From Streptomyces otsuchiensis (GTDB lineage Bacteria > Actinomycetota > Actinomycetes > Streptomycetales > Streptomycetaceae), in the NCBI RefSeq assembly GCF_004305975.1, contig NZ_BHZI01000005.1, forward strand, positions 1 through 49,026: a DNA stretch of 49,026 nucleotides, read 5' to 3'. The translations under genes were made by a program, and so were the position numbers. Positions 1 to 49,026 of the stretch are shown one piece after another (position 1 is the first letter of the stretch; the number at the start of each line of letters is the position of its first letter). A model generated the notes under the pieces. It worked only from the letters and a program-made list of their open reading frames with translations. It searched no databases and was not told the origin of the DNA.

Positions 1-190
1 CCGGCCGCCTCCCCGGCGGCGCCCCACCCCTCGTCTCCGTGCCCCTCCGGTCCGCTTGCGGCGCTCGCCGGGATCGCGGGCGGCGCGGGCCGCCCACCCG
101 ATCGCTCCGTTCGGACGGGTGTGCGGCGACAGCGGGCGGGAAATCGGTGACCATGGAAAGGAACCACCGGACGAACGAGAGGGCAGGCCA

Positions 191-1921
191 GTGAAGACAG
201 CGGTACTGGGACCGGCCGAGCGGACCGAAGCGCTGGCGCGGATGGCGGACCGCGAGCTCGATGTGCTGGTGGTCGGAGGCGGGGTGGTGGGCGCGGGCAC
301 CGCCCTGGACGCCGCCACCCGCGGCCTGAGCACCGGACTGCTGGAGGCCCGCGACTGGGCCGCCGGCACATCCAGTCGCTCCAGCAAACTCATCCACGGC
401 GGCCTCCGCTATCTGGAGATGCTCGACTTCGGCCTGGTGCGGGAGGCGCTCAAGGAACGCGGGCTGCTGCTCGGCCGGCTCGCCCCCCACCTGGTCAAGC
501 CCGTCCCGTTCCTCTACCCCCTCCAGCACCGGGGCTGGGAGCGGTTCTACGCGGGCTCCGGCGTGGCGCTGTACGACGCCATGTCGATCTCCTCCGGGCA
601 CGGCCGCGGCCTGCCCGTCCACCGGCACCTCAGCCGGACCAAGGCACTGCGCGTCGCCCCCGCGCTGCGCAAGGACGCCCTGGTCGGCGCGCTCCAGTAC
701 TACGACGCGCAGATGGACGACGCCCGGTTCGTGGCCAACCTGGTCCGCACGGCTGCCGCCTACGGCGCCTCCTGCGCCAACCGCGCCCGCGTCACCGGTG
801 TGCTCCGCGAGGGCGAGCGCGTGGTCGGGGTGAAGGTGCACGATCTGGAGGAGGGCGGCGCCGACGACCGTTTCCGGAGCTTCGAGATCCGGGCGAAGCA
901 GGTCGTCAACGCCACCGGCGTCTGGACCGACGACACCCAGGGCATGATCGCCGAACGCGGCCAGTTCCACGTCAAGGCGTCCAAGGGCATCCACCTGGTC
1001 GTCCCCAAGGACCGCATCCACTCCTCGACCGGCCTGATCCTGCGGACCGAGAAGAGCGTGCTCTTCGTCATCCCGTGGGGACGGCACTGGATCGTCGGCA
1101 CCACCGACACCGCCTGGGACCTCGACAAGGCCCACCCGGCCGCCTCCAGCGCCGACATCGACTACCTGCTGGAGCACGTCAACTCCGTGCTCGCGGTGCC
1201 CCTCACCCGCGACGACGTCGAAGGCGTCTACGCGGGGCTGCGCCCGCTGCTGGCCGGCGAGTCCGAGGCGACCAGCAAGCTCTCCCGCGAGCACACCGTC
1301 GCCCACCCGGTGCCCGGCCTCGTGGTCGTCGCCGGCGGGAAGTACACCACCTACCGGGTGATGGCCAAGGACGCCGTCGACGCCGCCGTGCACGGGCTCG
1401 ACGTGCGCGTCGCCGACTGCTGCACCGAGGAGGTGCCGCTGGCCGGTGCCGAGGGCTACCACGCGCTGTGGAACGCCAGGGCGCGGATCGCCTCGCGGGT
1501 CGGTCTGCACGTCGCCCGTGTCGAGCATCTGCTCAACCGGTACGGCTCGTTGACCGAGGAGGTGCTGGAACTCATCGAGGAGAACCCGGAGCTGGAGCTC
1601 GGGAAGCCGCTGACCGGCGCCGACGACTACCTGCGCGCCGAGGTCGTCTACGCCTGCACCCACGAGGGCGCCCGCCACCTCGAGGACGTCCTCACCCGGC
1701 GCACCCGCATCTCCATCGAGACCTTCGACCGGGGCACCCGCAGCGCCCGGGAGTGCGCCGAGCTGATGGCGGGCGTCCTGGGCTGGGACGGCAAGCAGGT
1801 GGAGCTGGAGGTCGAGCACTACGAGAAGCGGGTCGAGGCCGAGCGCGAGTCGCAGCTCCAGCCCGATGACCAGACCGCGGACGCCGCGCGGCTGGGCGCA
1901 CCGGACACCGTTCCGCTCTGA
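191..1921 (+). CDS. glpD: Aerobic glycerol-3-phosphate dehydrogenase
   Basis: FAD-dependent enzyme oxidising sn-glycerol-3-phosphate to dihydroxyacetone phosphate at the membrane and passing electrons to quinone. The 576-residue product has the FAD dinucleotide-binding motif GGGVVGAG at residues 29-36, the family stretch SSKLIHGGLRYLE just after it, and a C-terminal helical region typical of DAO_C. Length fits the family. The frame stays open upstream to position 56, but I chose GTG at 191 because the FAD motif then sits at the usual distance from the N-terminus and a purine-rich site (gagagggca) precedes it. The gene stands alone: a strong hairpin follows the stop codon and the next gene is a kinase 220 bp on. 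No glpK or glpF is seen next to it in this window. Confidence 0.93.
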   Translation: MKTAVLGPAERTEALARMADRELDVLVVGGGVVGAGTALDAATRGLSTGLLEARDWAAGTSSRSSKLIHGGLRYLEMLDFGLVREALKERGLLLGRLAPHLVKPVPFLYPLQHRGWERFYAGSGVALYDAMSISSGHGRGLPVHRHLSRTKALRVAPALRKDALVGALQYYDAQMDDARFVANLVRTAAAYGASCANRARVTGVLREGERVVGVKVHDLEEGGADDRFRSFEIRAKQVVNATGVWTDDTQGMIAERGQFHVKASKGIHLVVPKDRIHSSTGLILRTEKSVLFVIPWGRHWIVGTTDTAWDLDKAHPAASSADIDYLLEHVNSVLAVPLTRDDVEGVYAGLRPLLAGESEATSKLSREHTVAHPVPGLVVVAGGKYTTYRVMAKDAVDAAVHGLDVRVADCCTEEVPLAGAEGYHALWNARARIASRVGLHVARVEHLLNRYGSLTEEVLELIEENPELELGKPLTGADDYLRAEVVYACTHEGARHLEDVLTRRTRISIETFDRGTRSARECAELMAGVLGWDGKQVELEVEHYEKRVEAERESQLQPDDQTADAARLGAPDTVPL

Positions 1922-1947
1922 CCCGCCCGCCACCGCCGTGCCGGACC

Positions 1948-1984
1948 CGTGTCCCGCTCCCGGCCTCGCCGGGTGCGGGACACG
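1948..1984 (+). terminator. Hairpin terminator after glpD
   Basis: A 10-bp stem (cgtgtcccgc pairing with gcgggacacg), one T-T mismatch, then a further 6-bp stem closing a 3-nt loop, starting 27 nt after the glpD stop codon. No U-tract follows, as is usual in Streptomyces. Confidence 0.75.
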
Positions 1985-2050
1985 TGCCGCCGGGCGCGCC
2001 GCGCCGGTGCCGGTGACGGGTCCGCCACCGCCCGGACACGGTTCCGCCCC

Positions 2051-2080
2051 GATCCCGTCCGATCCCGTCCGATCCCGGAC
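2051..2080. repeat. Three 10-bp direct repeats upstream of the kinase gene
   Basis: The decamer gatcccgtcc occurs twice perfectly and a third time with its last two bases changed, in immediate tandem, about 65 bp before the kinase start. One-turn spacing would place each copy on the same helix face, so an operator is possible; this is inference only. Confidence 0.5.
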
Positions 2081-2144
2081 TCCGGCTGCCCGCTGTCGCA
2101 CCGATGGGTGACAATGTGCGGGAAGCCGGAGGGGACACGAGAAC

Positions 2145-4895
2145 ATGGGCCACCACAACGGGGAGAGCGGCGACCAGCAGGAGAGCGGCGGCGCCGGACG
2201 TACCGGCCCACAGCCCGCTCCCGGTGCGCCGCTGGACGGTGAGCACGACCAGCACCACGACCAGGACCAGGACCAGGACCAGGACCAGGACCACGACCGG
2301 CCGGGCGAGCCGGTCGCGGACGACGAGGCGGAGTCCGGGCGCGGAGAGCCGCGTGACGCGATACCCCCGGCACGTGAACCGGCCGAGGCGCGGCCGGAGT
2401 CGGCCGAGGCGGGTGCCGAGGAGGACGCCGGGGTCGGAGACGCCTCCGAGGACGACGCCGCAGCGCGGCCGGGCGCCGCGCCGCAGACCGTCTCGCTCGG
2501 GAAGGTCGCTCCGCCGCCCTCACCCGGGACCGTCTCGCTGGGGTCCGTCGCGTACGAGGACGCCGCGCCGCTGACCGTCTCGCTCGGACCGGTCGCCCAC
2601 GACGACCCGGCCCCGCGCACCGTCACCCTCGGCAAGGGCGAACTGGCCGCCCACCCACAGGACGAGCCGGCCGCCGCGGACGCGGCTGCCGACACGGACA
2701 GGGACGCCGACACGGACGCGGTGGCGGACGCCGAGCCCGGGACGCTCGCCGGTCCCGACGACGCGGCCCACCCGGTACCGCCGCCCGACCCGCACGAGAC
2801 CCCGCACCAGCCACCCGAAGACGTCCCGCACCAGGAGGCGCCGACCGGGTCGGGGCGGCTGCTGGCCGGTCGCTACCGCCTCGGTGCGGTGGTCGGCCGC
2901 GGCGGCATGGGCACGGTCTGGCGGGCGACCGACGAGGTGCTGGCCCGTCAGGTCGCCGTCAAGGAACTGCGGCTGTCGTCGGTCATCGACGACGCCGAGC
3001 GCCGCCGGCTGGTGACCAGGACGCTGCGTGAGGCGAAGGCCATCGCGACCATCCGGGGCCGTGGCGTCGTCACCGTCTTCGACGTGGTCGACGAGGAGGA
3101 CCGCCCCTGGATCGTGATGGAACTGATCGAGGGCCGCTCCCTCGCGGATGTGATCCGCGACGACGGCACCCTGACGGTGCGCCGTGCCGCCGAGGTCGGC
3201 CTCGCCGTCCTGGACGTGCTGAGCGCCGCGCACCGGGCCGGCATCGTCCACCGCGACGTCAAGCCGTCCAACGTGCTGGTCGCGGACGCCGACGGGCGGG
3301 TCGTTCTCACGGACTTCGGCATCGCGAAGGCCGACGGGGACCCGTCGATCACCTCCACCGGGATGCTCGTGGGCGCTCCCTCCTACATATCCCCCGAGCG
3401 GGCGCGCGGCGACGACCTCTCCCCGGCGGCCGACTACTGGTCGCTCGGCGCGCTGCTCTACTGCGCGCTGGAGGGCCGCCCGCCCTACGACCGGGGCGGG
3501 GCGATCTCCACGCTGGCGGCCGTGATGAACGATCCGGTGGAGGTGCCCGAGTCCGCCGGCGCGCTGGCCGAGGTCATCGCCGGGCTGCTCCAGAAGGACC
3601 CCGAGGAACGGTTCGACGAGCCGGTGACCCGGGCGTTGCTGCGGGAGGCGCTGGGGCGTGCGCGCCGGGCGGACGGAGCGCACGGAGCGCACGGCACGAT
3701 GGCGCTGGGCGCCGCCGCCGCGGGTGCGGCGAGCGGTGCCGCCGCGGCGGGTGCCGCCGTCGCCGCCGCGCCCGACGAAGGTGCGGACGCCACGAAGACG
3801 CCCGCCGGCCCGGTCGCGTCCGGTGACGTCGCCGAGGGACCGGGCGCGCCGAAGGCCGCCGCCGGAGCCGACCCCGACCGCACGCCCGCCGAACCGCTTC
3901 CGGTGGTTCCGGACGCTGCCTCCACCGGCGAGACGGCCGCCTCGCCGGCGGGTGCCGGCTTCGGCCCGCCCGGCAGCGGCACCACGGGGACCGGAGGCAC
4001 GGGCGGAGGCGGCGGGGACGACAACACGCCCGCCGGAGTGACGGGTTCGGGTGGCGCCGGCCGGCGTCGGCGCACGGTGCTGCTTGCGGTGGCCGCCCTG
4101 GTGGTGGTCGCCCTGCTGGGGGCACTGCTGGTGACCCAGGTCCGCGACGACGACCCCGCCGACGACCCCGGCTCCTCCACCGGAACGGACGACACGGACG
4201 CGGACACCGGCGACGAAGACACCGACGGCGACGACCCGGACAACGGCGACGGCGGCGACGGGACCGGTGACGGCACGGACGGCGACGGCGACCCAGACCC
4301 CGACGCCGAGGGCGACACGGACCCGGGCGGCGACGCCGACGAGGACCCCGGCAGCGACGGCGCGGACCCCGAGCAGACCGGTCCGCCCCGCAACTCCCCG
4401 GAGCGCGACACCGACGCCCCGTTCCCGCCCGAGAGCCCGTCCGGCTTCTCCCGGCAGGTCAACCTCCAGTTCCGGTTCGGCATGGCGTTCCCCGACGGCT
4501 GGGAGCAGACCGGCACCAGTGGGCGCGACTCCGGGGCGATTTACAGCCATCCGTCGGGGCCGCCCCCGGCCGTCCAGGTCGATTTCACGACGTCACCGGG
4601 GGAGGACGCCGCACAGGCGTGGCTTGACCTGGAGCCGGCGGTACGCGATCAGAGCACCGACTACGAACGGGTCCGCATAGACTCCGTGGAGTGGCGGGAC
4701 TATCCGACCGTCGCCGACTGGGAGTTCGAGCGTACAGAGCAGGGCCAACGGGTCCGCGTGCTCAACCGCGGCTTCCGGGTCGACGACGGCCGGGGGTACG
4801 CCGTGATGATCTCGTGTGTGGCGGACGAGTGGGACGGGAATGACTGCCGCACTGTGCGGGAGACGGCGTTCAACTCGTTCATGCCCTTGGGCTGA
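2145..4895 (+). CDS. Membrane Ser/Thr protein kinase (PASTA-less, with ectodomain)
   Basis: Hanks-type kinase of 916 residues. Residues 1-235 are acidic and disordered, with a DQ hexanucleotide run and four TVSLG/TVTLG repeats (Thr at 115, 129, 144, 159). The kinase domain runs from about 238 to 505: glycine loop GRGGMG, catalytic Lys273 in VAVK, HRDVKPSN with Asp371, DFG with Asp390, then SPE. All catalytic residues are present, so it should be active. An Ala/Gly/Pro-rich linker leads to one membrane helix at about 643-666, a very acidic Asp/Gly stretch, and an extracytoplasmic domain of about 150 residues beginning near FRFGMAFPDGWEQ. A good ribosome site (ggagggg) lies 5-10 nt before ATG. 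It is followed 95 bp later by a related pseudokinase on the same strand. The substrate is unknown. Confidence 0.93.
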   Translation: MGHHNGESGDQQESGGAGRTGPQPAPGAPLDGEHDQHHDQDQDQDQDQDHDRPGEPVADDEAESGRGEPRDAIPPAREPAEARPESAEAGAEEDAGVGDASEDDAAARPGAAPQTVSLGKVAPPPSPGTVSLGSVAYEDAAPLTVSLGPVAHDDPAPRTVTLGKGELAAHPQDEPAAADAAADTDRDADTDAVADAEPGTLAGPDDAAHPVPPPDPHETPHQPPEDVPHQEAPTGSGRLLAGRYRLGAVVGRGGMGTVWRATDEVLARQVAVKELRLSSVIDDAERRRLVTRTLREAKAIATIRGRGVVTVFDVVDEEDRPWIVMELIEGRSLADVIRDDGTLTVRRAAEVGLAVLDVLSAAHRAGIVHRDVKPSNVLVADADGRVVLTDFGIAKADGDPSITSTGMLVGAPSYISPERARGDDLSPAADYWSLGALLYCALEGRPPYDRGGAISTLAAVMNDPVEVPESAGALAEVIAGLLQKDPEERFDEPVTRALLREALGRARRADGAHGAHGTMALGAAAAGAASGAAAAGAAVAAAPDEGADATKTPAGPVASGDVAEGPGAPKAAAGADPDRTPAEPLPVVPDAASTGETAASPAGAGFGPPGSGTTGTGGTGGGGGDDNTPAGVTGSGGAGRRRRTVLLAVAALVVVALLGALLVTQVRDDDPADDPGSSTGTDDTDADTGDEDTDGDDPDNGDGGDGTGDGTDGDGDPDPDAEGDTDPGGDADEDPGSDGADPEQTGPPRNSPERDTDAPFPPESPSGFSRQVNLQFRFGMAFPDGWEQTGTSGRDSGAIYSHPSGPPPAVQVDFTTSPGEDAAQAWLDLEPAVRDQSTDYERVRIDSVEWRDYPTVADWEFERTEQGQRVRVLNRGFRVDDGRGYAVMISCVADEWDGNDCRTVRETAFNSFMPLG
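2259..2293. repeat. (GACCAG)5 hexanucleotide microsatellite inside the kinase gene
   Basis: Five perfect tandem copies of gaccag plus a partial sixth, encoding alternating Asp-Gln near residues 38-50. Copy-number change would add or remove two residues without shifting frame, so length variation in the disordered N-terminus is likely tolerated. Confidence 0.8.
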
Positions 4896-4902
4896 GCGGG
4901 AG

Positions 4903-4933
4903 TTGACAGGCGAGAGCGTCGTCGTGTTACGCC
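4903..4933 (+). promoter_or_regulatory. Possible promoter of the pseudokinase gene
   Basis: A perfect TTGACA at 4903-4908 lies 19 bp before TACGCC (or 17 bp before GTTACG), about 55 bp upstream of the GTG start. The -35 is excellent but the -10 is weak, so this is only a candidate that would let the second kinase gene be expressed separately from the first. Confidence 0.35.
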
Positions 4934-4989
4934 GTCGGCACGTATCGTGAGTGTGTGACCGCCGACGGCACGCCATGAGGGGAGGCGTT

Positions 4990-7900
4990 GTGGATCAGTA
5001 CGCGGGGCGGCTGCTCGCGGATCGTTACCGGCTTCCCCGGCCGCCCTCGGAAGTCTTCGAGCTGGTCGAGTCGCGCGCCTTCGACACCGCCAGCGGCCAG
5101 GAAGTGCTGGTCCGTCAGGTGCCGCTGCCCGAGGTGGTGGACCCCGAGGTCCTCGACGGGGAGTACGGGGACGGCCCTCCGGGATCGGTTCCGGGCAGTG
5201 GACGTGCCACCCGCACCCCCGAAGACCCGGTCGTGCGACGGGCGTTGGAGGCGGCAGCGGCGGCAGCCGCGTTGCCCGACCACGCGCGGCTGGACCAGAT
5301 CTTCGACGTCTTCGTGCAGGGCGACGGCATCTGGATCGTCAGCGAACTGGTGCCGGCCCGGCCGCTGGCCGCGCTGCTGGCCGAACACCGGATGGGCCCC
5401 TACCGTGCCGCCGAGGTGGCCGCCGACCTGCTGGCCGCGCTCCGCGTGGTCCACGCCCACGGCTGGTCGCACCGGAACATCACCGCCCGCACGGTGCTGA
5501 TCTGCGACGACGGGCGGGCGCTGCTCACCGGTCTCGCGGCGGGCGCGGCCGAGGAAGTCCTCTGCGGCTACGACCCGTTCCCCGTGGACGCCGCCGACAG
5601 CGCCGCCGGGCCCGAGCCGGCCGCGTCCGGCCACGACCCGGCGGACGGCCACGCCGCACCGCCCACCCCGGGGGACCGCACGCCCGGCACCGGTATCCGC
5701 CGCGACCAGCCGTTCGCCGGCCCGGGCGGCCCGGTTCCGCCGGGCCTGCGCCCGGACACCGGACTCGAGGGCGGCACCCACCCGCCGCAGGCCATGCCGC
5801 CCGCCCGCGTGGACGACGAGCCGGACGGCCCCGGTCACCCTGGGCCGGCACCCGGCGCGTACGCGCTTCCCCCGGGCTGGAACGCGCCCGGCCGCCCGGC
5901 CGGTCATGACCCGCACGAGGCGCGGGGGCCGTACGGGGCGCCGGCCTCGAACGGGCCCCGGGAGGCGCTGCCGCCCGCCCGCGACACCGGAGATCATCGC
6001 GCCGACGGTGCGCTGCCGGGCACGCGGTACGGCCCGGACCCCGGCTACGGCCCAGGCGCCGCCCACCAGCCGGATCACGGTCCGGGCACCGGTTACGGCC
6101 CGGGCAGCGTCCCGGACCACGACGAGCCCACCGGCCGGGCCGGCCAGTACGCCGACCAGATCGACCCGCGTGACATCGGTCCGTACACGGACCGGATCGA
6201 GCTTCCGGGCGACTCCGCCGCGCCGGCGCACCCCGGCGACGGGCCGGAGCCCGGCCGGTACGACAGCGAGGACCGGAACCCCACCGCCCACCTCCCGCAG
6301 ATCGGCCATCTCCCCCCGGGTGACGACCCGTTCACGGGTGGTCCGGCCGGCGGCGGTGAGTTCCCGGCGGTGCCGGGGGAGTTCACCCCCGGTGGCGACC
6401 AGCTCGCTTCCGGAGCGCACGAGTTGCCCGAGGGCTGGGACGTGGTACCCGGCGGCGGCCCCGTCGACCCTGAGGCCGACCAGGCCGCCGCGGACAGCCA
6501 CGCGTACCACCCCGACCGGCAGCGTGAGCCGCTGCCCGGCGCCGGACCCGGCCCGCGTGGCCCGGTCCCGCTGGGCGACCCCGCGGCCGGTCCCGGCTCC
6601 GCGCCGCCGCCCCGGGGTGCCGAACAGGCTCCGCAGCCCTCCCGGGCCGCGCTGGAACGTGCCTCCCGCAGCGGCGCCATCGCCGCCTACCGTGCGGGGA
6701 CCCGCGCCGGCGCGGACGCGGTGCACGGCGCGGGACGCGGACCGGCCGAGGGGCGCGCCGCCGACGGCGGGGCCCCCGGGTACGGAGCCGACTCCTACGG
6801 AGCCGACCCGTACGGCGTCGGCCGGAACGGCGGCCCGGGACGCGGCACGCCCCCGCGCCGGGACGGCCACGGCCCGCAGGCTCCGGGCGGAGACGCCCGG
6901 GCGCTGCCCCCGGCGCGTGGCTCCGGTCCGACCGAACTGCCCGGCACGCCGCGACCCAGCCGTCCGATCGAGACGGGCTGGGAGTCGGCCGCGCCGCGGA
7001 ACGCGGTTCCCGCGCGCCGTCCCTCGCCGCCGACGGTGTCGGCGGCGGTGCCGGACCAGGAGCCGCCGACCGAGCAACTCCCAAGGATTCCGGCGCACTC
7101 CGCGCCGGGCGCCGCTCCCGGTCGTGGCACGCCCGAGCCGCAGCCGCCGGGCACGGGGATCGTGCCCGACGCGGCCCGCCGCTACCGGGGGCCGGACAAC
7201 GCGCTGGCCGCCGAGCGGGCACGCCAGGCCCGCATGACGATGGTCGGCGCCGTCACCGAGCGCTGGGCGCCGGAGCAGGCCGGACCGGTCTACGACCACT
7301 GGCGGCTGGCGCCGCCGGTCGGGCCGGCCGCCGACCTGTGGGCGCTGGGCGCGTTGCTGTTCCGCGCGGTCCAGGGCCACCCGCCGTATCCGGAGGAGAG
7401 CGCGGCGGAGCTGACCCAGGCCGTCTGCGGTGAGCAGCCCGCGTTCGCGGAGGAGTGCGGTGCGCTGCGCCCGGTGGTGGAGTCGCTGCTGCGGCTCGAC
7501 CCCACCGAGCGGCCCAGCGCCGAGGAACTGCGCGGCTGGCTCCGGTCGATCATCCGTGCCGCCCCGGAGCCCGACGTGGGCCGCCGGACCGCGGCGCTGC
7601 CGCCGATGCTGGAGGCCGGCCGTCCGGCCGATCCGGCGCGGCTGCCGATGGTGCGGCACCGCGGCGAGCTGGTCTCCAAGCGTCCGCGCCGCGAGAGCGG
7701 TGACCCGCGCAACCTCGGGCGCATCCTGCTGGTGCTGGTCTTCTGCCTCGTGGCGGGTGCGATGGCCTACGCGTTGCTGTTCCTGCCCGACGGCGAGGAG
7801 CGCGGTGGGCAGGCGGGCCCCGGCTCGTCCCCCTCCGGCGGGGCCGGCGAGCAGGACGAGCCCGCTCCCGACGGATCCGGCGACGACGCACCTGGCGAGA

Positions 7901-8394
7901 GCGGCGCCCCCGACGGGGAGCCCGGGGACGCCGACGAGGTGCCCGCCCCGGACGGCTTCGAGAGCCTGGACGACCCGCTGGGATTCCGGCTGACGGTGCC
8001 GGAGGGCTGGGAGCGCTCGACCGGCTCGGACGGCCAGGTGGTCTTCGCGGGCGACGGGCTGCGGCTGACGGTGGTGCCCGGACGGGACGGCGGCGACGAG
8101 TTCGGCGAGGTGCCGATGGATTACCAGCTCCAGAGCCAGCCGGAGCTCCAGCCCTACCGGGACGCGCCGTGGCGCTCCTCGGGCAGCCTGCACAACATCA
8201 CCGTCGGGCAGGTCGACCTGGCCGAGGGCGACTTCCTCTGGGACGGCGGCGACGGCCGGCAGTTCGCCCGCAACCGCGCCATGCTGATCGGCGGCGGGTA
8301 CCACGTGGTGATGCTCCAGGGGACCGAGTCCGACCGGGACGACATCGGCGAGCTGTTCCCGACGATCGCCGAGAGCTACCGCGCGGCGAGCTGA
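4990..8394 (+). CDS. Membrane pseudokinase with a giant activation-loop insertion
   Basis: Product of 1134 residues, start GTG at 4990 because a strong ribosome site (ggggagg) lies just upstream. Residues 10-183 resemble a kinase N-lobe and catalytic loop, but key residues are lost: VAVK reads VLVRQ (Arg42), HRD reads HRN (Asn163), and DFG reads TGL (180-182). A Pro/Gly/Asp-rich disordered insertion of about 575 residues follows, then the kinase fold resumes at APE (760-762) and DLWALGALLF and ends near residue 860. One membrane helix lies at about 911-932, followed by an extracytoplasmic domain starting LGFRLTVPEGWE that resembles the ectodomain of the active kinase upstream. I infer a catalytically dead partner or scaffold for that kinase. 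It could be called simply a protein kinase by automated annotation; the missing residues argue against activity. Confidence 0.88.
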   Translation: MDQYAGRLLADRYRLPRPPSEVFELVESRAFDTASGQEVLVRQVPLPEVVDPEVLDGEYGDGPPGSVPGSGRATRTPEDPVVRRALEAAAAAAALPDHARLDQIFDVFVQGDGIWIVSELVPARPLAALLAEHRMGPYRAAEVAADLLAALRVVHAHGWSHRNITARTVLICDDGRALLTGLAAGAAEEVLCGYDPFPVDAADSAAGPEPAASGHDPADGHAAPPTPGDRTPGTGIRRDQPFAGPGGPVPPGLRPDTGLEGGTHPPQAMPPARVDDEPDGPGHPGPAPGAYALPPGWNAPGRPAGHDPHEARGPYGAPASNGPREALPPARDTGDHRADGALPGTRYGPDPGYGPGAAHQPDHGPGTGYGPGSVPDHDEPTGRAGQYADQIDPRDIGPYTDRIELPGDSAAPAHPGDGPEPGRYDSEDRNPTAHLPQIGHLPPGDDPFTGGPAGGGEFPAVPGEFTPGGDQLASGAHELPEGWDVVPGGGPVDPEADQAAADSHAYHPDRQREPLPGAGPGPRGPVPLGDPAAGPGSAPPPRGAEQAPQPSRAALERASRSGAIAAYRAGTRAGADAVHGAGRGPAEGRAADGGAPGYGADSYGADPYGVGRNGGPGRGTPPRRDGHGPQAPGGDARALPPARGSGPTELPGTPRPSRPIETGWESAAPRNAVPARRPSPPTVSAAVPDQEPPTEQLPRIPAHSAPGAAPGRGTPEPQPPGTGIVPDAARRYRGPDNALAAERARQARMTMVGAVTERWAPEQAGPVYDHWRLAPPVGPAADLWALGALLFRAVQGHPPYPEESAAELTQAVCGEQPAFAEECGALRPVVESLLRLDPTERPSAEELRGWLRSIIRAAPEPDVGRRTAALPPMLEAGRPADPARLPMVRHRGELVSKRPRRESGDPRNLGRILLVLVFCLVAGAMAYALLFLPDGEERGGQAGPGSSPSGGAGEQDEPAPDGSGDDAPGESGAPDGEPGDADEVPAPDGFESLDDPLGFRLTVPEGWERSTGSDGQVVFAGDGLRLTVVPGRDGGDEFGEVPMDYQLQSQPELQPYRDAPWRSSGSLHNITVGQVDLAEGDFLWDGGDGRQFARNRAMLIGGGYHVVMLQGTESDRDDIGELFPTIAESYRAAS

Positions 8395-8416
8395 CGGTCC
8401 CGGCGGGGCCGAGGCC

Positions 8417-8442
8417 CGGCAGGCGCGCCGGTGCGCCTGCCG
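8417..8442 (+). terminator. Hairpin terminator after the pseudokinase gene
   Basis: Perfect 10-bp stem (cggcaggcgc / gcgcctgccg) with a 6-nt loop, 22 nt past the stop codon. No U-tract. Confidence 0.7.
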
Positions 8443-8502
8443 CTGTCCCGCCGTCTTCCGGTCAATGCGCCAGTGATCGCTGGCACTTTGCCGAAAAAGG
8501 AG

Positions 8503-8516
8503 TTACCGGTGGGTAG
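8503..8516. promoter_or_regulatory. Candidate operator dyad upstream of the aldehyde dehydrogenase
   Basis: TTACC-ggtg-GGTAG, an inverted repeat with 5-bp arms and one mismatch, 20 bp upstream of the -10 of the following gene. The arm sequence resembles TetR-family fatty-acid-type operators of actinobacteria (TTAC...GTAA), but the regulator is not in this window, so identity is uncertain. Confidence 0.35.
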
Positions 8517-8549
8517 CGGCTCGTGGTCGGCCGCCGTACGCTCCGGTGT

Positions 8550-10124
8550 ATGACGACTGGCCCTGAGGAAGCGCGTAACCGGGCGGCACGGCTGGTCACC
8601 GACGAGCTGGTGGCGTCGCTGACCCGAGGCGTCACCGGCAGCGGACGCACCGCCTGCCACAGCCCGCTCACCGGCGAACGGCTCGCCGAACTCCCGGCGA
8701 CCACCGTCCCCGAGGTCGAGGACGCCTTCCGCGCGGCCCGTGCCGCACAGCTCCGCTGGGCCGCACGCCCGGTGCGCGAGCGCGCCGCGGTGCTGCTGCG
8801 CTTCCACGACCTGCTGCTGCGCCGGCAGGACGAGGTCCTCGACCTCGTCCAGCTGGAGACCGGCAAGGCCCGGCTGCACGCCCACGAGGAAGTGCTCGCG
8901 GTCGCCATCGCCGCCCGCCACTACGGACGCAAGGGCCCGGCCTATCTCCGCACCCGCGCCCACACCGGTGCCGTTCCGGTCCTCACCCGGGTCCGTGAGC
9001 ACCGCAGGGCGCGCGGGGTCGTCGGCCAGATCGCCCCCTGGAACTACCCGCTCGAACTGAGCGCGGGAGACGCCCTGCCCGCCTTCCTCGCGGGCAACGC
9101 AGTCGTGATGAAGCCCGACACCGAGACCGCCCTGACCGCGCTCTGGGCGCGCCGCCTGCTGGTGGAGGCCGGACTGCCGGAGGAGGTCTGGCAGGTCGTC
9201 ATCGGTGAGGGGCCGCTGGTCGGACCCGCCGTCGTGGCCCACGCCGACTACGTCTCCTTCACCGGCTCCACCCGCACCGGGCGGCTGGTGGCCCAGGGCG
9301 CCGCCGCCCGGCTGGTCGGCGCCAGCCTCGAACTCGGCGGCAAGAACGCCATGCTGGTGCTGGACGACGCGGACCCCGACCGGGCCGCCGCCGGCGCCGT
9401 CCGCGCCTGCTTCTCCGCAGCGGGCCAGCTGTGCATGTCGGTCGAACGGCTCTATGTGCACCGGTCGATCGCCGAGGAGTTCACCGAACGGTTCACGGCG
9501 CGCACCCGCGCGATGCGCCTCGGTGCGCCCCTCGCCTACGGCACCGACATGGGATCGCTGGCCTCCCAGGCCCAACTCGACACCGTCACCCGCCACATCA
9601 AGGACGCCGTGGCCCACGGAGCCCGTGTGCTGGCCGGCGGCGAGCCCCGGCCCGACCTCGGTCCGTACTTCCACGAACCCACCATCCTGGACGGCGTCAC
9701 CGACCGGATGACCCTCTGCGCCGAGGAGACCTTCGGCCCGGTCGTCTCCCTCTACCGCTTCAGCGACGACGACGAGGCGGTCAGCCGCGCCAACGCCACC
9801 CCCTTCGGCCTCAACTCCTCGGTGTGGAGCGGCAACAGCCGGCACGCGCGCCGGGTCGCCGACCGGCTGCGCACCGGAACCGTCAACATCAACGACGGTT
9901 TCGCCGCCGCCTACGGCAGCGCCCGCGCACCGATGGGCGGCATGGGCGACTCCGGGCTCGGCCGTCGGCACGGCGCCGAGGGCATCCACAAGTACACCGA
10001 GTCGCAGACCGTCGCCGAGCAGCGGCTGGTGCCGCTCGCCCCCTTCCTCGGCATGGACGACCGGCAGTACGCGGCGCTGATGTCGCTGTCCCTGAAGGCG
10101 ATGAAGAACCTCCGCCTCCGCTGA
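8550..10124 (+). CDS. gabD2: Succinate-semialdehyde dehydrogenase family protein (NAD(P)+)
   Basis: Aldehyde dehydrogenase superfamily, 524 residues. Conserved catalytic residues are visible: Asn165 in APWNYPLE, the general base Glu261 in LELGGKNAM, and nucleophile Cys295 in AGQLCMS. The GQLCMS motif and overall length fit the GabD2 succinate-semialdehyde dehydrogenase branch rather than the retinal/betaine branches, but other aldehydes remain possible. The start ATG lies 7 nt after TACGCT with no ribosome site, so the mRNA is probably leaderless. The GMC oxidoreductase gene begins 23 bp after the stop with its own ribosome site, so the two are probably one operon oxidising alcohol or aldehyde substrates. 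An operator-like dyad lies just upstream. Confidence 0.88.
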   Translation: MTTGPEEARNRAARLVTDELVASLTRGVTGSGRTACHSPLTGERLAELPATTVPEVEDAFRAARAAQLRWAARPVRERAAVLLRFHDLLLRRQDEVLDLVQLETGKARLHAHEEVLAVAIAARHYGRKGPAYLRTRAHTGAVPVLTRVREHRRARGVVGQIAPWNYPLELSAGDALPAFLAGNAVVMKPDTETALTALWARRLLVEAGLPEEVWQVVIGEGPLVGPAVVAHADYVSFTGSTRTGRLVAQGAAARLVGASLELGGKNAMLVLDDADPDRAAAGAVRACFSAAGQLCMSVERLYVHRSIAEEFTERFTARTRAMRLGAPLAYGTDMGSLASQAQLDTVTRHIKDAVAHGARVLAGGEPRPDLGPYFHEPTILDGVTDRMTLCAEETFGPVVSLYRFSDDDEAVSRANATPFGLNSSVWSGNSRHARRVADRLRTGTVNINDGFAAAYGSARAPMGGMGDSGLGRRHGAEGIHKYTESQTVAEQRLVPLAPFLGMDDRQYAALMSLSLKAMKNLRLR

Positions 10125-10147
10125 GCCGCGACCGCGAGGAGCAGCCC

Positions 10148-12088
10148 ATGACGCCCGCACCGCGCATACCGTCGCACGGCGAAGAAAGCTCCGAACAGGA
10201 GCGGGAGTTCGACTACGACGTGCTGGTCGTCGGCTCCGGGTTCGGCGGCTGCGTCGCCGCGCTGCGCCTCACAGAGAAGGGCTACCGCGTCGGAGTGCTC
10301 GAAGCGGGCCGCCGCTTCTCCCGGTCCCAACTCCCGCGCTCCAGCTGGGACATCCGCAACTACCTCTGGGCGCCGCGACTGCGCCTCTACGGCATCCAGC
10401 GCATACACCTCCTCAAAAAGGTGATGGTGCTGGCGGGCGCCGGAGTCGGCGGGGGCTCGCTCAACTACGCCAACACGCTCTATGTGCCGCCGCCCGCGTT
10501 CTTCCAGGACCGGCAGTGGGGGCACATCACCGACTGGCACGACGAACTCGCCCCCCACTACGAGCAGGCGCGGCGAATGCTCGGGGTGCGCACCAACCCC
10601 ACCACCACGCCCTCCGACCGCCATCTGCGGTATGCGGCGCAGGAGATGGGCGTCGGCGACACCTTCCACGCGGCGCCGGTGGGTGTGTTCTTCGGCGACG
10701 GCCACGACGCCGACGGTGATGACGCGGCCCGCGCCCGGCCCGGACAGGAGGTCCCCGACCCGTACTTCGGCGGCGAGGGCCCCGCCCGCACCGCCTGCAC
10801 CGAGTGCGGCGAGTGCATGACCGGCTGCCGCCACGGCGCCAAGAACACCCTCAACGAGAACTACCTCCATCTCGCGGAACGCGCCGGCGCCGAGGTCCAC
10901 CCGCTCACCACCGTGACCGCCGTCCGGGAACTCGCCCCGGGCGCGGAGAGCGTGGAGGGCGCCGCGGGCCAGGGCGAACGGCCGGGCACCGGCTTCGAGA
11001 TCACCGTCGTCCCCACCGACGCCTCACCGCGTGCCCGCCGCCGCCGTGCCCGCACTCTGCGCGCCCGGCATGTGGTCATCGCCGCCGGGACCTACGGCAC
11101 CCAGACCCTGCTGCACCGGATGCGGGACACCGGGACCCTGCCGCGCCTGTCCGACCGTCTCGGAACCCTGACCCGCACCAACTCCGAAGCCCTGGTCGGC
11201 GCCCAGACCAGCCCCGGGCGTTACCGCCGACGCCACGGGCCCGACGCCGCACCCGACTTCACGCGCGGCGTGGCCATCACCTCCTCCATCCACCCCGACC
11301 CGCACACCCACATCGAGGCGGTCCGCTACGGGCGGGGCTCCAACGCCATGGGGCTGCTCTCCATCCAGCAGTTCCGGCACTCCACCCGGATGCCGCGCGT
11401 CCTCTCCTACGCCCTGACCGCGCTGCGGCACCCGGTGACCTTCTGCCGGTCGATGTCCAACCGCCGCTGGTCGGAGCGGACCATCATCGGGCTGGTCATG
11501 CAGACCCACGACAACTCGCTCACGACCTTCCGGCGCACCCGCGGCCCCGGAAAGGGGCTGCTGACCGCGGAACAGGGCCACGGAACGCCCAACCCCGACC
11601 ACCTTCCCGAGGGCGCCGCGGCAGCCCGGCACCTGGCCGACTCCATCAACGGATTCGCCGGCGCCAACGTGGGCGAACTGCTGGGTACTCCGCTCACCGC
11701 CCACTTCCTCGGTGGCTGCCCGATCGGCGACAGCCCCGCCACCGGCGTCATCGACCCCTGCCACCGGCTCTACGGGCACCCGGGGATCAGCGTGGTGGAC
11801 GGCGCCGCCGTCTCCGCCAACCTCGGCGTCAACCCCTCGCTCACCATCACCGCCCAGGCGGAGCGCGCGATGTCGCTGTGGCCCAACCGCGGTGACCCGG
11901 ATCCCCGTCCGGCGCCCGGGCGTCCCTACCGGCGGACCGAGGCGGTGGCCCCACGACATCCGGTGGTGCCGGCCGGTGCGTTCGGCGCGCTGCGGCAGCC
12001 GCTGCTCCCGGTACCGGTGGTGCCCCCGCGCGGCGACGGCGCCAGCGCTGGTGGCCACGGCGGCGACGGCGCCAGCGGCCACGGCTGA
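10148..12088 (+). CDS. GMC-family FAD oxidoreductase (cholesterol-oxidase-like)
   Basis: FAD-dependent GMC oxidoreductase of 646 residues. The FAD motif GSGFGG lies at residues 29-34, and the family stretches GGGSLNYANTLY and HFLGGCPIGDSPATGV are present. It ends with the conserved VVDGAAVSANLGVNPS region, where the usual C-terminal histidine/asparagine active-site pair falls. A cysteine cluster, CTECGECMTGCRHGAKNT, resembles the mycobacterial ChoD-like branch, whose members are called cholesterol oxidases although that activity is disputed. No export signal is seen. The start ATG follows a gagga ribosome site and is 23 bp from the dehydrogenase gene, so the two are probably cotranscribed. 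The last 60 residues are Pro/Gly-rich and likely disordered. The true substrate cannot be told from sequence. Confidence 0.87.
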   Translation: MTPAPRIPSHGEESSEQEREFDYDVLVVGSGFGGCVAALRLTEKGYRVGVLEAGRRFSRSQLPRSSWDIRNYLWAPRLRLYGIQRIHLLKKVMVLAGAGVGGGSLNYANTLYVPPPAFFQDRQWGHITDWHDELAPHYEQARRMLGVRTNPTTTPSDRHLRYAAQEMGVGDTFHAAPVGVFFGDGHDADGDDAARARPGQEVPDPYFGGEGPARTACTECGECMTGCRHGAKNTLNENYLHLAERAGAEVHPLTTVTAVRELAPGAESVEGAAGQGERPGTGFEITVVPTDASPRARRRRARTLRARHVVIAAGTYGTQTLLHRMRDTGTLPRLSDRLGTLTRTNSEALVGAQTSPGRYRRRHGPDAAPDFTRGVAITSSIHPDPHTHIEAVRYGRGSNAMGLLSIQQFRHSTRMPRVLSYALTALRHPVTFCRSMSNRRWSERTIIGLVMQTHDNSLTTFRRTRGPGKGLLTAEQGHGTPNPDHLPEGAAAARHLADSINGFAGANVGELLGTPLTAHFLGGCPIGDSPATGVIDPCHRLYGHPGISVVDGAAVSANLGVNPSLTITAQAERAMSLWPNRGDPDPRPAPGRPYRRTEAVAPRHPVVPAGAFGALRQPLLPVPVVPPRGDGASAGGHGGDGASGHG

Positions 12089-12090
12089 CC

Positions 12091-12120
12091 GCCGGGGCCG
12101 GAACGCAGAAGGGCCCCGGC
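12091..12120 (+). terminator. Hairpin terminator after the GMC gene
   Basis: Perfect 9-bp stem (gccggggcc / ggccccggc) with a 12-nt loop, immediately after the stop codon. Confidence 0.7.
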
Positions 12121-12672
12121 CCGGCGTCCGGGGGAGAACGCGGGCCAGGGGCCACTTCGCCGGCACCGGCGACAGGGCGGCGCCAGTGCCGTGCGGTAAC
12201 CAACCCGGGGGAGGTGGCTACCGCCGTTGGTTGAGCCAATGTCGGCTCACTGCATGGTCGTGGAAGCTGCTGACCCTCGCAAGAGGCCGTGGCCAGCGAT
12301 CACCCGTCCTACGAAACCTTTACCCAGAACGTCGCGGCGAATGTGCCCCAGCACCCCAACGCCTCGATGACGCGGTCGGTTCCCGGCGTCCCGGAAACCG
12401 ACCGCGTAGTCGTGACCGGCCTGCTGTCCCCTGCTGCCCGGTCACCACACCGGAAGCGAGGTCCCACGGCCAACGCCCTTGCCATGCCGGGGCGGTGTGC
12501 CTCTTCGCTCCTGGAGCAACCCGTTCAACGACCCGCCGGTGCGCGGGGTCACGTGCCGTACGGGTGACGCCGGTCCACTCCACGCACCGCCGGTCACCTC
12601 CGCAGACCCGTGCCCATCGGCCCACCCGTGTCCTCGGACGCGGCACCCGCCCGCGGTTCCTCGCGACGGGGC
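12121..12672. other. Structured non-coding stretch between the GMC and chorismate mutase genes
   Basis: About 550 bp without a convincing gene on either strand. It holds several inverted repeats: AACCAAC...GTTGGTT (12198-12232), GAGCC...GGCTC (12233-12248) and a strong hairpin at 12370-12407. The region is less GC-rich than its neighbours around 12230-12360. The only open frames lack codon bias and recognisable protein content. It could contain a small RNA ending at the 12370 hairpin, or be the long 3' region of the chorismate mutase transcript. Confidence 0.45.
12370..12407. terminator. Strong intergenic hairpin (terminator-like)
   Basis: A 14-base arm starting acgcggtcgg pairs with a 15-base arm ending accgcgt, with a single bulged base and a 9-nt loop. 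It lies 266 bp beyond the chorismate mutase stop and 280 bp beyond the GMC stop, so it may end a small transcript in between or the long minus-strand message. Confidence 0.6.
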
Positions 12673-13065
12673 TCAGACCCGTCCCCGGCACAGCTCCAGC
12701 AGCAGCATCGCCAGCCGGGTGCCCGGAGCGCCCAGCTCCTCGCGGTAGCGCTCCAGGATCTCCATCTCGCGTGCCAGGTTGACCCGGCGGCCGCCCGAAC
12801 CGAGCCGGGCGCGCTGGATCTGTTCCGAGACGGCCGTCCGCTCGCCGATCAGCGCCATGATCCGCGCGTCCAGGACATCGATGTGCTCGCGGGCGCCGGA
12901 GACCAGTTCGGCCGCCTCCGGCGTGCGCGCTCCGGTCCGCTCCGCCTCCTCGCGCTCGGTCGATGCGGGTGCGGGTGCGGGTGCGAGCGCGGGTTCGGTC
13001 GTGGGTCCGGCTGCCGGCGTGGGTGTCACGGCCGCGGTGGTGCCGGCCGGGGTGACGGGGGTCAT
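12673..13065 (-). CDS. Chorismate mutase, AroQ-delta type
   Basis: Converts chorismate to prephenate on the way to Phe and Tyr. The 130-residue product has a disordered Ala/Pro/Thr-rich N-terminus of about 55 residues, then an all-helical AroQ domain: [20 protein letters not shown], then QRAR, then [16 protein letters not shown]. It closely resembles the small actinobacterial (delta) chorismate mutases. The mycobacterial protein, as I recall it, ends GRGRLGH; this one ends CRGRV, so the last residues, which help docking to DAHP synthase, differ. The start ATG at 13065 is supported by gaggag six bases upstream. A 25-codon ORF and a perfect 13-bp hairpin lie in its 5' region on the same strand, suggesting attenuation. 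Confidence 0.85.
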
Positions 13066-13121
13066 CGAGAACTCCTCGGGGAGGTGCGCGCCCACGAGGC
13101 CCGAGCGGCCCACAACGCACG

Positions 13122-13150
13122 GCGTCCCGGGCCCACGGGGCCCGGGACGC
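13122..13150 (-). terminator. Perfect 13-bp hairpin between the small ORF and chorismate mutase (possible attenuator)
   Basis: gcgtcccgggccc pairs perfectly with gggcccgggacgc around a 3-nt loop. On the minus strand it begins 17 nt after the small-ORF stop and ends 57 nt before the chorismate mutase start. No U-tract follows, but GC-rich hairpins of this kind act as terminators in Streptomyces. Confidence 0.65.
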
Positions 13151-13166
13151 TGCGGAAAGTCGCTGG

Positions 13167-13244
13167 TCAGTACAGTACGCAGCGCTTCTCATGGCAGCCG
13201 GCCGGGCCGGTGCCATAGGTAAAGAAGCGTGCGGTCTGCGTCAT
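13167..13244 (-). CDS. Possible 25-residue leader peptide upstream of chorismate mutase
   Basis: A 26-codon frame whose product begins [16 protein letters not shown] and ends CHEKRCVLY. Four of 25 residues are aromatic, including a Phe-Phe-Thr-Tyr cluster, which is notable upstream of a gene for Phe/Tyr synthesis. The ATG lies 7 nt after a CATACT hexamer, so the message is likely leaderless, as for other short regulatory ORFs of actinobacteria. A strong hairpin follows the stop. I do not recognise the peptide from any family. It could be a leader peptide for attenuation or a small functional protein with two cysteines. Confidence 0.45.
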
Positions 13245-13251
13245 GCCGGCC

Positions 13252-13257
13252 AGTATG
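13252..13257 (-). promoter_or_regulatory. -10 element of the small leaderless ORF
   Basis: CATACT on the minus strand, with 7 nt between it and the ATG, the spacing expected when transcription starts at the A of the start codon. No clear -35. Confidence 0.4.
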
Positions 13258-13312
13258 CCACCGCGCCGGTGGCCCCGGAGGCCGGACCGGATAGTGAGAC
13301 ATCGGCGGCCGG

Positions 13313-13318
13313 TAGACT
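13313..13318 (+). promoter_or_regulatory. -10 element of guaA
   Basis: TAGACT, a typical principal-sigma -10 in Streptomyces, 40 bp upstream of the guaA GTG. The -35 region is weak. Confidence 0.4.
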
Positions 13319-13358
13319 CGGCCGCACACCCCGCTCCACCGCTGGAAGGCAGCTCCAC

Positions 13359-14941
<1,583 letters not shown>

Positions 14942-14957
14942 GCGGCGTGAGCCGTGG

Positions 14958-14992
14958 GCGGGTCCGGAGGATCGTTGATCCTCCGGACCCGC
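14958..14992 (+). terminator. Terminator of guaA
   Basis: Perfect 16-bp stem (gcgggtccggaggatc / gatcctccggacccgc) with a 3-nt loop, 25 nt after the guaA stop. Confidence 0.85.
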
Positions 14993-15034
14993 GGTCGTTC
15001 GGGGGGAGCGGTGTTGCCGGGGCACGCGGCGCGG

Positions 15035-15071
15035 TGGTGGCGTGGCGGTGTGGTGGCGTGGCGGTGTGGTG
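15035..15071. repeat. 16-bp tandem repeat
   Basis: tggtggcgtggcggtg occurs twice perfectly and begins a third time. It lies between the guaA terminator and the 3' end of the acetyltransferase gene; no function evident. Confidence 0.7.
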
Positions 15072-15088
15072 ACGTTGGGCGGCGGGGC

Positions 15089-15691
15089 TCACCCCGTGGG
15101 CCGGTCCGGTTCGTCGGTCGGGTCGGTCCTGCCGGTCGGGTCGGTCCAGTCGGCGCGGTCCAGGACGTACTCCACGTCGCCGTGTTCCGAGCCCTCGATG
15201 TCCTGGGGCCACTTGTCGAAGTAGGTGCGCAGCAGGCGCAGTCCGCACTTCTCCATCACCCGCCGCGAACCCGCGTTGACCGTCATGGTGTTGGCGGTGA
15301 CCCGCTCCGCGCCGAGCTCGGTGAACGCGTACCGGATCAGTGCCCGGGAACCCTCCGTCGCCAGGCCCCTGCCCCAGGCGTCCCGGCCCAGCCGGTAGCC
15401 CAGTTCGAGCAGCGAGCCGTCCCCCTCGCGCACCGGGCGCAGCAGCAACCACCCCAGCAGCCGCCCCGTGGCCCTCTCCTCCGCCGCCCAGTACGCGGGT
15501 CCGCCGATCGCCGGATGGTGACGCGTCATGCGCGGCAGATCCTTGTCCCGGACCCGCTCCAACGGCACCGGCCTGCCGCCGTTGAGGTAGCGCATGACCT
15601 CCGGATCGTTGTTGATCGCGTACGCCGTCTCCAGATCCGAATCCCGGACGGGGCGCAGCAGGAGCCGGTCGGTGGTGAGGGTGGTCGCCAT
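15089..15691 (-). CDS. GNAT-family N-acetyltransferase (RimJ/RimL type)
   Basis: Transfers an acetyl group from acetyl-CoA to an amine; RimJ/RimL relatives acetylate ribosomal protein N-termini, others modify small molecules. The 200-residue product opens LTTDRLLLRPVRDSDLE, the standard start of this subgroup, has an acetyl-CoA loop region at YRLGRDAWGRGLATEG, and then the VNAGSRRVMEKCG stretch typical of motif B. The last 20 residues are a low-complexity Asp/Thr/Pro tail from short repeats and probably lie outside the fold. It is divergent from the DinB-like gene, 104 bp away. No substrate can be assigned. Confidence 0.85.
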   Translation of the reverse strand: MATTLTTDRLLLRPVRDSDLETAYAINNDPEVMRYLNGGRPVPLERVRDKDLPRMTRHHPAIGGPAYWAAEERATGRLLGWLLLRPVREGDGSLLELGYRLGRDAWGRGLATEGSRALIRYAFTELGAERVTANTMTVNAGSRRVMEKCGLRLLRTYFDKWPQDIEGSEHGDVEYVLDRADWTDPTGRTDPTDEPDRPTG

Positions 15692-15795
15692 CCCGCCATG
15701 CTCGCCACGGCCGGCCCGCCCGGCAACCGGATTACCGGCGCCCGGCCGGGTGGCGGCGGGCGGCGGGTGTCAGAGGTCGCTGCGACACTGCGGGG

Positions 15796-16383
15796 ATGGA
15801 CGACACCCAACCCAAGGCAGATCTGCTGCGCTATCTGCAGTCCGGCCGCGACGCGCTGCTGTGGAAGCTCGACGGCCTGTCCGAGTACGACATCAGACGT
15901 CCGCTGACACCGACCGGCACCAACCTCCTCGGCCTGGTCAAGCACTCCGCAGGCGTCGAGATGGGCTACTTCGGCGACACCTTCGCCCGGCCCGTGCCGG
16001 ACGCCCCGGCCTGGCTGGAAGACCTGGACACCCCCAACGTCGACATGTGGGCGACGGCGGAGGAGACCCGCGCGGATATCGTCGGCCTCTACCACCGCGC
16101 GTGGGCGCACACCGACGCCACCGTCGCCGCACTCGCGCTGGACGCCCCGGGCCGGGTCGCGTGGTGGGGCGAGAGGGGCGCCGTCACCCTGCACCGCATC
16201 CTGATCCACGTCACCGCCGAGACCCACCGCCACGCCGGGCACGCCGACATCGTCCGCGAACAGATCGACGGCGCGGCGGGCCTGGCCCACGGCAACGACA
16301 ACCTGCCGGGACAGGACGCGGACTGGTGGGCCGAGTACCGCGAACGCCTGGAACGCACCGCACGCGAGGCTGACGGGGGCTGA
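15796..16383 (+). CDS. DinB-like (DUF664) four-helix metalloprotein
   Basis: DinB/YfiT-type protein of 195 residues. The family's metal-binding histidines are suggested by KHSAGVEMGYF near residue 50 and HVTAETHRHAGHADI near 138-152. Actinobacterial relatives are often mycothiol-dependent transferases or unknown enzymes. The start ATG has no clear ribosome site; a GACACT hexamer lies 6 nt before it, so it may be leaderless. It stands alone, with a convergent hairpin after it. Confidence 0.82.
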   Translation: MDDTQPKADLLRYLQSGRDALLWKLDGLSEYDIRRPLTPTGTNLLGLVKHSAGVEMGYFGDTFARPVPDAPAWLEDLDTPNVDMWATAEETRADIVGLYHRAWAHTDATVAALALDAPGRVAWWGERGAVTLHRILIHVTAETHRHAGHADIVREQIDGAAGLAHGNDNLPGQDADWWAEYRERLERTAREADGG

Positions 16384-16444
16384 CCGGGACTGACGGACCG
16401 GTCTGGACCAGCCGTTCCCCGAGACGGAGGCTCAGGCCGGTGAT

Positions 16445-16481
16445 GGGCGGGCGCGCCGAGGTGTACCGGCCGCGCCCGCCC
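16445..16481. terminator. Convergent hairpin between the DinB-like and secreted-protein genes
   Basis: gggcgggcgcg pairs perfectly with cgcgcccgccc across a 15-nt loop; 61 bp past one stop and 13 bp past the other, so it can serve both strands. Confidence 0.65.
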
Positions 16482-16493
16482 GCGCGCTCGTCG

Positions 16494-17531
16494 TCAGCGG
16501 ACGATCGTCTGGACCTCACGGACCTGTAGATCGTGGGTGGTCTCGAAGACCGCGTTGGGCAGGGTGCCGCCGCTGCCGCCGGAACCCTCCCAGCTGATCT
16601 CCCACGTGACGCTGGCCGACATCGGGTACGAGCCCGCCTGGTGGGTCGCGCGGTGGTAGGTCACACCGCACGGCGGGGTCTCCCCCGACCGGCCGTCCGC
16701 GTAGGGCTCGCCGACGGAGCCGTCCGCGTTGACGGCGCACTCACCCGACCCGGGGTGCAGGTCGGCGTCACCCGTACCGGCCTCGATCCGCAGCGAGGTG
16801 GGCCGGGCGGTGGTCGTGGCGGAGATCCCCAGGATGTCGAGGCTCGCTGTGACGGCGACCTCGGAGAAGTCGCCGTTCTCCGCCCAGATCCAGGTCGGGA
16901 GATTGACGACCTGCTCGCTGTGGTCGGCGGGGGAGAGAGTCACCTCGGTGGCAGGGACCCGGATGCGCTCGTAGGCCAGTTCGGCGAGGATCTCCGGCGA
17001 AATCGCGTTCTCGACTTCCGGTGTCTCACCGTCCTCGACCCAGAACGGAATCGCGGAGCAGGCTCCCCGTTCGAGGATGTCCTGCTCATTGGGGTTCTGC
17101 ACCGCCGCCCACCACATGCCGTTGCCCTCTTCCTCGGCATTGAAGTCCTCGTACGGTTCGCCTCGTTCGTAGTGGTTCCACATCGACACGGCGGCGGACC
17201 CCGAGTGGCCCGCCGAGAAGTTGTCGAGGTCCCAGGCGACTTCGAACCATTCTCCGAACTCGCTCGGCGTCCACCTGGGCGCGTACCAGCACGGAGGTGG
17301 CGACCAGTTCCTGGCTGTCGTGGCCACCGGGCCACTGCCTGAGCCGGAACCGTTCCGGCTCTCGTCCCAGGTGATCAGGGTCGCACCGGCACCGGCCGCG
17401 ATGTCCTGGCCGTCGCTCTCGCCGTACGCGTCCATGTCGGTGGGTTCGGCCCGCGCCACGGGCGTGAGTATCAGCAGAGTGCCGAGAGCGCCGCCCGCCG
17501 CCAGGACGCCCCGCCTCACTCTCCGGCGCAC
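16494..17531 (-). CDS. Secreted protein of unknown function
   Basis: A 345-residue product with a Sec-type signal peptide: Arg-rich start, hydrophobic GVLAAGGALGTLLILT, likely cleavage after VARA. The mature part is rich in Trp, Asp, Glu and Gly, has several cysteines (for example PPPCWYAP, GACSAIP, GECAVNAD, PPCGVTYH) that could form disulfides, and ends in a beta-rich region. I do not recognise the family. The start GTG overlaps the end of the upstream lipoprotein gene by 16 bp, with gagg at proper spacing; a second GTG at 17519 makes a 4-bp overlap and is also possible. Translational coupling suggests the lipoprotein and this protein act together at the cell surface. Confidence 0.75.
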   Translation of the reverse strand: MRRRVRRGVLAAGGALGTLLILTPVARAEPTDMDAYGESDGQDIAAGAGATLITWDESRNGSGSGSGPVATTARNWSPPPCWYAPRWTPSEFGEWFEVAWDLDNFSAGHSGSAAVSMWNHYERGEPYEDFNAEEEGNGMWWAAVQNPNEQDILERGACSAIPFWVEDGETPEVENAISPEILAELAYERIRVPATEVTLSPADHSEQVVNLPTWIWAENGDFSEVAVTASLDILGISATTTARPTSLRIEAGTGDADLHPGSGECAVNADGSVGEPYADGRSGETPPCGVTYHRATHQAGSYPMSASVTWEISWEGSGGSGGTLPNAVFETTHDLQVREVQTIVR

Positions 17532-18208
17532 TGCTGGGCCTCGGTCTGGATGTCGATGTCGGTCGCCAGCCAGGCGTTCTCGTCACCCATGGCGGGTGAC
17601 ATCACGAGGGAGTAGCGGCCGAAGTTGCCGTAGGGGCCGCTGTCCTCCGATGGGACGACCTCGCCCGACGCCGCGTCCTTGCCGACCATCTCGCTGTTGT
17701 CCCGGCAGAACGCCACTCCGATCACGTCGCCGTTTCGGCGCACGTCGAGGTCGTAGTACCGATCCGTACCGGACTTGATCCAGCCTCCATCGACCCACGC
17801 TTTGATGTGGCCCTCGCCGAAGCGACGCGCTTCTTCGAGGGAGAAGCCCTGGTAGAGGGCGTGCTCGGGGTCCTGCTCGTTGACACCGACGGTGATGGCG
17901 CGGATGTAGTCCGCCGCGTCCGCGACCGCGGCCGCTTCCTCGGGGTCCTCTGGTTCGTCCCAGTCGAAATCCATCTCCACGCCGTCCGGGAGTTCGATCT
18001 GCGGGCGGCCGTCGTCCGGTTCGTCCGCGTCGTCGTCACCGGTGTCGGCGTCGTCCGCGTCGTCGGTGTCCTCGTCGGTCTGATCGCTGCCCTCGCCGAC
18101 GCCTGGCAGTGCGTCGTCGGACGAGTCGTCCGAACCGCCGCAGGCGGTGAGCAGGAGTGCGGTGCTGGTCGCGATGGCGACGGCGATGGCTCGGGTACGC
18201 GCGGTCAC
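17516..18208 (-). CDS. Lipoprotein of unknown function
   Basis: A 230-residue lipoprotein: n-region MTARTRAIAV, hydrophobic core, and lipobox LLTAC with Cys23 as the lipidated residue. Residues 26-75 are an Asp/Glu/Ser-rich linker (DDADDADTGDDDADEPDD) that would reach out from the membrane, followed by a folded domain of about 150 residues beginning DPEEAAAVADAADYIRA. I do not recognise this domain. The start is GTG after a G-rich site. It is the first gene of a two-gene unit with the secreted protein downstream, which overlaps its stop. Confidence 0.78.
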   Translation of the reverse strand: MTARTRAIAVAIATSTALLLTACGGSDDSSDDALPGVGEGSDQTDEDTDDADDADTGDDDADEPDDGRPQIELPDGVEMDFDWDEPEDPEEAAAVADAADYIRAITVGVNEQDPEHALYQGFSLEEARRFGEGHIKAWVDGGWIKSGTDRYYDLDVRRNGDVIGVAFCRDNSEMVGKDAASGEVVPSEDSGPYGNFGRYSLVMSPAMGDENAWLATDIDIQTEAQQCAGE

Positions 18209-18280
18209 GCCGTGTCCCCCCGGAAACGTTGGTGCGGATGTGGCCGTTTCGGACGCTACGTCAAGGAGTTTGGGCTCGCC

Positions 18281-18310
18281 AGAGGCCGGCGACGATTGTC
18301 ACCGGCCTCT
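18281..18310 (-). terminator. Terminator of the histidine kinase/regulator operon
   Basis: agaggccgg pairs with ccggcctct (9 bp), a C-A mismatch and 3 more pairs, closing a 4-nt loop; 50 bp past the regulator stop. Confidence 0.65.
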
Positions 18311-18360
18311 CACAGTGACGTCCGCGGCGGCAGTTGGTGTCGCGTTCCGCGCGCCGTTCG

Positions 18361-19050
18361 TCAGATCAGGCGGCGGGCGGTGGCCCAGCGGGTCAGCTCG
18401 TGGCGGTTGGAGAGCTGCAACTTCCGCAGGACGGCGGAGACATGGGATTCCACCGTCTTGACGGAGATGAACAGCTCCTTGCCGACCTCCTTGTACGCGT
18501 AGCCCCGGGCGATGAGCCGCAGCACCTCGCGTTCGCGCTGGGTGAGCCGGTCGAGGTCCTCGTCGGCCGGCGCGGCGTCGGAGGAGGCGAAGGCGTCCAG
18601 GACGAAGCCCGCGAGCCGGGGCGAGAAGACGGCGTCGCCGTCGGCCACCCGGAAGATCGCTCCGACGAGGTCGGAGCCGGTGATGGTCTTGGTGACGTAT
18701 CCGCGCGCCCCGCCGCGGATGACGCCGATGACGTCCTCGGCGGCGTCGGAGACCGACAGGGCGAGGAAGCGCACCGGCGCGTCCGCCGAGCCCATCAGCT
18801 CGGCGCTGCGCCGCAGCACCTCCACTCCTCCGCCACCGGGGAGGTGGACGTCGAGCAGGACGACGTCGGGCCGGGTGGCCCTGATGACGGTCACGGCCTG
18901 GTCGACGTCCCCGGCCTCGCCGACGACCTCCACCCCGGTCTCGTCGGTGCGGCCGATCTCCGCCTGGACGCCCGCCCGGAACATCCGGTGGTCGTCGACC
19001 AGCACCACGCGGGCGCGCCGGGTCACTGCGGGCTGTGCCTCATCGGTCAT
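18361..19050 (-). CDS. Response regulator, NarL/LuxR type
   Basis: A 229-residue two-component regulator. The receiver domain has the acidic pair in VVLVDDHRMFRAG, phospho-acceptor Asp67 in VLLDVHLPG and the conserved Thr/Lys near the end. The C-terminal LuxR-type helix-turn-helix starts LTQREREVLRLIARG and has the family stretch KTVESHVSAVLRKL. The gene overlaps the end of the histidine kinase gene by 11 bp, so the two are a coupled pair. By analogy with LiaSR/VraSR systems it probably responds to cell-envelope stress and controls the divergent PspC/LiaF-like gene; the likely target site is the ATCAGGG-type dyad between the kinase gene and that gene. Confidence 0.92.
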   Translation of the reverse strand: MTDEAQPAVTRRARVVLVDDHRMFRAGVQAEIGRTDETGVEVVGEAGDVDQAVTVIRATRPDVVLLDVHLPGGGGVEVLRRSAELMGSADAPVRFLALSVSDAAEDVIGVIRGGARGYVTKTITGSDLVGAIFRVADGDAVFSPRLAGFVLDAFASSDAAPADEDLDRLTQREREVLRLIARGYAYKEVGKELFISVKTVESHVSAVLRKLQLSNRHELTRWATARRLI

Positions 19051-20317
19051 CCGTGCGCTCCATCGTCAGTTCCACCTCGGTTCCCTCGCCGGGCTCCGAC
19101 CGTACCCGGGCCCGGCCTCCGTTGCGCTGCATCCGGCCGATGATCGACTCGCGGACGCCCATGCGGTCGGCGGGTACGTCGTCGAGGTCGAAGCCGGGGC
19201 CGCGGTCGCGTACCGACACGAAGACGGTTCCGTCCTCGACCTCGGCGAACACCCGGACCGGCCCGTCCTCGCCACCGTACTTGGCGGCGTTGACCATGGC
19301 CTCGCGGGCCGCCTGGAGCTGGGCGCTCAGCCGGTCGTCCACCGGGCAGTCGCCGACGCACACGACCTCGATCGGTACGCCGTGGTGGTCCTCCACCTCG
19401 GCGACGGTGGCCTTCACGGCCTCGGCGAAGGTGCGGGTCTCCTCGTCGTCCTCACTCGCGCTCCCGGAGGAGCTCTCCGCCGACTTGTGGAGCCAGGCGC
19501 GCAGTTCGCGCTCCTGGGCGCGGGCCAGCCGGGACACCTCGCGGGGGTCGGCGGCGTTGCGCTGGATCAGGGTGAGGGTGTGCAGTACCGAGTCGTGGAC
19601 ATGGGCGGCGACCTCGGCGCGCTCCTGGGCGCGGATGCGCATCGTGCGTTCCTCGGAGAGGTCCTGGACGATCCGGACCAGGTAGGGCCCGGCCAGCAGG
19701 GCGGTACCGACCAGCACGGCGAGGGCGGCCTGCACGACCCGGCTGAGGTCCTCACTCGCACGGGTGACGACGAAGCCGGCGACGCCGACGAGCACCAGCA
19801 TGCCGCCGGCGGCCGACCGGGCCAGGGGCACCCAGGGCCCGCCGCGGGTCACCTTCGCCCAGTGCGCCCGCCGGGAGTCGTCGGCCTGCCGCCAGACCAG
19901 CGCGGCGCCGATGGCGATCAGTGCGATCGTCCACAGGTAGCCACCGGAGATCTCGAACTGGACGTTCTGCCAGAAGACCGGAGCGCCGACCGTGATCATC
20001 ACGATGCCCAGCAGGTACACGGAGTACTGCCGCATCCGGTTCTCGGCGGGAGGGTGGGGGTGCGGGTGGCCGCGCGGGCGGACCGGTCCGGTGCCCAGCG
20101 GGACGACGAACCAGAAGACGCCGTAGAGCAGGATGCCCATGCCGCTGGCGACGGTCATGGCGAAGAAGGCGATCCGCACCCAGGAGACGGGTACCGCGAG
20201 GTGACCGGCGAGTCCCTGCGCCACGCCGCCCAGCCAGCGGCCTTCGGCGCTGCGGTAGAGCTTGCGTGGGGGAGCCTCCTCCACTTCGGCGCCGGACGTG
20301 GGCGTGGCGGTCGTCAT
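19040..20317 (-). CDS. Sensor histidine kinase with PspC domain (LiaS-like)
   Basis: A 425-residue membrane kinase. An N-terminal PspC domain (about 19-73; WLGGVAQGLAGHLAVP then a membrane helix) is followed by several further membrane helices to about residue 220. The phospho-acceptor is His241 in AAHVHDSVLHTL, the HisKA_3 type that pairs with NarL-type regulators, and the ATP-binding domain has EAMVNAAKYGG and VRDRGPGFD. I place the start at ATG 20317 (MTTATPTSG); an upstream in-frame start at 20353 would add 12 residues. It partners with the overlapping regulator and shares the PspC module with the divergent gene, so all three likely form one envelope-sensing circuit. Confidence 0.9.
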   Translation of the reverse strand: MTTATPTSGAEVEEAPPRKLYRSAEGRWLGGVAQGLAGHLAVPVSWVRIAFFAMTVASGMGILLYGVFWFVVPLGTGPVRPRGHPHPHPPAENRMRQYSVYLLGIVMITVGAPVFWQNVQFEISGGYLWTIALIAIGAALVWRQADDSRRAHWAKVTRGGPWVPLARSAAGGMLVLVGVAGFVVTRASEDLSRVVQAALAVLVGTALLAGPYLVRIVQDLSEERTMRIRAQERAEVAAHVHDSVLHTLTLIQRNAADPREVSRLARAQERELRAWLHKSAESSSGSASEDDEETRTFAEAVKATVAEVEDHHGVPIEVVCVGDCPVDDRLSAQLQAAREAMVNAAKYGGEDGPVRVFAEVEDGTVFVSVRDRGPGFDLDDVPADRMGVRESIIGRMQRNGGRARVRSEPGEGTEVELTMERTDDR

Positions 20318-20351
20318 GGACCGATCGTCACACGCGTCACGGCGGCGGGGC

Positions 20352-20382
20352 ATCAGGGTTCGCCCCTGAGCCGGGTATCAGG
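20352..20382. promoter_or_regulatory. Candidate operator for the PspC kinase/regulator system
   Basis: ATCAGGG occurs twice as direct repeats (20352 and 20376), and the first copy also forms an inverted repeat TCAGGG-ttcgc-CCCTGA at 20353-20369. It lies in the 122-bp region between the divergent kinase and PspC/LiaF-like genes, the natural place for an autoregulatory site. Confidence 0.45.
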
Positions 20383-20439
20383 GACGGATCCGGGCGCACC
20401 CGGATGCCCGGGGGGCGGCCTGGCGGGCACGATGAACGC

Positions 20440-22104
20440 ATGACTCAGGAGTATCCGCACGGGCAGGCCGGTGAGGGCCGTGCCGCGCCTCCGATGTGGC
20501 CCGGTCACGGCGGTCACGCGGGATCCGGTAGTGAGCCGCGCGACGGCCACGACGGCGGCCGGCACGGTGGCCATGGCCACGGCCACGGCCACAGCCACGA
20601 CCAGCGTGGCGGTCCCGGCGGTGTGCCGGGTCCGTTCGGGTGGGGGAGGCGGGATGTCGCCGAGGGCGACGCCCATCGTGACCGGCTGACCCGCAGCAGG
20701 CGGCACAAGGTGATCGGTGGCGTCTGCGGCGGACTGGGGCGCTACTTCGATCTCGATCCGGTGATCTTCCGGATCTCGCTCGCCGTGCTCTCCGTGATCG
20801 GCGGCGTCGGCTTCATCGCGTACGGCGTGGCGTGGCTGCTGCTGCCGTTCGAGGACGACAGCGAGAACGAGGGCCGCCGGATGCTGTCCGGACGGGTGGA
20901 CGGCCCGGGCCTGAGCGCGTTGCTGCTGGTGGTCGTCGGTTTCGGGCTGCTGCTCGCCTCGCTGCCGGGCCGGTCCCAGTCCTTCTCGGTGATGTTGCTG
21001 GCCGCGCTGATCGGTGCCGCGTACTGGTCCCGGCACCGGCGCGGCCTGGACGGTTCCTGGACGGCGGGCGGCCCCCCGGACGCGGCGACCGCGCAGGCGG
21101 TGGCGAGCGCGCCGCCCGAGGTGCAGGCGCCGCCCGCCCCGGCGACCGCTTCCTGGTGGCGTACCGGTGGGTCGGACGCCCGCGAGGGCTATCTGTGGGG
21201 GCCGACGGGCTACGACGGTTCCGACCTGCCGCCGAGGGTGGACCTGGGCAAGGGCCCGGGCGGCGGCGACCCGTTCCGTCCACCGGGGGCGCGCACCGAG
21301 CCGCCGCCGGAGCCGCGGCGGGAGTTCTGGCTGGGCGGGCCGGTCCTGCTGCTCGCGGTCGTCGCCGCGGTCATCGTGGGGGCCCTCTCCTGGGACCGGA
21401 CGACGCTGAGCACCGCCCTGGTGTACTCCGGCTCGGCGGCGGTCGCGGTGTTCGGGCTCGGCCTCGTCGTCGGCGCGTTCTGGGGACGGCTGGGCATCGG
21501 CACGACCCTCGGTGCGGTGCTCGCCACCGCCGCGACGCTGGCGGCGGCGACGCTGCCGGCGTCCATCACCACCCAGTGGACCGAGGAACGGTGGACCCCG
21601 ACGGCGGTCTCGGAGATCGAGCCGGAGTACGAACTGGGCAGTGGCCGCGCCACCCTCGATCTCGCCGGCCTGGAACTGGCGGACGGCGAGCGGGCGGAGG
21701 CGTCGGTCCGGGTCGGCGGCGGCCAGGTGCGTGTGTTCGTTCCGAACGACGTGACGGTGGAGGTCGTCTCCGACATCTGGCTCGGCGGCTACACCTTCGG
21801 CGACCCGGCGGAGCGGGACCGGGGCCCCAGCGCCCGGATCCAGGGCGGCGGATTCCGCGCCGACTGGGTCGGGACCTACGGCCCGACGCCGGGAATCGAC
21901 TCGCGCGGCGTGATCGCCCTCAACCTGTCGGTCGGGGTCGGTCACATCGAGATCAACCGGATGCCGCCCCCCGAACAGGGTCCGCACCCGGCCGACGAGG
22001 AACAGCGGGAGCAGGACGAGGACAGCGAGCCGGTGGAGGCCGCCGCGACGGTCGGCGTCCTCGCCCCGTCGCCCGAGGGAGAGGCACAGGTGGTGGTCCG
22101 ATGA
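20440..22104 (+). CDS. PspC-domain / LiaF-like membrane protein
   Basis: A 554-residue envelope protein. The N-terminus is Gly/His-rich, with HGGHGHGHGHSHD near residues 45-57, a plausible metal-binding or pH-sensitive stretch. A PspC domain follows (about 83-136; KVIGGVCGGLGRYFDLDPV), then several membrane helices, a Pro-rich linker and more helices to about residue 385. The C-terminal 120 residues form a LiaF-type beta domain (VRVGGGQVRVFVPNDVTVEVVSD...). LiaF relatives restrain their kinase until cell-wall damage releases it, so this is the likely brake or sensor for the divergent PspC kinase. ATG 20440 is chosen because the PspC domain then follows the low-complexity head; no ribosome site is obvious. 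It overlaps the next gene by 4 bp. Confidence 0.85.
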   Translation: MTQEYPHGQAGEGRAAPPMWPGHGGHAGSGSEPRDGHDGGRHGGHGHGHGHSHDQRGGPGGVPGPFGWGRRDVAEGDAHRDRLTRSRRHKVIGGVCGGLGRYFDLDPVIFRISLAVLSVIGGVGFIAYGVAWLLLPFEDDSENEGRRMLSGRVDGPGLSALLLVVVGFGLLLASLPGRSQSFSVMLLAALIGAAYWSRHRRGLDGSWTAGGPPDAATAQAVASAPPEVQAPPAPATASWWRTGGSDAREGYLWGPTGYDGSDLPPRVDLGKGPGGGDPFRPPGARTEPPPEPRREFWLGGPVLLLAVVAAVIVGALSWDRTTLSTALVYSGSAAVAVFGLGLVVGAFWGRLGIGTTLGAVLATAATLAAATLPASITTQWTEERWTPTAVSEIEPEYELGSGRATLDLAGLELADGERAEASVRVGGGQVRVFVPNDVTVEVVSDIWLGGYTFGDPAERDRGPSARIQGGGFRADWVGTYGPTPGIDSRGVIALNLSVGVGHIEINRMPPPEQGPHPADEEQREQDEDSEPVEAAATVGVLAPSPEGEAQVVVR

Positions 22105-22313
22105 GTACCAGGCCCGAGACGCGGTTCCGCTTCGAACCCGCCCGACTGCTGCTGGGCGTGGGCCTGTTGGTCATCGCCGTGGCCTTCGTCGCCCGGGCGG
22201 CCGGCGAACTGGACGTCCAGTTGCGCTACATCGCTCTGGCGCTGCCCGTGACGCTGGCCCTCACGGCACTCGCGTCGGTCGCGACCTACGTCTTCCGGCG
22301 CCGGCCGGACTGA
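22101..22313 (+). CDS. Small two-helix membrane protein
   Basis: A 70-residue protein with two membrane helices (LLLGVGLLVIAVAFVARAAG and IALALPVTLALTALASVATY) and a basic tail RRRPD. The ATG overlaps the stop of the PspC/LiaF-like gene in an ATGA arrangement, so it is translationally coupled and likely acts with that protein, for example as a small subunit. I recognise no family. Confidence 0.8.
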   Translation: MSTRPETRFRFEPARLLLGVGLLVIAVAFVARAAGELDVQLRYIALALPVTLALTALASVATYVFRRRPD

Positions 22314-22324
22314 CGGCCGGACGA

Positions 22325-22352
22325 CTGCCCGCGCGCGTGTCCGCGCGGGCAG
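22325..22352. terminator. Convergent terminator
   Basis: Perfect 11-bp stem (ctgcccgcgcg / cgcgcgggcag) with a 6-nt loop between convergent genes ending at 22313 and 22375; three direct ggcaggag-like repeats follow. Confidence 0.75.
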
Positions 22353-22374
22353 GAGGGCAGGAGGGCAGGCGGGT

Positions 22375-22878
22375 TCAGGGGCGGGCGCGTTCGCGCAGTG
22401 CCGCGCCGAGCGAGAACGTGCCGGCGCCCGCCAGCGCCAGCGTCAGGAACCCGACCGCGTAGGGCAGATCCTGGCCGAAGTAGTACGGGCTGGTTCCCCA
22501 GCCGACGGTGAGCCACATCGAGAACATCAGCAAGGCGCCGGCCAGCGCCGCCGGCCGGGTCAGGAAGCCGGACAGCACCGCCGCGCCGATGACGATCTCG
22601 GCGACGGCGGCCCCGGTGATCAGCAGGCCCGGATGGTCCACGGCGAGTTCGGCGATCCAGGGCGCCGCCGCCCGGTCACGGCTGAACTCCACCATGGACT
22701 CCATGACCGACACGTCCATGGAGCTGGTGAACGGCCCCCAGGAGGTGAACTTGTCGATGCCCGCGTACAGGAAGGTGAAGCCGAGGAAGAGCCGCAGCGG
22801 CAGCAAAGCGTGCAGCGCCAGCCGTTCGCGGACCCCACCCTGGTCGTCCATCGGGCCGTTCACTCGGTTCACGGGCAT
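22375..22878 (-). CDS. DoxX-family membrane protein
   Basis: A 167-residue DoxX-type protein with four predicted membrane helices. It has the typical opening RLFLGFTFLYAGIDKFTSW, then LLITGAAVAEIVIGAAVLSGFLTR and a GTSPYYFGQDLPYAVG loop. Family members include subunits of thiosulfate:quinone oxidoreductases and proteins linked to redox stress; a role here cannot be fixed. It starts 27 bp after the end of the IPT-type membrane protein gene on the same strand with its own gaggag site, so the two likely form an operon. Confidence 0.87.
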   Translation of the reverse strand: MPVNRVNGPMDDQGGVRERLALHALLPLRLFLGFTFLYAGIDKFTSWGPFTSSMDVSVMESMVEFSRDRAAAPWIAELAVDHPGLLITGAAVAEIVIGAAVLSGFLTRPAALAGALLMFSMWLTVGWGTSPYYFGQDLPYAVGFLTLALAGAGTFSLGAALRERARP

Positions 22879-22905
22879 GACGGGCTCCTCGCAGGCGGCG
22901 TCCTC

Positions 22906-24177
22906 TCAGTCTGCCACCGTGATCGTGTACCGCCCAGACTCCGTACCCGCGGCGGTGATCACCCGGATCTCCGTGCGCCCCGGCTCGACCTCCGCCGGGA
23001 GCGCGACAACCAGCCGGTCCTCGCTCGGGTTGCTGAATCCGCCCTCGACGGGGATCAACGGCACCGGCGCGTAGACGTTCCCGACGCGCACCACGGTCTC
23101 CGCCAGCCGGGCCGGCCGCCGCGCGCCGGGCGGCACGAAGCCGGAGCCGCGGATCTCGATGTCGTCGCCGGGGCGCACCGGCGCGTGCGGGCCGCCCGGT
23201 TCGCGTGCCCGCACCACCGACAGGATCACCGGCCGCGCGCCGTCGGTGTACGCGCCCGCCACGTGGGCCGCCGCGGCCAGCGCGAACAGTGCGACCAACG
23301 GCCACGGGACCGGCGGCAGTTCGGACGGTGTACGGATCAGCCCGGCCGCCGCGAAGCTCAGCGCGGCGGCAGAGGCCACCAGGTAGGCGACCGGGGCGAA
23401 GCCCACGACGCCGTCGTCGTCACCGACCAGGTCGGCCGGGCGCGGCCGGTCCGCGCGGACCTTCTGCATGGCGAAGCGGCGGACCCGGCGGGAGACCGTC
23501 AGCCGCACCCACCCGGCGGCGGCCAGGGCGATACCCACCGACACCAGGAGCCCCGCGCCGTTCGCCAGGGTCAGACCCTCCGCCAGCTCCCGCCGGGCCT
23601 GCGGCCCGGCGGCCCCGGCCAGAGTCGCCGACAGCAGCAGCGCGGCGTAGCCCGACAGCAGCAGCCAGGCGGCGGCGACCGCCCGCGCGGTGCAGAACCG
23701 CCCGTCGTCCCCGACCAGCGGCGCGAACATCGTGGCCGGGCGGAACACCCGCCACGCCAGGGTCAGTACGGCGGCCACGGCGACCCCCGCGAGGAGCCCG
23801 GCGGTCGTCGACAGCGACCAGCCCCCGCCCGGCGCGAGGAGTTGGGCCAGCGCGACGAGCACGCCGACCACCGTCCAGGCCGCGATCACCGTGCGGCGCG
23901 CCGCCGTTGCCAGCCGGGCCGCACCGGCGGTGCGGCCCAGTGCGGCCAACTCGCGTGCCGCGATCGTCAGTTCGTCGGAGATCCACTGACGGGCGGCCTC
24001 GGGGGAGCGTGCCAGCGAGTCCGGTACGCCGACGCCTGCGGCCAGTTCGTCCCGGCGTCGCGCGAAAGCCGTTGCGGCCCGGCGGTGTCGGTGGCGCGCG
24101 CCGTGTGGGCACGCCTCGCAGACACAGCCCTGTGCGTGGTGCCGGGTCTCCCCGGCGGCCGGTGTCTCGGCCGTCAT
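22906..24177 (-). CDS. Polytopic membrane protein with C-terminal IPT-like domain
   Basis: A 423-residue protein. The N-terminus has a Cys/His cluster, CVCEACPHGARHRHRR (Cys18, 20, 23 and nearby His), that could bind metal. Then come several membrane helices (for example TVIAAWTVVGVLVALAQLL and AWLLLSGYAALLLSATLAG), and the last 100 residues form a probable Ig-like IPT/TIG domain: PVILSVVRAREPGG, then DDIEIRGSGFVPPG, ending RVITAAGTESGRYTITVAD. IPT domains usually mediate binding. The ATG follows gagg at good spacing. It is first in a probable operon with DoxX. I cannot assign a function. Confidence 0.78.
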   Translation of the reverse strand: MTAETPAAGETRHHAQGCVCEACPHGARHRHRRAATAFARRRDELAAGVGVPDSLARSPEAARQWISDELTIAARELAALGRTAGAARLATAARRTVIAAWTVVGVLVALAQLLAPGGGWSLSTTAGLLAGVAVAAVLTLAWRVFRPATMFAPLVGDDGRFCTARAVAAAWLLLSGYAALLLSATLAGAAGPQARRELAEGLTLANGAGLLVSVGIALAAAGWVRLTVSRRVRRFAMQKVRADRPRPADLVGDDDGVVGFAPVAYLVASAAALSFAAAGLIRTPSELPPVPWPLVALFALAAAAHVAGAYTDGARPVILSVVRAREPGGPHAPVRPGDDIEIRGSGFVPPGARRPARLAETVVRVGNVYAPVPLIPVEGGFSNPSEDRLVVALPAEVEPGRTEIRVITAAGTESGRYTITVAD

Positions 24178-24544
24178 CGTCTGTCGCCTCTTCCCCGTCC
24201 GGTGCACGCCCGGAGGGGCGGTGTCGCCGCCCGCCCCGTGGCCTGCCGTCCCGTGCCCTGCCGGGCCTTGAGATCCCCGGCCGTGCTCGCGGGTGGTGCG
24301 TCCGCGTCGCGGGGCGCGCCGGGGCGCGCCTCCTTGGCCGTCATGCCCGCGACGGGCGGATGCCATACGCCCGGTGCACCACCCGCCCTGCCGCGAAGCA
24401 GCGCGGCAGGGCGGGGGCGGCGTGGCCGGTCGGTCGCCGGCCGGTTCAGTCGCCGGGCGGCCCCGCCCCGGCCGGTTCATGCCTCCGGTCGGTTCATGCC
24501 CCCGGCCGGTTCACGCCTCCGGTCGGTTCACGCCTTCGGTCGGT
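24178..24544. other. Intergenic region with terminator and tandem repeats
   Basis: About 370 bp between the NlpC/P60 gene and the IPT gene, both on the minus strand. It contains a perfect 14-bp hairpin (24382-24415) and a 17-bp repeat cluster beginning at 24474. No gene is evident; frames here are continuations of shadow frames. Confidence 0.6.
24382..24415 (-). terminator. Terminator of the first NlpC/P60 gene
   Basis: Perfect 14-bp stem (cccgccctgccgcg / cgcggcagggcggg) with a 6-nt loop, 130 bp downstream of the NlpC/P60 stop. Confidence 0.75.
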
Positions 24545-24558
24545 TCACGCCGGGCGGG
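24474..24558. repeat. Five 17-bp tandem repeats at the 3' end of the NlpC/P60 gene
   Basis: The core ggttcatgcc/ggttcacgcc recurs at 24474, 24491, 24508, 24525 and 24542, exactly every 17 bp, with alternating c/t changes; a degenerate sixth lies at 24453. The last copy overlaps the stop codon of the hydrolase gene. On the minus strand each unit reads ggaggcatgaaccg or close to it. Confidence 0.8.
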
Positions 24559-25654
24559 TGGCGCCGGCGAACGGCATCGAGTCCACCGGCGCGTACCGCA
24601 CCGGGGTGCCCGGCCGCGAGGCGTGGATGATCTGCCCGTTCCCGACGTACATGCCGACGTGGGTGAGGCCGGAGTAGTAGAAGACGAGGTCGCCCGGGGC
24701 CAGGTCGGAGCGGGAGACCCGGGAGCCGGCGTTGATCTGGCTGTAGCTGGTGCGCGGCAGTGACACGCCGGCTGCGGACCAGGCGGCCTGGGTGAGGCCG
24801 GAGCAGTCGTAGGAGCTCGGTCCGGTGGAACCCCAGCCGTAGGGCTTGCCGAGCTGGGCCTCGGCGAAGGCCACCGCCTGCGCGCCCCGGGAGCTGGCCG
24901 CGGGCGCGGTCGCGCGGGGCTCGGTCGCGCGGTCGGCACGCTCGGGGCCGCGTGGCGCGGTGCCCGTGTCCGTCGTCTCGCCGTGGCCCTCGGCGGCCAG
25001 GACGCGAGCGCGTTCGGCGGCGGTCAGGGTCTCCAGCAGTTCCTCTGCCTCGGCGATCCTGCCCTCGACCGCGTCCCGCTCCGCCCGGGCCTCCGCGCGC
25101 GCCCGGCGCAGCTCGGTGTTCTCCTCGGCGGCCTCGCCGTGCAGCCGCTCGATCTCGGTGAGCTGGGTGGCCAGGCGTTCCATGGCCCCGCCCTGCCGGT
25201 TCTCGGCACGGTCGAGGGCGGCGGCGCGGGAGAGGTAGTCGTCGGGGCTGCTGGCGAGGGCGAGCTGCACGCTGGGGGAGAGGCCACCGGCGCGGTACTG
25301 GGCGGCGGCGTGCGAACCGAGGGCGTCGCGGGCGGTGTTCAGCTGTTCGGTGCGCTGCGCCGCTTCGGCGGCGAGCCGGGAGAGCCGCTCCTCGGCCGCC
25401 TCGGCTGCCTCCGTGGCGCCGTTGTAGCGCTCGGTCGCCTGCTCGGCCTCGTGGTGCAGGGTGTCGACCTGCTCGCGGACGTCGGCCGCGCTGGGCCGCG
25501 GGTCGGCCACGGCCGGGGAGTGCAGGGCGCCGGCCGTGGCAGCGCCGGCGAGGGTCAGGCCGGCGGCCGTCCGGGCGGAGGAACCGGCCAGGGACCGGGT
25601 TCTCGGTTTTCGGTGCACGGGCCGACGGCGGCCGTTCGTCTGATGGGGAGCCAT
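24545..25654 (-). CDS. Secreted NlpC/P60 peptidoglycan endopeptidase
   Basis: A 369-residue exported cell-wall hydrolase that should cut gamma-D-Glu-diaminopimelate bonds in peptide stems. After a long twin-Arg-like basic start and hydrophobic stretch AAGLTLAGAATAGALHSPAVA comes a coiled coil (about 60-235), then the NlpC/P60 domain: nucleophile Cys284 in YDCSGLTQAAW, His332 in LTHVGMYVG, and a polar third residue near IIHASRPG. The ATG lies 8 nt after TAGCGT with no ribosome site, so the message is likely leaderless; there is no riboswitch, unlike its paralogue at 27005. The coiled coil may keep the enzyme inactive or dock it to a partner. Confidence 0.92.
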   Translation of the reverse strand: MAPHQTNGRRRPVHRKPRTRSLAGSSARTAAGLTLAGAATAGALHSPAVADPRPSAADVREQVDTLHHEAEQATERYNGATEAAEAAEERLSRLAAEAAQRTEQLNTARDALGSHAAAQYRAGGLSPSVQLALASSPDDYLSRAAALDRAENRQGGAMERLATQLTEIERLHGEAAEENTELRRARAEARAERDAVEGRIAEAEELLETLTAAERARVLAAEGHGETTDTGTAPRGPERADRATEPRATAPAASSRGAQAVAFAEAQLGKPYGWGSTGPSSYDCSGLTQAAWSAAGVSLPRTSYSQINAGSRVSRSDLAPGDLVFYYSGLTHVGMYVGNGQIIHASRPGTPVRYAPVDSMPFAGATRPA

Positions 25655-25690
25655 GGGTGTGGACGCTAGCCCCGGCTCGGTGGTGGGTCG

Positions 25691-25712
25691 GGCCAACCGA
25701 TCGTGATTGGCC
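25691..25712. promoter_or_regulatory. Inverted repeat upstream of the first NlpC/P60 gene
   Basis: GGCCAA-ccgatcgtga-TTGGCC, 6-bp arms with a central cgatcg. It lies between the thioredoxin stop and the hydrolase start, about 25 bp upstream of the hydrolase -10, so it could be an operator or a weak terminator for the thioredoxin gene. Confidence 0.4.
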
Positions 25713-25720
25713 GCAAGGGA

Positions 25721-26461
25721 TCAGTTCTGATCGGCCGCGGGGTTCAGCTGATCGATCGCGTCGCGGAAAACGTCCACGCGTTGGCTGCCCACCACTGGAT
25801 GTCCGTTAATCAGAAAAGCAGGTGCCGTCTCGACGCCGATGTCCACGCCCTCGTTGGCGTCGCGCTCCACGGACTCACCGGCCTCCGCCGACTCCAGGTC
25901 CTCCGCGAACCGCTCCAGGTCCGCCACCCCCGCCGCCTCCGCCAGCTCCAGGACGCCGTCCTCCGAGTACTTGCCGGAGCCCTGGTGGGCGTCCTCCGCG
26001 AACGCCGCCGCGTAGAACTCCCAGAACACGCCCTGCTGGCCCGCCGCCCAGGCGGCGCGCGCCGCCCGGTCGGACTCCGGGCCGTAGATCGGGAAGTTCC
26101 GGAACTCGATCCGCAGCACGCCCGCCTCGACGTACTCCTCGACCAGCTCCGGGTGGGTGCCGCGGGCGTGGCCACCGCAGAACGCGCACTGGAAGTCCGC
26201 GTACTCGATCATGACCACCGGGGCGTCCTCCTCGCCCAGCGCCAGCGGGTCGTCCGCCTCCCGGCGGACCAGCTCGTGGATCGGGTCCTCCGCCGGGATC
26301 GGCCGCAGGGCCAGCTCACCGGAGCCCTCGGGGCCCGCTCCGGCGTCGTCGGCGTCGCCCGAGCCGCCGCCCGTCGAGGTCAGTCCGGTCAGCACCATCG
26401 CGCCGACCACGAGGGCGACGATGACCATGACGATGACGGACTGGTTCTTACGGCTGAACAT
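25721..26461 (-). CDS. Membrane-anchored DsbA-family thioredoxin
   Basis: A 246-residue protein with a single N-terminal membrane helix (SVIVMVIVALVVGAMVLTGL), a Gly/Asp linker, and a DsbA-type thioredoxin domain with active site CAFC at about residues 92-95 (YADFQCAFCGGHARG) and the cis-proline region ETAPAFLINGHPVVG. It should catalyse disulfide formation or exchange outside the membrane, plausibly for the secreted hydrolases nearby. I prefer ATG 26461 (MFSRKNQ) because ggag lies 5 nt upstream; a GTG at 26506 would add 15 residues. The last 35 codons use A/T-ending codons far more than the rest, which is odd for this genome. Confidence 0.88.
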   Translation of the reverse strand: MFSRKNQSVIVMVIVALVVGAMVLTGLTSTGGGSGDADDAGAGPEGSGELALRPIPAEDPIHELVRREADDPLALGEEDAPVVMIEYADFQCAFCGGHARGTHPELVEEYVEAGVLRIEFRNFPIYGPESDRAARAAWAAGQQGVFWEFYAAAFAEDAHQGSGKYSEDGVLELAEAAGVADLERFAEDLESAEAGESVERDANEGVDIGVETAPAFLINGHPVVGSQRVDVFRDAIDQLNPAADQN

Positions 26462-26575
26462 CCGGGCTCCAGAGCTGCCGCCCGCCGGGGCTCGGCGCGA
26501 CGTCACATGACGGGTGCGGGGCTTATCAGCATACGGGCGTCAACCACGCGGAAGGCGGCCGATACGCTCCGTACC

Positions 26576-26926
26576 ATGGAGTTCCTGACCAACCTCTTCC
26601 TCGCCTTCCACATCATCGGCATCGCCGCGCTGCTGGGCGGATTCCTCTCCCAGACCAAGCTGCTCAAGGCCGGTGAGGCGCGCATCACCCCCGGGATGCT
26701 GCACGGCGCCCTCACGATGCTGGTCACCGGCGTCGCCCTGGTCGGCCTCAACGAGGCCAACGACGGAGACGTCAACCACATCAAGATCGGCGTCAAGCTG
26801 ACCCTGCTCGTGGTGCTGACCGCCCTCGCCTACGTCAAGCGCGACGACGAGAAGGTGGCCACCCCCGTCTTCGGCACCATCGGCCTGCTGACCGTCGCCA
26901 ACATCTTCATCGCGACGCTCTGGTAG
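26576..26926 (+). CDS. Small integral membrane protein
   Basis: A 116-residue protein that is almost entirely hydrophobic, with about four helices: LFLAFHIIGIAALLGGFL, GALTMLVTGVALVGL, LTLLVVLTALAYV and GTIGLLTVANIFIATLW. Conserved-looking, but I recognise no functional family. The ATG is 7 nt after TACGCT (26563-26568) with no ribosome site, the same layout as the aldehyde dehydrogenase gene at 8550, so it is likely leaderless. It is divergent from the thioredoxin gene and convergent with the riboswitch-controlled hydrolase. Confidence 0.85.
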   Translation: MEFLTNLFLAFHIIGIAALLGGFLSQTKLLKAGEARITPGMLHGALTMLVTGVALVGLNEANDGDVNHIKIGVKLTLLVVLTALAYVKRDDEKVATPVFGTIGLLTVANIFIATLW

Positions 26927-26941
26927 TCGCCCCGGCGGACA

Positions 26942-26975
26942 CGCGGGCTCCGGGACAGCCGTCCCGGAGCCCGCG
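26942..26975. terminator. Convergent terminator
   Basis: Perfect 15-bp stem (cgcgggctccgggac / gtcccggagcccgcg) with a 4-nt loop between genes ending at 26926 and 27005. Confidence 0.85.
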
Positions 26976-27004
26976 CCCGTTCCCAGGCCGCACTCAGTAC
27001 GGAG

Positions 27005-28252
27005 TCAGGCCGGGCGGACGGCGCTGTGGAAGGGCATGTAGTCGACCGACTCGACCTTCACCACGTCACCCGGCCGCGAGGCGTGGATCATGTTCCCGTC
27101 GCCGATGTAGATCCCCACATGGCTGATGTCGGAGTAGAAGAAGACGAGATCGCCGGGGAGCATGTCCCCGCGTGAGACGCGGGTGCCGAAGTTCACCTGG
27201 TCGTAGGTGACGCGCGGCATCTCCACACCCGCCGTCCGCCACGCGGCCTGCGTGAACCCGGAGCAGTCGTAGGAACCGGGACCGGTGGCACCCCACACGT
27301 AGGGCTTGCCCAGCTCCGCCTCCGCGAAGGCCAGCACCTTCTCCGCCTTGGCGGAGTACCCGCCACCGCCCGACGGCGGCGGAGTGGCCGGCGGCGGGTC
27401 CTGCGCCGGCGGCTCGGTGCCCGCGCCCGGCTCGGTGTCCTGCTCGGTGCGCTCGGCCTCGGCCTCGGCCCGCTCCGCCTCCTCGCGTTCGGCCGCCTCC
27501 CGCCGCTCCCGCTCGGCGCGCTCCCGCTGGCGACGTTCCTCGGCCTTGCGCTCCGCCTCCTCGCGCTCCAGCCGTTCCAGCTCCGCGAGCTGCTCGGCCT
27601 CCTCCTCGGTGAGCCCTTCCAGCAGCTCACGGGCGGTGGCGAGCTTCTCCTGCACCGACTCCTTCTCGGCCTGCAGGGTCTCCTCCTGCTCCTGGAGCGA
27701 GGCCAGTGCCTCGGTCGCCTCACTCCGCTTCTCCTGAGCGGTGCCCTGCCGGGCGCTGAAGATGTCGAGCGCGTGCTGCTGCTGGCCGGTGACCCGGTCC
27801 AGCTTGTAGCGGAGGTCGAAGAAGCTCTGCGGGTTGTCCACCAGGAGCAGCGTCGCCGTCTCCGAGACGTTGCCGTGACGGTACTGCGCGGCCGCGAACT
27901 GGCCGACCGTGCGCCGGGCCTCGTTGACCTCGTCCGCCGCTGCGGCGGCCTCGTTCAGCAGCGCGTCGACCGTCTCCTGCTGCGCCGCGGTCTTCTCCTC
28001 GGCGGCGTTGTACCGCTGGGTCGCGGACCCCGCCTCGCGGTAGAGGGTGTCGACCCGCTCCTTGACCTCGGCGGCACGTTCGGTGCTCGCCTCCGCCCGC
28101 TTCCGCGCCTCGGCGACCGCGTCGCCGTCGTCGGCGTGCGCCTGCTGGGAGATGAGCGTCGCGGAGAGGGCGGCGACGCCGAGACCGATGGCGCCGCGCC
28201 GGACGGCGGGTGATGAGAGCAGCCCTGGGCGGGGCCTGCGGTGGGAACCCAC
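27005..28252 (-). CDS. Secreted NlpC/P60 endopeptidase under c-di-AMP riboswitch control
   Basis: A 415-residue exported hydrolase, paralogous to the one at 24545. Signal peptide (GAIGLGVAALSATLISQQAHA), long charged coiled coil (about 45-275, Glu/Arg/Lys/Ala-rich), Pro-rich linker, then the NlpC/P60 domain with Cys330 in YDCSGFTQAAW and His378 in ISHVGIYIG. It should trim peptidoglycan peptides during growth or spore germination. Start GTG at 28252 is supported by gaaggaagg. The 5' leader of about 210 nt contains a clear ydaO-type c-di-AMP riboswitch, so synthesis should fall when c-di-AMP is high, as known for Streptomyces wall hydrolases such as RpfA. Confidence 0.95.
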   Translation of the reverse strand: MGSHRRPRPGLLSSPAVRRGAIGLGVAALSATLISQQAHADDGDAVAEARKRAEASTERAAEVKERVDTLYREAGSATQRYNAAEEKTAAQQETVDALLNEAAAAADEVNEARRTVGQFAAAQYRHGNVSETATLLLVDNPQSFFDLRYKLDRVTGQQQHALDIFSARQGTAQEKRSEATEALASLQEQEETLQAEKESVQEKLATARELLEGLTEEEAEQLAELERLEREEAERKAEERRQRERAERERREAAEREEAERAEAEAERTEQDTEPGAGTEPPAQDPPPATPPPSGGGGYSAKAEKVLAFAEAELGKPYVWGATGPGSYDCSGFTQAAWRTAGVEMPRVTYDQVNFGTRVSRGDMLPGDLVFFYSDISHVGIYIGDGNMIHASRPGDVVKVESVDYMPFHSAVRPA

Positions 28253-28267
28253 AGCGGTGTCCTTCCT

Positions 28268-28430
28268 TCCGTCTGCCGCCTACCAGGTGAGCTGACGGCC
28301 TCGGGCTACGGAAGGCTGCCCTACGGGACGCGCGGACGGCGCGGACCGATTCGGCCCGGGGGAGCGTGCTCCCCGGTGGTTCCCCGGCTCCGGCGAAGGT
28401 TTCCGGACTCGGCGGAGGGGACCCGTGCCG
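28268..28430 (-). promoter_or_regulatory. ydaO/yuaA-type cyclic di-AMP riboswitch
   Basis: Read on the minus strand, the conserved blocks appear in order: GCCGAGTCCGG (about 28414-28404), GGGGAACC (28386-28379), a GGGGAGCA stem-loop, then CCCGAGGCCGTCAGCTCACC and TGGTAGGCGG near 28305-28275. The outer stem pairs CCGCC at the start with GGCGG at the end. These match the ydaO consensus as I know it and the architecture seen before actinobacterial wall hydrolase genes. It lies directly before the NlpC/P60 ribosome site; binding of c-di-AMP normally turns such genes off. Confidence 0.9.
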
Positions 28431-28469
28431 TCGTGATCGACGGCCGTCGAGCGGGCCACCTGCGGCTGC

Positions 28470-28475
28470 ACGCTA
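28470..28475 (-). promoter_or_regulatory. -10 element of the riboswitch transcript
   Basis: TAGCGT on the minus strand, placing the transcript start near 28463, about 35 nt before the riboswitch aptamer. The same hexamer precedes the other NlpC/P60 gene and the SWIM gene. Confidence 0.4.
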
Positions 28476-28603
28476 ACCACTGGGGTGGCGGCTTGGGAAG
28501 AGTGGTACGGCCAATGACCGAAATCAATCCGTGACCTCGGGCACCTCGCTCCACGAGGACCGCGCCGATCGCCGGTTCGGAGTCCGGTGTGGTGGGGCGT
28601 GGT

Positions 28604-28649
28604 GGGGCGTGGCGAGCGGCGCGTGCGTCCGCGCCCCTCGCCACGCCCC
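28604..28649 (-). terminator. Terminator of the DUF1707 gene
   Basis: Outer 13-bp stem (ggggcgtggcgag / ctcgccacgcccc) and, after a C-C mismatch, an inner 6-bp stem with a 6-nt loop; 24 bp past the DUF1707 stop. Confidence 0.75.
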
Positions 28650-28672
28650 CTGGAATGGCCCTCGGGCAGGCC

Positions 28673-29299
28673 CTACTTGCGCTTGCGCTGCTCCCAGCGG
28701 TTCAGGCGCCGGATCGTCACGCCTCCCACGCCGCCGGAGCCGACCACCCGCAGGAGGGGCCCGTCGCCCTCGGGCTGCGGCTGCTTGGCGGTCTTGTCGG
28801 CGACCCCGCCGATCCCTTCCTTCGTCTCGGCCGCCACCTCGACCCGCCAGGTGGCCGGGACGATCAGCGTGACACCGCCCACGTCACCGTGCGCCTCCAC
28901 CTCGACCTGGCGGTGCGACATCTCGCCCTGGGTGAAGTCGATCTTGACGCCGCCCATCCCGCCCTTGATGAAGATGTGGGTGGGGACGACCCAGGGTTCG
29001 GTCCGGTTCTCGCCCCCGACGCCGCCCTTGATGACCAGGGGCTCGGAGGACTGTGCCGGTGCCGCCGGCTCGGGAGCCCGGGCGGCCGCCCCGCCCGGCA
29101 GGTCCGCCGTCACCGGCTCCAGTTCGGCGTAGGTCTTCGCGGCGAAGGTCCGTTCCAGCCGTTCGTCCAGCTCGTCCAGGCCCAGCCGGCCGTCACCGGC
29201 CGCCTCCCTGAGGAGTTCCGCGACCGCCTCTCGGTCGGAGTCCGAGATGCGGAGGTCGGCTCGCGGGTCACGCTCGTGGGGGGGAGGGAGGTTAGTCAT
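28673..29299 (-). CDS. DUF1707 protein with LiaF-like C-terminal domain
   Basis: A 208-residue, probably cytoplasmic protein. Residues 15-69 are a DUF1707 domain (DLRISDSDREAVAELLREAAGDGRL...), a helical module common in actinobacteria. The rest is a beta-rich, Gly-rich region with repeated units (VIKGGVGGENRTEP, IFIKGGMGGVKIDF, AHGDVGGVTLIVP, GSGGVGGVTIRRL), like the LiaF/cell-wall-stress beta domain. No membrane helix is seen, unlike most LiaF proteins. The ATG is 7 nt after TAGAAT, so it is likely leaderless. It is divergent from pcrA by 57 bp, with both -10 boxes in that gap. Confidence 0.82.
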   Translation of the reverse strand: MTNLPPPHERDPRADLRISDSDREAVAELLREAAGDGRLGLDELDERLERTFAAKTYAELEPVTADLPGGAAARAPEPAAPAQSSEPLVIKGGVGGENRTEPWVVPTHIFIKGGMGGVKIDFTQGEMSHRQVEVEAHGDVGGVTLIVPATWRVEVAAETKEGIGGVADKTAKQPQPEGDGPLLRVVGSGGVGGVTIRRLNRWEQRKRK

Positions 29300-29306
29300 A
29301 CCGGGG

Positions 29307-29312
29307 ATTCTA
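29307..29312 (-). promoter_or_regulatory. -10 element of the DUF1707 gene
   Basis: TAGAAT on the minus strand, followed by 7 nt and then the ATG; near-consensus, fits a leaderless start. Confidence 0.55.
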
Positions 29313-29342
29313 GGAGCCGTCGGGCCCCGGTCGCCATCACCT

Positions 29343-29348
29343 TAGACT
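29343..29348 (+). promoter_or_regulatory. -10 element of pcrA
   Basis: TAGACT, 8 nt before the pcrA ATG. A partial ribosome site (cggag) lies in the same 8 nt, so the start may be leaderless or nearly so. No TTGTCRGTG sequence lies upstream, so this is not a DNA-damage promoter of the kind seen at 39.6 kb. Confidence 0.5.
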
Positions 29349-29356
29349 CGGAGACG

Positions 29357-31963
29357 ATGAGCAGCAGCCTTTTCGACGACAGCGCGGACAGCCTCGCGGC
29401 GGCCGCCGGCGCCGCCCGCCCGGCCTTCACGCCCGGTGGGCCCGGTTCCGGCGCCTCCTCGGGCCCGGAGCGAGGGCCGGGTGCCGGGGCCTCCGGCACC
29501 GACCCGCTGTGGGAGCTTCCCTTCCCGGGCGAGGCCGGTGACACCGGCGGTGACGAGCCCCCGCCCCCGGAGGACCGCGAGGGGGCACCGCCGGAGACGG
29601 TCCCCGACGACCTCTTCGCCGGGGCGTTCACCGCCGAGCCGGACCCCTCCTACTACCGCGACGGCGCCCGCATGCCCGTCATCGATCCCGCGCGGCTCCT
29701 CGAAGGGCTCAACGATCAGCAGCGCGCCGCCGTGACCCACAGCGGCACCCCGCTGCTGATCGTCGCCGGTGCGGGCTCCGGCAAGACCCGGGTGCTCACC
29801 CACCGCATCGGCTACCTGCTCGCCGCCCGGGGCGCCCACGCCGGCCAGATCCTCGCGATCACCTTCACCAACAAGGCCGCCGGAGAGATGAAGGAGCGCG
29901 TCGCCGACCTCGTCGGCGCCCGCGCCAACGCGATGTGGGTGATGACCTTCCACTCCGCGTGCGTGCGCATCCTGCGCCGCGAGAGCAAGAAGCTCGGCAT
30001 GACCTCCAGCTTCTCCATCTACGACGGCGCCGACTCCAAGCGGCTGATGGCGCTGGTCTGCCGCGACCTTGACCTGGACCCCAAGCGGTTCCCGCCGAAG
30101 GCGTTCAGCGCCAAGGTCTCCAACCTCAAGAACGAGCTGATCGACCCCGAGGACTTCCACGCCCAGGCGCAGGACGGGTTCGAGAAGACCCTCGCGGAGG
30201 CGTACACCCTCTACCAGTCGCGGCTGCGCCAGGCCAACGCCCTGGACTTCGACGACATCATCATGACCACCGTCACCCTGCTCCAGGCGTTCCCCGATGT
30301 CGCCGAGCACTACCGGCGGCGGTTCCGCCACGTGATGGTCGACGAGTACCAGGACACCAACCACGCCCAGTACACCCTGGTCCGGGAACTGGTCGGCCGG
30401 GCGAGCGAGGAGCCGGACGCGGTCGAGCCGGCCGAACTGTGCGTGGTGGGCGACGCCGACCAGTCCATCTACGCCTTCCGCGGCGCGACCATCCGCAACA
30501 TCCTCCAGTTCGAGGAGGACTACCCGCAGGCCAGGACGCTGCTGCTGGAGCAGAACTACCGCTCCACCCAGACCATCCTGACCGCCGCCAACGCGGTCAT
30601 CGAGCGCAACGAGAACCGTCGCGCGAAGAACCTGTGGACCGAGTCCGGCGAGGGCGCGAAGATCATCGGCTACGTCGCCGACACCGAACACGCCGAAGCC
30701 CAGTTCGTCGCCGAGGAGATCGACCGACTCACCGACGCGGGGACCAGCCGCCCCGGTGACGTCGCCGTCTTCTACCGCACCAACGCCCAGTCCCGGGTCT
30801 TCGAGGAGATCTTCATCCGGGTCGGCCTGCCCTACAAGGTCGTCGGCGGGGTCCGGTTCTACGAACGCAGGGAGGTCCGGGACGTCCTGGCCTACCTGCG
30901 GGTGCTCGCCAACGGCGAGGACACCGTCTCGCTGCGCCGCGTCCTCAACGTCCCCAAGCGCGGCATCGGCGACCGGGCCGAGGCGATGATCGAAGCCCTC
31001 TCCCTGCGCGAGAAGATCTCCTTCGCGCAGGCGCTGCGCCGGGTCGACGAGGCGTACGGCATGGCCTCCCGGTCCGCCAACGCCGTCAAGCGGTTCAACG
31101 CGCTGCTGGAGGAACTGGCCACCATCGCCGAGTCCGGCGCCGGGCCCGCCACCGTGCTGGAGGCCGTCCTGGAACGCACCGGCTACCTCGCCGAACTCCA
31201 GTCCTCCACCGACCCGCAGGACGAGACCCGGGTCGAGAACCTCCAGGAACTCGCCGCGGTGGCACTGGAGTTCGAGGAGGCCCGCCCGGAGGGCGAGACC
31301 GGCACCCTCGCCGACTTCCTGGAACAGGTCGCCCTCGTCGCCGACTCCGACCAGATCCCCGACGACGAGGAGGGCGGCGAGAGGGGCGTCATCACCCTGA
31401 TGACCCTGCACACCGCCAAGGGCCTGGAGTTCCCCACGGTCTTCCTCACCGGTATGGAGGACGGGGTCTTCCCGCACATGCGGTCGCTGGGCAAGACCAA
31501 GGAACTGGAGGAGGAACGCCGCCTCGCGTACGTCGGCATCACCCGGGCCCGCGAACGGCTCTACGTCACCCGCGCCACCGTCCGCAGCGCCTGGGGCCAG
31601 CCGCAGTACAACCCGCCCTCCCGCTTCCTGGAGGAGATCCCCGCCGTCCACCTCGACTGGCGGCGAACCGGTGGCACGGCCACCGCACCCGCGCCGGCCC
31701 GGTCCGGCGGCGGGCGCGGCGGTTCCGCGACCGGCACCCGCAACGGGCTGACCGGCGCCGCGTCGGGGTTCGCGACCGGACGGATCAAGGACCGGGAGGT
31801 GGTCGCGCTCTCCCCCGGAGACCGGGTCACCCACGACACGTTCGGGCTGGGGACCGTCGTCGCCGTCGAGGGCAGCGGCGACCGTGCCCAGGCCACCGTC
31901 GACTTCGGCGGCGAGAACCTCAAACGGCTGCTGCTGCGGTACGCGCCGGTCGAGAAGCTCTGA
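29357..31963 (+). CDS. pcrA: ATP-dependent DNA helicase, PcrA/UvrD
   Basis: Superfamily 1A 3'-5' helicase of 868 residues for repair and removal of recombination or replication blocks. All motifs are visible: Q motif LNDQQRAAV, Walker A GAGSGKT at 138-144, DEYQD (motif II), GDADQSIYAFRGA (III), QNYRST (IV), TLHTAKGLEF (V) and EERRLAYVGITRARERLY (VI). The C-terminal region has GDRVTHDTFGLGTVVAV, the Tudor-like RNA-polymerase-binding domain of PcrA. A disordered N-terminal extension of about 115 residues, Gly/Pro/Ala-rich, is unusual compared with the B. subtilis enzyme but common in actinobacteria. It is divergent from the DUF1707 gene. Confidence 0.95.
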   Translation: MSSSLFDDSADSLAAAAGAARPAFTPGGPGSGASSGPERGPGAGASGTDPLWELPFPGEAGDTGGDEPPPPEDREGAPPETVPDDLFAGAFTAEPDPSYYRDGARMPVIDPARLLEGLNDQQRAAVTHSGTPLLIVAGAGSGKTRVLTHRIGYLLAARGAHAGQILAITFTNKAAGEMKERVADLVGARANAMWVMTFHSACVRILRRESKKLGMTSSFSIYDGADSKRLMALVCRDLDLDPKRFPPKAFSAKVSNLKNELIDPEDFHAQAQDGFEKTLAEAYTLYQSRLRQANALDFDDIIMTTVTLLQAFPDVAEHYRRRFRHVMVDEYQDTNHAQYTLVRELVGRASEEPDAVEPAELCVVGDADQSIYAFRGATIRNILQFEEDYPQARTLLLEQNYRSTQTILTAANAVIERNENRRAKNLWTESGEGAKIIGYVADTEHAEAQFVAEEIDRLTDAGTSRPGDVAVFYRTNAQSRVFEEIFIRVGLPYKVVGGVRFYERREVRDVLAYLRVLANGEDTVSLRRVLNVPKRGIGDRAEAMIEALSLREKISFAQALRRVDEAYGMASRSANAVKRFNALLEELATIAESGAGPATVLEAVLERTGYLAELQSSTDPQDETRVENLQELAAVALEFEEARPEGETGTLADFLEQVALVADSDQIPDDEEGGERGVITLMTLHTAKGLEFPTVFLTGMEDGVFPHMRSLGKTKELEEERRLAYVGITRARERLYVTRATVRSAWGQPQYNPPSRFLEEIPAVHLDWRRTGGTATAPAPARSGGGRGGSATGTRNGLTGAASGFATGRIKDREVVALSPGDRVTHDTFGLGTVVAVEGSGDRAQATVDFGGENLKRLLLRYAPVEKL

Positions 31964-32281
31964 CCGGTCCGGTCCGGTCCGGTGCGGTCCGGATTCGGAC
32001 CGGTCCGGTGCGGTCCGGATTCGGACCGGGCCGGGCTCGGGCGGGCGAGGTCGGGCGGGGTCGGCCCGGATCTGGACCGGGCCGGCTGCTGGCACTGACC
32101 GGCCCTCCACCTGACGGCCCGTACGGATGTACGAGTCATGTCACAGTGCGGCGAAACCGCTTGTCCGGAGCAACCCGCACGGGGTTAGCTGCGTTCGGCA
32201 CCTTTCGAACGGATGCCTCCAGGACCACGACCGGGGACCAGGACCTTCAGACCGCGCGCTCAGCGCAGGGGGAAACAGACC
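31964..32281. other. Intergenic region with short repeats
   Basis: 318 bp between pcrA and the proline-rich membrane protein gene. The first 130 bp are built from ggtccg/gattcggacc-type repeats, including a 26-bp period (31976-32026) that can fold into several small hairpins (gtccg-gatt-cggac) and may end the pcrA transcript. The second half is less repetitive, contains ttagctgcgttcggcacc and probably carries the promoter and leader of the next gene, but I see no clear -35/-10 pair. No gene is evident. Confidence 0.55.
31976..32026. repeat. 26-bp tandem repeat after pcrA
   Basis: A 25-nt core beginning ggtccggtgcggtccggatt occurs twice at a 26-bp period, surrounded by further ccggtccg units. 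Confidence 0.75.
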
Positions 32282-33163
32282 ATGAGCCAGCCCTGGCAGC
32301 AGCCACCCACCGGCGGGAACGGACAGGACCCGCAGCAGCCGGGGAACGGCGGGCAGCCCGGCTTCGGCGCGCCGCAGACGCCGCCGCCCGGATTCGCCCA
32401 GCAGCCTCCGCCCCAGCAGCCGGCCTACGGCGCGCCGCAGCAGGCCGCCGCCCCGGGCCAGGCGCCCGGCCAGCCGCCGCAGGGCGCTCCCGGCCAGGCG
32501 GGTTACGGCTACCCCGGCCAGCCGCAGACGGCTCCGCAGCCCGGCTACGGCTACCCCCAGCAGGACCAGCAGGGCGCGCCCCAGCCCGGTTACGGCTACC
32601 CGCAGCCCGGTGGCGCGCCGGGTGCCCCGGGTGACTCGGGCGACGACAGCGCCGGCGGCCCGCCGCAGAACCTGCTGTTCGCCCTCGGCGCGGCCCTGGT
32701 CGCCGCCGTGATCTGCTTCTTCGCCTACGGCGCGCTCTACAACGCGATGACGGACGAGAGCACCGGCGAGGTCACCCAGATCGGATGGGTCGCGGTCCTC
32801 ATCGGCGTCGTGGTCGGTCTCGGTCCGGCCTTCATGGCGAAGCGGAACTGGGTCGCCTACATCGTCGGCGCGGTCCTCGCGCTCGGCGCGGTCTACCTCG
32901 GCACCCTCTACGGCGGCGCGATCTTCATGGCCGACGAGCTGTCGGGCCTGTCACTCTCCGCCCCCGAGATCGCCTTCCTGGAGCAGCAGACCGGCCTGAC
33001 GGTCGCCAACGGCGACGGCGCCTTCTCGATCTTCATCAAGAACATCGGCGCCCTGACCGATGTGTGGACCGAAGGCGCGGAGGCCATGGACTACGTCTTC
33101 ATGGCACTGGCCCCGGTCGGCGCGATCGGTGTCGCGCAGACGGTGCTGCGCCGGTCCAGCTGA
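32282..33163 (+). CDS. Proline/glutamine-rich membrane protein
   Basis: A 293-residue protein. The first 120 residues are Pro/Gln/Gly/Tyr-rich with repeats of the type GYGYPQ, a disordered cytoplasmic head common in actinobacterial envelope proteins. The rest has several helices (LLFALGAALVAAVICFFAYGALY, IGWVAVLIGVVVGLGPAFMA, YIVGAVLALGAVYLGTLYGG) and ends VGAIGVAQTVLRRSS. I recognise no enzymatic family. The ATG at 32282 follows agggggaaac. A very strong terminator follows, so it is monocistronic. Confidence 0.82.
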   Translation: MSQPWQQPPTGGNGQDPQQPGNGGQPGFGAPQTPPPGFAQQPPPQQPAYGAPQQAAAPGQAPGQPPQGAPGQAGYGYPGQPQTAPQPGYGYPQQDQQGAPQPGYGYPQPGGAPGAPGDSGDDSAGGPPQNLLFALGAALVAAVICFFAYGALYNAMTDESTGEVTQIGWVAVLIGVVVGLGPAFMAKRNWVAYIVGAVLALGAVYLGTLYGGAIFMADELSGLSLSAPEIAFLEQQTGLTVANGDGAFSIFIKNIGALTDVWTEGAEAMDYVFMALAPVGAIGVAQTVLRRSS

Positions 33164-33178
33164 CGACCGGCACGACAG

Positions 33179-33218
33179 AGGGAGCGGGGTACCGGCCGTG
33201 GCCGGTACCCCGCTCCCT
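33179..33218 (+). terminator. Terminator of the proline-rich membrane protein gene
   Basis: Perfect 19-bp stem of the form agggagcggggtaccggcc / ggccggtaccccgctccct closing a 2-nt loop, 16 bp past the stop. Confidence 0.85.
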
Positions 33219-33371
33219 GTCGTTGGGCGCCCGATCGTCACGAGGGCCGCTGGGCCGCTGGGCGTCGGCGTCGGCGACGCGCGGCGCACGGGTGGGGTGG
33301 CCGTGCGTGGGACGACCCCGGTGGGTCACCGGCGACGCCGGGGAGGCCGGGCGAATGCGTGCGCGCCCGGG

Positions 33372-35270
33372 TCAGTTGGGGGAGAGGCCCTTGCCGCGCA
33401 GCCAGGCGGACGGGTCGACGGCGGAGCCGCCCCCGGGCCGGACCTCGAAGTGGAGGTGCGGGCCGGTGGAGGTGCCCGAGTTGCCCGAGTAGGCGATCAC
33501 GGTGCCCGCCTGGACGTGGCCCGAGTAGTAGACGTGGCTGCTCAGATGGGCGTACCAGGTCTCGGTCCCGTCGGCGGCGGTGACGATCGCCAGGTTCCCG
33601 TAGGACGGGTTGACCAGTGTGCGGACGGTCCCGTCGGTGGCCGCCCTGACCGGGGTGCCGTGGCTGACGGGGAAGTCGATCCCTGTGTGCAGCGACATCC
33701 AGTTGATGCCGGCCTGCCCGTAGCTGGCGCTCAGCCCGCGCTGGTCGACGGGGACGAAGAACTTCGGCCGCAGCTCCTCCTGCCGGGCGGCCTCGCGCTC
33801 CGCCTCCGCCTGCTCCTCGGCCTTCCTCTCCTCCAGGTCCATCCGGCCCTGGGTACGGCTGGCGCGGTCGGCGTAGTCGTCGGCGGCGGCGGTCAGTCCT
33901 TCGAGCTGAGTGTCGAACCGCTCGTTGGCGGCCATGGTCCGTGCGGCGGCGGCCTCCGCGGCGGCCGCCGCCTCCTCCTCGCCACCGGCGGCCAGCGGGA
34001 GGTCGTCCTCGGACTGCGAGGAGTCGTCCGGCGTGGTGATCGCCGAGGCGGCCACGGCGGTGACGCCGAGCACGCACAGGGACGGAGCCGCGACGGTCAG
34101 CAGAGCGGAGCGCTTCGGCTTGGGGCGGCGCCGGGCCCGGCGGTTGGCCGGCGGCGCGGCGACGTCGAGCCCGCCGCGGCCCCGGTCACCGTCTGCCGGC
34201 CCGACGAGGACGGGCGCGTCGTCGTACGGGGCCCGGGCGTCGACACCGGACTCCGTGTCGGCGTCGGCTGCCCGGGTGCCGTGCGCCTCGGCGCCACGCT
34301 CGTCGAAGGGCTGCCCGTCGAAGGGCTGCCCGTCGAAGGGCTGCCCGTCGAAGTCCTGCCGGCGGTAGTCGCCGTGGCCGCTGTGGTCGCCGTACTGGTC
34401 GTGGTCGAAACTCTGTCCGCCGTGGGAGTCCGGGGCGCGGTCGTCGTACTCGCCGGTCGAGCCCTCGGCGAGAGCGCGGGCTTCGGTGTCCCAGTCGGGG
34501 TACCCGTCGGTGCCGGCCGGGTCGGTTCCGTGCTGGTCGGCGCCGCCCTGGGCGGGGATGTCGTGCGCGGGGATGTCGTGCGCCGTCTGCCGGTTGTCCC
34601 AGCCGTGCGACTCCCAGTCCGGGGCTTCCCAGTCCGCCGTCCGCGCGGTCGGGGAGACGTGGTCCGCTCCCGTCGCGTGGCCCGAGGCCGGCGCGCCGCC
34701 GCCCCACTGCTGCTGCCCTGCGTGGTCCGTCCCGTCCCAGCCGCCGTGCTGGGCGCCGTGCGTGGCGTCGTAGGTGCCCTCGTACGAGCCCTCGGCTCCG
34801 GAGTCGTAGCCGCCGAAGTGCTGTGCGGCAACGGGGGTTCCGTGTGCGGGCGTCTGGTCCCAGCTGGTGGTGGCGTAGGTGCCGCTGTCGTAGGCGGCGG
34901 CCTGACCGTACGGGTCCTGGCCGTAGGGGTCGTGCGCCTGCTGCCCGCCGTACTGGCCCTGTTGGGCGTGCGTGCCGCCCAGGGCGTCGGGGGCGTAAGG
35001 GTCCTGGCCCAGCAGGTCGGGACCGTAGCCGTCCCCGTGCCCGTAGGTGGGGGCGGTGCCGTAGCCGTCGCCTCCGTAACCCAACTCCTGCCCGTACGAC
35101 TGACCTTGCCCGTAGGCGTCCTGCGCGGAGCTGTGCCCGGAGGAGAAGGAGTGATCGTAAGTGGCGTGGGTATAAGCAGAATAGTCGGAGGAGTACCCCT
35201 GTGAGGGGTGGCCGACATCGCCAGCTGTTCCAGTCGGGTACGTGTTCCCCGACGGGTGACGATCGTTCAC
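33372..35270 (-). CDS. Membrane-anchored M23 (LytM-type) metallopeptidase
   Basis: A 632-residue cell-wall protein. The N-terminal 350 residues are low-complexity, rich in Tyr, Gly, Gln, Asp and His (repeats such as DPYGQ and FDGQP), and lie inside the cell before one membrane helix (SALLTVAAPSLCVLGVTAVAAS). A coiled coil follows, then the M23 domain: His528 and Asp532 in LHTGIDF, and His605/His607 in GPHLHFEVR. All zinc ligands are present, so it should cut peptidoglycan cross-links, unlike the degenerate LytM proteins. The GTG at 35270 has ggaagg at good spacing; the frame is open 90 bp further upstream. A promoter pair TTGTGA-18-TACAGT lies about 65 bp upstream of the start codon. Confidence 0.9.
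   Translation of the reverse strand: MNDRHPSGNTYPTGTAGDVGHPSQGYSSDYSAYTHATYDHSFSSGHSSAQDAYGQGQSYGQELGYGGDGYGTAPTYGHGDGYGPDLLGQDPYAPDALGGTHAQQGQYGGQQAHDPYGQDPYGQAAAYDSGTYATTSWDQTPAHGTPVAAQHFGGYDSGAEGSYEGTYDATHGAQHGGWDGTDHAGQQQWGGGAPASGHATGADHVSPTARTADWEAPDWESHGWDNRQTAHDIPAHDIPAQGGADQHGTDPAGTDGYPDWDTEARALAEGSTGEYDDRAPDSHGGQSFDHDQYGDHSGHGDYRRQDFDGQPFDGQPFDGQPFDERGAEAHGTRAADADTESGVDARAPYDDAPVLVGPADGDRGRGGLDVAAPPANRRARRRPKPKRSALLTVAAPSLCVLGVTAVAASAITTPDDSSQSEDDLPLAAGGEEEAAAAAEAAAARTMAANERFDTQLEGLTAAADDYADRASRTQGRMDLEERKAEEQAEAEREAARQEELRPKFFVPVDQRGLSASYGQAGINWMSLHTGIDFPVSHGTPVRAATDGTVRTLVNPSYGNLAIVTAADGTETWYAHLSSHVYYSGHVQAGTVIAYSGNSGTSTGPHLHFEVRPGGGSAVDPSAWLRGKGLSPN
34302..34361. repeat. Four 15-bp tandem repeats in the M23 gene
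   Basis: gtcgaagggctgccc three times perfectly and a fourth with changes, encoding FDGQP units in the disordered N-terminal region. The frame is preserved by the 15-bp unit. Confidence 0.85.
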
Positions 35271-35826
35271 CGACCACGCCTTCCGGCTCGACGACAGGAG
35301 CGGGGCGTGGCCCCGGCGGCTGCAGTGCGGCGACTGTACCCGGCGGTATGCGGCACTCACAATCTTCCCGGGGCTTCGCCGGGGCAGGAAACGGGCATTC
35401 GGTCGTCTTTCGCGGGACCGGCCATGAGTGTTCCACTGGACATTCGATTAATGTTCGAACATGCGGCGTCTTTCCGTATCTCCGTGCGGTCGCCCGGTGG
35501 CGCCGATCCGCTGGTCGCGTCGGCGGTCGCGGAGCGGTCCGGCGTTTCCGGGTCTTCTCTCGACTGTGCAGTTTTCGTGACCGGCCGCCCCGGGTGTGGG
35601 TGTGGGCCGTTCGGTGCCCGGCTGCCGGACTGCGCCCGCTTCGCCCGTTCGGTCACCGCCACCGCCACCGTCGCCGGCCGGTGCCGCCGACCGGCTACCG
35701 AACGTCATCGTCGGTCGACAGCCGTGTGATTTCCCCCTCTGTGCGTATCGCGAACGCCCCGCCGTGCGAGATGCTGTTGCTAACGCGCGTTCACTCGGCA
35801 CTGTGGCCGGGGCTTGGGAGGTAGAG
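35271..35826. other. Divergent intergenic region between the M23 and icmB genes
   Basis: 556 bp. Contents: the M23 promoter candidate (35333-35362), a perfect 12-bp palindrome ATGTTCGAACAT (35451-35462) in a locally AT-richer patch, and a perfect 10-bp palindrome AACGCGCGTT (35782-35791) 36 bp upstream of the icmB start. A plus-strand frame starting at 35424 (MSVPLDIRLMFEHAA...) is open but lacks convincing third-position bias, and I do not call it. Confidence 0.5.
35333..35362 (-). promoter_or_regulatory. Promoter candidate for the M23 peptidase gene
   Basis: On the minus strand TTGTGA and TACAGT are separated by 18 bp, a good principal-sigma match, with the expected start about 55 nt before the GTG. 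Confidence 0.5.
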
Positions 35827-36231
35827 ATGGATGTGTCGGGTCCGATCCGTGTCGTGGTCGCGAAGCCGGGACTCGACGGGCATGACCGGGGAGCCAAGGT
35901 CATCGCCCGTGCGCTGCGGGACGCTGGCATGGAGGTCATCTACACCGGGCTCCACCAGACCCCGGAGCAGATCGTGGACACCGCGATCCAGGAGGACGCC
36001 GACGCCATCGGGCTGTCGATCCTCTCCGGAGCGCACAACACGCTCTTCGCCAAGGTGATCGAGCTGCTGAAGGAGCGTGACGCCGCCGACATCACGGTCT
36101 TCGGGGGCGGGATCATCCCCGAGGGTGACATCGCACCGCTCAAGCAGCAGGGTGTCGCCGAGATCTTCACGCCGGGGGCGCCCACCGGCGATGTCGTGGC
36201 GTGGGTGCGGGCACACGCCCGGGCCGCCTGA
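35827..36231 (+). CDS. icmB: Isobutyryl-CoA mutase small (B12-binding) subunit
   Basis: Coenzyme-B12-binding subunit of 134 residues for the interconversion of isobutyryl-CoA and n-butyryl-CoA. It has the lower-ligand motif DGHDRG with His19, followed by [11 protein letters not shown] and [10 protein letters not shown], the three signatures of a cobalamin-binding Rossmann domain. The length matches stand-alone IcmB; the large catalytic subunit IcmA is not in this window. A strong gggaggt site lies 5 nt before the ATG. It could equally serve another acyl-CoA mutase large subunit (such as the hydroxyisobutyryl or methylmalonyl type), but the short form fits IcmB best. Confidence 0.88.
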
Positions 36232-36282
36232 CCGCGCAGCCGTCGTCACACGTCCCGGTCGAGGGTCACCCCTGTGGCCGGA

Positions 36283-36320
36283 CGCCGGGCGGGCGCCGCG
36301 TGAGCGGCCTCCGCCCGGCG
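36283..36320. terminator. Convergent terminator
   Basis: Outer stem cgccgggcgg / ccgcccggcg (10 bp) with an inner gccgc-gtga-gcggc hairpin, between icmB and the DUF5691 gene. Confidence 0.65.
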
Positions 36321-36325
36321 CTGCT

Positions 36326-38158
36326 TCAGCGGGCCGGGCGGGTTTCCAGCTCGGCGCGCATCACCTCCCGCAGCTCCAGGGTGTCGGCCAGCTGGCGGAA
36401 CGCCGCCGCCCACTGCTCGCCGCGAGTCGGCCCGCCGCCGCGCCTCGGCGCGGGCTGCGACGCGTCACCGGCCGCCGCGGCGGCCTCCCGCCGGGCCTTC
36501 TCCGCGGCCTCCGCCTCGACCTCGACCGCGCGGTCCGCCTCCGGTATCAGCACGCTCAGCAGGGCGCGGCCGACGGCCGGATCCAGGTGCTGCTGGGCGA
36601 GTCCCAGCACCCCGGAGTAGTGGTTCGGGTGCGAGGCCCCGCGCCGCAGCGCCGCGTGGAAGCCGCCCATCACAGCCTTCGCGAGCGGCGGCGGCCAGGG
36701 GGTCGGGCAGTCGGCCAGGACCCGATAGGCGTCGGTCAGGCCCTTGGCCGAGATGAAACCGGTGGCCCACGCGGTTCTGTCCGCCGGGGGCATCAGTGAC
36801 AGCAGCGTCGCGGCACGGTCCGCCGCCTCGGCGACAGGGGCGTCCGGCGGGCCGAGCAGAGCCCGCGCCCAGGCGGCGTCGCGCTGGTGCACCGCCGCCC
36901 GGGACCACGCGGCGTGCAGGTCGTCCCGCCAGTCGTCGGCGACGGGCAGGGCGACGATCTCCTCCGGGGTCCGCCCGCCCAGGTGCGCGCTCCACCGCCC
37001 CAGCGAGGCGGCCTCCACCACCTGCGTCAGCCACCAGGACCGCTCCCCTCGGCCCTGCGGGGGCTTCGCCACCACGCCGTCCCTGGTCATCGCCGCGTCG
37101 CACTCCGGCGGCGGTTCGACGACCAGGGTGTCCGTCGAGTACGCACCGGTGCGGTCCAGGGCGACGCAGGCGCCGGCACGGACGGCCATGCGCCCGGCCA
37201 GGGCCGACCCGGGGAGCACGGAGAGCAGTTCGGCGGCGGTGGCCCGAACCGTCCTGCCGCGGTCGGTCAGCGCCGCCTCCAGGAAGGGCTCGTCCCCCGG
37301 GTACAGCTCCTCGCGGAGCGCGTCGAGGAACATCAGCCGGTCCTCGGCCCGCTCCTGGGACCAGGTGGAGACGAGCAGTTCGCGCCCCGCCTCCGGGTCG
37401 GCGGCGCGCAGCGCGGTCAGCGCGCCGACCCGCTCGGCGAACAGTCCCTCCTCCCACAGCCGCCGCTGCCGTTCGGCCCGGTCCGCGCCGTCCGGGCCGT
37501 CGGAGCCGTCCGAGCCCTTCGAGCCCGGCTGACCGGAGCCGGAGGCGGCCGTAGCCGTCCCGGCCGGTGCGGCACGCAGCGCGAACCGCCACTCGGGGCG
37601 CAGCGCGGCCAGCCACAGGCCGCGCGGTCCCGCGAAGGTCAGGACCGCCGCCCGCAGGTCCGTGCGATGCCGGGCGGCGTCCAGCAGCTCGGGTATCTGC
37701 CAGGGCGGGGGCCGGTATCCCTGTTCGTTGGCGATCTCCAGCCACTCCGGCGCCAGCGCCGCGAGGTCTCCGCCCGTCGTGTTCCAGCCGCGGGCGGCGG
37801 TGCTCCGCAGGGCGTACCGCACCAGATGGGTCAGCCGGAGCGCCGCCGCCCGTGGCAAGGGGGGACGGGGGTCGGCGCCGGCCGGCTCCGGAGCACCGGT
37901 GGCCGCTGCCGGAGTGAGCCCGGCGCGGCCCCGCACGGTGCGGACGGCGGCCAGTACCAGCAGGGCCGGGCCGGAACCGCCGGGCAGGGCCCGCCGTTCG
38001 CGCCCCAGCAGGGCGGCGCCGACCAGTTCGTCCCACTCCGCCGTGGCCGTCCCCCCGTCTGTGGCGGAGTCCGCGTCACCGGTGGGAGCGGCGCACGTCA
38101 TCCTCGCCGTCTCCGCCGCGGCCGGTCCTCCGGCTGTCGTGCTCTCGGCCGTTGTCAC
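36326..38158 (-). CDS. DUF5691 family protein (SWIM-linked)
   Basis: A 610-residue, mostly helical cytoplasmic protein with no signal or membrane helix. Stretches such as WDELVGAALLGRERR near the start, and later RGWNTTGGDLAALAPEW and GLFAERVGALTALRA, suggest the DUF5691 family, which I know to sit next to SWIM, MoxR and VWA genes in actinobacteria. HEAT/ARM-like helical pairs are likely. A short Gly/Ser/Asp insert lies near residues 205-225, and the last 80 residues include a charged, Glu/Ala/Arg-rich helix. The start GTG overlaps the SWIM stop by 4 bp (GTGA), so the two are translationally coupled. It should act with the SWIM protein and the divergent MoxR-VWA operon; biochemical function is unknown. 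Confidence 0.8.
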   Translation of the reverse strand: MTTAESTTAGGPAAAETARMTCAAPTGDADSATDGGTATAEWDELVGAALLGRERRALPGGSGPALLVLAAVRTVRGRAGLTPAAATGAPEPAGADPRPPLPRAAALRLTHLVRYALRSTAARGWNTTGGDLAALAPEWLEIANEQGYRPPPWQIPELLDAARHRTDLRAAVLTFAGPRGLWLAALRPEWRFALRAAPAGTATAASGSGQPGSKGSDGSDGPDGADRAERQRRLWEEGLFAERVGALTALRAADPEAGRELLVSTWSQERAEDRLMFLDALREELYPGDEPFLEAALTDRGRTVRATAAELLSVLPGSALAGRMAVRAGACVALDRTGAYSTDTLVVEPPPECDAAMTRDGVVAKPPQGRGERSWWLTQVVEAASLGRWSAHLGGRTPEEIVALPVADDWRDDLHAAWSRAAVHQRDAAWARALLGPPDAPVAEAADRAATLLSLMPPADRTAWATGFISAKGLTDAYRVLADCPTPWPPPLAKAVMGGFHAALRRGASHPNHYSGVLGLAQQHLDPAVGRALLSVLIPEADRAVEVEAEAAEKARREAAAAAGDASQPAPRRGGGPTRGEQWAAAFRQLADTLELREVMRAELETRPAR

Positions 38159-39552
38159 AGCTCTACCGCCTCTCCGTCGGACCAGACCGTGTGGGGGCGG
38201 AAGCCGTCGGCGCCGATCTCCCCGAAGACCGTCACAGGCGCTCCGCCCGAAGCGGCGGCGAGCCGCCAGTAGCTCTTCTCACCGGAACAGCGCAGCGGGA
38301 CGGCCGCCCCTTCCGTGTCCGCCAGCCGCCAGCCGGTGTCACCGGCCGTCACCGGATCGTCCGTCGCCCCGCGTTCGCCGGGTATCGGTGTGACCGCTGC
38401 GAGCACCACCGGGCGGCTGCTGAGCCAGGGGTCCTCCGCCAGCGCCCCGCCGTACTCGGCGAGCGCCGCGGCCAGGGTCGTCCCCGGCGGCGTGGCGCCG
38501 CTGGAGGCGAGGGGGCCGTGGTGGGTGGCGATCGTGGCCCGCAGCTGGCCGCCGCCCGGGTAGATCGCGAGGTCGGCGTCGAACTCCGAGCCGGGCGGAA
38601 GCGCCAGTTCGGGTGTCCGCTGCGCGGCGCCGAACGACAGCAGCATCGCGGTGCGGCCCTCGCGACGCCCCCGCAGCCAGATCCGGCGGACCGTCAGCCG
38701 CTCCTCCTGGGTGTCCTTCATCGCCAGGACCAGCCAGTGATCGCGCACCAGGGTGCCCGCACCGCTGTGTTCCGCGATCAGCGCGGCGGAGTCGACGGGG
38801 ACGCCCACCCGTGAGCGAACCGTGGCGGCCAGGGAGTCGGGCAGTTCGTCGACCCGTGGATACGCCCGGACGAGCAGATGCAGAAGCGCGCACTCGGTCA
38901 GCATCCGGGAGGGCCAGCCGGGGCCCGAGGAGGGGATCGCCGCCAGCTCCCGGACGCGGGCGGCGAGGCCCGGCGCCTGGGCGTCGACCATCCGCGCGGC
39001 CATGTCGTTCCAGGCCGCGTAGCCGAGCCGTTCGGCGCCGGCCAGTCCGCCGTCCACGAGGTCGCCGAGCCGCCGCTCCAGTTCGGAGGCGCCGTCGGCG
39101 ATGCGCTGCGAGCGCCGCTCGGCGCGCTTGCGGGCGGCCTTCTCGTCGACCGGCGGTGCCCCGGCCCCCGACGCGGCCCCGGCCTCGGCCCGTTGTCTGC
39201 GGCCGGCCAGCCACTTCTCCGCCCACTCCGGTGGCTCGGGACCGCTGACCACCGCGGTCCCCGCACTGTCCTGTGCCCACAGCAGCAACAGCCCGAGGGC
39301 GTGCTTGCAGGGGAACTTCCGGCTCGGGCAACTGCACTTGTACCCGGGCACCGCCGTGTCGGCCAGATCGACCGCCGTCATGTACGGCTTGCTGCCACTG
39401 CCTTTGCACAGCCCCCACAAGGAGTCACCCCGCCGCGCCGCCCCGGACCACGGGCCCGGCGCGGAGAGCTTGATGCCCGCCTTGCGTGACGCTGCGTCAG
39501 GGGCAAGCCCCAACACTTGTTCCGCTGACCAGCGGACCTGTTCTCCCGTCAT
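38155..39552 (-). CDS. SWIM zinc-finger protein
   Basis: A 465-residue protein with one clear SWIM finger: Cys73, Cys75, Cys82 and His84 in KCSCPSRKFPCKHALGLLL, the CxC...CxH pattern that binds zinc and commonly mediates nucleic-acid or protein contacts. The segment before it (VRWSAEQVLGLAPDAASRKAG) is typical of SWIM proteins linked to DUF5691. The remainder is helical and beta-rich without a family I recognise. ATG 39552 lies 7 nt after TAGCGT, so the message is likely leaderless, and TTGTCAGTG lies exactly 8 nt before that hexamer, the layout of a RecA-independent DNA-damage promoter. First gene of the SWIM-DUF5691 unit. Confidence 0.87.
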   Translation of the reverse strand: MTGEQVRWSAEQVLGLAPDAASRKAGIKLSAPGPWSGAARRGDSLWGLCKGSGSKPYMTAVDLADTAVPGYKCSCPSRKFPCKHALGLLLLWAQDSAGTAVVSGPEPPEWAEKWLAGRRQRAEAGAASGAGAPPVDEKAARKRAERRSQRIADGASELERRLGDLVDGGLAGAERLGYAAWNDMAARMVDAQAPGLAARVRELAAIPSSGPGWPSRMLTECALLHLLVRAYPRVDELPDSLAATVRSRVGVPVDSAALIAEHSGAGTLVRDHWLVLAMKDTQEERLTVRRIWLRGRREGRTAMLLSFGAAQRTPELALPPGSEFDADLAIYPGGGQLRATIATHHGPLASSGATPPGTTLAAALAEYGGALAEDPWLSSRPVVLAAVTPIPGERGATDDPVTAGDTGWRLADTEGAAVPLRCSGEKSYWRLAAASGGAPVTVFGEIGADGFRPHTVWSDGEAVEL

Positions 39553-39559
39553 GCACCGA

Positions 39560-39582
39560 ACGCTAGGCCCGGCCACTGACAA
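39560..39582 (-). promoter_or_regulatory. RecA-NDp-type (PafBC) DNA-damage promoter of the SWIM-DUF5691 operon
   Basis: Minus strand: TTGTCAGTG, 8 nt, TAGCGT, then 7 nt to the SWIM ATG. This fits the published consensus TTGTCRGTG-N8-TAnnnT for LexA-independent damage promoters of mycobacteria and relatives, recognised with the PafBC activator. Confidence 0.75.
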
Positions 39583-39693
39583 CCGGCCGTCGCACGAGGC
39601 GGTCCACAGAGATTCCACAATCCTCGTTGCCCTTGCGGCACATGGGTTCAGGGGTCATTCGTCGCCCCGTCAGATCTCTCCGGGCAGCGAGAT

Positions 39694-39716
39694 TGTCAGT
39701 GGCCGCGTGCAGAGTG
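39694..39716 (+). promoter_or_regulatory. RecA-NDp-type (PafBC) DNA-damage promoter of the MoxR operon
   Basis: Plus strand: TTGTCAGTG, 8 nt, CAGAGT. The upstream element is perfect and the spacing exact; the -10 has C for T at its first position. Transcription would start near 39723, giving a leader of about 143 nt. Confidence 0.65.
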
Positions 39717-39865
39717 TCCTTCAGCGATCGACGGCCATGCCGGTGACGTGGAGCACATGGTGTTCCGCGCTGCCTGTAACCCTCGGTCACCGTTTTTCCG
39801 GCTATGCCGGACCATCGCGGCCGCGCCCGACCCACCGCACGCGCCGCCCACCAGAGGGGGAACCC

Positions 39866-40990
39866 ATGAGTGCCGAAGCCAACGGGAAGGCAGTGCTGCG
39901 TGCGCACGCCGAGGACGCCTTCGCCGACGAACTGAAGGCGCTCGCCGCCGCCGACGACCGGCCCCGCCCGGAACGCTGGCAGCTCTCGCCGTGGGCCGTC
40001 GCCACCTACCTGCTCGGCGGCACCCTGCCCGACGGCACCGTCATCACACCCAAGTACGTGGGCCCGCGTCGCATCGTGGAGGTCGCCGTCACCACTCTTG
40101 CCACCGACCGCGCGCTGCTGCTGCTCGGCGTCCCCGGTACCGCCAAGACCTGGGTCTCCGAGCACCTGGCCGCCGCCGTCAGCGGCGACTCCACCCTGCT
40201 GGTGCAGGGAACGGCGGGCACCTCCGAGGAGGCGGTCCGCTACGGCTGGAACTACGCCCAGCTGCTGGCGAAGGGCCCCAGCCACGAGGCGATGGTGCCC
40301 AGCCCGGTGATGCGGGCCATGTCGGACGGCATGATCGCCCGCGTCGAGGAACTCACCCGAATCCCGGCGGACGTGCAGGACACCCTGATCACCATCCTCT
40401 CGGAGAAGACCCTGCCCGTGCCGGAACTGGCCGACGAGGTCCAGGCCGTCAGCGGCTTCAACCTCATCGCCACCGCCAACGACCGCGACAAGGGCGTCAA
40501 CGAACTCTCCAGCGCCCTGCGCCGCCGCTTCAACACCGTGGTGCTGCCGCTGCCCGCCACCGCCGAGGCCGAGGTGGAGATCGTCTCCCGCCGCGTCGAC
40601 CAGCTCGGCCGTTCCCTCCGGCTGCCGCCCGCGCCGGACGGCATCGACGAGATCCGCCGCGTGGTCACCGTCTTCCGTGAGCTGCGCAACGGTGCCACCT
40701 CGGACGGCCGGACCAAGCTCAAGTCGCCCTCCGGCACCCTCTCCACCGCCGAGGCCATCTCCGTCGTCACCAACGGCATCGCCCTCGCCACGCACTTCGG
40801 CGACGGCGTGCTGCGCGCCGCCGACGTCGCCGCGGGCATCCAGGGCGCCGTCATCCGTGATCCGGCCGCCGACGCGGTGGTCTGGCAGGAGTACCTGGAG
40901 ACCGTGGTCCGCGAGCGGGACGGCTGGAAGGACTTCTACCGTGCCGCCCGCGAGGCCGCCTCCGACCGCCCGCACGGGGTGGGCGCATGA
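39866..40990 (+). CDS. MoxR-type AAA+ ATPase
   Basis: A 374-residue MoxR/RavA-like AAA+ ATPase. Walker A is GVPGTAKT (88-95, Lys94); Walker B is shifted toward the family form at ARVEELTRIPADVQDTL; sensor 1 is FNLIATANDRDKGV, and the arginine-finger region is SSALRRRFNTVVLPLP. MoxR ATPases usually work with VWA proteins as chaperones that assemble or remodel a target. The VWA gene is the third gene of this operon. ATG 39866 follows agaggggg. The frame is open far upstream but without coding bias there. The stop overlaps the next start by 4 bp (ATGA). A DNA-damage-type promoter lies 150 bp upstream. Confidence 0.93.
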   Translation: MSAEANGKAVLRAHAEDAFADELKALAAADDRPRPERWQLSPWAVATYLLGGTLPDGTVITPKYVGPRRIVEVAVTTLATDRALLLLGVPGTAKTWVSEHLAAAVSGDSTLLVQGTAGTSEEAVRYGWNYAQLLAKGPSHEAMVPSPVMRAMSDGMIARVEELTRIPADVQDTLITILSEKTLPVPELADEVQAVSGFNLIATANDRDKGVNELSSALRRRFNTVVLPLPATAEAEVEIVSRRVDQLGRSLRLPPAPDGIDEIRRVVTVFRELRNGATSDGRTKLKSPSGTLSTAEAISVVTNGIALATHFGDGVLRAADVAAGIQGAVIRDPAADAVVWQEYLETVVRERDGWKDFYRAAREAASDRPHGVGA

Positions 40991-43428
40991 CCGCCGGGCC
41001 GCTGCTTCTCGGTATCCGCCACCACGGCCCCGGCTCGGCCCGCGCCGTGCGGGCCGCCCTGGAGGCGCGCCGGCCGTCGGTGCTGCTCGTCGAGGGCCCG
41101 CCCGAGGCCGACGCCGTGGTGGAACTGGCCGCCGACAAGGGGATGGTGCCGCCCGTGGCGCTGGTGGCGCACGCCACCCAGGAGACCGGCCGGGCGGCGT
41201 TCTGGCCGCTCGCCTCCTTCTCCCCGGAGTGGATCGCCATCCGCTGGGCCCTGGACAACCGGGTGCCCGTCCGTTTCATCGACCTGCCGGCGGCGCACAC
41301 CCTGGCCGAGCCGGACCGGACGGAGGACGAAGCCACCGGTACCGCGCCGGAGCCCGCCCCAGGAGACGGCGAGGGCGATGGGGAGGGCGTTGGGGACGGC
41401 GACGCCGAACAGCCCGCCGTGCCCGGGGCCGGGCAGCCGGAGGGCGGCGAGGTCCTGCGGATCGACCCCCTGGCCGTGCTCGCCGAGGCCGCCGGGTACG
41501 ACGACCCGGAACGCTGGTGGGAGGACGTCGTCGAGCACCGTGGCGACGCCGATGACCCGATCGCCCCGTTCACCGCCGTGGAAGAGGCGATGACGGAGCT
41601 GCGCGCGGCCCACGGCGACGGCGGCCACCGTCGCGACCCGGCCCGCGAGGCCCATATGCGGCTGCGGCTGCGCGAGGCCCGCAAGGAGTTCGGAGACGAG
41701 GCGGTCGCCGTCGTCTGCGGCGCCTGGCACGTCCCGGCCCTCCGGGAACAGCGCACCGTCACCGCCGACCGCGCCCTGCTCAAGGGCCTGCCCAAGGTCA
41801 GGACCGAGGTCACCTGGGTGCCCTGGACACACCGCCGACTGGGGCGGGCCAGCGGCTACGGAGCCGGGATCGACTCCCCGGGCTGGTACGGACACCTCTT
41901 CGACAGCGCCGACCGGCCGATCGCCCGCTGGATGACCAAGATCGCCGGCCTGTTCCGCGACGAGGGCCGGCCGATCTCCTCCGCCCATGTGATCGAGGCC
42001 GTGCGTCTCGCGGAGACGCTCGCGGTGATGCGTGGCCGGCCGCTGGCGGGCCTCGGCGAGACACTCGACGCCGTCCGGTCGGTGATGTGCGAGGGCTCGG
42101 ACGTCCCGCTGGCACTGATCCAGGACCGGCTGATCGTTGGTGACGTCCTGGGGGAGGTGCCCGACGCCGCACCCGCCGTGCCGCTCCAGCGCGACCTCAC
42201 CGCGTTGCAGCGTTCGCTCCGGCTCAAGCCCGAGGCCGGGGAACGCGAGCTCGACCTCGACCTCCGCAAGGAGAACGACGCCGCCCGCAGCAGGCTCCTC
42301 TACCGGCTCGGCATGCTCTCCGTGCCCTGGGGCCGGCGCGCCAACGGCTCGGGCACGGGCACGTTCCGCGAGCGCTGGCGGCTGGAATGGCAGCCCGAAC
42401 TGGCGGTCCGGGTCGCCGAGGCCGGGGTCTGGGGCACCACGGTCGAGCACGCGGCCGGCGCCCGAGCCCGGTCGGACGCCGCCGAGGCCACCACCCTCGC
42501 GGAGCTCACCACCCTCGCGGAGAGCTGTCTGCTGGCCGGGCTCGACGAGGCGCTGCCGGAGGTGATGCGCGCTCTCGCGGACCGCGCCGCCCTCGACAGC
42601 GACGTCGGACGGCTCGCCGCCGCGCTGCCCGCACTGGTGCGCTCGGTGCGCTACGGCGACGTGCGGGCCACCGGCGGCGCCGCCCTGCGGCGGGTGGCGG
42701 AGGGGCTCGCCGAGCGGGTCTGCGTCGGGCTCGCGCCCGCATCCTCCGGGCTGGACGCCGCCGGCGCCGCGGAGCTGCGCGGACACATCGAGTCCGCGCA
42801 CAGCGCCATCGGCCTGCTCGATGACGAGGAGCTGCGCGGACGCTGGCGCGCGGCGCTGCGCCGGCTCACCGAGCGCCAGGCCACCCCGGCGCTGCTGCGC
42901 GGCCGGGCCGCCCGGCTGCTGCTGGACGAGGGCGAGCTGCCCGAGGAGGACGCCGAGCGGCTGATGGGCCTGGAACTCTCACCCGGCAACCCACCCGCGC
43001 AGGCAGCGGGCTGGGTGGAGGGCTTCCTGGCCGGCGGCGGGCTGCTGCTGGTCCACGACGAGCGGCTGCTCGGCCTGCTCGACGCCTGGCTGTCGGCGGT
43101 CCCGCGCGACTCCTTCGAGGACGTGCTGCCGCTGCTGCGGCGGACGTTCACCGCCTTCGACTCCGGCGTCCGCCGGTCGGTCGGTGAACTGGCACGCCGT
43201 GGGCCGGGGCGCGGCACCGGCACGGTGGCGGCTCGTGGCCACTTCCCGGGCTTCGGCGAAGAGCCGGACACCGCGCGGGCCGACGCGGTGCTGCCGGTGT
43301 TGCGGCTGCTGCTGGGCACCCCGCCGGCCACTCCTTCCGTCACCCCCTCTCCCACCGATCGATCCACGACCACCGCCTCCTCTCCGGCTGCCGCCCCGGC
43401 CGTCGCCCCGATCGGAGCCTCCTCATGA
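40987..43428 (+). CDS. DUF5682 family protein, possible Tiki/TraB-like hydrolase
   Basis: An 813-residue protein without membrane helices. The N-terminal 270 residues look like the Tiki/TraB/EreA superfamily: GIRH at 9-12 within GIRHHGPGSA, a glutamate at 36 (LLVEGPPEAD) and GAWH at 245-248 within VVCGAWHVPAL. That gives the paired GxxH motifs plus acidic residue of that group, with a Gly/Asp/Glu-rich insert near 115-155. The central and C-terminal 500 residues are helical, with repeated Leu/Arg/Ala-rich units, and the last 40 are a Thr/Ser/Pro tail. Start and stop both overlap neighbours by 4 bp, so it is made in step with MoxR and VWA. I know it as DUF5682; catalytic activity is inference. 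Confidence 0.82.
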   Translation: MTAGPLLLGIRHHGPGSARAVRAALEARRPSVLLVEGPPEADAVVELAADKGMVPPVALVAHATQETGRAAFWPLASFSPEWIAIRWALDNRVPVRFIDLPAAHTLAEPDRTEDEATGTAPEPAPGDGEGDGEGVGDGDAEQPAVPGAGQPEGGEVLRIDPLAVLAEAAGYDDPERWWEDVVEHRGDADDPIAPFTAVEEAMTELRAAHGDGGHRRDPAREAHMRLRLREARKEFGDEAVAVVCGAWHVPALREQRTVTADRALLKGLPKVRTEVTWVPWTHRRLGRASGYGAGIDSPGWYGHLFDSADRPIARWMTKIAGLFRDEGRPISSAHVIEAVRLAETLAVMRGRPLAGLGETLDAVRSVMCEGSDVPLALIQDRLIVGDVLGEVPDAAPAVPLQRDLTALQRSLRLKPEAGERELDLDLRKENDAARSRLLYRLGMLSVPWGRRANGSGTGTFRERWRLEWQPELAVRVAEAGVWGTTVEHAAGARARSDAAEATTLAELTTLAESCLLAGLDEALPEVMRALADRAALDSDVGRLAAALPALVRSVRYGDVRATGGAALRRVAEGLAERVCVGLAPASSGLDAAGAAELRGHIESAHSAIGLLDDEELRGRWRAALRRLTERQATPALLRGRAARLLLDEGELPEEDAERLMGLELSPGNPPAQAAGWVEGFLAGGGLLLVHDERLLGLLDAWLSAVPRDSFEDVLPLLRRTFTAFDSGVRRSVGELARRGPGRGTGTVAARGHFPGFGEEPDTARADAVLPVLRLLLGTPPATPSVTPSPTDRSTTTASSPAAAPAVAPIGASS

Positions 43429-44645
43429 CCACCGCCGGTGTGACCACCGATCCCACCGCCACCGAACCCACCGCCACCGATCCCACCGCCACCGACGCCG
43501 TGCCCGCGGGCGGCAGCGAGGCGGAGCGGCTGCGCCGCTGGCGGCTGGTGCTCGGTGAGGGAGGTGGCGCGGACGGGACGGGCGTCGAACTGACCGGCCG
43601 GGACCTCGCCATGGACCGCACCCTGGAGGCCGTCTACGGCGAGGCCCCCGGCCTCGGCCGGCGCGCCGGTCAGGGCGGCAGCGCGCCGAAGCTCGCGCGC
43701 TGGCTGGGCGACATCCGCACCTACTTCCCCAGTTCGGTGGTGCAGGTGATGCAGCGCGACGCGATCGACCGCCTGGGGTTCGACACCCTGCTGGCCGAGC
43801 CGGAGATGCTGGAGGCCGTCGAGGGCGACGTCCATCTGGTCGGCGCGCTGATGTCCCTGGGCCGTGCGATCCCCGAGGCCAGCAAGCAGACGGCGCGGCT
43901 GGTGGTGCGCAAGGTCGTCGACGAGCTGGAGAAGCGGCTGGCGTCCCGGACCAGGGCGACGCTCACCGGCGCGCTGGACCGCTCCGCCAAGGTCCGGCGT
44001 CCCCGGCACCAGGACATCGACTGGAACCGCACCATCCGCGCCAACCTGCACAACTACCTGCCGGAGCACAACACGATCGTTCCTGAGCGGCTGATCGGCT
44101 ACGGGCGGGCCGGCCGGTCGGTGAAGAAGGACGTCATCCTCTGCATCGACCAGTCCGGGTCGATGGCGGCCTCCGTGGTCTACGCGTCGGTCTTCGGGGC
44201 GGTGCTGGCGTCGATGCGCTCCATCTCCACCCGGCTGGTCGTCTTCGACACCAACGTCGTGGACCTCACCGACGACCTCGACGATCCGGTGGACGTCCTC
44301 TTCGGGGTCCAGCTCGGCGGTGGCACCGACATCAACCGCGCGCTGGCGTACTGCCAGTCGCAGATCACCCGGCCCGCCGAGACGGTGGTGGTGCTGATCA
44401 GCGACCTCTACGAGGGCGGCATACGCAACGAGATGCTGAAGCGGGTCGCGGCGATGAAGTCCGCCGGGGTGCAGTTCGTGACGCTGCTGGCTCTCTCCGA
44501 CGAGGGCGCCCCCTCGTACGACCGGGAGCACGCGGCGGCGCTCGCGGAGCTGGGAGCGCCGGCGTTCGCCTGCACACCGGATCTCTTTCCCGACATCATG
44601 GCCGCCGCGATCGAGAAGCGCCCACTGCCCGTTCCGGAGCCCTGA
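43425..44645 (+). CDS. VWA (CoxE-like) domain protein
   Basis: A 406-residue protein with a C-terminal von Willebrand factor A domain. All metal-site (MIDAS) residues are present: DQSGS (Asp242, Ser244, Ser246), Thr301 in GGGTDI and Asp327 in SDLYEGG. The first 25 residues are Thr/Asp/Pro repeats from a short DNA repeat (accgatcccaccgcc type). The middle has the conserved stretch RRPRHQDIDWNRTIRANLHNY found in MoxR-linked VWA proteins. With MoxR it likely forms a remodelling pair whose client may be the DUF5682 protein or the SWIM/DUF5691 pair. The start overlaps the previous stop (ATGA). Confidence 0.92.
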   Translation: MTTAGVTTDPTATEPTATDPTATDAVPAGGSEAERLRRWRLVLGEGGGADGTGVELTGRDLAMDRTLEAVYGEAPGLGRRAGQGGSAPKLARWLGDIRTYFPSSVVQVMQRDAIDRLGFDTLLAEPEMLEAVEGDVHLVGALMSLGRAIPEASKQTARLVVRKVVDELEKRLASRTRATLTGALDRSAKVRRPRHQDIDWNRTIRANLHNYLPEHNTIVPERLIGYGRAGRSVKKDVILCIDQSGSMAASVVYASVFGAVLASMRSISTRLVVFDTNVVDLTDDLDDPVDVLFGVQLGGGTDINRALAYCQSQITRPAETVVVLISDLYEGGIRNEMLKRVAAMKSAGVQFVTLLALSDEGAPSYDREHAAALAELGAPAFACTPDLFPDIMAAAIEKRPLPVPEP

Positions 44646-44692
44646 GGGGCCCGGAGCGCGTCCGGAACGGGGTGTGGCCGCGCGGTCGCGGG

Positions 44693-44727
44693 GTGCGAAC
44701 AGGCAGGTGGGAGCGGTGTGTTCGCAC
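44693..44727. terminator. Hairpin after the VWA operon
   Basis: GTGCGAACA pairs perfectly with TGTTCGCAC over a 17-nt loop, 48 bp past the VWA stop. Probable terminator; the arms also look like an operator. Confidence 0.45.
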
Positions 44728-44792
44728 TTCTCGAAGCGGTGGGGCAGGGTACGGAAGGCGGCTGCCGCCGGGAAGTGCTGTGACAGGACTCA

Positions 44793-44811
44793 CCACGTAT
44801 GTGTGACGTGG
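44793..44811. promoter_or_regulatory. Inverted repeat upstream of sucC
   Basis: CCACGT-atgtgtg-ACGTGG, 6-bp arms, 128 bp upstream of sucC and just before a TACGCT hexamer (44840-44845) that may be the -10. A candidate operator for sucCD; no known regulator identified. Confidence 0.35.
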
Positions 44812-44938
44812 ATTTTAGGAGGTGTCGCGGAGCCCCCGATACGCTGCCCTGCGGACCTGCCGCGGGCCTGATATCGCGGTCACGCGGCACGCCCACGCTG
44901 AATACGACCGCGAGACCACTGATTGAGGACGGACACGC

Positions 44939-46114
44939 GTGGACCTGTTCGAGTACCAGGCGAGGGACATCTTCGCCAAGCATGACGTGCCGGTGCTTGC
45001 CGGTGAAGTCATCGAGACGCCGGAAGCGGCCCGCGAGGTGACCGAGCGCCTTGGCGGTCGCGCGGTCGTCAAGGCGCAGGTGAAGGTCGGCGGGCGCGGC
45101 AAGGCCGGAGGCGTCAAGCTGGCCTCCGACCCGGACGACGCCGTGGCGAAGGCCGGCTCGATCCTGGGCATGGACATCAAGGGCCACACGGTCCACAAGG
45201 TGATGCTGGCCCAGACCGCGGACATCGCGGAGGAGTACTACGCCTCCTTCCTGCTGGACCGCACCAACCGCACCTTCCTGGCCATGGCCTCCGTCGAGGG
45301 CGGTGTGGACATCGAGGAGGTGGCCGCGACCAAGCCCGAGGCGCTGGCCAAGATCCCGGTCGACGCCGTCGACGGTGTGACCGAGGCCAAGGCCCGCGAG
45401 ATCGCCGAGGCCGCCAAGTTCCCGGCCGAGGTCGTCGACCAGGTGGTCGCCGCCCTGCAGAAGCTGTGGGACGTCTTCGTCAAGGAGGACGCCCTCCTGG
45501 TCGAGGTCAACCCGCTGGTCAAGACCGGCGACGGCAAGATCGTCGCGCTCGACGGCAAGGTGTCCCTGGACGCCAACGCCGAGTTCCGCCAGCCGGACCA
45601 CGCCGCCCTTGAGGACAAGGCCGCCGCGGACCCGCTGGAGGCCGCGGCCAAGGCCAAGAACCTCAACTACGTGAAGCTCGAGGGCCAGGTCGGCATCATC
45701 GGCAACGGCGCGGGCCTGGTCATGTCCACCCTCGACGTGGTGGCCTACGCCGGCGAGAAGCACTCCGGCGTCAAGCCCGCCAACTTCCTGGACATCGGCG
45801 GCGGCGCGTCGGCCGAGGTCATGGCCAACGGCCTGGAGATCATCCTCGGCGACCCGGACGTCCGGTCCGTCTTCGTCAACGTCTTCGGTGGCATCACCTC
45901 CTGTGACGCCGTGGCCAACGGCATCGTGCAGGCGCTGGAGCTGCTGAAGTCCAAGGGCGAGGACGTCAACAAGCCCCTCGTGGTGCGTCTGGACGGCAAC
46001 AACGCCGAGCTGGGCCGGCAGATCCTGAACGACGCCGCCCACCCGCTGGTGCAGCAGGTGGACACCATGGACGGCGCGGCCGACAAGGCCGCCGAGCTGG
46101 CTGCGGCCAAGTAA
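44939..46114 (+). CDS. sucC: Succinyl-CoA synthetase beta subunit (ADP-forming)
   Basis: TCA-cycle enzyme subunit of 391 residues binding the nucleotide and succinate. The start [15 protein letters not shown] is the classical opening, followed by ATP-grasp motifs ([20 protein letters not shown]), the [23 protein letters not shown] region split over the grasp fold, and the C-terminal CoA-ligase region with [14 protein letters not shown] and [16 protein letters not shown]. Start GTG at 44939 follows gaggacgg. It is 20 bp upstream of sucD in the same operon and its length is normal. The wide 290-bp upstream region carries the promoter. Confidence 0.96.
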
Positions 46115-46134
46115 AGGACGAGGTCACACACACC

Positions 46135-47019
46135 ATGGCTATCTTCCTCACCAAGGAATCCAAGGTCATCGTCCAGGGCATGACCGGCTCCGAGGGCCAG
46201 AAGCACACCCGGCGGATGCTCGCCTCCGGCACCAACATCGTCGGTGGCGTCAACCCGCGCAAGGCGGGCACCAGCGTCGACTTCGACGGCACGGACATCC
46301 CGGTCTTCGGCGGCGTGAAGGAGGCCGTCGAGGCCACCGGCGCCGACGTCACCGTCATCTTCGTACCGGAGAAGTTCACCAAGAGCGCGGTCATCGAGGC
46401 GATCGACGCCGAGATCCCGCTCGCCGTGGTGATCACCGAGGGCATCGCGGTCCACGACACCGCGGAGTTCTGGGCCTACGCCGGCAAGAAGGGCAACAAG
46501 ACCCGGATCATCGGCCCCAACTGCCCCGGTCTGATCACCCCCGGCCAGTCCAACGCGGGCATCATCCCGGCCGACATCACCAACTCCGGCCGCATCGGTC
46601 TGGTGTCGAAGTCCGGCACCCTGACCTACCAGATGATGTACGAGCTGCGGGACATCGGCTTCTCGACCTGCGTCGGCATCGGCGGTGACCCGATCATCGG
46701 CACCACCCACATCGACGCCCTCCAGGCGTTCGAGGCCGACCCCGACACCGACCTCATCGTGATGATCGGCGAGATCGGTGGCGACGCCGAGGAGCGTGCC
46801 GCCGACTTCATCAAGGCCAACGTCACCAAGCCGGTCGTCGGTTACGTGGCCGGCTTCACCGCACCCGAGGGCAAGACCATGGGCCACGCCGGCGCCATCG
46901 TCTCCGGCTCCTCCGGCACGGCGCAGGCCAAGAAGGAGGCCCTGGAGGCCGCAGGCGTCAAGGTCGGCAAGACCCCGTCCGAGACCGCCCGCCTCGCCCG
47001 CGAGGTGCTCGGCGGCTGA
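46135..47019 (+). CDS. sucD: Succinyl-CoA synthetase alpha subunit
   Basis: Alpha subunit of 294 residues, carrying the phosphohistidine intermediate. The CoA-binding Rossmann domain starts [20 protein letters not shown], followed by GGVNPRKAG and [12 protein letters not shown], and the active-site His251 sits in GHAGAIVSG. Completes the SucC-SucD enzyme that converts succinyl-CoA to succinate with formation of ATP or GTP. The ATG follows ggacgagg. The operon ends at a very long hairpin. Confidence 0.96.
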
Positions 47020-47063
47020 CCGCCGGACAACCGGCCCGCCGCTGCCACGCGGTGAGCCACCAC

Positions 47064-47109
47064 TGACGGAGCCCGCTCCCACCGACACGGGTGGGAGCGG
47101 GCTCCGTCA
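47064..47109. terminator. Convergent terminator of sucCD
   Basis: Perfect 20-bp stem beginning tgacggagcccgctccc with a 6-nt loop, 45 bp past sucD and 24 bp past the converging sigma-like gene. The strongest hairpin in the window. Confidence 0.9.
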
Positions 47110-47132
47110 TGTCCGCGGGCGTTCCCGGCCGT

Positions 47133-48950
47133 TCAGCCGCCGGTCACGCTCAGCGCGATCGTCCCGGTGACCGACAGCACCAGCAGCACCGACGCCCGCA
47201 CCCGGCGGCGGCTCGACCGCTCACTGACCAGCCGCGCCCGGGACGCGGGCAACGGCCGGACCGGCTGCGACTCCGTGAGGTCCTCCAGCATCAGGCCGAG
47301 CACCTCACGGCGGCCCTCCGGCGGAGCCGCCGCCAGCCGCGGCAACTCCTCCGCCAGCGCGTGACGCCCGCGACGGATGCGCGCCGCCGTCGCTCCCGTC
47401 GTGGACTCCGACTCGGCGGCCGTCGCCGCCAGCCCCATGCCCAGCGCGTCGTGCAGCACCAAGGCCCGCCGGTAGTTGGCGGGCAGCCGCAGCAGCGCGT
47501 CCAGCAGCGCCTGGTCGTCCCGGCTCCCGCCGGTCGCACGCGGCCTGCGACGCCAGGGGCGCAGACAGTGCCACGGCGACAGCGCGTACTCGTACGCCGC
47601 CGCCCGCACCCAGCCCGCCGGGTCGCGGTCCACCGCGACCTCCGGCCACTGCTCCCACGCCCGCCGGAATCCGTAGGCCACGGCGTGGGCGGCGGTGTCA
47701 CGCCGCCCGCACAGCAGATACGCCTGCTGGCCGATCGGGCCGGCGTGGCGCAGATAGAGCGCGTCGAAGGCGTGGACCGGAGTGCGCGCCGCGTCCGGAT
47801 CCTCGGGATCGTCGGGGAAGTCGTCGCCGTACAGGTCGTCGGCTTCGGCGGTCCGCTCGGAGGTGTCGGCGGACGCGTCGGTGGCGGGTGCCGGTGCCGG
47901 CTCGGCCTCCGTCGCGGCTCCGGCGGCGGCACGCGCCACGGCCCGGCCGGTCCGCGTGGACTTCCGGGCGCCGGCCTTGTCGGGCTTCTCAGCCTTCTTC
48001 GCATTCTTCGCCTTGCCGGCTCTCTTCGCCCTCCCCGCGTCTTCGGCCTTGTCCGCGAGGTCGGCCGTGGCCGTCTTCTCGGCTTTCCTGACCTTCTCGG
48101 CCTTCTCGGCCTTCCCGGTCGCCTTGCTCGCGGCGCGTTCCGCCTTGCGTTCGGCTCGGCGCGCGCCCCTGGCCCGCCGGGGCTCGGTGGGCGCCGACGC
48201 CGACGGCCGTGACCCCTCGCCGGAACGCGTCGCCGTCGACACAGGATCGCGGTCCGCCCGGTCCGCCCGGCCGTTGCGCGGGGCGCGCGGGGTGCGATCG
48301 GTGCCGGGGACAGCGGGGGCTGTCGCGGGGCGGCGGTCCCTTCGGGAGGACTCGCGGGTCCCCGGCGCCTCACCCCTCCTCGTGGTCTTCGCGCCCGCCG
48401 CGCCGTCCGTCGTCGCGGATGCCGGGGCTCTCCCGACCGGGTTGTCCCCGCTTGCCTTGCCGCTCCTCTTTCCCTTTCTGCCCTTCGGGTCCAGGGCGCC
48501 GGTCCGGTCGTCGGCTGTCCCGGGGCGCACCGTCGGCCCGGTCGTGGTCCGCGAGCCCGAACGACCTTTCTGCGCGGCACGTTTGCCGGTTCGGTCGGCG
48601 GTGGTGCCGCTCGTGCCACCGCGGGGCGGCGCCGTTGCGGCGCGCGGCTCCGTGCGGACCGTGCCGCTGCCGCTGCCGGTTCGCTTCCGCCGCCCGTTGG
48701 CCGTCCTCGCGGCGGCCTTCGGCTTCGCCGTCGCCGGCTTGGCCTCGGCCTTGGTGTCGCCGGGAGGGCCGGGCGAGCCGTCCGGCACGGGCGCGTCGGT
48801 GGGGGACGCGTCGGTGGGGGACGCCATGACCGTCCGGTCCGTCCTCGCCGTGCCGCCGTGGCGGGCCGTCGTGGCGGGGCCGAACGGCACAGCCGTGCCA
48901 TGGATGGTGACGGTGCGTCCGCCGGGCGGTGTGTGCCCGGTCTCGGTCAC
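47133..48950 (-). CDS. Sigma-70-like protein with histone-like N-terminus and membrane tail
   Basis: A 605-residue product. Residues 1-385 are disordered and Lys/Arg/Ala/Pro/Thr-rich, becoming histone-H1-like near 265-330 (ATGKAEKAEKVRKAEKT). Residues about 390-535 resemble an ECF sigma factor: a region-2-like part HAFDALYLRHAGPIGQQAYL...RRAWEQW and a region-4-like part LLRLPANYRRALVLHDALGM...ARIRRGRHALAEEL. The usual core-binding and promoter-recognition residues look degenerate. The last 30 residues are a basic stretch plus a membrane helix (VRASVLLVLSVTGTIALSV). I infer a tethered sigma-like or anti-sigma-like regulator. The start is uncertain: GTG 48950 is the longest; ATG 48827 has a weak gagg site. 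Confidence 0.68.
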   Translation of the reverse strand: MTETGHTPPGGRTVTIHGTAVPFGPATTARHGGTARTDRTVMASPTDASPTDAPVPDGSPGPPGDTKAEAKPATAKPKAAARTANGRRKRTGSGSGTVRTEPRAATAPPRGGTSGTTADRTGKRAAQKGRSGSRTTTGPTVRPGTADDRTGALDPKGRKGKRSGKASGDNPVGRAPASATTDGAAGAKTTRRGEAPGTRESSRRDRRPATAPAVPGTDRTPRAPRNGRADRADRDPVSTATRSGEGSRPSASAPTEPRRARGARRAERKAERAASKATGKAEKAEKVRKAEKTATADLADKAEDAGRAKRAGKAKNAKKAEKPDKAGARKSTRTGRAVARAAAGAATEAEPAPAPATDASADTSERTAEADDLYGDDFPDDPEDPDAARTPVHAFDALYLRHAGPIGQQAYLLCGRRDTAAHAVAYGFRRAWEQWPEVAVDRDPAGWVRAAAYEYALSPWHCLRPWRRRPRATGGSRDDQALLDALLRLPANYRRALVLHDALGMGLAATAAESESTTGATAARIRRGRHALAEELPRLAAAPPEGRREVLGLMLEDLTESQPVRPLPASRARLVSERSSRRRVRASVLLVLSVTGTIALSVTGG

Positions 48951-49026
48951 TCGATCGGCGGAACTCTGGCTGTCCCCGCTCCGGCCGCCGCGTCGTCCGG
49001 AGCGCCCCCGGGAGCCCCCGCCGCCC

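Follow-up and report, generated by a model that had tools for sequence, protein, structure and literature searches.

The intergenic region between the SWIM and MoxR genes of Streptomyces otsuchiensis very likely carries two divergent promoters of the RecA-NDp/PafBC type, inducible by DNA damage, which would drive both halves of a five-gene system encoding a predicted protein machine. Because most relatives keep this two-promoter arrangement, we consider the machine to be very probably part of the DNA-damage response. The sites, their spacing, their conservation, the co-occurrence of the motif with repair genes and the PafBC genes can all be read from the DNA itself, and on these grounds we infer PafBC binding and induction at the locus. 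Throughout, the window is the whole stretch of 49,026 nt that was analyzed.

Two outward-facing boxes in the intergenic region

Between the SWIM and MoxR genes (39553-39865), two exact copies of TTGTCAGTG face outward, each with a -10-like hexamer at the same distance (Table 1), as the sequence-only reading had proposed. That reading had also described a 13-bp inverted repeat without further copies in the window, and indeed, a 13-bp stretch (TTGTCAGTGGCCG) is common to both sites, with 110 nt separating the 9-mers, while no additional exact TTGTCAGTG occurs across the whole window. A third claim, that both sites match the published promoter TTGTCRGTG-N8-TAnnnT, stands for the SWIM side (0 mismatches) and needs amending for the MoxR side. 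There, the TTGTCRGTG box is likewise exact, but a C replaces the first T of the -10 (1 mismatch). As this -10 reads CAnnnT at every exact orthologous site, we regard the MoxR-side site as a variant promoter that probably works like the RecA-NDp/PafBC type.

We also looked for the LexA box TCGAAC-N4-GTTC, whose best match in the window has 3 mismatches, and which is found with 2 mismatches in 29 of the 62 orthologous regions described below versus 89 of 400 control stretches. LexA control seems unlikely, there being no convincing SOS box in the window's intergenic region.

Table 1. Positions of the genes and candidate promoter elements in the window
Feature	Position	Strand	Basis or remark
PcrA/UvrD-type helicase	28589-31963		Far side of locus
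DUF5691 protein, 610 aa	36326..38158	-	Pfam PF18944 (2.6e-142); overlaps SWIM end
SWIM zinc-finger protein, 465 aa	38155..39552	-	Leads left operon; Pfam PF04434, CxCPSRKxPCKH, alignment
SWIM-side -10-like hexamer TAGCGT	39560-39565	-	Exactly 8 nt from box
SWIM-side box TTGTCAGTG	39574-39582	-	Exact match
Candidate RecA-NDp/PafBC-type promoter, SWIM-DUF5691	39560..39582	-	TTGTCAGTG-N8-TAGCGT, 7 nt to SWIM ATG
Spacer between outward boxes	39583..39692	.	110 nt
MoxR-side box TTGTCAGTG	39693-39701	+	Exact match
MoxR-side -10-like hexamer CAGAGT	39710-39715	+	Exactly 8 nt from box
Candidate RecA-NDp-like promoter, MoxR-DUF5682-VWA	39693..39715	+	TTGTCAGTG-N8-CAGAGT; -10 starts CA, not TA
MoxR-type AAA+ ATPase, 374 aa	39866..40990	+	Pfam AAA_5 (7.5e-37)
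DUF5682 protein, 813 aa	40987..43428	+	Pfam PF18934 (7.1e-289)
VWA (CoxE-type) protein, 406 aa	43425..44645	+	Pfam PF05762 (1.5e-61)

Genes of the locus and their proteins

To the right of the VWA gene lie two succinyl-CoA ligase genes, and sucC we take to be SCO4808. For DUF5682, low-confidence models suggest that the N-terminal domain is perhaps of the EreA/ChaN/TIKI/TraB hydrolase type, a superfamily for which the fold and the GxxH, E, and GxxH motifs are the criteria, and that the C-terminal part is helical; the mean pLDDT of the whole-length model is 63.7. Foldseek searches gave no match below 1e-3 with either the whole-length or the N-terminal model, and the DUF5682 profile reached solved structures at a best E of 0.35, which we counted as nothing. 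Reading the genes as a defence system was rejected, since PADLOC matches none of the five proteins.

A second MoxR-DUF5682-VWA cluster, without an exact damage box, is present in the same genome (L121, G000:C33:14000-27591). Exact sites were found upstream in none of 12 paralogous MoxR loci, and so we rejected the paralogous clusters as carriers of the damage promoter. Two longer paralogue loci (L122 and L125) have one site each, elsewhere within 15-16 kb.

Conservation in the Streptomycetaceae

Within the window, allowing up to 2 mismatches, there are 3 matches to the full pattern against a shuffle mean of 0.76, and at least 3 matches turn up in 3 of 100 shuffles, so that without the relatives the motif is suggestive and a chance similarity could be argued. 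We judge the sites to be real because a box is conserved at the right spacing in orthologous regions (62/62 of the genus, 73/74 of a named set), which refutes chance and leaves it a negligible probability.

In the genus, a MoxR orthologue at ≥84% identity is found in 56 of 61 genomes, and these together with 6 more gave a genus set of 62 orthologous regions. All of them have an exact, correctly spaced box on one side or both, namely on the MoxR side in 59, on the SWIM side in 52, and on both sides in 49; we counted it against the damage-promoter reading that one exact box is missing in 13. In 7 of the 62, the 550 nt read contain no SWIM-side box even when 1 mismatch is allowed. Of all 9-mers, just TTGTCAGTG and its overlapping neighbor TGTCAGTGG recur in every one of the 62 regions, and the MoxR and downstream DNA of 30 orthologous loci (77.6 kb) contains no exact box.

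The named set consists mostly of Streptomyces, plus Streptantibioticus, Wenjunlia, and Actinacidiphila, and 74 of its 80 loci were usable (4 too short and 2 without a MoxR match were dropped). Here, the exact MoxR-side box is found in 73 of 74 loci and both boxes in 61, and the remaining locus has one-mismatch boxes only, though the genus and named sets may contain the same species twice, as may the 128-region counts given below. Among 14 other Streptomycetaceae genera with one genome each, 10 have an exact TTGTCRGTG box and 2 a one-mismatch box only, and no such box was found in the stretch read from the other two (L229 and L232). The sequence-only reading had set conservation upstream of SWIM and MoxR orthologues as a test, and the motif is kept in nearly all Streptomycetaceae examined, as well as ahead of SWIM at most of the loci read from other families of the class.

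The -10 elements are equally constant, being TAnnnT at all exact SWIM-side sites (52/52 in the genus) and CAnnnT at all exact MoxR-side sites (59/59 in the genus, 73/73 in the named set), the latter counted against the damage-promoter reading. Moreover, the SWIM ATG follows the -10 by 6-7 nt at all 52 exact SWIM-side genus sites, the window's among them, against a background rate of 2.6% for an ATG at 6-8 nt, and therefore SWIM is probably translated from a leaderless mRNA. A leaderless start is what a promoter at that place would require.

The same motif elsewhere in the genome, and PafBC genes

In the organism's own 6.15-Mb genome, TTGTCRGTG-N8-TAnnnT occurs 9 times versus 0 for the reversed-pattern control, and with the first -10 base left free there are 18 matches, the MoxR site included, versus 0. 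When 16 genus genomes were scanned, there were 406 matches to the full pattern (9 to 44 per genome) versus 2 for the reversed control. The eight other sites in the own genome precede recA, uvrB, ruvC, a RecD2-like helicase gene, rpoB, and three unclear genes. Before rpoB, the perfect damage-type site (L036, G000:C13:11694-11716) stands 245 nt upstream of the ORF.

In genome G013, sites lie before ung, ruvC, a Hel308-like helicase gene, uvrA, uvrB, ogt, and a RecD2-like gene, before rpsF, pcrA, dnaN, recA, and a DinG/YoaA-like helicase gene, and also before genes for an ECF sigma factor and an LppU-like protein and before unnamed genes. Altogether, a repair or replication gene follows 12 of the 20 other sites when rpsF is included and 11 of 20 when it is left out, with an ORF, chosen by third-position G+C, scanned at 19 of 20 sites (L319 has no convincing ORF). 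The pcrA gene of G013 has its own damage-type site (L312, G013:C1:5349342-5349364) 9 nt before the start, and no exact damage-type site was found near the window's helicase gene.

As for the activator, the own genome has an HTH_PafC+WYL+WCX gene adjoining a WYL+WCX gene, the arrangement by which we recognized PafB/PafC, and the PafC HTH was detected in all 15 genomes tested, drawn from families f1, f3, f29, f84, and f85. In the excerpted account of Mycobacterium smegmatis (PMC11804915), ssDNA activates PafBC, with PafB engaging a -26 box and PafC contacting domain 4 of sigma-A, and a PafBC-promoter-polymerase structure is reported. That another activator uses the sites is thus highly improbable; ClgR, which the excerpts of PMC5656591 cite as recognizing the mycobacterial P1 promoter, is one such candidate, but the reported structure and ssDNA activation, as well as PafC in every genome tested, favor PafBC. 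According to the same source, M. smegmatis MoxR1/2 are lower in a pafBC mutant, and we set this aside, having found nothing that ties them to the cluster. Against the PafBC reading we counted the excerpted remark that an initial search in S. venezuelae suggested the M. smegmatis motif not to be conserved (PMC9380542). The present data bear on the question, printed there, of whether Streptomyces has a PafBC-type response.

Box spacing and a third element

Both boxes, with one mismatch allowed, are present in 128 regions. In 114 of these, the distance between boxes is 26-27, 36-39, 47-49, or 60-61 nt, with 14 being longer, and distances of 28-35, 40-46, and 50-59 nt occur in none of the 128. A period of 11.3 nt fits best (R 0.90), as calculated from 40 distinct and partly interdependent spacer groups below 100 nt, and none of 5000 uniform draws scored as high; over all 117 regions below 100 nt, R is 0.78 at 10.5 bp. 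The period is near, and slightly above, the 10.5 bp of B-DNA.

Moreover, with one mismatch allowed, a third element, GCAGGTCAG, lies within the spacer of 113 of 128 regions (spacers among L002-L030, L044-L050, L081-L105, L127-L206, and L229-L243) versus 1.5% in shuffles, and in 97 of 128 it ends 5-6 nt before one box. At other damage sites it is rare in the 60 nt upstream, being found once among 20 sites in G013 (on the opposite strand) and once among 8 in the own genome (at a distance of 30 nt). Since the window lacks GCAGGTCAG even at 2 mismatches and has its 110-nt spacer against the 26-61 nt of most relatives, this organism departs from most relatives in both the spacing and the third element. 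The stepping of box distances by about 11 nt and the element between the boxes are new here, and their combination deserves testing as a promoter arrangement.

Such a layout, rare as GCAGGTCAG is at other damage sites, suggests a further DNA-binding factor, and it could be asked whether the boxes instead serve as operators at which a local regulator binds, such as a repressor or the SWIM protein itself. We think this very unlikely, because the box, linked to its -10 by 8 nt, recurs in 9 to 44 copies per genome, ahead of recA, uvrB, ruvC, and other genes, and because the outward orientation and the closeness of the -10 to the SWIM ATG suit promoters.

Sites in other families and in another class

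In the class as a whole, a close MoxR is found in 91 of 394 genomes and in 23 of 137 genera. In the families read outside the Streptomycetaceae, the SWIM, DUF5691, and MoxR genes are usually co-directional, often with one site directly before SWIM. In f84, 13 of 16 loci could be read (L211, L217, and L222 were left out, as they were too short or no SWIM N-terminus was found), and each of the 13 has its best match at position -39 or -40 relative to the SWIM anchor; 12 of them are independent, given that the L207 anchor was set from the site itself. Two of the loci are perfect, five have 1 mismatch, three have 2, and one each has 3, 4, and 5. Random 100-nt stretches reach ≤2 mismatches in 1.3% of cases and 4 or 5 commonly, so for the loci with 4 and 5 mismatches the support comes from position alone. 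The evidence in the remaining families is mixed, with 3 mismatches and a CAnnnT -10 at two f85 loci, no perfect site at four f3 loci (1, 1, 2, and 3 mismatches, one site well inside the assumed reading frame), 3 mismatches in f104, 2 in f20, and no site found at the f7 and f31 loci.

Drifted f84 boxes tend to accompany a drifted recA box in the same genome. Over the first 11 nt of recA and system sites in 13 genomes, the summed difference is 39 versus 56.3 when shuffled (p = 0.0006), a value that still contains the relatedness among genomes and sites partly picked by eye. This comparison left out G246 (no recA match), G443 and G690 (recA split), and G214 (outside the recA search). In G443 and G690, the recA matches fall in three pieces within a long open frame (L256, G443:C17; L257, G690:C85), which suggests inteins.

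In f29, which belongs to another actinobacterial class, TGTGACACCCC is found near the system genes and before recA, and both share TGTGACACCCC-N5-TAnnnT. The pattern TGTSACACCCC-N5-TAnnnT has 21 copies in five f29 genomes versus 0 for the control (L259-L279; G090, G150, G171, G246, and G214). A gene could be named behind 11 of the 21 sites, these being recA (three times), radA (twice), the MoxR gene of the system (G090), and genes for an exonuclease, a PD-(D/E)XK nuclease, gyrB, lhr, and thymidine kinase; ten ORFs were scanned, with recA, one radA, and MoxR recognized from sequence. In a scan of ten f29 promoters of the system, the mismatches number 0 for G090 MoxR, 1 for G246 SWIM, 2 for G150 and G090 SWIM, 3 for G171 SWIM and G214 MoxR, and 4 for G171 MoxR, while the three at 5-6 mismatches (G214 SWIM, G246 MoxR, and G150 MoxR) were taken as having no site. 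This pattern looks like the damage promoter of that class, and from the sequences compared, lineage variants of the system site tend to be similar to their own genome's recA site.

A predicted damage-inducible machine

The link to the DNA-damage response put forward by the sequence-only reading is supported by conservation, by the same motif before repair genes, and by the pafB/pafC-like genes; the leaderless SWIM start, the stepped spacing, the third element, and a homologue in Escherichia coli go beyond it. According to our proposed mechanism, one promoter would transcribe SWIM-DUF5691 as a leaderless mRNA and the other, with its CAnnnT -10, would transcribe MoxR-DUF5682-VWA, so that both halves of a machine homologous to YehLMPQ would be made when DNA is damaged or single-stranded. 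The five proteins may work jointly as a remodelling machine of the AAA+/VWA kind, in which DUF5682 would perhaps be a hydrolase and SWIM a reader of nucleic acid or protein.

Going further, and as a tentative proposal that we would put on the doubtful side, the YehLMPQ-like machine could be a dedicated effector of the ssDNA/PafBC damage response in actinobacteria. In the Streptomycetaceae, divergent promoters set whole helical turns apart might keep its halves in balance, with GCAGGTCAG bound by another factor, possibly the SWIM protein on its own promoter, and the machine might be a hydrolase that is driven by AAA+/VWA and works on stalled or damaged nucleoprotein. A conserved damage promoter, traced into two actinobacterial classes, places the YehLMPQ-like machine in a pathway and opens its function to direct tests.

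Comparison with known systems

In the S. coelicolor literature, excerpts of PMC8120823 describe sco4803-4806, which are likely the orthologues of the cluster, as supercoiling-dependent, with an eightfold rise on TopA depletion and a lowered topA promoter activity upon sco4804 insertion. We infer that SCO4804 is the DUF5682 gene, because its 815 aa and 86.04 kDa in the excerpted account agree with the 814 aa and 85,958 Da of the S. coelicoflavus DUF5682 ORF. What differs is that these excerpts name no damage promoter and that the gaps they report around sco4804 (103 and 171 bp) contrast with the gene overlaps in the window. That the genes respond to supercoiling itself, as proposed for sco4803-4805, rather than to damage would account for both TopA effects, but we hold it to be very unlikely, since the promoters match the damage motif and, in excerpts of PMC6637917, TopA depletion also induces recA, lexA, dnaE2, dinP, and uvrA, with the authors considering that a supercoiling change may be sensed as damage. 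The same excerpts report no such induction by novobiocin and credit the response to LexA, an attribution that we counted against PafBC. Our data thus offer damage-inducible promoters as an alternative reading of the supercoiling dependence of sco4803-4805. Among the open-licence literature, we found no paper naming the cluster as part of the damage response and none on the role of YehLMPQ; as far as its excerpts go, a 2008 motif study that featured 67 S. coelicolor genes may already include those of the cluster (PMC2375139).

With the RecA-NDp/PafBC promoters, the locus shares the box, the 8-nt spacing, TAnnnT on the SWIM side, and the motif before recA, uvrB, and ruvC in its own genome. For recA of S. 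rimosus, the excerpted 2008 study (PMC2375139) quotes the promoter TTGTCAGTGGCN6TAGggT, and SCO6735, which lies behind a promoter of this type, is described in part of PMC5087735 as UV-inducible. In contrast, the locus has a divergent pair with stepped spacing, CAnnnT on the MoxR side, GCAGGTCAG in most relatives, and a leaderless SWIM start. The MoxR-vWA-beta-propeller ternary systems (bpMoxR) likewise combine MoxR and VWA, but the domain score here is 22.5 against a curated cut-off of 27 bits, placing the locus outside them.

In E. coli K-12, the yehLMPQ cluster (with yehF, PF05406, and yehI, DUF4132, located upstream; L126, 2475-9912) has no LexA-like box CTG-N10-CAG around the yehL start, and YehQ has no DUF5691 match. 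While all its genes run in one direction, unlike those of the window, yehLMPQ brings together MoxR ATPase, DUF5682, VWA, and SWIM genes, with YehM matching DUF5682 at 2.4e-98, and YehLMPQ homologues span from E. coli to the actinobacteria.
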